From Gammaproteobacteria bacterium TMED112 (lineage in GTDB: Bacteria > Pseudomonadota > Gammaproteobacteria > Magnimaribacterales > TMED112), in contig NHFN02000003.1 in NCBI GenBank assembly GCA_002170245.2, positions 1-35,699 on the forward strand: 35,699 nucleotides of DNA, read 5' to 3'. Made by a program: the position numbers and the translations under genes. Positions within the stretch are counted from its first letter, which is position 1, and each line of letters begins with the position of its first letter. Below, one piece after another: positions 1 through 35,699 of the stretch. The notes beneath the pieces were generated by a model. That model searched no databases. It worked only from the letters and a program-made list of their open reading frames with translations, and was not told the origin of the DNA.

Positions 1-171
1 ATTAATTAAATCAACTGTAACTCCTGGTGCCGGGGTTGGAGCGGGTGTTGGTGCCGGGGTTGGAGCGGGTGCTGGTGTTGGAGATGAATCCCCTCCGCCG
101 CCGCCGCCGCCACAAGAGACGAGAACAGCCACTGCTATTGCACTAATTAATTGTTTTAAAAACCCCTTCAC
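1..171 (-). CDS. N-terminus of a secreted lipoprotein with Gly-rich and (TPAP)n linker (truncated by window start)
   Basis: Reverse-strand reading from GTG at 171: MKGFLKQLISAIAVAVLVSCGGGGGGDSSPTPAPAPTPAPTPAPTPAPGVTVDLIN; LVSC lipobox; open to the window edge. Not in the ORF track. Confidence 0.75.
   Translation of the reverse strand, partial: MKGFLKQLISAIAVAVLVSCGGGGGGGDSSPTPAPAPTPAPTPAPTPAPGVTVDLIN
26..82. repeat. 24-bp tandem repeat (2 copies plus partial) encoding the Pro/Thr/Ala linker
   Basis: ggtgccggggttggagcgggtgtt (26-49) and ggtgccggggttggagcgggtgct (50-73), then ggtgttgga. Confidence 0.85.
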
Positions 172-178
172 ACGAATG

Positions 179-712
179 CTATTTTATGGCATTGAAACTA
201 AATTTCTGTCCACCAATTGAAGCCTCATACATCAAACCGCCATTTGGTTCGGTGAAAATTGCTACACCATCACTGTATTCAACTTCTACTGCCACACCGG
301 CAGTTAATGCTACCGCTGATGCTTGTGCACCAAATTCAAAATTCCCTCGTGTAAATCTGTTAAGTGCTTCAACATCCTTGAAAAATATGATTTCTTTAAA
401 TGCTTGTGCACCGAATTGCAGGCCTATACTCAGCTGTGTGACTTCCGTACTACCGATTAAGTTACCCTTCTCAAAAACTTGACCGTCGCCTGTTGCACCA
501 CCAATACCAAAACCTGCTTTTTTAATAGATGGAAAGACGGCATAGCCATGGGCTTGTTCAAAAAAAGGTTTTAACGCTGGATTTGAGCTAAAGACTTCTA
601 TTGCTCCTGAGACATCAGCATTAACTGCAGAATCGGATTTTGCTTTTGGATCCCATTGAGCTTGTGATATGAATGAAATAATAATTAAGAATAATGTGAA
701 ATATTTATACAT
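179..712 (-). CDS. YSC84/SYLF (lipid-binding) domain protein, secreted
   Basis: Signal peptide MYKYFTLFLIIISFISQAQ; ALKPFFEQAHGYAVFPSIKKAGFGIGGATGDGQVFEKG and LQFGAQAFKEIIFF are typical of the SYLF family. Confidence 0.85.
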   Translation of the reverse strand: MYKYFTLFLIIISFISQAQWDPKAKSDSAVNADVSGAIEVFSSNPALKPFFEQAHGYAVFPSIKKAGFGIGGATGDGQVFEKGNLIGSTEVTQLSIGLQFGAQAFKEIIFFKDVEALNRFTRGNFEFGAQASAVALTAGVAVEVEYSDGVAIFTEPNGGLMYEASIGGQKFSFNAIK

Positions 713-748
713 TTCATTATGATATCATCAGAAATGATTTTTTAAAAA

Positions 749-833
749 GGGGATGTGGTGGAATTGGTAGACACGTGCGACTCAAACTCGCATGCTGAAA
801 AGCGTAACGGTTCAAGTCCGTTCATCCCTACCA
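749..833 (+). tRNA. tRNA-Leu(CAA)
   Basis: Acceptor ggggatg/catccct, anticodon arm tgcga-ctCAAac-tcgca, T arm aacggttcaagtccgtt, encoded CCA at 831-833. Confidence 0.95.
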
Positions 834-840
834 AGCACTC

Positions 841-1182
841 ATGAAGTTAAGATTTATTCTCCTACTGTTTCTAGCATGCTCACTGCATTCGAATAATTGC
901 GAGGACGAATATATTGAAGGCATAGGCTGGAAAAAAATTGTGTACACACCGAATGGTCCAGTTGAGAGTATGGGTAGATGTCCAACCAATGAAGAGACAG
1001 CTGCAACCTTATTGGTACTTGGAATCTTGGCTTGGGGTCTTTACGAATTTTACGATGCAGATGATTACCCCTCAGCATTAATAGCAACGAAAAATGTGCA
1101 ATTCTTGCCCTATGACGGGCTTCAATTTGATATTAATGAAAACAAATCTATTGATGTGACATTATTTAGATATTCGTTTTAA
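841..1182 (+). CDS. Small secreted protein of unknown function (113 aa)
   Basis: Signal-peptide-like start MKLRFILLLFLACSLHS; ATG 7 nt after the tRNA-Leu CCA; overlaps the 3' end of rluC. Confidence 0.55.
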   Translation: MKLRFILLLFLACSLHSNNCEDEYIEGIGWKKIVYTPNGPVESMGRCPTNEETAATLLVLGILAWGLYEFYDADDYPSALIATKNVQFLPYDGLQFDINENKSIDVTLFRYSF

Positions 1183-2074
1183 ATTCTGATAAGCCAAAAT
1201 CGTCTTGTGCAGTAATACTTACCATCTCTTCATTATCTCTAAATGCAATTTGTCTTGCGTGCAGCATTAGCCTGCGTGCATCAGTTTTTGAAGTTCCCAA
1301 AAAATATTTTTTATCTCCAATTATCGGGTAACCAGCGTCTAAGCAATGAAATCTGATTTGGTGCCTTCGGCCAGTATGAGGAATGGCTGTCACTTTTGTA
1401 TAGCCATTCATTTTTTTATCGATATTAAATTTTGTTAAAGACTTTTTACCCAATTCTGTTTTCACAGTTTTTTGGTCTTTTGTATTAGTTCTTTTGATGT
1501 CTAATGCAATATTTATTTTTTTTAATTTTTCTGGCCAAGATCCTTTAACAATACATTCATAAATTTTTTTAACAGATCTTTCTCTAAATTGTTTATGAAT
1601 ATCTCTTAAAGCTGACATCTTCTTTGCAATGACTAAACATCCACTGGTTGATTTATCTATGCGATGCGCTAGATTGAAATTTTCAGAATATTTATAAATT
1701 TTTCTAATTATTTCAATCACACCAAAATTTAATCCAGAACCACCATGAACTGCATAATTTGGCGGTTTATTAATGACTATAAAATTTTTTGAATCGTACA
1801 AAATTGCGTTTTGTATTAATTCAATATGATCGTTGAGATTAGGAGAATCTTTTATATCAGATTTTTGTACTAATTCAGGGTAACCAATTTTGTCACCAGA
1901 TAATAGCTTGTAATCGGGTTTCGATTTTTTGCCATTTACTTTTATTTTTGCTTTTCGAATTGAGCTATAGATTTTCGATTTTGGAATACTTTTCTTGAAA
2001 TTACTAAACAAAAAATTATCAAGCCTACGGCCCTCATTATCTTGATCTACAAGAAAAAAATTAATTTTACTCAT
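1166..2074 (-). CDS. rluC: 23S rRNA pseudouridine synthase RluC family
   Basis: S4-like N-terminus; NLAHRIDKSTSGCLVIAKK catalytic motif; TGRRHQIRFH; divergent from rne as in other Gammaproteobacteria. Confidence 0.9.
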   Translation of the reverse strand: MSKINFFLVDQDNEGRRLDNFLFSNFKKSIPKSKIYSSIRKAKIKVNGKKSKPDYKLLSGDKIGYPELVQKSDIKDSPNLNDHIELIQNAILYDSKNFIVINKPPNYAVHGGSGLNFGVIEIIRKIYKYSENFNLAHRIDKSTSGCLVIAKKMSALRDIHKQFRERSVKKIYECIVKGSWPEKLKKINIALDIKRTNTKDQKTVKTELGKKSLTKFNIDKKMNGYTKVTAIPHTGRRHQIRFHCLDAGYPIIGDKKYFLGTSKTDARRLMLHARQIAFRDNEEMVSITAQDDFGLSEFKTNI

Positions 2075-2154
2075 TTTGCTGTAATATATATGCCTTAGCT
2101 TACAACGAATTAAATAATTAAATAAAAGATAAGCAAAATTTATAAAAATAAAAT

Positions 2155-2258
2155 GATGAGAACAACAACAATTAGATTAAACAATTTCAAAAAAATGCTT
2201 GTACCCAAGAGTTTTAAAGCATAAATCGTTGTTCTTATCCTTGTTAAAAAAAGGATAA
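2155..2258 (+). promoter_or_regulatory. Candidate structured rne 5' UTR with SD-sequestering hairpin
   Basis: gatgagaacaac (2155-2166) pairs with gttgttcttatc (2228-2239); ttatcctt (2235-2242) pairs with aaggataa (2251-2258), which contains the AGGA SD. Confidence 0.5.
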
Positions 2259-2259
2259 A

Positions 2260-4239
2260 ATGAAAAAAATACTTATTGATACAAATTCTATAAACGGCCG
2301 AAGAAGCGCGTTAATAGATGGCGAAAACCTTATTGATTTCGATCTGGAGTTTGAAGGCAATAACTTCCAGAAAGGAAGCATCCACAAAGGTAAAATAACT
2401 AAGATAGAAGGTAGTCTCGAGGCAATTTTTGTCGAAATGGGCTCCTCTAGACATGGGTTTCTACCCTTTAAAGAACTTTCTGCTGAATATTTTGATCCAT
2501 CTAAAACAGGTGATGAAAGATTCAAAATATCAGAAGGTGACGACATAGTAGTTCAAATACAAAAAGAAGAACGAGTCAATAAAGGGGCAGCATTATCTAC
2601 ATACGTTTCTCTAGCCAGCAGATACATTGTTTTAATGACAAATCACCCAAACGGAGGCGGTATATCGAGACGCATTCATGGTGAAGAAAGAGATAAAATT
2701 AAAAGCCTTATTGAAGCTTTAGATGTGCCTGAGAGCATGAGCCTGATAATTAGAACGGCCGGAATTGACAAACAGATTGAAGAATTAAAATGGGATCTTG
2801 CATATCTTAAAAAACTATGGGTAGAGGTTGAGTCTGCTATAAAAGGGTCAAAATCAACGCAATTGATATATGCCGATCAAAGTCTAATTCAAAAAACTAT
2901 AAGAGATTATTTTAAGGAAGATATTGGGGAATTAGTCGTTGATAATGAAACTGACTATAACTCAGCAAAAACTTACGCAAACAAAATTGTGCCGGACTTT
3001 ATTGAAAAAATTAAGCTGTACGACGAAGAAGTCCCACTTTTTGCAAGCTACGGCATTGAATCCAAAATTGAATCTGCGTTTTCACGTGAAGTTAAATTAA
3101 AATCAGGGGCGTCAATTGTCATAGATTCTGGTGAAGCGCTAACTTCAATTGATATCAATTCAGCTAAATCTACTAAAGGTGGAGATATTGAAGAAACAGC
3201 CCTTAAAACTAACTTAGAGGCAGCAGCAGAAATAGGTAAACAGTTAAAGCTCAGAGATCTTGGGGGTTTGATCGTCATCGATTTCATCGATATGGAGGAT
3301 CCAAAGAGCAATGAAAAAGTTGAAAGAGCAATGTACGCATCAACAAAACAAGATCACGCTCGAATCCAATTAGATAAAATCTCTCGTTTTGGATTGATGG
3401 AAATGTCCAGACAAAGAATTAAGCCTGCATTAAATGATCTAATGGGTAAAACAATTTGGGTAAGATCAGTTGCTTCAATATGTGAGTCAGTATTTAGGTT
3501 AATTACAGAAAAATCAATTAACAATAAATCAAGCATATTGATGCTAAAAGTTTCTCCTAATGTAGCGAATGAGCTTTTAAATCGATATAGATCTAATTTA
3601 GATCAGCTGGAGAAAAAGTTTTCAAATAAGATCATGACTTTCATTGATCCTTATAAACAAAACGATAACTATACTATTGAAATTAAGAAAAACGCTTATT
3701 TTGATTATGAATACGAACTGGATGAGTCTTCAAAAGCTTTTCAAAACCGAACTACATATAATCTGAAAGTCCCAAAAAAATCAAAAAAAGCGTTAGTTGA
3801 GGATGTTGAGTTTAGAAATATACCCAAAGTTGATAGTAATAAAAAAGGTATTTTAAATTCTTTATTTGATTTCTTTAAGGGAGAGGAAGAAGAAAAGCCT
3901 AAAAGAAAAAGATTCAATGATAGAAGAGGAAGAGCTAACTCTAATAGAAAGCCAAGACAGAACCGAAATACCAATAAACCTTTTAGAGGAAATAAAAAGT
4001 TTGGATCTAATAACAAATCTACAGATAGTAATTCTGCGGAAAATATTAAAAAAACTCCTACTAAAACAAAGAAAACTGTTAAAGCTTCTGTTCACAAAAA
4101 ACCAGCGAAGCCTAAAAGCGGCAATATCAAACTTGCGCCTGAACCAACCCCTAAACCAGTGGATGATAATATTGGTAATAGGATTGAGCCAAAAAAGAAA
4201 AAAACTGTTAAAAGAGCAAAGAATGACCCTAGAGCATAG
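2260..4239 (+). CDS. rne: Ribonuclease E (short form, 659 aa)
   Basis: S1-like N-terminus; SIVIDSGEALTSIDINSAKSTKGGDIEETALKTNLEAA; RDLGGLIVIDFIDM; basic low-complexity C-terminal tail ending NDPRA. Confidence 0.95.
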   Translation: MKKILIDTNSINGRRSALIDGENLIDFDLEFEGNNFQKGSIHKGKITKIEGSLEAIFVEMGSSRHGFLPFKELSAEYFDPSKTGDERFKISEGDDIVVQIQKEERVNKGAALSTYVSLASRYIVLMTNHPNGGGISRRIHGEERDKIKSLIEALDVPESMSLIIRTAGIDKQIEELKWDLAYLKKLWVEVESAIKGSKSTQLIYADQSLIQKTIRDYFKEDIGELVVDNETDYNSAKTYANKIVPDFIEKIKLYDEEVPLFASYGIESKIESAFSREVKLKSGASIVIDSGEALTSIDINSAKSTKGGDIEETALKTNLEAAAEIGKQLKLRDLGGLIVIDFIDMEDPKSNEKVERAMYASTKQDHARIQLDKISRFGLMEMSRQRIKPALNDLMGKTIWVRSVASICESVFRLITEKSINNKSSILMLKVSPNVANELLNRYRSNLDQLEKKFSNKIMTFIDPYKQNDNYTIEIKKNAYFDYEYELDESSKAFQNRTTYNLKVPKKSKKALVEDVEFRNIPKVDSNKKGILNSLFDFFKGEEEEKPKRKRFNDRRGRANSNRKPRQNRNTNKPFRGNKKFGSNNKSTDSNSAENIKKTPTKTKKTVKASVHKKPAKPKSGNIKLAPEPTPKPVDDNIGNRIEPKKKKTVKRAKNDPRA

Positions 4240-5023
4240 ATTTTAGTGTACTTTTGATAAGTTTGTTTGAGAGTGATGGTTCTGGTGGAATTGTTGGAAG
4301 ATTATCTTTTTCGTACCAATTAGCTTCCAGAATTTCTTTGTTGTCAATTTCAACTTTATCATTAATCGCTTCAGCACTGAAAGCCATCATTAGTTGATTT
4401 GGAAAAGGCCAAGATTGGCTTTCGAAGTATTTTATATTTGTGACTTGCAAACCGACTTCTTCGTGTACTTCTCTTTGAACGCAATCTTCTAATGATTCAC
4501 CTAACTCCACAAAACCAGCAATTACTGTAGATAAAGTTCTAATTTCATTATTATGTTTCACAAGTAATATTCGCTCATTATGTGTAACAGCAACAAGTAC
4601 GCATGGCGACATTTTTGGAAAATATTCTCTTTCACAGCTTGTACAAAATTTTGATAAATCGTCATTGACATCACTTAACTGATTCCCTGTTCTAGAACAA
4701 AATTTTTGCTTGTATATCCAATCATATATTTGAAAAGCTCTTGATATTAAAGTGAGTGAACCTTCATCAAGGTGTGCATACAAATATCTTTTTGCTAAAT
4801 ATTCTAAGTCTTCATTAAGATCATCGATTTCATCAACTAAATAAATACTTACATCATCTTGATCAAATATTTTGTAAGCCTTTTTAGATTTATTACTCAA
4901 AGGGTGAAAAAAAGTTTTCGATTTCTTATTAAACAATATTTCTTTTTTAGGATTTATGCTTACTATTATGTCATCAGGTTTGGGTTTTTGATTTATAGAA
5001 AAAGTAGACGTTAATTTTTTCAT
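4229..5023 (-). CDS. nudC: NADH pyrophosphatase NudC (Nudix)
   Basis: Zn-ribbon-like FCSRTG...FCTSCERE followed by Nudix box GFVELGESLEDCVQREVHEEVGL and SQSWPFPNQLM. Confidence 0.9.
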   Translation of the reverse strand: MKKLTSTFSINQKPKPDDIIVSINPKKEILFNKKSKTFFHPLSNKSKKAYKIFDQDDVSIYLVDEIDDLNEDLEYLAKRYLYAHLDEGSLTLISRAFQIYDWIYKQKFCSRTGNQLSDVNDDLSKFCTSCEREYFPKMSPCVLVAVTHNERILLVKHNNEIRTLSTVIAGFVELGESLEDCVQREVHEEVGLQVTNIKYFESQSWPFPNQLMMAFSAEAINDKVEIDNKEILEANWYEKDNLPTIPPEPSLSNKLIKSTLKSML

Positions 5024-5052
5024 GTCTGTATAATGTAACTTTTATAAGAGAA

Positions 5053-6516
5053 GTGTTAAATACAATATTCAATAGTTTTTTAGGGAAGGCGCCTGTTTGG
5101 TATAAAACAAGCATCCTATTATTTTTAGCCGTCAATCCACTAATTTATTTTTATTTAGATTTTATGGGGTTAAATCCAGGTTTCTTGCTAGGCTGGGTAA
5201 TCCTGTTGCAATTTATCTTTACTCTTATATTTTCAATTCAATGCTACCCTCTCCAGCCTGGAGGTTTGATTGCTTTTCAAGCATTATTGCTGGGTTTAAC
5301 AGATGCTTATCATGTGCTTCATGAGATAGAGGTAAACCTTGAAGTCATTTTACTCTTGGTTTTTATGGTTTCAGCGATCTTTTTTATGAAAAACCTATTA
5401 ATGGTAATTTTCACAAAACTTCTGCAATCAATCAAATCAAAAGTTTTACTGTCGTTATTGTTTGTAATTTCAGCGGCTTTTTTGTCTGCATTTCTTGATG
5501 CTTTAACGGTGACAGCGGTTCTTATTACTGTGATGATAGGTTTCTACCATGTTTTTGCAGATAGTTTAAAAAATAACGAAATAACTACTAAGGAATTCGA
5601 ACAAGTTAAATCATTTCTTGTTGATATCATGATGCATGGTGCTATAGGAACTGCCTTGGGAGGCGTTTGCACCATCGTTGGAGAACCACAGAACCTTCTC
5701 ATTGCTGATAAAGCTGGATGGGAGTTTATGGAATTCTTCTATAGGATGGCTCCAGTCACTATGCCCGTATTAGTTGCTGGTTTACTTTGTTGTGTTTTGA
5801 TAGAAAAATTTAAAATTTTTGGTTACGGGCACCAAATGTCCGATAGTCTTCGGCATAAAATAATTTTGAATGCTGAGAACGTTGACGCAAACAGAACAGA
5901 TATGGAAAAGCTTCATTTAGTAATGGAAGCAGTTTTAGGTTTATGTTTGATTTTTGCACTAGGTTTACATTTAGCACCAGTAGGAATTATAGGTCTTTTT
6001 TTAATGGTCTTTTTGACTGCGTTCAAGGGTATTACTGAGGAGCATCAATTAGGAGGTGCTTTTAAAGAGTCACTCCCCTTCACAGCACTACTAGTTATAT
6101 TTTTTGTTGTAGTGGCAGTCATTAATGATCAGAGCCTGTTTACCCCCGTTATAAATGTTGTATTAGCTTCTTCAATAGATATGCAGGTTCCCCTTTTCTA
6201 TCTTGCAAATGGTGCTTTATCAGTAATAAGTGATAACGTGTTCGTTGCTACCGTTTATATGAATGAAATTGTCTTAGCTTTAGAGAATAATGTAATAACA
6301 AAAGAACAATTTGACCGATTGGCTGTTGCAATAAACACTGGCACAAATCTACCGAGCGTTGCAACTCCTAATGGGCAAGCTGCCTTTTTATTTTTACTAA
6401 CTTCATCTTTGGCACCCTTAATTGGTTTGTCATATTTAAAAATGGTTTATAAAGCCTTGCCATACACAATAGTGCTAACACTTGTTGGCCTTGCTTGTGT
6501 TATATACTTTATATAA
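5053..6516 (+). CDS. nhaB: Na+/H+ antiporter NhaB
   Basis: Full-length NhaB-like sequence (FLGKAPVWYKTSILLFL..., FLDALTVTAVLI, GGVCTIVGEPQNLLIADKAGWEF, TNLPSVATPNGQAAFLFLLTSSLAPLI); GTG start. Confidence 0.95.
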   Translation: MLNTIFNSFLGKAPVWYKTSILLFLAVNPLIYFYLDFMGLNPGFLLGWVILLQFIFTLIFSIQCYPLQPGGLIAFQALLLGLTDAYHVLHEIEVNLEVILLLVFMVSAIFFMKNLLMVIFTKLLQSIKSKVLLSLLFVISAAFLSAFLDALTVTAVLITVMIGFYHVFADSLKNNEITTKEFEQVKSFLVDIMMHGAIGTALGGVCTIVGEPQNLLIADKAGWEFMEFFYRMAPVTMPVLVAGLLCCVLIEKFKIFGYGHQMSDSLRHKIILNAENVDANRTDMEKLHLVMEAVLGLCLIFALGLHLAPVGIIGLFLMVFLTAFKGITEEHQLGGAFKESLPFTALLVIFFVVVAVINDQSLFTPVINVVLASSIDMQVPLFYLANGALSVISDNVFVATVYMNEIVLALENNVITKEQFDRLAVAINTGTNLPSVATPNGQAAFLFLLTSSLAPLIGLSYLKMVYKALPYTIVLTLVGLACVIYFI

Positions 6517-7499
6517 TGGTTAATCACCATAAATTTTGTATTGCTCCAATGATGAAAAAAACGGATAAACATTTCCGTTTTATGGCTCGTCAATTCACAA
6601 AAAATTCAATGCTATACACTGAGATGATTCATTCAAATGCCATTCTTAAAGGAGATACTGATAAGCTATTAAAATTTGATAATTCTGAACACCCTGTTGG
6701 CTTGCAACTAGGTGGTTCTGATCCCCAATCTCTTGCTCAAGCTGCAATAATTGGCGAAGAATATGGATACGATGAGATAAATTTAAATGTTGGATGTCCA
6801 TCAAAGAAGGTTAAATCAGGCAACTTTGGCGTATTTTTAATGAAGAATGTTGAGTTATTAGGTTCATGTATCAACGAAGTAAAAAAAAATATAAACACTC
6901 CTTTTACCATCAAATGTCGAATAGGAGTTGATAATTTTGAAGGTGAAAAATATTTAGAAAATTTTCTCTCCACCGTATCTGATCACGGAATTAATACTTT
7001 TATCGTCCATGCAAGAAAAGCTATAAGTGGACTAGATACCAAGAGAAATAGATCAATACCGCCTCTTAATTATGATTTAGTGTATAAAATGAAAGAACGA
7101 TTTCCAGAACAAAAAATTATCATTAATGGTGGAATTGAGGAAATTAGCGATGTTAAGACACAGTTAAAATTTGTTGATGGAGTTATGCTAGGACGAAAAA
7201 TATATTCAGATCCTGCATTTTTATTACAGGTTGATAAAGAAATTTACAGCAATGTCACCAATTTAGAATTTGGCAAAGGTCTTCAGAACTACATGTCATA
7301 TATTTTAAATTTAGATAACAAAAAGGATGTGAATAGAGCGATTACTCACCTGTTACAAATTATTAGAAAAATTTCTAATACCAGAGAAGTCAGAAAACAA
7401 CTTTTACATAATATCAGAGATAACTCGATTGACTTAAAAGACGTATTTGATTGTTTTAAAGAAGATCTTACTCAAAAAGCTCATCTTCAAACTCGTTAA
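6516..7499 (+). CDS. dusA: tRNA-dihydrouridine synthase A family (catalytic Cys position substituted)
   Basis: [61 protein letters not shown]; ATG overlaps the nhaB TAA (TAATG). Confidence 0.9.
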   Translation: [327 protein letters not shown]

Positions 7500-8175
7500 G
7501 AAATTGATCTTCTACGTCACCATCTTTAACTTCATGTTCTCTTGATTGCATGAAAACATCTTTTACGAATTCATACTTATCTCCGATTATTAAGTTTTCA
7601 GCAGCAAGCAACCTTTCTCTTGTTTCTATAACGTCTAAAACAGAAAAAAATATTTTCGTTTTGTTATCTTCAATTGCAAATGTTCCAGAAACATACCAAC
7701 TTAAAGGTATACCAACAAGGTCTCTGATTGTTGAGGGCCCAACAAATGGAACAAACACATAAGCTCCAGACTCAACACCCCAAACTCCCAGTGTTTGACC
7801 AAAATCTTCATCGTGTCTCTCAAATCCGATTCTTGAAGCAACATCAAATATACCACCAAATCCCATTGTCGTATTTATTAGAAATCTTAATGAATCCTGC
7901 GCAGCAAGTTTTGGTTTTCCCTGTAATAACTGGTTTATAACAGTATCGATTTCTGTCAGGTTATAGAAAAAATTAGTTACAGAATCTTTAATAAATAATG
8001 GAGTATAGTTGCTATAAACTTGAGCAGTAGGTTTAAGAAAACTCTCATCTAATGAATCTGAGAAGTTAAAAACTACCCTATTTAAAGTTTCGTATGGATC
8101 TTTTTCGTTAGTCTCTACAGACTCCTCAGCATTCAGCAACATTATGATTGTCAGTAGAAGTAAATATTTCTTCAT
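7468..8175 (-). CDS. mlaA: MlaA/VacJ family phospholipid-transport protein (no lipobox Cys)
   Basis: DPYETLNRVVFNFSDSLDESFLKP, FLINTTMGFGGIFDVASRIGFERHDEDFGQTLGVWGV, GPSTIRDLVG. Confidence 0.9.
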   Translation of the reverse strand: MKKYLLLLTIIMLLNAEESVETNEKDPYETLNRVVFNFSDSLDESFLKPTAQVYSNYTPLFIKDSVTNFFYNLTEIDTVINQLLQGKPKLAAQDSLRFLINTTMGFGGIFDVASRIGFERHDEDFGQTLGVWGVESGAYVFVPFVGPSTIRDLVGIPLSWYVSGTFAIEDNKTKIFFSVLDVIETRERLLAAENLIIGDKYEFVKDVFMQSREHEVKDGDVEDQFLNEFEDELFE

Positions 8176-8885
8176 TTCAAAAAATTCTCTGGAATATATT
8201 TTCTTAGTTTATCAAGATTGAGAACTTCTTGATAAAAATCTTTTCTTGATAATCGTGGCAATACAAATAAGATTTCATCGGTAAATTCTTTTTTAATCCT
8301 CTCGCTCTTAATAGGTGAACATGGCTCAGAGAAACTTTCAGATAAATTTTCGATTATTCCTAAAGGATGCTTTTGTAGCTTACTAAGTAAAGAGCAAGTT
8401 TTATGTAAATTAGATATACAAAATTCATCTTCAACTGCAATAAGCAATATTTTTTCTATACCAAGGCTATCTAGAATTGTCAGGTATGCGTCCCCTGTTC
8501 CAGGGGGCATATCAATTAGCAAATAATCTAATTTGCCCCAATTTGTATTCAAATAAAGTTGTTTTATTGCTTTACTAATTAATGGACCTCGCCAAATAGC
8601 AGCATTTTCCTTATCGATAACAAAATCAATTGAGTTTAGAACAAAATTATTAATGAGTTGAGGCTGAAATTTGTTGTCGTTTTCATCATTTTTAATAGTG
8701 GCTTTGAAATTCTCTGATACTAATAGTTCAACTAAATTTGGACCATGAATATCTGCGTCCAATAAACCAACCTTAAACCCTTTGCTTTTTAGAAAGTTTG
8801 CAATTATCAATGTTAACGAAGTTTTTCCAACACCGCCCTTCCCAGAAGCAATTGCAATTTTTTCCATAGATTTAAAAGTTAACAT
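8172..8885 (-). CDS. mrp: Mrp/ApbC-family P-loop ATPase
   Basis: IAIASGKGGVGKTSLT deviant Walker A; GLLDADIHGPNL; LLIDMPPGTGDAYLTI; divergent from metG as in E. coli. Confidence 0.85.
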   Translation of the reverse strand: MLTFKSMEKIAIASGKGGVGKTSLTLIIANFLKSKGFKVGLLDADIHGPNLVELLVSENFKATIKNDENDNKFQPQLINNFVLNSIDFVIDKENAAIWRGPLISKAIKQLYLNTNWGKLDYLLIDMPPGTGDAYLTILDSLGIEKILLIAVEDEFCISNLHKTCSLLSKLQKHPLGIIENLSESFSEPCSPIKSERIKKEFTDEILFVLPRLSRKDFYQEVLNLDKLRKYIPENFLK

Positions 8886-8902
8886 ATAATTTCAAGACAA
8901 AC

Positions 8903-10507
8903 ATGAAGTATTTAGTTACAAGCGCTCTTCCCTACGCAAATGGTCCTCTTCATTTAGGACATGTACTTGAGATTATTCAAACAGATGTCTGGGTTAGGCA
9001 TAAAAACCTTTCGAAGGATGAAGCACTTTATTTTTGTGCTAGTGACACACATGGCACGCCTATAATGCTCAAAGCTAAAGAAATGAATATTACTCCTGAA
9101 AGTTTAATTAAGGATATGCATAAAAAACATCATGAAACTTTCACAAGCTTTAATGTGAATTTAACAAATTTTCATTCAACACATTCTGAGGAAAATAAAA
9201 AATTAACTTCCGAAATTTTTAAAAAAGCTCTCGAAAAGGAATATATTCATAAAAAGAAAATTTCACAGCTATACGATGAAAAAGAACAAATCTTCTTAGC
9301 TGATAGATTTGTAAAAGGCACTTGTCCAGCCTGTGGTGCTGAAGAACAATACGGTGATGCGTGTGAAAAATGTGGAGCTACTTACGATGCTCTTGAATTA
9401 AAGAATCCAGTATCAGTGCTTTCCAATACCTTACCGACTGTCAAAGATTCTGATCATTATTTCTTCAAATTGAATAAACTTCATGATTATTTAAAAATGA
9501 ATATTCAAAATATTTCTAACCAAACACCGATAAAAGCTAAGCTTGATGAATGGTTAAATGACAATTTAAGGGATTGGGATGTTTCAAGAGACGAGCCATA
9601 TTTTGGATTCCATATTCCTGGTGAAACATCAAAGTATATTTATGTCTGGATGGATGCTCCAGTTGGATATCTTGCCTCTATTCAGAATTGGGCAAATCAC
9701 AATGATATAAATTATGAAAATCTAATAAATGATGAGGATGTAAAACTTGTTCATTTTATTGGCAAAGATATTGTTTATTTTCACCTTCTATTTTGGCCTG
9801 CAATGTTGAAGACATATGGCATTAAAAATTTAGATGAAGTTTTTGTGCATGGCTTTCTCACCATTGAAGGTAAAAAAATGGCAAAATCAAAAGGTAACTT
9901 CATCCTTGCGGACAAGGCTCTAACTTTGGCAGACCCGGATTATTATAGATATTACCTTTGTTCGAAACTAAATACTGATATTTCCGATATTGACTTTTCA
10001 ATAAATGATTTTATTCAAAAAGTTAATAGTGACCTGATCGGAAAATTTATAAATATTGGTAGTCGGACACAAAATTTTCTTGTTAAGCTAAACAGCTCTA
10101 AGGTAGCGCCAGGGAATATTTCAAAGTCTTTAGAATTCAAGAAAAATTATGAGGAAATAATTACCCTTATTGATAAAAAAGAATACTCTAAAGCGCTTAA
10201 AAACATAATGATTATTGCTGATAGAATTAATGCCTATGTTTCAAGTGAGGTGCCCTGGAACAAAGCAAAAAATGATGAAGAGAATGAATGTATTGCAATT
10301 TGTTCCGAAGCTTTAAATGTCTTCAAAGACCTGACGATCTTGCTTCAATCCTTTATTCCGTCAATTGCGGATAAAATATTTTCACTCTTGAATGTCTCTG
10401 ATTTGAATTATGATGATTTAAGCATTGATAATTTAAATGAAGTTAAAAAATTTGAACCCTTCATTACAAGACTTGAAAAAAACGATTTTGACGGAATACT
10501 AGACTAA
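8903..10507 (+). CDS. metG: Methionyl-tRNA synthetase (catalytic and anticodon-binding part)
   Basis: TSALPYANGPLHLGH; four-Cys knuckle CPACG...CEKCG; KMAKSKG at the KMSKS position. Confidence 0.97.
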   Translation: MKYLVTSALPYANGPLHLGHVLEIIQTDVWVRHKNLSKDEALYFCASDTHGTPIMLKAKEMNITPESLIKDMHKKHHETFTSFNVNLTNFHSTHSEENKKLTSEIFKKALEKEYIHKKKISQLYDEKEQIFLADRFVKGTCPACGAEEQYGDACEKCGATYDALELKNPVSVLSNTLPTVKDSDHYFFKLNKLHDYLKMNIQNISNQTPIKAKLDEWLNDNLRDWDVSRDEPYFGFHIPGETSKYIYVWMDAPVGYLASIQNWANHNDINYENLINDEDVKLVHFIGKDIVYFHLLFWPAMLKTYGIKNLDEVFVHGFLTIEGKKMAKSKGNFILADKALTLADPDYYRYYLCSKLNTDISDIDFSINDFIQKVNSDLIGKFINIGSRTQNFLVKLNSSKVAPGNISKSLEFKKNYEEIITLIDKKEYSKALKNIMIIADRINAYVSSEVPWNKAKNDEENECIAICSEALNVFKDLTILLQSFIPSIADKIFSLLNVSDLNYDDLSIDNLNEVKKFEPFITRLEKNDFDGILD

Positions 10508-10840
10508 ATGGATGAAATAAATATACAAGATTTTGCAAAAGTTGACTTAAGGATAGCAAAAGTTAAGCAAGCTTTAGAAGTTCCTGATGCTGATAAGTTA
10601 GTGCAACTGATATTAGATGTGGGTGAACTAGGTGAAAAAAAAGTTTTCGCAGGTATAAAAAAGGCTTATAAAATTGAGGAGCTTAACGATAAATTGGTTG
10701 TGCTTGTAAATAATCTAGCTCCCAGAGAGATGAGTTTTGGTATATCCGAAGGTATGATTTTAGCAGCAGGTCCAGGTGGAGAAGACATCTTTATGATTTC
10801 CCCTGACACTGGAGCTAAACCGGGAATGAGAGTTAAATGA
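10508..10840 (+). CDS. Stand-alone EMAPII/Trbp111-type tRNA-binding protein (MetRS C-terminal domain homologue)
   Basis: [19 protein letters not shown]...VFAGIKKAY...[20 protein letters not shown]; aligns with the E. coli MetG C-terminal domain. Confidence 0.9.
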
Positions 10841-11862
10841 AAACTGATATCTTAGTCATTGGTGCCGGACCAGTTGGATTATTTACAGTCTTTGAGGCTG
10901 GTATACTAGGCTTAAAATGTACATTAATTGATAATCTTGATAAGCCTGGTGGTCAGTGTGCTGAACTTTACCCTGACAAACCCATTTTTGACATTCCTGG
11001 TGTTCCATACCAAACTGCACAAGAGCATGTCGATGCTCTGCTTAAACAAATTGAACCTTTTGAATATGACCTGATTCTTAACGAAAGAGTTGAGAGCATG
11101 ACCAAAAAAAATGATCTTTGGGAAGTATCTACTAATAAAGGAACAAATATAGAAACTCCAAATATTTTTATTGCTGCTGGAGCAGGATCATTTGAGCCAA
11201 TTAAACCTAATCTAGAATGTGACTTCTCTGCGTTGGAAGGAAAAAAAATATTTTATTCAATTAAAGATAAAACTATTTTTGAAGATCAAAAGGTTGCTAT
11301 TTTTGGAGGTGGTGACAGTGCATTGGACTGGACCATTGAATTACAGAAAATTGGAGCAAATGTTTCTCTTATTCATAGACGAGATGCTTTTAGAGGTGCT
11401 CCAGACACAGAAATGAATGTTAGAAAATTGACTGATGAGAAAAAAATAAAGCTTTTGACGCCTTTCATCATTAAAGATATTAAAGGAGATGAAAATATCG
11501 ATTCAATCAAATTGCTCAACACAGACTCTAAAGAGGTAATAGATATAGATGCAGATTACATATTGTTTTTTTATGGTCTCAACAAAAAACTGGGACCTAT
11601 TAATGAGTGGAATTTAGAGTTATCAGGCAATAAAATCCAAGTTAATACTGAAACATTTGAGACTGATAAAGAAGGTATTTTTGCGGTGGGAGATATTAAC
11701 ACTTATCCAGGGAAATTAAATTTAATACTATCTGGTTTTCACGAAACAACACTTGCTGTTCAGAAAGCATTTGGAAGAGTTTATCCAGGTGAAAGAGTTC
11801 CTTTTGGTTACACAACTTCTAGTAAAAAAATCCATGAAAAATTGGGTTATTCAGAGAAGTGA
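10837..11862 (+). CDS. Thioredoxin-reductase-like ferredoxin/flavodoxin-NADP+ reductase (YumC type)
   Basis: [48 protein letters not shown]; no TrxR CxxC; ATGA overlap with the upstream gene. Confidence 0.85.
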
Positions 11863-11889
11863 AGAACTGAATAATAATCAATTCATTTT

Positions 11890-11908
11890 CTAAATGAGAA
11901 TCATTAGC
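11890..11908 (+). promoter_or_regulatory. Putative Fur box upstream of bfr
   Basis: ctaaatgagaatcattagc, 14/19 to GATAATGATAATCATTATC. Confidence 0.65.
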
Positions 11909-11924
11909 AAAATTCTTATTTTCC

Positions 11925-11953
11925 TTGATTTTTAATACCAAAGGGCATATAAA
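11925..11953 (+). promoter_or_regulatory. Putative sigma70 promoter of bfr
   Basis: TTGATT (11925-11930), 17-nt spacer, TATAAA (11948-11953); predicted TSS at or near the ATG at 11960. Confidence 0.55.
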
Positions 11954-11959
11954 ATCACT

Positions 11960-12433
11960 ATGCAAGGCAACGATAAAGTCATTGAACATCTAAACAAAAT
12001 TCTTTCAAACGAATTAAGAGCTATCAACCAATATTTTTTACATTCTCGGATGCTATCGGATTGGGGTTTAGACAAATTTGCTCAATATGAGTACGGCGAA
12101 TCTATGGATGAGATGAAGCATGCTGATGTACTAATACAGAGAATATTATTTCTTGAAGGTTTACCAAATATGACCTACCTAGGTAATGTTTATATAGCAG
12201 AAGAGCCAATAGAGATTTTACACAATGACTTAAAACTTGAAAACGAAGCTATTCCAGATCTGAGAGAAGCTATCCTGTCTTGCGAAGCTGTAAATGATTT
12301 CGTTTCTAGAGATTTATTGCAAAAAATTCTAGAGAGTGAAGAAGAACATGTTGACCATTTAGAAACACAATTAGATTTACTACAAAAAGTTGGCCAAGAA
12401 AATTTCTTGCAGACTCTTATTTCAGCGAACTAA
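11960..12433 (+). CDS. bfr: Bacterioferritin
   Basis: IEHLNKILSNELRAINQYFLHSRML, ESMDEMKHADVLIQRILFLEGLPN, EEEHVDHLETQLDLLQKVG. Confidence 0.95.
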   Translation: MQGNDKVIEHLNKILSNELRAINQYFLHSRMLSDWGLDKFAQYEYGESMDEMKHADVLIQRILFLEGLPNMTYLGNVYIAEEPIEILHNDLKLENEAIPDLREAILSCEAVNDFVSRDLLQKILESEEEHVDHLETQLDLLQKVGQENFLQTLISAN

Positions 12434-12731
12434 AAATAGATTCCAATTCTTTTGTTTCGTGTAATTCTGAAATAATATCACAACCACCAACCAACTCGCC
12501 TTCCACAAATAACTGCGGAAATGTTGGCCAATCTGATACCTTTGGAAGGTTAGTTCTCACTTCAGGAAATTCAAGAACGTCAATATAACTGAATTCAACA
12601 TCATAACTAAATAAAATTTGAGCAACCTTTGATGAAAAACCACACTGAGGTTGATAAGGAGACCCTTTCATAAACAATAGTATTTTATTGTCTTTTATTT
12701 GATCTTTAATGTTTTGAATTACGTTATCCAT
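12417..12731 (-). CDS. grxD: Monothiol glutaredoxin Grx4/GrxD
   Basis: LLFMKGSPYQPQCGFSSKV; WPTFPQLFVEGELVGGCDI. Confidence 0.95.
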   Translation of the reverse strand: MDNVIQNIKDQIKDNKILLFMKGSPYQPQCGFSSKVAQILFSYDVEFSYIDVLEFPEVRTNLPKVSDWPTFPQLFVEGELVGGCDIISELHETKELESIFSSLK

Positions 12732-13467
12732 TAATAACTTCTATGTATTGCCGAATTATAGTTTTAAAACCCTTATCTAATGATTCTGTAATGATAGCAT
12801 GACCTATAGACACTTCATCTATCAAATTATGTTCTCTTAATAATATTAGATTATTAAGATCTAAATCATGGCCAGCATTCACCCTGAAACCCTCTTTTTT
12901 TGCACTTTCAGCAGTAAAGATTATTTTTTTTAATTCTCTATCTAGAAGCTCATTATCACCTGATTTAAAAGCATCTGCGTATGGCCCTGTATATATTTCA
13001 ATTGCATTAATATTGTTATTGTTTATTAAACTTAAATCTGTGCCTGCATCAATAAAAACACTACATCTTTCACAATTATTCATTATGGAGCTCGTAAAGT
13101 TTTCAGCATTTAAATCGTTCACATCCCATCCATGATCAGACGTTAATTGATTGGTATCATCTGGCACTAATGTAGCCTGAGTTGGTTTAAATTCTTCAAT
13201 AAGCGCTAAAAAACCTTTATATTCTGAAGATGAGGGCTCTTGGTGATTTCCTTCAATATTAAATTCTTTCTGGTATTCATTAGTTAATTTCTTTATTAAC
13301 TTTAAATCCTCATATCTTATATGTCTGTTATCAGGCCTAGGGTGTACTGTAAGCCCAAGAATATCTTCTTCTAGAGCTACTCTTGCGAAATATTCTAAGT
13401 TCGGGCTAATGGAGCCTCTAGAGTTCCTGATTAATGCTATTTTGTTTAAATTAATGCTTAATTTCAT
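12724..13467 (-). CDS. pdxJ: Pyridoxine 5'-phosphate synthase PdxJ
   Basis: NLNKIALIRNSRG, LTVHPRPDNRHIRYEDL, KPTQATLVPDD, FRVNAGHDL, VSIGHAIITESL. Confidence 0.95.
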   Translation of the reverse strand: MKLSINLNKIALIRNSRGSISPNLEYFARVALEEDILGLTVHPRPDNRHIRYEDLKLIKKLTNEYQKEFNIEGNHQEPSSSEYKGFLALIEEFKPTQATLVPDDTNQLTSDHGWDVNDLNAENFTSSIMNNCERCSVFIDAGTDLSLINNNNINAIEIYTGPYADAFKSGDNELLDRELKKIIFTAESAKKEGFRVNAGHDLDLNNLILLREHNLIDEVSIGHAIITESLDKGFKTIIRQYIEVING

Positions 13468-13509
13468 TTTGGAAGAAAAAATTCTAAAAGCTTATTATAA
13501 TTGAAAAGT

Positions 13510-13586
13510 GCGCTTGTAGCTCAGCTGGATAGAGCGCTTGGCTACGGACCAAGAGGCCGGGAGTTCGAATCTTCCCAAGCGCACCA
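13510..13586 (+). tRNA. tRNA-Arg(ACG)
   Basis: gcgcttg/caagcgc acceptor; anticodon arm cttgg-ctACGga-ccaag; T arm; encoded CCA. Confidence 0.97.
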
Positions 13587-13594
13587 TAATAATT

Positions 13595-15268
13595 ATGAAA
13601 AACAAAATATATTTACTTTTCCTCATATTAAATGCTATTTTTGGCTACGATAGAATTACAGGACTCCCCTTTGCAAGTCGTTCTGAGGTTATTGCTGCAA
13701 ATGGTATGGTTGCAACTAGTCATCCGCTAGCAACTCAAACAGCCATAGAAATTTTAAAGGATGGTGGCAACGCTATTGATGCAGCTATTGCAGCAAATGC
13801 AGTGCTTGGATTAGTTGAGCCTACAGGCTGCGGCATAGGTGGTGACTTATTTGCAATAGTTTGGGATTCTAAAACTGAAAAGTTATATGGATTGAATTCG
13901 TCAGGTCCTGCTCCAATTGATATGAGTATTGATTTTATAAAAAATCAAGGTTTAGAAAAAATTCCAGCATACGGACCATTACCTGTAACTGTGCCTGGAG
14001 CAGTAGCTGGATGGTCTACTCTTCATAAAAAATTTGGAAGAAAGAAATTTGATTCATTATTTAGAAGCGCTATACATTATGCAGAAAATGGTTTTCCAGT
14101 TTCTGAATTGGTTGCATATTATTTAGCAGGTTCTGCAAATAGATTTAAAAACTACCCAAATTTTTCTGATGTTTGGATGAAAGATGGCAAGACTCCAAGC
14201 AAAGGTGAGATTTTTAAAAATAAAGAACTAGCAAATACTTATAAAAAAATTGCTTCAACGTATGGAAAAGATTTTTATGCTGGAACTTTGGCAAAAAAGA
14301 TTGCAGATTTTATTCAATCGGAAGGTGGTTTGTTAACAGAAAAGGATTTAGCGAATTTTAAGCCTGAATGGATACAACCTGTATCTACAAATTACAGAGG
14401 TTATGATGTTTGGGAGCTACCTCCAAATGGTCAAGGGATTGCAGCATTGCAAATTTTAAACATTCTTGAAAATTTCAATATTTCTTCCATGAAGTTCGAT
14501 TCTGCTGAATATATACATCTTTTTACAGAAGCAAAAAAATTAGCTTATGAGGACCGAGCTAAATATTATGCAGACCCAAATTTCTCTGACATACCAACTA
14601 AGCAATTAATTTCAAAAAATTATGCGTCTTCAAGAACTAAATTAATAGATGAAAATAAGGCAGCAGCAAGATATGATGCAGGCTTAGAAAATGGCGACAC
14701 TATTTATCTGACCGTTGCTGATAAATTTGGAAATATGGTATCTCTTATACAAAGTAACTATAGGGGTATGGGTTCTGGAATGGTACCTGAGGGTCTAGGT
14801 TTTATGTTACAAGACAGAGGTGAAATGTTCAGTTTAGATCCTGACCACATGAACTCATTAGTTGGGGGTAAAAGACCTTTTCACACAATTATTCCTGCTT
14901 TCATAACCAAAGATAGTAAGCCTTTTATAAGTTTTGGTCTGATGGGAGGAGCAATGCAACCACAAGGACATGCTCAAATGGTAATAAATCTCATTGATTT
15001 CAATATGAATTTGCAAGAAGCTGGAGATGCACCAAGAATAAGGCATGTTGGCTCCTCTCAACCAACTGGTGAAATAATGCTAGATGGTGGCTATTTAAGC
15101 TTAGAGTCAGGATTTTCAGAAAAAACACGTCAAGAACTTAAAGAGAAAGGACATAAACTAAAGTACGATAAGGGTGGGTTTGGTGGCTACCAAGCAATAA
15201 TGCTGAAAGATGGTGTATATTATGGGGCATCCGAAAGCAGAAAAGATGGCCACGCTTCAGGATATTAG
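13595..15268 (+). CDS. ggt: Gamma-glutamyltranspeptidase family protein, exported
   Basis: Start re-assigned to [73 protein letters not shown]; family-typical C-terminus [10 protein letters not shown]. The track start (13538) lies inside the tRNA. Confidence 0.95.
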
Positions 15269-15344
15269 CGCCCGTAGCTCAGTTGGATAGAGTGCCTGGC
15301 TTCGAACCAGGATGTCGGGAGTTCGAGTCTTCCCGGGCGCACCA
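15268..15344 (+). tRNA. tRNA-Arg(TCG)
   Basis: gcgcccg/cgggcgc perfect acceptor; anticodon arm cctgg-ctTCGaa-ccagg; encoded CCA. Confidence 0.97.
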
Positions 15345-15363
15345 GTTATTAGTAAAATAAATA

Positions 15364-16284
15364 ATGCATAAAATTATTGCCTTTTATAAATTCTGTAAAA
15401 TCCAGGATCTAGAAAAACTTCAAGCTTCACTTAAAAAAGATTTTAAAAAACTTGGTATATTTGGCACGATAATTATCGGCAAAGAAGGAATTAATGGCAC
15501 TATATCTGGCACAGGTATAAATCTAGATAAAGCAATAAGGCTGCTTAAATCTCATAGTGAAATTGTAAATCTTGATAAAAAAATATCTTTTTCAAAGAAA
15601 CCGCCCTTCATAAGATTAAAAATTAAAATTAAAGATGAAATAGTAACAATGGGTATAGAGGGTATTAGCCCAATAAAACAATCTGGTAGTTATATTGATT
15701 CCGATCAATGGAATGCGCTTATTGAAAGTAATAATACAATTTTAATAGACACTAGAAATAATTATGAATATGCAATTGGCACTTTTAAAAAATCAATCAA
15801 TCCAGAAACTTCAAATTTTAAAGAATTTCCAAAGTGGCTAAAAAACCAAAAATTTAGTGAAAATGATAAAAAACACAAAACTATTGCCATGTTCTGCACA
15901 GGGGGAATAAGGTGTGAGAAAGCCTCAGCTTTTATGAAGAATGAGGGTTTTAAAAATGTTTATCAATTAAAAGGCGGTATTCTTAAATACTTAGAAAATA
16001 CCGATACTAAAGATAGTCTTTGGCAAGGAGAATGTTTTGTTTTTGATGATCGGGTATCAGTAAAACATGATTTAACTGAAGGGAAATATGATTTATGTCA
16101 TGGCTGCAGAATGCCAATTACTCAAGAAGATAAATTGTCTTCTTATTACGTTAAGGGGGTTTCTTGCCCTAATTGCGTAAATTTAAAAACTCCTTTGCAA
16201 CTTCAAAGATATAAAACTAGGCAAAAACAAATTAATATTGCAAAAACTAGAAATAGCCATCACCTTGGACCCAAAATTAGCTAG
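15364..16284 (+). CDS. trhO: tRNA uridine(34) hydroxylase TrhO/YceA (rhodanese domain)
   Basis: [48 protein letters not shown]...CPNCVN tail. Confidence 0.93.
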
Positions 16285-17134
16285 CTTTTTGTCGATTAGA
16301 AAAGAATACGCCAAGAAATATTAGAGCTGAACCTATCACCATATCTAAAGTAAATATCTCATCTAGAATTAATATGCCTAAAGATATACTTGATACCGGA
16401 ACTAAATACGTTACAAACGAAGCATTTAGTGATCCAATCCTTTTAATAAGTTTTATAAAAATTACGTATGCTAAAGATGTATTAATTACTCCTAGAATTG
16501 CGATATAAAGCCAGGATGTAGTACTTATTGATAAGTTTGCTGCACTGTAGTTTATTAAAAATGGAGAAAGCAATACAGCCCCCACAATAAGAGATCCCAT
16601 GCCAATGAATGAATTATTTATTTGCGATGGAGTATTTGCTAAATATACCCCAGATATTGCATAGGATAATGATGCAATTACACATAAAATTGATGAAAAT
16701 AAGTCTAATTCGCCTGATGGACCTGCTAATAAAAATAACCCTGAGAATCCTATTAAAACTCCAAGAAGCTTCATATAAGAAAATTCATCTCTGTATAAAG
16801 TAAATAGTATTAATGCAGTAAGAATTGGTACTGTCGCTTGTATAACAGATAGAGAGCCTGCTCCAAGATGCACTGATGCATAAGCAAATAAGGTAAACGG
16901 TAAAGCAGTGTTAAGCAGTCCTATCAATAAAATAGGAAATCCATGATCGTGAAAAGAATATTTTCTTAACTTGTTCAAAAAGAAAGGAGCAATAAATACA
17001 GCAGCAAACATCATCCTTAATGAAACGATCTGAAGAGGCTCTAAACCCTCTAGAATAAGTAATCTTAAGAAAAGAAATGAACCGCCCCAAAATAGTGAAA
17101 CTAGTAATAATGTTAAAAAATCTCGTGTATTCAT
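16277..17134 (-). CDS. EamA/DMT superfamily transporter
   Basis: Ten hydrophobic segments; LLLVSLFWGGSFLFLRLLI; FSYMKLLGVLIGFSGLFLL; SLGILILDEIFTLDMVIGSALIFLGVF. Confidence 0.9.
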   Translation of the reverse strand: MNTRDFLTLLLVSLFWGGSFLFLRLLILEGLEPLQIVSLRMMFAAVFIAPFFLNKLRKYSFHDHGFPILLIGLLNTALPFTLFAYASVHLGAGSLSVIQATVPILTALILFTLYRDEFSYMKLLGVLIGFSGLFLLAGPSGELDLFSSILCVIASLSYAISGVYLANTPSQINNSFIGMGSLIVGAVLLSPFLINYSAANLSISTTSWLYIAILGVINTSLAYVIFIKLIKRIGSLNASFVTYLVPVSSISLGILILDEIFTLDMVIGSALIFLGVFFSNRQKAS

Positions 17135-17137
17135 GGT

Positions 17138-17162
17138 AAAAAAAAGCCTCTTTAAAAGAGGC
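17138..17162 (-). terminator. Rho-independent terminator directly upstream of the EamA start codon
   Basis: Minus strand GCCTCTT-tta-AAGAGGC followed by T8; ATG at 17134. Confidence 0.8.
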
Positions 17163-17202
17163 TATTCATAAAGTTAAAACCTTATGTCGGACTTAGGCCA
17201 TA

Positions 17203-17330
17203 ATTGGTGTCAGCAATTACCTCCTAATAATCCTGAATTATTTTTAATACTAATTTGGATCACCTCCTTCGGCTGAGAATTAATCTAACACACCAAATTT
17301 CTCTGCGTAAATAGGGCGTGGGACACCTAA
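17203..17330 (-). promoter_or_regulatory. Candidate structured cis-regulatory RNA (riboswitch-like) in the EamA leader
   Basis: Closing stem ATT(a)GGTGTC / GACACCAAT; inner hairpin GAGAA...TTCTC; GCCGAAGGAG and TTCAGG...AGGA core; preceded by promoter-like TTCAAT-N17-TAGTAT (17358-17363, 17335-17340); followed by terminator. Confidence 0.5.
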
Positions 17331-17347
17331 TAAAATACTAATTGATT

Positions 17348-17518
17348 TCAGAAAATAATTGAAGAGTTTTTATTGTTAATTTGGTTGTTTTCTTCTTTTA
17401 GTGAGCATAAAAATAACTCTGCTGATTTAAAGTCAGAATTGAAGTACTGAAAAGCAACTCGTTCAATATATGCATTATCTATTGGTTGCTTAAGAAAATA
17501 GTTAATTAAATCTTTCAT
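17348..17518 (-). CDS. Unannotated small ORF (56 aa) behind a LexA box
   Basis: MKDLINYFLKQPIDNAYIERVAFQYFNSDFKSAELFLCSLKEENNQINNKNSSIIF*; ATG 1 nt from an SOS-box palindrome. Not in the ORF track (below length cut-off). Confidence 0.5.
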   Translation of the reverse strand: MKDLINYFLKQPIDNAYIERVAFQYFNSDFKSAELFLCSLKEENNQINNKNSSIIF

Positions 17519-17519
17519 A

Positions 17520-17535
17520 CTGTATAAGTATACAG
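17520..17535. promoter_or_regulatory. Putative LexA (SOS) box
   Basis: ctgtataagtatacag, near-perfect 9+9 palindrome tactgtata-ag-tatacagta; CTG-N10-CAG matches CTGTATATATATACAG at 14/16. Confidence 0.7.
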
Positions 17536-17546
17536 TATTATTAGAT

Positions 17547-17576
17547 AAAAAAAAGGGGAAGTTTCCTTCCCCTTTT
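17547..17576 (-). terminator. Rho-independent terminator of the TonB-dependent receptor gene
   Basis: aaaaggggaag-tttc-cttcccctttt, minus-strand T8 tract. Confidence 0.85.
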
Positions 17577-17591
17577 AGAACAAAGATTACT

Positions 17592-20500
17592 TTAAAATCT
17601 AACGTTTACACTAGCATTGACTTGTCTGCCAATGAATAGAAGGTCTGCTTCTGGGGTGAAGACATCTTCTTCAAGCCCATCGTAGTCCATTAAGTTATAA
17701 AAGTTAACTCTGACTGTTGTGTCATCATTCACACTATAACCTATACCTCCATTGTAAGAAGTATATCCGTCAAATTCATAAATAGGGTTACCATCGTATC
17801 CCAAATATTCATCGTCGTACTGCCTGAAAGCATCAATGACACCACCAGATCTTGAGTTACCTTGAACCCAAACATACCAATCTTGGTAGTACCACTCTAC
17901 AGCTGTATCATAGAACCATTCGTCATTACCAAATTGTCCTGTTGAGCTTAACAAGTCATCAGCAGCACCAGAATCTGCACTCGCAAAGAAGTCTTCTTGA
18001 GTAGCTCTCCATCTGACAGCCATAGAACCAAGGTCCATAGCTACATTTTCTCTAGATGCCCATGACGCAAGCTCTGATACATCAAATGTAAAGTCTGCTT
18101 TGTAGACGTATGTTGCGAAATCAATTAAACCTGCATTAATCAGACCTGTTTGGAAATCAACAACTTCAAAATCAGCATCTCTAGTGAAGGAATCACAGAA
18201 CTGACTATTTGGATATGTTTCATAGTCGTAGCATGCTTCCATGTTTTGAGTTAATGAGTATGAAGTAACATAATCATTAAGCTGAATTTCAATGTAATCG
18301 GCAGCTAAATTTAAACTACCAAATAATACGTCTCCCCACCAATTTGGTTGGTAAACAATACCTGTAGATTTAGTATCTGCAATTTCATTCATTAAATTTG
18401 GATTACCACCTGTCTTACCAGTTGTAGTAGCGTTTACAACCAGTGATACAAAGTCAGCCGGAATGCCTTCTGCATCACAGTTAGCTTGTCTAACTTCTGG
18501 GTTTCGACCAACTTGTCTAAATCTGTAGTCACAAGGGTCGTTTGCTGCTGAGAAAGCTGTAATTTGTGGTAAAAATAAATCCCCTAAATCAGGTGCTTTA
18601 ATAGCAGTTTGCTCAGAAAATCTGATAGCTAAATCATCCATGATTCTCCAGCTAACTGATGTTGCCTCAACATCGTATGAACCAGCTATAGAATTATCAA
18701 TAGTTCTGGCAGAGAAGTCGACTATAACTGATTTTACTCCTGGAAGTGTTACATCGCCGCCCATAAGAGGCACACTTACTTCGTAGTAATCAGCATCAAC
18801 TTCATAACCACCACCTAAAGAAGGTCTTGCTGCAGATCTTGTGATTGCAAGATTTTGAATAGCAGAAGCGTTATATTGGCCTTGCTCAACTCTTGCTTCA
18901 AAACCTAAAGCAGCTTTTACAGTTCCTGTTGGAAGCTCAAGCACATCTCCAGATATTGTGGCATATGTTACTTCTTGTTCTATAAAGGCATTAGTTCTAA
19001 GGTTAGTACCAATATAGTCCCGAGCTGCCTGTGATGGAGCACCTCTACCAAAAATGTTTAATGGTGCACAATCACCAATCTCACCAAGTAAGCTTCCGCC
19101 GGAAACTTGACGTCCTGAGAAATAAGAAGGTGCATATTGTGTGTAATCGTACAATGCAGGATCACGAGTAGGATCGTAGTTCATTCTACAGTCAACTTCA
19201 CCTGTATTTGGGTTAATACCAACGTCAAGTGCTGCAGCCCATCTAGCACCAATCACACCTGGAGCATCAGAATAAATTTCTGTGTTACCAATTGAATAAC
19301 CTAGAGAATAGTTATAAGAAGAATCATCTAGATCAAAAGTTCCTTCTAAACCAACTGAGAACATAGACACAGAGTTGTTATTTTCAACTGTGTAACCACC
19401 ATCTCCTTTTTGAAGAACGTCCACATGTGATTTTTGTACGTGGAATGACGGAAGACCCCATGAAGCTAAGTAATCTACAGAATTCTGGGTTAGATATGGG
19501 TGATCTGAAGCAAATTCTGGTGTGAAGCTTTGATTTCCTGAAAGTGCCCATGTTGAATACGGGTATGAAGACTCATTTCCGTAGTCGAATGAGAAGAATC
19601 CATTGTGGAAAGTATCAAAGTACAATGTCATGTTGTCATTAATGTCGTAGTTTGAAAACATACTGAAGTTTAGTCTTTCAAAACCAGCTCTCAAAGTGTC
19701 ATAGTCTTCTCTATAACCATCCATTGAATCGAATGAAAAGAAAGAACTTCCGTAATTAACTCCAGTGTTATATGGCATCATTTCGCCAATTTCACCGAAG
19801 TGCCAGGATGTTCCATCTGGGAACTGTCCATCAAAATACCAAATACCGTTAACTCCATCAGCAAATGAATACTCGTAAGGAGTAACTCTTCCAGTTTCTG
19901 GAACAGCAACAATACCTATACAACCTGTTGAGGTTTCTTGTGGATTGCCTTCAACGTTTGCTGTAAAAGGTACAACCATGCCTCTTTTAATGTATTGTCT
20001 TTGATATGACTTTCCTGCTGCATAAGTTCTTACTAAGGAATTGTAGTTACATGTCTGAGCTTCTCTGTCAAACCATCGATCCCAATCACCGGTAAATACA
20101 GTTCCAATTTGTTCGTATTGGAAATTCATGACCATGTTTCCTTTGCCCCCAGCAAAGTTTCCACCCATGACAGCTTGGAATGATGTGTCTGAGGACATGC
20201 CTGCATAATCATCATATGTCATTGTCATTGCTGCGCCTTCATAATCATCTTTTAAGACGTAGTTAATAACACCAGCGATAGCATCAGAACCATAAACAGC
20301 TGAACCACCAGCATTAACAATTTCAACTCTGTCAATCATGACTGATGGAATGTTGTTAATATCAACGGCGTTACCTGAACCGCCTGATCCAAATGGAGAT
20401 GTTGATCCAACGAATCTTCTTCCATTGACCAGTACTAATGTTCTACCTGATCCCAGGCCAAAGTTATTGGCAAGCGCTTGACCCACACTAAGTGAGCTTT

Positions 20501-20819
20501 GGTTACCAAATGAACCACCTGAACCAGATGTTAGAGAGTTTGTAACACCAATACCCGGAACATCAAAAAGTGCATCCGCAGCATTTGTATAACCTCTATT
20601 TTCGTACTCCTCGCCGTAGATGATAGTCACAGGTTGAGCAACTTCGTATTGCGTTCTAGTAATCCTAGAACCTGTAACAACCACTTCTTCTGGCTCGGCT
20701 TCATCCTCGTCATCTGCAGTTTCTACAACAACATCTGAAGATGCATCAGAAGCTTCTTGCGCTTCAATGAAACTGAAAAATCCAAGGGAAACTAATAGTA
20801 AAAGTAATCTTTTAGTCAT
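17592..20819 (-). CDS. TonB-dependent outer-membrane receptor
   Basis: Signal peptide; EEVVVTGSRITRTQYE; plug RTLVLVNGRRFVGS...NNIPSVMIDRVEIVNAGGSAVYGSDAIAGVINYVLK; C-terminal beta strand ending VNVRF; strong GAGGAAAG SD. Confidence 0.95.
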   Translation of the reverse strand: MTKRLLLLLVSLGFFSFIEAQEASDASSDVVVETADDEDEAEPEEVVVTGSRITRTQYEVAQPVTIIYGEEYENRGYTNAADALFDVPGIGVTNSLTSGSGGSFGNQSSLSVGQALANNFGLGSGRTLVLVNGRRFVGSTSPFGSGGSGNAVDINNIPSVMIDRVEIVNAGGSAVYGSDAIAGVINYVLKDDYEGAAMTMTYDDYAGMSSDTSFQAVMGGNFAGGKGNMVMNFQYEQIGTVFTGDWDRWFDREAQTCNYNSLVRTYAAGKSYQRQYIKRGMVVPFTANVEGNPQETSTGCIGIVAVPETGRVTPYEYSFADGVNGIWYFDGQFPDGTSWHFGEIGEMMPYNTGVNYGSSFFSFDSMDGYREDYDTLRAGFERLNFSMFSNYDINDNMTLYFDTFHNGFFSFDYGNESSYPYSTWALSGNQSFTPEFASDHPYLTQNSVDYLASWGLPSFHVQKSHVDVLQKGDGGYTVENNNSVSMFSVGLEGTFDLDDSSYNYSLGYSIGNTEIYSDAPGVIGARWAAALDVGINPNTGEVDCRMNYDPTRDPALYDYTQYAPSYFSGRQVSGGSLLGEIGDCAPLNIFGRGAPSQAARDYIGTNLRTNAFIEQEVTYATISGDVLELPTGTVKAALGFEARVEQGQYNASAIQNLAITRSAARPSLGGGYEVDADYYEVSVPLMGGDVTLPGVKSVIVDFSARTIDNSIAGSYDVEATSVSWRIMDDLAIRFSEQTAIKAPDLGDLFLPQITAFSAANDPCDYRFRQVGRNPEVRQANCDAEGIPADFVSLVVNATTTGKTGGNPNLMNEIADTKSTGIVYQPNWWGDVLFGSLNLAADYIEIQLNDYVTSYSLTQNMEACYDYETYPNSQFCDSFTRDADFEVVDFQTGLINAGLIDFATYVYKADFTFDVSELASWASRENVAMDLGSMAVRWRATQEDFFASADSGAADDLLSSTGQFGNDEWFYDTAVEWYYQDWYVWVQGNSRSGGVIDAFRQYDDEYLGYDGNPIYEFDGYTSYNGGIGYSVNDDTTVRVNFYNLMDYDGLEEDVFTPEADLLFIGRQVNASVNVRF

Positions 20820-20918
20820 ATCTTTCCTCTTTAATTAATAATTAATCTTTATTTATCGCCTGATTCGCCCATTTAGTCAAGGATTTAGGCTAATTTTTGC
20901 CAAGAATATTAATAAAAG

Positions 20919-20971
20919 AAAAAAAAGACTCTGCGTATTAAGGAAAATCACTATTTTCATGGCAAGCAGAG
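20919..20971 (-). terminator. Interrupted-stem terminator downstream of the 21002 ORF
   Basis: Minus strand CTCTGC...(GAAAAT-agtg-ATTTTC)...GCAGAG-TC-T8. Confidence 0.55.
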
Positions 20972-21001
20972 GTTTGAACTATATTGCTTTTAACTGTTAA
21001 A

Positions 21002-21286
21002 TTATTTTAATTTTTTAACCTTATCTTCAATAACTACCTTACTTGCTGAAATCCATAAATCTGGTTGAGGCTCTTCTGATTTTTTTTTCCTAGATATCCA
21101 TGCAAAATTAATTGCAGACAGTACAGCAACAATCAGAAGAAAAGCCCAATATGCATCCTTTTTGTTTTTGTCCCAAACATCGATGGTTAACATCAACGCA
21201 ATCACCACAAGTCCGATATTTAATACCACACTAAGTATTCTAAAATTAATCATTTCTAAGTCACCTGGAGGCAAAAACCTTTCCAA
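21002..21286 (-). CDS. Small membrane protein of unknown function (two TM segments); start more likely at 21253
   Basis: MINFRILSVVLNIGLVVIALMLTIDVW... and YWAFLLIVAVLSAINFAWI hydrophobic segments, charged C-terminus. Confidence 0.6.
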   Translation of the reverse strand: MERFLPPGDLEMINFRILSVVLNIGLVVIALMLTIDVWDKNKKDAYWAFLLIVAVLSAINFAWISRKKKSEEPQPDLWISASKVVIEDKVKKLK

Positions 21287-21300
21287 CCACTCTCAAACAA

Positions 21301-21438
21301 TATCAAAAATCTCTTAGAAGTCTATAACCAAGGAGAGGTTGATAAAAAGTGATAAATAACGGTAATACAGGATTCTCACAAAATTCTTACTATCCCTTGT
21401 AGAAACATGTACGAGGACACTCTAAGAGCTTTTTGATA
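21301..21438. repeat. Inverted repeat, 18-bp arms (17/18), 102-bp spacer, adjacent to tRNA-Ser
   Basis: TATCAAAAATCTCTTAGA (21301-21318) versus TCTAAGAGCTTTTTGATA (21421-21438). Confidence 0.75.
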
Positions 21439-21439
21439 G

Positions 21440-21530
21440 TGGCGGAGAGAGAGGGATTCGAACCCTCGGAACGCTATAAACGTTCACTACCTTTCCAAGG
21501 TAGCGCGATCGACCACTCTGCCATCTCTCC
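21440..21530 (-). tRNA. tRNA-Ser(GGA)
   Basis: Minus strand ggagaga/tctctcc acceptor, anticodon arm ctacc-ttGGAaa-ggtag, long variable arm, encoded CCA (21440-21442). Confidence 0.96.
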
Positions 21531-21554
21531 GAGAGAGAGCATTATATAACAAAT

Positions 21555-22265
21555 TTAACCAGTGGTTCTAATGGGTATAATAGCTATTCCACCCCTTCTC
21601 TCGAAATAACCCTCCACTGAATTTATTTTGTAGCCAGCTTTGATTAAATCGCTAAATACATACTCAACACATAATTCATGAAAACACTCTTTCTCAAAAA
21701 ATGTACCAAGGTATTTTGAGATATTCGCTATATCATCAGAATCTACTTTCCCATCAATGTATATCTCTGCTATATCTGGTTGTGATGTAACTGGACATAG
21801 CGACCGAAAACCAGAAAAACTGGTAATTGTTTTACTGTCAGTTACTTTGGGAGCATGACTGAAGTCTGAATTTATAATAATTTGTCTAGGGGCCAAGTCC
21901 TTTTTACAATAAATTTCATCAATTTTAATCGAGGCTTGTACTAAGTCTTCCAGATGTTTTTTTAATGTATCTCGCACTTCTTTTTGTGAATTAAACCTTT
22001 TGTGAATTAATGAATTTATGAAAAGTTTTAAGGATTTTGACTCAACAGTGAATTTTGAATCTGCAGGAATATGCACAGAAAGTTCGTTATGGTTTGAAAC
22101 GCTATCCTGATCCAGCCAAAAGATCTCGTGAAGATTCCAAATATCTACACCTTTCTCAAAAATAAGATCTTTATCTTGCCTTTGATCGTCTCGAGAAATT
22201 GGAAAAAGTATTTCTGGGCTGAAGGAATCTGGTGTTGCTACTTTTTTTCCGAGTGGTCCTGCCAT
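21555..22265 (-). CDS. queF: NADPH-dependent 7-cyano-7-deazaguanine reductase QueF
   Basis: LGKKV..., DIWNLHEIFWLD, ESKSLKLFINS, SLCPVTSQPD catalytic Cys, FHELCVEYVFSDL, YFERRGGIAIIPIR. Confidence 0.93.
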   Translation of the reverse strand: MAGPLGKKVATPDSFSPEILFPISRDDQRQDKDLIFEKGVDIWNLHEIFWLDQDSVSNHNELSVHIPADSKFTVESKSLKLFINSLIHKRFNSQKEVRDTLKKHLEDLVQASIKIDEIYCKKDLAPRQIIINSDFSHAPKVTDSKTITSFSGFRSLCPVTSQPDIAEIYIDGKVDSDDIANISKYLGTFFEKECFHELCVEYVFSDLIKAGYKINSVEGYFERRGGIAIIPIRTTG

Positions 22266-23039
22266 TTAATCCTTTACGCCTACACCTTTGTGTAGCAAGT
22301 AATATGCTAATGCAAAAAAACCAACTGTGAAAATACAAATAAGGATAAAACCAAATGCTGGATCAATCTCTGAAGTACCTAGCATTGCATATCTAAAGAA
22401 ATTTACAATGTAAAGAATTGGATTAATTTTCGAAAAAAATTGCCATTGGTCACTTAATATCTCTACTGAATAAAAGATGCCACCAAGGTAAATTAATGGT
22501 GTAAGAACAAAGGTTGGAATGATACTAATATCGTCAAAAGTTCTTGCATAGACACCGTTAATTAGACCTAAAATTGAAAATAATGTTGATGTTAATAAAA
22601 TTGAAAAAAGTGTCAGAAATATGTTGCTAATGCCAAAATTAGTGAAGAACAAGCTCACCAGAACAACAACAATTCCCACCAAGACTCCTCTTGCTATACC
22701 CCCAGCAATGAAACCTAACAAAATTGCCCAATTAGCCATAGGGGAGATTAGTATTTCTTCGATAGCTTTTTGAAATTTTGCCCCAAAAAATGCAGAAGCA
22801 ACATTAGCATAGGAATTTGTTATGACTGCTAACATGATTAATCCAGGAACCATAAATTCTAAATATGTGAGGCCTTCATAACCAGGCATTTCTCCAATCC
22901 TACTCCCTATCAATTCTCCAAATATTAAAAAATACAGGGCAGTTGTAATTGCGGGCGGAATGATTGTCTGAATCCAAATTCGAAGTATTCTTCTTACCTG
23001 AACATACGACAAGGTTTTTAAGGACTGGAGATGGTTCAT
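22266..23039 (-). CDS. ABC-2 type transporter permease (YadH-like)
   Basis: Six hydrophobic segments; PGYEGLTYLEFMVPGLIMLAVITNSYANVASAFF; LGGIFYSVEILS. Confidence 0.9.
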   Translation of the reverse strand: MNHLQSLKTLSYVQVRRILRIWIQTIIPPAITTALYFLIFGELIGSRIGEMPGYEGLTYLEFMVPGLIMLAVITNSYANVASAFFGAKFQKAIEEILISPMANWAILLGFIAGGIARGVLVGIVVVLVSLFFTNFGISNIFLTLFSILLTSTLFSILGLINGVYARTFDDISIIPTFVLTPLIYLGGIFYSVEILSDQWQFFSKINPILYIVNFFRYAMLGTSEIDPAFGFILICIFTVGFFALAYYLLHKGVGVKD

Positions 23040-23947
23040 TTTTTTGATGTGAGGTTTAAGAAAAGTTCTTCCAATCTGTTTGTTTGGTTTTTGATGTTGG
23101 TAACTTGTAGCTGCTTAAAAGAATTATTTTCAAATAATGTGTTCATACTGACATCTTTGGGAACTACTACAGAAAACTTTTTTTCGTCTTCAACGGTAAG
23201 ATTGAAACCATTGATTTTTAGATTCTCTGGTACGTTTTGGTTAGTCTCGATTGTAAAAACTTGATTTTCTAATTTTTTAAGCAGAGCATCCATGTTTGTA
23301 TTTTCGATGATGGTGCCATCATCAATGATAGCAATATTGCGACATAGGTTCTCAGCCTCTTCTAAGTAATGTGTTGTGAGAATGATAGTCGTGCCGCTTT
23401 TATTTATATCAATTAAGAAATCCCAAAGACCTCTTCTTAACTCAATGTCCACTCCAGCTGTTGGCTCATCTAAGATTAATAATTCTGGCTCGTGAATTAG
23501 AGCTTTAATTATCATTACTCTTCTTTTTTGACCACCTGATAATTCTCTAATAAACACATCTCGTTTGTCCCATATGCCTAATTTTTTTAAGTATTTTTCA
23601 GTTCTTGCTGACGCTAATTTTGGGCTTACGCCATAATATCCTGCTTGTGCCATGATGACATCTCTTACTTTTTCGAATTGTGAAAAATTGAATTCTTGGT
23701 TTACAACACCAAGTTTAGTTTTTGCTAATGCAAAATTTTCGTCAATATCTACACCACAAATTGAAATAGACCCTTGGTCTTTGTTTACTAAAGATGAGAT
23801 TATTCCAATAGTGGTCGATTTTCCCGCGCCGTTGGGGCCCAATAATGCGAAGAAATCACCACTTTCAACAATCAAGTCAATACCTTTTAATGCCTCAACT
23901 TTATTGGCATATATTTTTTTTAGATTCTTAATTTCTAATGCTTTCAT
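23036..23947 (-). CDS. ABC transporter ATP-binding protein (YadG-like)
   Basis: LLGPNGAGKSTT Walker A, ELSGGQKRRV signature, LLILDEPTAGVD. Confidence 0.93.
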   Translation of the reverse strand: MKALEIKNLKKIYANKVEALKGIDLIVESGDFFALLGPNGAGKSTTIGIISSLVNKDQGSISICGVDIDENFALAKTKLGVVNQEFNFSQFEKVRDVIMAQAGYYGVSPKLASARTEKYLKKLGIWDKRDVFIRELSGGQKRRVMIIKALIHEPELLILDEPTAGVDIELRRGLWDFLIDINKSGTTIILTTHYLEEAENLCRNIAIIDDGTIIENTNMDALLKKLENQVFTIETNQNVPENLKINGFNLTVEDEKKFSVVVPKDVSMNTLFENNSFKQLQVTNIKNQTNRLEELFLNLTSKK

Positions 23948-25128
23948 TAGTGTCTTTTAGATAAATGATCAACAGCTCCTGATATTCCGCTAATAGTTAA
24001 TGGGTACATTTTTTCATCCATCAAGGCATTAATCATTTTTATGGTAGAGGTATAGTCCCAGTGGTCTTCATGAACAGGATTTAACCAAACTGTTTTATGA
24101 AAATATGAATAAATCTTTTTCAACCAATGCTCACCAGATTCTTTATTCCAATGCTCGATGCTCCCACCAGCGTTAGTGAGCTCATAGGGGGCCATACTGG
24201 CATCACCAATGATTAGAATCTTATGGTTTGGCGAAAATTTGTTGAGAACGCTTTGTGTAGCAACTCTATTTTCGTTCCTTCTAAAATTATCTTTCCAGAC
24301 TGATTCATATATACAATTATGAAAATAATAGTATTCAAGATTTTTAAATTCCGATTTTGCAGCTGAAAAAAGCTCCTCACACATTTTAACAAAAGGATCC
24401 ATTGATCCTCCAACATCAAAAAAAACAATCAGATTTATATCATTGAGCTTTTCTCGTACATACTCCAATTCTAAATAACCAGCATTTTTTGCAGTACTTT
24501 TAATTGTGTCATCCAAATTAAATTCAAAATTTTCTCCTTTTCTTGCCATTTTTCGTAATTTTCTTAGGGCAATTTTAATATTCCGAGTGCCCAACTGTAG
24601 TGAATCATCAAGATTTTCGTAATTCCTTTCTTCCCAGACTTTTGCAGCCATACCTTTATTTGATTTCCCCCCTACCCTGATACCATTAGGATGATTACCT
24701 GAGTTACCGAAGGGAGATGTGCCAGCAGTACCTATCCATTTATTACCGCCATGATGCTCTTTTTCTTGTTCCTCCAACCTTTTTTTGAATTCTTCCATTA
24801 ACTTTTCCAAACCTCCTAAATCTTTTATTTTTTTTAAGTCCTCTGCACTTAGGTTCTTTTCAAACTCTTGTCTTATCCATTCCTCAGGTACAATCATTTT
24901 TAAAATATCGTCCATATTTTCGATTCCTCTAAAATAAACATCAAATGCTCTATCAAATTTATCAAAGTATTTTTCATCCTTTACTAAAATTGTTCTGGAC
25001 AGGAAATAGAAATCAGTCCAATCAGCAAAAACAAGTTTTTTTTCAAGCGCTTTAAGCAAATCTAAAAATTCTTTTAAGCTTACTGGCACGCCATAAGCTC
25101 TGACGGTATTAAATAAGTTTATAAGCAT
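23947..25128 (-). CDS. VWA-domain (CoxE-like) protein paired with MoxR
   Basis: NLIVFFDVGGSMDPFVKMCEELFSAAK MIDAS-like motif; LIIGDASMAPYEL; start overlaps the stop of the MoxR gene. Confidence 0.85.
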   Translation of the reverse strand: MLINLFNTVRAYGVPVSLKEFLDLLKALEKKLVFADWTDFYFLSRTILVKDEKYFDKFDRAFDVYFRGIENMDDILKMIVPEEWIRQEFEKNLSAEDLKKIKDLGGLEKLMEEFKKRLEEQEKEHHGGNKWIGTAGTSPFGNSGNHPNGIRVGGKSNKGMAAKVWEERNYENLDDSLQLGTRNIKIALRKLRKMARKGENFEFNLDDTIKSTAKNAGYLELEYVREKLNDINLIVFFDVGGSMDPFVKMCEELFSAAKSEFKNLEYYYFHNCIYESVWKDNFRRNENRVATQSVLNKFSPNHKILIIGDASMAPYELTNAGGSIEHWNKESGEHWLKKIYSYFHKTVWLNPVHEDHWDYTSTIKMINALMDEKMYPLTISGISGAVDHLSKRH

Positions 25129-25970
25129 TAGTTTGATTCTCTTCTGGTCATAAAAGCTAGACGCTGCAAAAGTTCAACATCTTGCTCATTCTTTAAAAGA
25201 GCTCCATATAATGGAGGAACTAAGTTACTGTTTTTAGAAGCAATAACCTCTTGGGCTATGTCATCAGAAACAATTAATTTAAACCAATCAATTAGTTCTG
25301 AGGTTGTTGGCTTCTTTTTTAAACCGGGCACCTTTCTAATGTCAAAAAAGATATCCATAGCATCCTTTAATAGTTTCTTTTTAATTTTAGGAATATGTAC
25401 TGATATAATTTTTTCTAAGACATCTCTGTCTGGAAATGCTATGTGGTGGAAGAAACACCTTCTTAGAAAAGCATCTGGTAAGTCTTTTTCATTATTTGAA
25501 GTGATGATTACTAGAGGTCTGTTCTTCGCCTTTATTGTTTGATCTAGTTCATAACAATAGAATTCCATTCTATCAAGCTCTTGCAGCAGATCATTCGGAA
25601 ACTCAATGTCGGCTTTATCTATTTCATCAACAAGCAGCACAACTTGTTCATCTGCAGTAAAGGCATCCCATAATTTTCCTTTGTTTATATAGTTTGCTAT
25701 GTCCTCAACTTTATCGTTACCCAATTGAGAATCTCTTAAACGAGAAACTGCATCATACTCATAAAGTCCTTGTGAAGCTTTAGTTGTTGACTTTATGTGC
25801 CATTCTATTAATCGCATATTAAGTGACTCTGCAACTTCTAAGGCAAGCATTGTTTTACCCGTGCCAGGCTCCCCTTTTACCAGTAAAGGTTTTTCTAAAC
25901 TTAAAGATGCATCCACTGCAAGTTTAAGATCTTCTGTTGCTATATAGCTTTTTGTACCTTGGAATCTCAT
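25128..25970 (-). CDS. MoxR-family AAA+ ATPase
   Basis: LLVKGEPGTGKTMLA Walker A; VVLLVDEIDKAD Walker B; VIITSNNEKDLPDAFLRRCFFHHI. Confidence 0.92.
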   Translation of the reverse strand: MRFQGTKSYIATEDLKLAVDASLSLEKPLLVKGEPGTGKTMLALEVAESLNMRLIEWHIKSTTKASQGLYEYDAVSRLRDSQLGNDKVEDIANYINKGKLWDAFTADEQVVLLVDEIDKADIEFPNDLLQELDRMEFYCYELDQTIKAKNRPLVIITSNNEKDLPDAFLRRCFFHHIAFPDRDVLEKIISVHIPKIKKKLLKDAMDIFFDIRKVPGLKKKPTTSELIDWFKLIVSDDIAQEVIASKNSNLVPPLYGALLKNEQDVELLQRLAFMTRRESN

Positions 25971-25999
25971 TTAGACTAGATTAAAGTTTATCAAATTAT

Positions 26000-26791
26000 A
26001 TGCAAATGTTACTAGCAGATTCTTGTTTCAATATTACGCACGAAAGTTTTTCTGATGATTTAAATGAAATTATGCAAAGAGCAGAAGATCATAAAGTTGA
26101 ACACTTTTTTGCCCCTGCATCCAGAGAATCAGAAATTCTAAAATTATTAAATTTTTGTGAAAATTATAATGAGAAAATATATTGCTCAATTGGAATACAT
26201 CCTCATCATGCTTCGGAACTTAAGCCAGACACAATCACAAATCTTAAACCCCATTTAGACAGTAAATATGTCAGAGCTATTGGGGAGGTAGGCTTAGATT
26301 ATTTTAGAAACTTTCAAAGTCCTGAGATTCAAATTAAATGTTTTGAGGCTTTTGTAGCGTTAGCAATCGAAGAAAATTATCCATTATTTCTCCATCATCG
26401 CGAGGCATTTAATGATTTCTACGGCATATTGAAAAATACAATAAATAAAGTCCCTCAAAGCATTGTTCACTGTTTTACAGGCAATAAGAGTGAACTCCAA
26501 AAATTTCTTGATCTTGGCTTGTACATTGGCATTACTGGTTGGATTTGTGATCTTAAAAGGGGTCAAGAGCTGAGAGAGATTATTAAGTATGTCCCGCTAG
26601 ATAGGATGCTAATTGAGACTGATGCTCCATACTTAATACCTAAAGATCTAAAGTGCAAAGTGAAAAGTAATAGAAATGAGCCAATGTATCTTGAACATAT
26701 ATTATCTGTTATAACTAACCTGCTTGATGAAGATGAAAAAGTGGTTGCTCAACACACTACAAAAAATTTCAAAGATTTATTTAGACTCTAA
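26000..26791 (+). CDS. TatD-family metal-dependent hydrolase
   Basis: YCSIGIHPHHASEL, RAIGEVGLDYFRNF, PLFLHHREAFNDF, IVHCFTGNKSEL, LIETDAPYLIP. Confidence 0.93.
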   Translation: MQMLLADSCFNITHESFSDDLNEIMQRAEDHKVEHFFAPASRESEILKLLNFCENYNEKIYCSIGIHPHHASELKPDTITNLKPHLDSKYVRAIGEVGLDYFRNFQSPEIQIKCFEAFVALAIEENYPLFLHHREAFNDFYGILKNTINKVPQSIVHCFTGNKSELQKFLDLGLYIGITGWICDLKRGQELREIIKYVPLDRMLIETDAPYLIPKDLKCKVKSNRNEPMYLEHILSVITNLLDEDEKVVAQHTTKNFKDLFRL

Positions 26792-29035
26792 AAAAATTGG
26801 AATTAATCTAAGTGCTAAGGCAGCACTAATAAATATTGCCAGCGCTGACAAGAGACCAAATAACACTGTCGGATTGAAATTGGAAAAAATAAATACCAAG
26901 AATCCAATGATTACTGTCGAAGCAGTAATTAATACTGCCTGACCTGAGGTATAAATTGTATTTTGCTCTGCATCGCGCTTTGAAATCTTTTGTTCTTCAC
27001 GAAACCTCCAAGCTATGTGAATAGCGTAATCGACAGACATACCTACTGAAATAGAAGCAATTGTAATTGTCATTATATCCAATGGGATGGAAAAAAGACC
27101 CATAAAAGAAAACACAAACCCAACAGCGACGAGAGGAATAAATAACACAACTAAAGATGCAAGTAGCGATTTGAATAGAAACAACAACATTAAGAAGATC
27201 GCTCCAAATACAAAAGCTAAAGAGGTTATTTGAGAACTAAAGAGACTCTGAAGTAAATTATTGTACAAAACTCCTAAGCCACTAAGCTGATATTTAACAT
27301 TGGTATTTTCTAATTTAGTTTGTAAATAGCTATCGATTTTATTTAAAAGTTCATTTCTATTTATATTTTCATAACTGTCAATAATCCTAAAGGTAAGTCT
27401 TGCGCTCCTGTCATCAGCGGAAATATAGCTGTTTAGTAAATCTCTAGCTTTATCATTTGTAAGTAAAGAATTTCTTACAAAAGCTAATTCTAGGTCGCCC
27501 ATTTCATTAAAGTCGTTCAGTTTTTCTGCTAACAGAACCCCATTTACAATGCTGAGATCTTTGCCCAATTCTGGAATCTGATTTAAATCAAATTGGATAC
27601 TTTTTAACAATCTCATATTTTTTTGGCGCCACCAATATTGGCTGGTTTCAGAATCCTCACTAAAAAATAGATCGTCTTCGTCAATAAATACCTCTTCCTC
27701 TGGAAGTGTAAAAACTAAATCTATGGGGGTTGTACCCCCCATTTCTTCATCAATAAATTTCATGCCCTGATGAATTTCGGTTGATTTATCAAAGTAATCA
27801 ATAAATTTATTCTCTACTTTTAATCCTAATGAAAGATAAACAAAAACTGGTAACAAGATAAAGATGATAGGAACTCCAATTACTCTGAATTGTTTTTTTG
27901 TATTCAAATATAAATGCTTGTAATACATAGCCGATAGTGAAAATTGCGACGATTTGGCTACACCTTTAAAACCAATAAGAACCGGGATAAATACAAAAGA
28001 AACAATTAAATTAATAACGACACCGACAGCCATCATTTTTCCAAAATCAATTACTGGCTGGATATTGCTCAACAAAAGTGACAAGAAACCGACCAGTGTT
28101 GTTAAGGCAGTATAAAGACATGGAATAAAAATTTTTGCTAGAGATTCTTCGTAAGGTAGGTTCTTAGTTTTTCCCTCTTTGAGCTTAACAATCATGTGTA
28201 CAGAGACAGCAACAGATGAGATGAACAATAAGGCAAGGAAATTGGATGAAACAATGCTAATTGGCCAATCAAAATAACCTAATAGACTGATAGTCAGATA
28301 AATCACTAATGAAGCATTGGACATAATTACAAACGCTGACCAGAAGTCTCTAAAAAATACAATGAGCAGCGTGAAAAAAAGCAGGAAAGTTAGACAACCA
28401 AATATCAGAACGTCATTTTTAATGAACGAAATAGTGTCTGATACTATCATCGCAGGCCCCGCTAAATAACTTACGAAATTGATGTCTTTTTCTAAAATAT
28501 TCCTTATTTGTTGAATGGTAATATCATACTCATCTGCATCACTTAGGTTAATTTGCATTGCAACTGCAGTGCCGAGGTTGTTAATAATCAATTCGTTAAA
28601 TAAAGGACTTTCAATCAATTCTTGTTTTGCGCTACTTAGGTTTAAGTCGTCTATCAGCAGATATTTATCATTTGTTGCTGACTTTACTAAAGAAACTTTT
28701 GGCTGTTCAAATAATGGTGCATCAAGTACAGATATGACGTTGGAAACATTAACAACTTTTTCAAGTTCAACTTCGAGTTTACTTAAATTTACTAGACTTT
28801 CATTTGAAAAAATTTCATCGTTACTGAAAGCTACAACTAGAAATTCTGATGATGAAAATTTTTCATTGATTTGTTCATAAAGTTCATAACTTAAATCATT
28901 TTCGAGCACCAATGTTTCAGATGAAGCATCAAAACGAAATTTATCGACCCAGGAAAAAAGACTTACACTTAGTGCAAGAGTAAAAATAAGAGTGATATTT
29001 TTATTTTTGAGAATGGATTGAAAAAAAACTTTCAT
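26777..29035 (-). CDS. MMPL/RND-family exporter
   Basis: About 12 TM segments in two repeats; SISVGMSVDYAIHIAWRFREE; two large periplasmic loops. Confidence 0.88.
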   Translation of the reverse strand: MKVFFQSILKNKNITLIFTLALSVSLFSWVDKFRFDASSETLVLENDLSYELYEQINEKFSSSEFLVVAFSNDEIFSNESLVNLSKLEVELEKVVNVSNVISVLDAPLFEQPKVSLVKSATNDKYLLIDDLNLSSAKQELIESPLFNELIINNLGTAVAMQINLSDADEYDITIQQIRNILEKDINFVSYLAGPAMIVSDTISFIKNDVLIFGCLTFLLFFTLLIVFFRDFWSAFVIMSNASLVIYLTISLLGYFDWPISIVSSNFLALLFISSVAVSVHMIVKLKEGKTKNLPYEESLAKIFIPCLYTALTTLVGFLSLLLSNIQPVIDFGKMMAVGVVINLIVSFVFIPVLIGFKGVAKSSQFSLSAMYYKHLYLNTKKQFRVIGVPIIFILLPVFVYLSLGLKVENKFIDYFDKSTEIHQGMKFIDEEMGGTTPIDLVFTLPEEEVFIDEDDLFFSEDSETSQYWWRQKNMRLLKSIQFDLNQIPELGKDLSIVNGVLLAEKLNDFNEMGDLELAFVRNSLLTNDKARDLLNSYISADDRSARLTFRIIDSYENINRNELLNKIDSYLQTKLENTNVKYQLSGLGVLYNNLLQSLFSSQITSLAFVFGAIFLMLLFLFKSLLASLVVLFIPLVAVGFVFSFMGLFSIPLDIMTITIASISVGMSVDYAIHIAWRFREEQKISKRDAEQNTIYTSGQAVLITASTVIIGFLVFIFSNFNPTVLFGLLSALAIFISAALALRLIPIFLESK

Positions 29036-29328
29036 TTGTTTTTAGTGCAATCTGGTGAAGGAATAAAACCTGGTGACTTTTTCCACTCATCAAATGTTTT
29101 TGAAACGATTGAAATAGCATGAATTTCACTTACAAGATTTTCTAAAGCTTTATATACAAGCTGGTGTCTTTTAATCAAATTAAGAGCTTCAAAATCCTTT
29201 GAGACAATAACGATCTTAACGTGTGACACACTCCCACTATACCCGCCATGATTTGGGCTTTCGTCGATAACTTCTAAATGACTACATCTAATATTTTTGG
29301 AAAGATTATTCTTGATATTCTCAATCAT
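29032..29328 (-). CDS. BolA-family protein
   Basis: SHLEVIDESPNHGGYSGSVSHVKIVIVSKDFEALNLIKRHQLVYKAL...EIHAISIVSKT. Confidence 0.9.
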   Translation of the reverse strand: MIENIKNNLSKNIRCSHLEVIDESPNHGGYSGSVSHVKIVIVSKDFEALNLIKRHQLVYKALENLVSEIHAISIVSKTFDEWKKSPGFIPSPDCTKNK

Positions 29329-30061
29329 CTCGACTTAGACCTTGTGATTTATTCTTTCGAGAAATTGGTAAATCATTTTCATCTACAATTTCATAATTTG
29401 TAATTACCCTTGCTCTGCGTACATGTTCTTGAAAAAAATACTTTATTCCCAAATAACCAAATATGAAGCCACCTATGTGAGCGAAGTAAGCTACGCCTGT
29501 ATAAGATCCGCCTGCTGCTGAGATGAATTGCCCAATAATCCACATCAGTAGAACTATGTTGGCTGGAACTTTTATAAATTGAATAAATATAAAGAACCAC
29601 AAGAAAACATTTATTTTAGCCTTAGGGTAGAGAACATAATAAGCACCCATAATTCCTGCTATGCAACCACTCGCTCCAATCATAGGAACATCCACACCTC
29701 CAGAAAAAAATGCTTGAAGAAAAGCAGCAGAAACCCCACCAAGGATATAGAAAATTAAAAAGTTTACACGACCTAGATAAGATTCAATATTATCTCCGTA
29801 AATGTATAAAAAAAGCATGTTTGATAGCAAATGCATCCAACCGGCGTGTAAAAATGCTGATGTTAAAATGGTATGGAAGTTTTGCATCTCAAAGAAAACG
29901 CTTGGTTTTACTCCAAACTCATTTACGAGCATCTGGTTGGCTGAGCCAGTCAGTGAAAGCTGATAAAAGAACACAAGAAAATTAATAGCAATTAATGACC
30001 AAGTTAAATAAGGTCTATTCGGAGTTGGGTTCTCGTCAGAGATTGGTAAAAAAACAAACAT
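29321..30061 (-). CDS. Rhomboid-family intramembrane serine protease
   Basis: HTILTSAFLHAGWMHLLSNMLFLYIYGDNIE; GASGCIAGIMGAY catalytic Ser; AHIGGFIFG catalytic His. Confidence 0.93.
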   Translation of the reverse strand: MFVFLPISDENPTPNRPYLTWSLIAINFLVFFYQLSLTGSANQMLVNEFGVKPSVFFEMQNFHTILTSAFLHAGWMHLLSNMLFLYIYGDNIESYLGRVNFLIFYILGGVSAAFLQAFFSGGVDVPMIGASGCIAGIMGAYYVLYPKAKINVFLWFFIFIQFIKVPANIVLLMWIIGQFISAAGGSYTGVAYFAHIGGFIFGYLGIKYFFQEHVRRARVITNYEIVDENDLPISRKNKSQGLSRDD

Positions 30062-31053
30062 TATTTCATTGGCACCAGAGAATTTATAAATTGCTCAGCT
30101 ACTTTATCCCAAGTATAAGTTTTAGATGAATTAAAAGTAGACAATCTGTCCACCAATAAAGCTCGGTTCACTGCATTCTCTAAATTTTTATCGTCTAGTG
30201 AACCATTCACCCCCTCAATTACAATATCTTTTGGTCCTGTGACATTAAATCCTGCAACAGGTGTTCCGCATGCCAAGGCTTCAATCAAAACTATTCCAAA
30301 AGTATCAGTTAAAGAAGGGAAAACAAAACAAGCAGCATTTCGGTAATAATCTGCAAGCTCTTTCCCTTTTTTAAATCCTACAAATTCTACATTTGGATAT
30401 TTTTTTGCATAGGATTTTAAGCTTGGGCCACCACCAACAACCACCTTTGGCAACACCGATGGCATTTTTAAGAATTCTTCAATGTTTTTTTCCACAGCGA
30501 CTCTTCCTACGTAAAGTAAATATTGTTTTTTACCACCATCTGGACATGGGTAAAATATTTTTTCATCGAAACCTCTCGACCAAAGAACTAAGTCGGTAAA
30601 TCCATCTTTTTCGAGTTCTTCTTTATGGCTAACTGTATTTACAAGTGTTTTTGCAGCTGGATTATGAAACCATTTCAAAAGACCTTTTGTTACATCCAAA
30701 CCAATACCAAATCTTTCATAAACGTATTCAGGAAACTTGGTATGAATGCATGTGGTATAGGCTATTTTTTGTTCTAAGCAATAGTGTCTGCCTGTAATAC
30801 CAAGCGGCCCCTCAACTGATATGTGCATATAGTCTGCATCAAATTTCTCAATTTTCTTTTTAAGATCCCAAAAATTCCAGGCAACTGAAATCTCAGGATA
30901 GTTTGGCAATGGAAACGTGTGAAACATACCAGGATGAATGACCTCAACCTTAAACTTTTTCTCTTTTAATTCTTTAACAACGGTTGTCATAGTTGTTACA
31001 ACACCATTTACTTGTGGTTCCCAGGCGTCAGTAATAATTAATATTTTTTTCAT
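30061..31053 (-). CDS. Family 4 glycosyltransferase (alpha-mannosyltransferase-like)
   Basis: ITDAWEPQVNGVVTTMTTVVKEL; LLYVGRVAVEKNIEEFL; FPSLTDTFGIVLIEALACGTPVAGFNVTGPKDI. Confidence 0.9.
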   Translation of the reverse strand: MKKILIITDAWEPQVNGVVTTMTTVVKELKEKKFKVEVIHPGMFHTFPLPNYPEISVAWNFWDLKKKIEKFDADYMHISVEGPLGITGRHYCLEQKIAYTTCIHTKFPEYVYERFGIGLDVTKGLLKWFHNPAAKTLVNTVSHKEELEKDGFTDLVLWSRGFDEKIFYPCPDGGKKQYLLYVGRVAVEKNIEEFLKMPSVLPKVVVGGGPSLKSYAKKYPNVEFVGFKKGKELADYYRNAACFVFPSLTDTFGIVLIEALACGTPVAGFNVTGPKDIVIEGVNGSLDDKNLENAVNRALLVDRLSTFNSSKTYTWDKVAEQFINSLVPMK

Positions 31054-31823
31054 AAGGTTGAAACGGTATTAATGTCAAAATTTTCATCAACTTTTATCAA
31101 TTTAAAAGTTCCATCCATCTCTTCAACTATAGCAGAACATGACTCTACCCAGTCACCAGTATTCATGTATATATATGTTTCATATTTAAGTATTTCTGGT
31201 CTATGGTTGTGCCCACATATAAGACCAGAAAAGTTACCTTTTTGACATTCTTCTTTAACTAATTTTTGAAACCCACTAGCCCCAGATACTATCTTTTTTG
31301 TAAGATTTTTTAAATATTTTGACATAGGTCTATTAATAATAATGAGGGCGTCATACAACATGCCCCCAAATTTTGATAACCACTTAGCATTAGAAGTTAC
31401 AGCATCATATTGATCACCGTGGAGTATTAAAAATCTGCCATATTTATCTGACACAAAGTTATGCCTTTCTTTGTGTTCAAATTTCTTAAGCAGACCAATT
31501 ATTTTTTTATACATATCATCTTTCAACATAATTTTCTCAAGAAGCGATTTATCTCTCAAAGGATCATCATGATTGCCAGATATATAAAAAACTTTCGTCC
31601 CTTCTGTGAATTTAGATTCAAAAATGTTTAAGATTTTTTGATGCCCATCGGGCCAATAAAATTTATCCTCCATGGACCAAAAGTCAATTATATCTCCAAC
31701 CAAATACAAATTTTCAAACTTTGTATTAATCAAAAGTTTTTCCAATTTTTTATTTTGACAGCCATTAAAGCCAAGATGGATATCAGAGAGAAAAATGGAC
31801 TTGTATTGATTATTATTTGTCAT
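31050..31823 (-). CDS. LpxH-like metallophosphoesterase (UDP-2,3-diacylglucosamine diphosphatase family)
   Basis: IFLSDIHLGFNG, YLVGDIIDFWSM, VFYISGNHDD, LILHGDQYD, GLICGHNHRPEI. Confidence 0.85.
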   Translation of the reverse strand: MTNNNQYKSIFLSDIHLGFNGCQNKKLEKLLINTKFENLYLVGDIIDFWSMEDKFYWPDGHQKILNIFESKFTEGTKVFYISGNHDDPLRDKSLLEKIMLKDDMYKKIIGLLKKFEHKERHNFVSDKYGRFLILHGDQYDAVTSNAKWLSKFGGMLYDALIIINRPMSKYLKNLTKKIVSGASGFQKLVKEECQKGNFSGLICGHNHRPEILKYETYIYMNTGDWVESCSAIVEEMDGTFKLIKVDENFDINTVSTL

Positions 31824-31861
31824 TAATCATTATTTTAATCTATGTCTCTTAAACAAAAAGG

Positions 31862-31920
31862 AAAAATTACTATTTGAGCATTCAAACATAGCAAAAAGTT
31901 TATATAACTCAATAATTTTT
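31862..31920 (-). terminator. Weak terminator-like inverted repeat 3' of the GT4 gene
   Basis: AAAAATTA[ctat]TTGAG ... CTCAATAATTTTT with a T-rich downstream tract on the minus strand. Confidence 0.3.
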
Positions 31921-33012
31921 GTTTAAAGCGTCAACGTAAAATGCCATAGTTTTTTCGTGTAGTAGAGTAGATGTAAGGAATACATTATTAGGTACCTCAT
32001 CACTTTCAGCTAGTTCTTTAACTTTTTGTGATAGTGCATCAAAATTGTTAAATTCTACTTTTCCTTGTGGAAAGCACATTTCAAGTATTTCACCAGATCC
32101 ACCATGATCCCAGCCCGCTATTTTTTTTTCCATCATGGCAGCCTCCAGGAGCTTCATTCCAAATGCTTCAGGTTTTGATGATAGATTTAATACAACTTCA
32201 GATAAATAATATATCTCACGAATGTCATCTTTGATATCGTAAAAATAAACTCGATTCTTGAGCCTGTAATCCTCTATTAATTTCTTGAGTGATCTATAGT
32301 ATTTTGGTTTTACTGAGTTAGAAGATCCTAATATCAAACCTGCAAAGTCTTTTGGTAAGTCAGAAACAAGTTTTATGAAAGATTCTTGGCCTCTCCAAGA
32401 TAGAAGTTTTCCGGGATAGGTAACTAATTTTTTATCTTTCAAGTCTGGAAGTTTTTCATAAAATTGGTCTATGAAATCTTGAGTAGGCGAAAATTTAGGA
32501 TAAAAAAATTGCTCGTCTGATCCTTCATAAATTAGTCTTGTAGATTTTTTTAAATATCTTTCGTAATTTTTATTTACATACTTATCAACTGTCTTAGATA
32601 TTGATATAACCCTGTCAAAACTAGCCATTATGCGGCTATAAAATGGCGTACTATATAGTCCATGAAAGGTAGAAAATATTAAGGGTCTTGGACTTTTAAG
32701 AAATAATTTTGATGTATGTAGAACCCAAGCAGGTATCCTTGATCTTATGTGAACAATGTCTGGTGAAATTTCATTTATGATATCTGCAAGTTTTTTGGCC
32801 TGAAATAATGTAAAAATATTTTTTTGTGATACTTGTAAATGAATGTGAATACCACCATCTTCAATAATATTTTTGACTTGCCTACCACCATTAGAAATTA
32901 TGTATGATTGATGTCCATTATTCACGAGATACTTATTAAAGTCTAAAACCCCTCTTTCAATTCCTCCTGTGTTTAGAGTCGGAAGTATTTGAATAATTTT
33001 TAATTTACGCAT
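31909..33012 (-). CDS. Family 4 glycosyltransferase
   Basis: LPTLNTGGIERGVLDFNKYLVNNGH; DIVHIRSRIPAW; KLVTYPGKLLSWRGQESFIKL; LNLSSKPEAFGMKLLEAAMMEKKIAGWDHGGSGEI. Confidence 0.92.
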   Translation of the reverse strand: MRKLKIIQILPTLNTGGIERGVLDFNKYLVNNGHQSYIISNGGRQVKNIIEDGGIHIHLQVSQKNIFTLFQAKKLADIINEISPDIVHIRSRIPAWVLHTSKLFLKSPRPLIFSTFHGLYSTPFYSRIMASFDRVISISKTVDKYVNKNYERYLKKSTRLIYEGSDEQFFYPKFSPTQDFIDQFYEKLPDLKDKKLVTYPGKLLSWRGQESFIKLVSDLPKDFAGLILGSSNSVKPKYYRSLKKLIEDYRLKNRVYFYDIKDDIREIYYLSEVVLNLSSKPEAFGMKLLEAAMMEKKIAGWDHGGSGEILEMCFPQGKVEFNNFDALSQKVKELAESDEVPNNVFLTSTLLHEKTMAFYVDALNKNY

Positions 33013-33244
33013 CGAGATAGTTTATTCTGATTCGGCCATATCTGGTTTCTTCAAAGTCTACTTTCAATTTTGTTAAAGCCTTATTTACGAACTGAATCAT
33101 TTTTGCAGAATTCCCACAAATTATAATTAGTGGTAATTCTTCTTGGTGACTTAATACAAAGTCTTGGACAATTATTTCAACATCTGGATGTCTTATACCA
33201 TGGAGATCTAGATGTAATATTTGATTTTCAAAAAATGTTTTCAA
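33005..33244 (-). CDS. Small stand-alone Smr-like domain protein (79 aa)
   Basis: LHLDLHGIRHPDVEIIVQDFV...LPLIIICGNSAKMIQFVNKAL resembles a Smr domain (LDLHG; CGNS replacing TGRG). Confidence 0.55.
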   Translation of the reverse strand: MKTFFENQILHLDLHGIRHPDVEIIVQDFVLSHQEELPLIIICGNSAKMIQFVNKALTKLKVDFEETRYGRIRINYLDA

Positions 33245-34209
33245 TGATCTTTATATATTCGCACGAAAGTATAATCTGTTGAATTTTTATAAGCCCTCGC
33301 CATTGCAGGAGTATTAAATATCATAGCTGGAGTTCCCTTATTATCTAATACAATTACACCACCATCAGCACCCATACTTTTTAGTCGATCGATAACTAGT
33401 TGAGCAGCTTTTTTAACTTCAAGGTTTTTATACTTCATTAGTACACAAATTTCTTTAGCAACATTCAAACGAATAAAATATTCTCCATGCCCTGTTCCGG
33501 ACACTCCACATACCCCATTTTCTGCCCATGTGCCTGCACCTATAATTGGAGAATCCCCGATCCTGCCAGGTGTTTTGTTTGTCATTCCGCCAGTGGATGT
33601 TCCTGCTGCGATATTGCCATAAGCATCTAACGCAACGACACCTACAGTCCCTTTTTTTGAGTTTGTATTAATTTTATTTTTTGCTCTTTGAAGTTTCTCT
33701 TCAGAGTAAAAATAACTAGGGCTTACAGTCTCAATGCCTGCTTCGATGGCAAGTCTCTCTGCACCATTGCTTGAAAACATCACATGATCTGTCTCTTCCA
33801 GCACGTATCTTGCTAATTTAATTGGATTCTTTACATTTGTAATCGATGCAACTGCCCCAGCATTGAGATCTGAGCCATCCATAATGGATGCATCCATTTC
33901 TTGTATTAATTCTGATGTATAAACAGACCCTCTACCAGCATTAAATAAGGGGTTATCTTCCAAAATAATTATGGCTTTTTCGACAGCATCTAAACTAGTT
34001 CCACCTTCTAACATTATTTCATACCCCAAGCCCGCTGCTTTACTTAATGCTTTCTCAATTCCATCTATTTCTTCTTCCGTCATCGAAGCAAACCACCCTG
34101 CACCGCCATGAATAACTATTGAAATATCTTTGGAATTAGAAATCAGAAATAATGAAAAGAATAAGAAGAAATTAATTAGAATTTTTTTGATAATATGCAA
34201 CATAGTCAA
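33241..34209 (-). CDS. Isoaspartyl peptidase/L-asparaginase (Ntn-hydrolase), exported
   Basis: SIVIHGGAGW; LEDNPLFNAGRGSVYT; MDASIMDG; KKGTVGVVALDAYGNIAAGTSTGGMTNKTPGRIGDSPIIGAGTWA. Confidence 0.93.
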   Translation of the reverse strand: MTMLHIIKKILINFFLFFSLFLISNSKDISIVIHGGAGWFASMTEEEIDGIEKALSKAAGLGYEIMLEGGTSLDAVEKAIIILEDNPLFNAGRGSVYTSELIQEMDASIMDGSDLNAGAVASITNVKNPIKLARYVLEETDHVMFSSNGAERLAIEAGIETVSPSYFYSEEKLQRAKNKINTNSKKGTVGVVALDAYGNIAAGTSTGGMTNKTPGRIGDSPIIGAGTWAENGVCGVSGTGHGEYFIRLNVAKEICVLMKYKNLEVKKAAQLVIDRLKSMGADGGVIVLDNKGTPAMIFNTPAMARAYKNSTDYTFVRIYKDH

Positions 34210-35699
34210 TTATTAGCTTCTGAGAATCATAGCATGACGTCGTATCATTAAGCTTACAATATTCATCAGGATTAGGATTATAAGCAGGATAATGACCGCC
34301 AACTGCAGCATTCAATATCATATGAAACCTTTCTAAAAAAGGGTTGGGGGAAAGATTTGGCAAAGATGCATACTGGATGGTGAATAATGAAACTCCGTTG
34401 TATACCCACTCAAAACCTACCTCATCCCATATAAGGCTGATCACATTATGATTGGTTGGATCGCTTGTAAAATCTTGGGCTGACAGTGAGGTCCATCTAG
34501 TATAATATCTGTGAAAATCATGACCATAGTGCGCTGTAGTATTAATTTGATCAATTAGCTTATCTTTCCCCTCAAAAAGATCTATCTCTCCGCTTCTAGG
34601 CCAATCACCATACCTATCATCCTCAGGCATCATCCATATTGCTGGCCAGACTCCATCCATTGAAGGAGCAGAAAAACCAACGTCTATTCTCCCGAATTGA
34701 AAGGTTTGTCCTCCTTTTGACCTTAACCTAGCGCTATAGTATTGATCTTCAGACTGACTATATTTTGGAACTATATAAAGACACCCATCAGTAACGTAAA
34801 CATTTTCAGTATCACCCGTGTAAAGTTGCCACTCACTGTTTCCCCAACCTGGGATACCATACTGTGACCCGTCACCATACATGTATGACCAAACATCGGT
34901 ATTTAAAAAACTTTCTTCGAATTCATCTTGCCAGATTAATGTATAAGTATCATATTGGTTTGGGCTTTTGTTGGGGCAAAAATTGACTGAAGGGGCTGGT
35001 GTTGGGGCTGGCGCAGCCCCGCCTTCGATAACTACGTTATCGTATAAAACTCCGCTAGGATTGTACGATGTGGCAAGGTTGTTATAACCAAATTGAAAAT
35101 AAAATCCTTGTTCAGAAACAGAGTCAACTTGAGTATTCAATTCATGACTAGACCAAGTTTCTTTAGGGATTTCTGTCATGTCCATGGAAATATATTCAAC
35201 TGTATTAAATCCTGCGTTGGGATCTAGTTTTTTTATGAATGCTTTTGCATTTGAAGGTGGAGTAACAGCAAAATTTTCTGCTTCTGGTCGTTTAGCATCA
35301 AATTTAAAAGAAAAATCACCCTCGAATGAATCATTGATAATAAATTCTCTATAGACACTTGTAATAAGACAATACGAATTGTGATCATCATTATAATTAG
35401 AAAAAACGTTTAAGTACTGACTTCCCCCATTTGGTCCAGCCTCTCCTGAAGCGATGCTACTTATATTGTCACCGTTTGGAGCAGGGCTAACTTGATAGCC
35501 ATCAATGTACGTGGTGCAATCAGGTTGAAATCTGTCTATGTATGCTTTCCAAGGACTTATGCTTGCAACATCAATAGGATAACTTTCGAAATCGTCTTCA
35601 TATAAAGTGTTTGGAACTGGTGTTGGAGCTGGTGTTGGAGCTGGTGTTGGAGCTGGTGTTGGAGCTGGTGTTGGAGCTGGTGTTGGAGCTGGTGTTGGA
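34172..35699 (-). CDS. Multidomain glycoside hydrolase family 16 (laminarinase-like), 5'-truncated by window end
   Basis: YTLIWQDEFEESFLNTDVWSY, GVWPAIWMMPEDD, GEIDLFEGKD catalytic motif; an upstream YEDDFESYP...module; two Pro/Ala/Thr linkers. Frame stays open past the track start (35185) to the window edge. Confidence 0.92.
   Translation of the reverse strand, partial: PTPAPTPAPTPAPTPAPTPAPTPAPTPVPNTLYEDDFESYPIDVASISPWKAYIDRFQPDCTTYIDGYQVSPAPNGDNISSIASGEAGPNGGSQYLNVFSNYNDDHNSYCLITSVYREFIINDSFEGDFSFKFDAKRPEAENFAVTPPSNAKAFIKKLDPNAGFNTVEYISMDMTEIPKETWSSHELNTQVDSVSEQGFYFQFGYNNLATSYNPSGVLYDNVVIEGGAAPAPTPAPSVNFCPNKSPNQYDTYTLIWQDEFEESFLNTDVWSYMYGDGSQYGIPGWGNSEWQLYTGDTENVYVTDGCLYIVPKYSQSEDQYYSARLRSKGGQTFQFGRIDVGFSAPSMDGVWPAIWMMPEDDRYGDWPRSGEIDLFEGKDKLIDQINTTAHYGHDFHRYYTRWTSLSAQDFTSDPTNHNVISLIWDEVGFEWVYNGVSLFTIQYASLPNLSPNPFLERFHMILNAAVGGHYPAYNPNPDEYCKLNDTTSCYDSQKLIIDYVAYYQKNSN
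35619..35699. repeat. Perfect 12-bp tandem repeat ggtgttggagct (6.75 copies) encoding the TPAP linker, running off the window
   Basis: Six identical 12-mers at 35619-35690 plus ggtgttgga. Confidence 0.97.

What the first reader, a model, noticed from the sequence alone, without database searches (positions are those of the whole stretch)
17138..17363. Riboswitch-like leader (promoter, structured core, terminator) in front of an EamA transporter
Seen on the minus strand: promoter-like TTCAAT-N17-TAGTAT; ATT(a)GGTGTC near the predicted TSS pairs with GACACCAAT about 120 nt downstream; inner hairpin GAGAA...TTCTC; then GCCGAAGGAGGUGAU and, 29 nt on, UUCAGGAUUAUUAGGA; then GCCUCUU/AAGAGGC plus U8 ending 3 nt before the EamA ATG. 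Aptamer, then terminator, then transporter is a standard riboswitch layout. The GCCGAAGG...UCAGG...AGGA order and spacing resemble the glycine riboswitch core (Rfam glycine family), and glycine riboswitches do precede transporters elsewhere, but the canonical GAGAG/CUCUC pairing is not obvious. It may be a divergent glycine class or a new class.
Basis: partly seen in the sequence, partly recalled or inferred. Interest (0 to 1): 0.8.

Follow-up and report, generated by a model that had tools for sequence, protein, structure and literature searches.

The report
Pseudoknotted ribosome-loading RNA of SAR86
In front of a transporter gene sits a previously undescribed, strongly conserved small RNA of the abundant ocean bacteria SAR86; it presents a ribosome with an unusually strong landing site and a never-AUG start codon inside a knotted fold, so it looks like a ribosome-operated RNA and not the glycine sensor first suggested.

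Summary
A covariance model built here finds it in 137 of 203 SAR86-order genomes (21 of 22 genera), always once per genome. Two probable distant homologs lie in larger Gammaproteobacteria. Of 130 SAR86 loci read, 76 precede an EamA gene (families f1 and f3). In f2, f4 and both outgroups no EamA follows, so the RNA is basically stand-alone.

Architecture, supported by compensatory changes: a 5' H-type pseudoknot (P2/PK2); a linker with an 11-13-nt Shine-Dalgarno sequence complementary to the 16S tail; then AUU or AUC (never AUG/GUG/UUG) opening a 14-codon ORF; codons 8-14 form a long hairpin whose apical loop holds the UGA stop and pairs with the RNA's 5' end (PK1). In-frame stops are absent (0 against about 30 expected; 63 and 39 in the other frames), yet codons 4-7 show no amino-acid constraint. 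Translation itself, more than the peptide, seems selected.

Best reading: a new class of ribosome-gated RNA, here also the transcribed leader of EamA. Effector and signal are unknown.

The parts
17358..17363 (-). -35-like box TTCAAT
   Evidence: sequence; a promoter-like AT-rich stretch just upstream of the element is seen in the relatives
17335..17340 (-). -10-like box TAGTAT, 17-nt spacer; predicted TSS about 17327-17330
   Evidence: sequence; TATATAAT / GTAAAAT-like boxes at the same place in f2 and f3 loci
17322..17327 (-). PK1a GGUGUC, 5' strand of the pseudoknot with the ORF's stop-codon loop
   Evidence: compensatory partners: GGTGTC/GACACC, TTGTC/GACAA, CGTC/GACG, TAGTC/GACTA, CTGTC/GACAG; cross-genus permutation 15/5000
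17315..17320 (-). P2 5' strand CACGCC
   Evidence: P2 covaries across genera, 0/5000 permutations
17299..17303 (-). PK2a GAGAA in the P2 loop (CAGGG or AAGGG in other families)
17289..17294 (-). P2 3' strand GGUGUG
17275..17279 (-). PK2b UUCUC (CCCUG, CCCUU elsewhere), just 5' of the SD
   Evidence: 4 of 5 pairs changed on both sides
17257..17269 (-). extended Shine-Dalgarno AAGGAGGUGAUCC, perfect complement of the SAR86 16S 3' tail GGAUCACCUCCUU
   Evidence: 16S tail read in relatives; GGAGGUG.UC invariant in 36 diverse representatives, the variable base A/G keeps pairing by G-U
17252..17254 (-). AUU start codon (AUU or AUC in all loci, never AUG/GUG/UUG), 8 nt after GGAGG
   Evidence: 69 AUU and 5 AUC among 74 distinct 14-codon ORFs
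17210..17254 (-). 14-codon ORF AUU...UGA, (M/I)SIKNNSGLLGGNC*
   Evidence: 0 in-frame stops against ~30 expected; 63 and 39 stops in the other frames; one in-frame 3-nt deletion (L166)
17229..17233 (-). P3 5' strand GGAUU (codons 8-9)
   Evidence: P3 permutation 0/5000; GGAAC/GTTCC, GGAATA/TATTCC, GGAAATT/AATTTCC, GAAATC/GATTTC
17214..17219 (-). P6 5' strand UAAUUG (codons 12-14)
   Evidence: P6 permutation 10/5000; AACTG/CAGTT, TGCCTT/AAGGCA, GTCTT/GAGAC
17207..17212 (-). apical loop UGACAC: stop codon UGA plus PK1b
   Evidence: UGAC invariant in the SAR86 loci read
17201..17206 (-). P6 3' strand CAAUUA
17189..17194 (-). P3 3' strand AAGUCC
17167..17186 (-). P5 hairpin CAUAAGG-UUUU-AACUUUAUG
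   Evidence: sequence; variable hairpin at this place in other families
17138..17162 (-). intrinsic terminator GCCUCUUU/AAAGAGGC + U8; its 3' arm AAAGAGG is the only SD candidate of EamA
   Evidence: sequence; terminator-to-ATG distances across relatives
16277..17134 (-). EamA-family transporter gene, reached by readthrough
   Evidence: PF00892; downstream in all f1 and all but one (contig end) f3 loci

Best explanation
A new class of bacterial structured RNA (order SAR86, with probable outgroup homologs), basically a stand-alone transcript of about 190-260 nt, built to capture a 30S subunit and to be opened by a translating ribosome. Shown by comparison: a 5' H-type pseudoknot (P2/PK2) abuts a Shine-Dalgarno sequence complementary to the 16S tail; AUU/AUC then sits at P-site distance and opens a 14-codon frame; codons 8-14 form the P3-P6 hairpin; the stop codon lies in its loop, which pairs with the 5' end (PK1), so the ribosome-binding site is enclosed between two pseudoknotted domains. 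Inferred: the 30S binds tightly but rarely initiates, because AUU/AUC is rejected by IF3. When initiation does occur, the ribosome unzips P3, P6 and PK1 and ends in the loop, switching the RNA between a closed and an open form. Translation is what is selected, more than the peptide. The output may be RNA stability, 30S occupancy or release of the 3' part. In f1 and f3 it may also include readthrough into EamA, whose SD lies in the terminator arm.
For: Order-wide, single copy: 137/203 genomes, 35/40 near-complete ones, 21/22 genera. Helices with compensatory changes: P2 and P3 0/5000, P6 10/5000, PK1 15/5000 cross-genus permutations; PK2 4 of 5 pairs changed on both sides. 11-13-nt complement of the real 16S tail. 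ORF: no in-frame stop in 74 distinct sequences against ~30 expected and 63/39 in the other frames; only AUU/AUC starts; 14 codons, or 13 by an in-frame deletion, while the SD-AUU spacer tolerates 1-nt indels. Codons 4-7: 28 non-synonymous to 4 synonymous changes, no residue constraint. Outgroup L184 again has exactly 14 codons AUU...UGA; L304 has 13 or 14 ending UAG in a hairpin loop. Conserved AUU/AUA starts with extended SDs that give about 10% of AUG expression are documented in S. aureus (PMC13009471).
Against: No expression, ribosome-profiling or probing data. AUU/AUC as start codon rests on position and frame only. The output of the switch is unknown. Absent or unrecognised in 14 of 21 genomes of the window's own genus, including two near-complete ones, so it is dispensable in part of that clade. 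The stop test assumes independent columns, and related sequences share history. PK2 alone is weak by permutation (426/5000). Outgroup membership is probable, not proven (R1 E 0.245 for G947, R2 E 0.011 for L304).
Confidence: 0.5

Rival explanations
1. A metabolite- or translation-sensing cis leader of EamA: the P2/PK2 domain is an aptamer or the ORF a sensor, and the terminator before EamA is the expression platform.
For: EamA follows in all f1 (7/7) and 69/70 f3 loci; the terminator ends 3-12 nt before the ATG in most f1 and g11-g14 loci, leaving no room for another promoter, and in the window its 3' arm carries the SD. f1 and f3 EamA are only 28-33% identical, so the link may have arisen twice.
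Against: No EamA after the RNA in f2 and f4 (53 loci) or the outgroups, where a terminator and usually a convergent gene follow. No conserved antiterminator found. In g9 the gap to EamA is 39-91 nt and could hold its own promoter.
Confidence: 0.2
2. A tiny mRNA whose 14-residue peptide is the product (signal, export substrate or membrane peptide); the structure only tunes its translation.
For: Frame, length and stop conserved; recurring pattern I-[SN]-I-x-x-x-[STA]-G-x-x-G-x-x-F; synonymous excess in codons 8-14 (22:31); EamA proteins are exporters or permeases.
Against: Codons 4-7 show no residue constraint (28:4); the conservation at codons 8-14 is explained by helices P3 and P6; a start codon that is never AUG is odd for a product-yielding gene; the C-terminus is F, C, I, S or A.
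Confidence: 0.15
3. A purely structural non-coding RNA; the SD-like element and the open frame are by-products of RNA constraints.
For: Codons 1-3 and 8-14 are constrained as RNA; the start codon is never canonical.
Against: 0 against ~30 expected in-frame stops, mostly in the variable codons 4-7 and 10; out-of-frame stops that do occur; the in-frame deletion; the stop being UAG in L304; complementarity to the 16S tail kept by G-U.
Confidence: 0.12
4. A glycine or divergent glycine riboswitch.
For: GCCGAAGG and UCAGG strings resemble the glycine core.
Against: No RF00504 match at E<=10 in the window or at E<=5 in twelve relatives; GCCG is not conserved outside a few f1 species, and the conserved strings are the SD and ORF codons.
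Confidence: 0.01

Closest known systems
Conserved non-AUG initiation sites with extended SD (infC AUU in E. coli, own knowledge; infC AUA, cvfC1 AUU, ccpN AUA in S. aureus, PMC13009471)
   Same: Long SD-antiSD pairing combined with a conserved AUU-type start codon that limits initiation.
   Different: Those open real protein genes; here the ORF is 14 codons, its sequence is largely unconstrained and it is embedded in a pseudoknotted small RNA.
Alpha-operon (S4) and rpsO (S15) pseudoknot leaders (own knowledge)
   Same: A pseudoknot straddling the ribosome-binding site that can trap the 30S subunit.
   Different: Those precede the regulated r-protein gene; this RNA is terminated and often stands alone, and no matching Rfam family is found.
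Leader-peptide attenuators (trp, pheA type; own knowledge)
   Same: Short ORF overlapping RNA hairpins, followed by a terminator before a gene.
   Different: No codon run, variable peptide, no conserved antiterminator, no downstream EamA in half of the families.
Glycine riboswitch RF00504
   Same: Short look-alike strings only.
   Different: No covariance-model match; different helices.
6S RNA and tmRNA
   Same: Single-copy stable RNAs that interact with RNA polymerase or ribosome.
   Different: Both occur separately in the same genomes.

Membership tests
Glycine riboswitch (RF00504) | match to the Rfam covariance model | tested here: not met
   no match at gathering or at E<=10; none in ten relatives or two outgroup loci at E<=5
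Glycine riboswitch (RF00504) | conserved three-helix core with GCCGAAGG and CAGG..GGAC | tested here: not met
   GCCG varies (GTAC, GACC, ACCC..); covarying helices are P2, PK2, P3, P6, PK1
Any Rfam 15 family | score over a gathering threshold | tested here: not met
   only tRNAs and sub-threshold matches
Cis-acting riboswitch | consistent location upstream of genes of one pathway | tested here: not met
   EamA in f1 and f3 only; no EamA after it in f2, f4 and outgroups
Cis-acting riboswitch | ligand binding with structural change | not testable with these tools
   needs in-line probing
tmRNA (RF00023) | tRNA-like domain and tag ORF; sole copy in genome | tested here: not met
   a regular tmRNA is present elsewhere in 21/21 relatives
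6S RNA (RF00013) | 6S covariance model | tested here: not met
   6S found elsewhere in the same genomes in 20/21 relatives
Translated short ORF | frame kept free of stops against neutral expectation | tested here: met
   0 of 814 codons in frame; 63 and 39 in the other frames
Translated short ORF | ribosome occupancy | not testable with these tools
   needs toeprint or ribosome profiling

The most novel reading that the evidence does not exclude
A stand-alone, single-copy RNA that senses the state of the initiation machinery (free 30S, IF3 activity): the full 16S-tail complement docks the 30S, the never-AUG start codon makes initiation conditional, and one pass of a ribosome through a peptide-indifferent 14-codon frame ending in a loop that kisses the 5' end flips the RNA between a closed and an open state with effects in trans.
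Probability: 0.3. Interest if true: 0.9.

Novelty: categorically new. Interest (0 to 1): 0.75.

Why it matters
SAR86 is among the most abundant bacterial groups of the surface ocean and has streamlined genomes, yet I found no described regulatory RNA for it in the papers searched. An RNA kept once per genome across almost all its genera is likely to matter to its physiology. Mechanistically, a conserved AUU/AUC start with a maximal SD, a frame selected for translation but not for its peptide, and a stop codon placed in a pseudoknotted loop would be a new way of letting ribosomes operate an RNA. All of this is directly testable with purified ribosomes and with reporters in E. coli.

Tried and rejected
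Glycine or other known riboswitch: Rfam searches negative. 6S RNA and tmRNA: both present elsewhere. GTG (GTGATCC) as start codon: out of frame in f3 and L304. SD sequestration by RCCUYYU (codons 13-14): possible in f2-f4 (AGGAGGU/ACCUUCU) but absent in f1 and g2, so not a general switch. Antiterminator between the PK2 loop and the terminator arm: only 4-nt generic complementarity, dropped. prfB-like +1 frameshift at (C)UUUUGAC: spacing and P-site codon do not fit most families. CsrA/RsmY-type RNA from the GGA motifs: weak RsmY partial match only, no hairpin-GGA array. Phage origin: no true match in viral contigs. E. coli homolog: none; plasmids: only a 44-nt chance match in a coding gene. Two genome contigs pattern hits (L181, L206) are chance hits in coding DNA. 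A first anchored-window test with shuffled sequence was too blunt; the cross-genus swap test replaced it.

Full report
Setting. The window lies in a 1.02-Mb genome. Pattern matches to the same RNA in named genomes are almost all 'SAR86 cluster bacterium', including SAR86A, B and E and isolate TMED112-A1. On the minus strand, between a TonB-dependent receptor gene (20819-17592) and an EamA transporter gene (17134-16277), lies the 17363-17138 element.

Observation. No Rfam 15 family reaches its threshold, and at E<=10 only sub-threshold matches appear; the glycine family is not among them. Folding of the single sequence is unremarkable (z -1.55), as expected for a pseudoknotted RNA.

Conservation. 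By DNA similarity the element is found in 7 of 21 genomes of the genus, in each case before EamA. A covariance model from 19 loci (R1) finds it in 137 of 203 genomes of the order, 35 of 40 near-complete ones and 21 of 22 genera, always exactly once. With R1, no genome outside the order matched in a 369-genome sample of the class or a 399-genome sample of the phylum, but R1 is not sensitive enough to make these negatives strong. A pattern scan of GTDB genomes brought L184, a 3.6-Mb genome (NVUL01, labelled SAR86 but by its size probably something else), where R1 gives only E 0.245. A second model (R2) run in that organism's order gave one further probable relative, L304 (E 0.011). Both lie in intergenic space, end in a terminator and have no EamA downstream.

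Context. EamA follows directly in all f1 loci (7/7) and 69/70 f3 loci (the last is at a contig end), and in none of the 53 f2 and f4 loci. There, in the loci inspected, the terminator is typically followed by a convergent gene. In most f1 and f3 loci the terminator ends 2-12 nt before the EamA start (up to 47 nt in some, 39-91 nt in g9; several distances are overestimated because the script took a T-run in the terminator loop). In the window the only SD candidate of EamA is in the terminator's 3' arm. So EamA in this window must be transcribed through the RNA, but the RNA is not in general a transporter leader. f1 and f3 EamA are 28-33% identical, whereas f3 genera share 45-68% among themselves and the other f1-f3 reciprocal best hits have a median of about 45%. 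Whether the link arose once or twice cannot be told.

Structure. Taking one sequence per genus and swapping strands between genera as control, P2 (0/5000), P3 (0/5000) and P6 (10/5000) pair far better within a sequence than between sequences; PK1 anchored at its GAC gives 15/5000. PK2 is weak in that test (426/5000) because its strands are conserved, but on alignment A4 four of its five pairs have changes on both sides, including GAGA/UCUC in f1 against AGGG/CCCU elsewhere. Examples: P3 GGAAC/GTTCC, GGAATA/TATTCC, GGAAATT/AATTTCC, GAAATC/GATTTC; P6 TGCCTT/AAGGCA, AACTG/CAGTT, GTCTT/GAGAC; PK1 GGTGTC/GACACC, TTGTC/GACAA, CGTC/GACG, TAGTC/GACTA. The fold is therefore: 5' end (PK1a) - P2 hairpin whose loop pairs with the strand just before the SD (PK2) - single-stranded linker - long hairpin P3/P6 whose loop UGACAC pairs back to the 5' end (PK1) - P5 - further hairpins in f2 and f4 - terminator.

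Ribosome-binding site. The linker begins with AGGAGGUGRUC, complementary to the SAR86 16S 3' tail CTGGATCACCTCCTTA read in relatives. GGAGGUG.UC is invariant in 36 diverse representatives, and the one variable base changes A to G, which still pairs. Seven to nine nt after GGAGG comes AUU, or AUC in some f3 genera, and never AUG, GUG or UUG in the SAR86 loci read. The frame from this codon runs 14 codons to UGA-C. Among 74 distinct 14-codon ORFs it contains no stop, against about 30 expected from column frequencies and 63 and 39 in the two other frames. The only length change is an in-frame 3-nt loss (L166), although the spacer before AUU varies by single bases. L184 again has exactly 14 codons AUU...UGA; L304 has 13 or 14 ending in UAG within a hairpin loop. 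Codons 4-7, outside the helices, change 28 times non-synonymously and 4 times synonymously, as expected without residue constraint. I conclude that translation of the frame is under selection and that the peptide, at least its middle, is not.

Mechanism. Extended SDs with conserved AUU or AUA starts are documented: in S. aureus such sites (infC, cvfC1, ccpN) have extended SDs and the tested non-canonical starts give about 10% of the AUG level in poor medium (PMC13009471). In E. coli AUU of infC is rejected by IF3 (own knowledge). By analogy I infer that this RNA captures 30S subunits firmly but initiates rarely, and that an initiating ribosome opens P3, P6 and PK1 before terminating in the loop. 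What the open or closed form does is not shown. Effects on the RNA's own life time, on the pool of 30S subunits, or, in f1 and f3, on EamA readthrough are all possible.

Rivals and limits. A cis-acting sensor for EamA is weakened by the half of families without EamA; a peptide gene by the variable codons; a non-coding RNA without translation by the stop statistics. The outgroup homologs are probable only; a 5-nt PK1 partner (UAACG/CGUUA) seen by eye in L304 could be chance. Fourteen of 21 genomes of the window's own genus, two of them near-complete (G008, G009), lack a recognisable copy, so the RNA can be lost or can diverge beyond the model. No transcript or ribosome data were available. Two literature searches pairing SAR86 with small or noncoding RNA gave nothing relevant, and the text of the 104-motif survey does not mention SAR86; prior description outside the held library is not excluded. 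'Categorically new' refers to the RNA family and its combination of features; in the broad sense it is one more structured bacterial RNA with a short ORF.

Noticed in passing
G002, G003, G005, G006, G008-G012, G015-G017, G019, G020 (genus of the window): Two thirds of the window's own genus lack a recognisable copy of an RNA that is otherwise nearly universal in the order; G008 and G009 are near-complete, so loss or strong divergence in a sub-clade is likely.
   Followed up: partly
L298 (G947) and L304 (G1168): Probable stand-alone homologs in 3.6-Mb and 4.9-Mb Gammaproteobacteria, suggesting a class wider than SAR86; in L304 the stop is UAG and sits in a very stable hairpin (z -3.7).
   Followed up: partly
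f2 and f4 loci, e.g. L016 and L061, 3' part of the RNA: An extra 3' hairpin with a conserved loop around GUUGAGAUAC is present in f2 and f4 and missing in f1 and f3; function unknown.
   Followed up: no
L292 (G026) 16S 3' end: The 16S tail in genome G026 reads CCTCCTAA instead of CCTCCTTA, so the genus g2 tail may differ by a base.
   Followed up: no
16277-16284: EamA (minus) and the UPF0176/rhodanese gene (plus, 15364-16284) are convergent and overlap by 8 bp.
   Followed up: no
21002-21286: 94-codon ORF with a TTG start and no Pfam match between the TonB receptor gene and queF.
   Followed up: no
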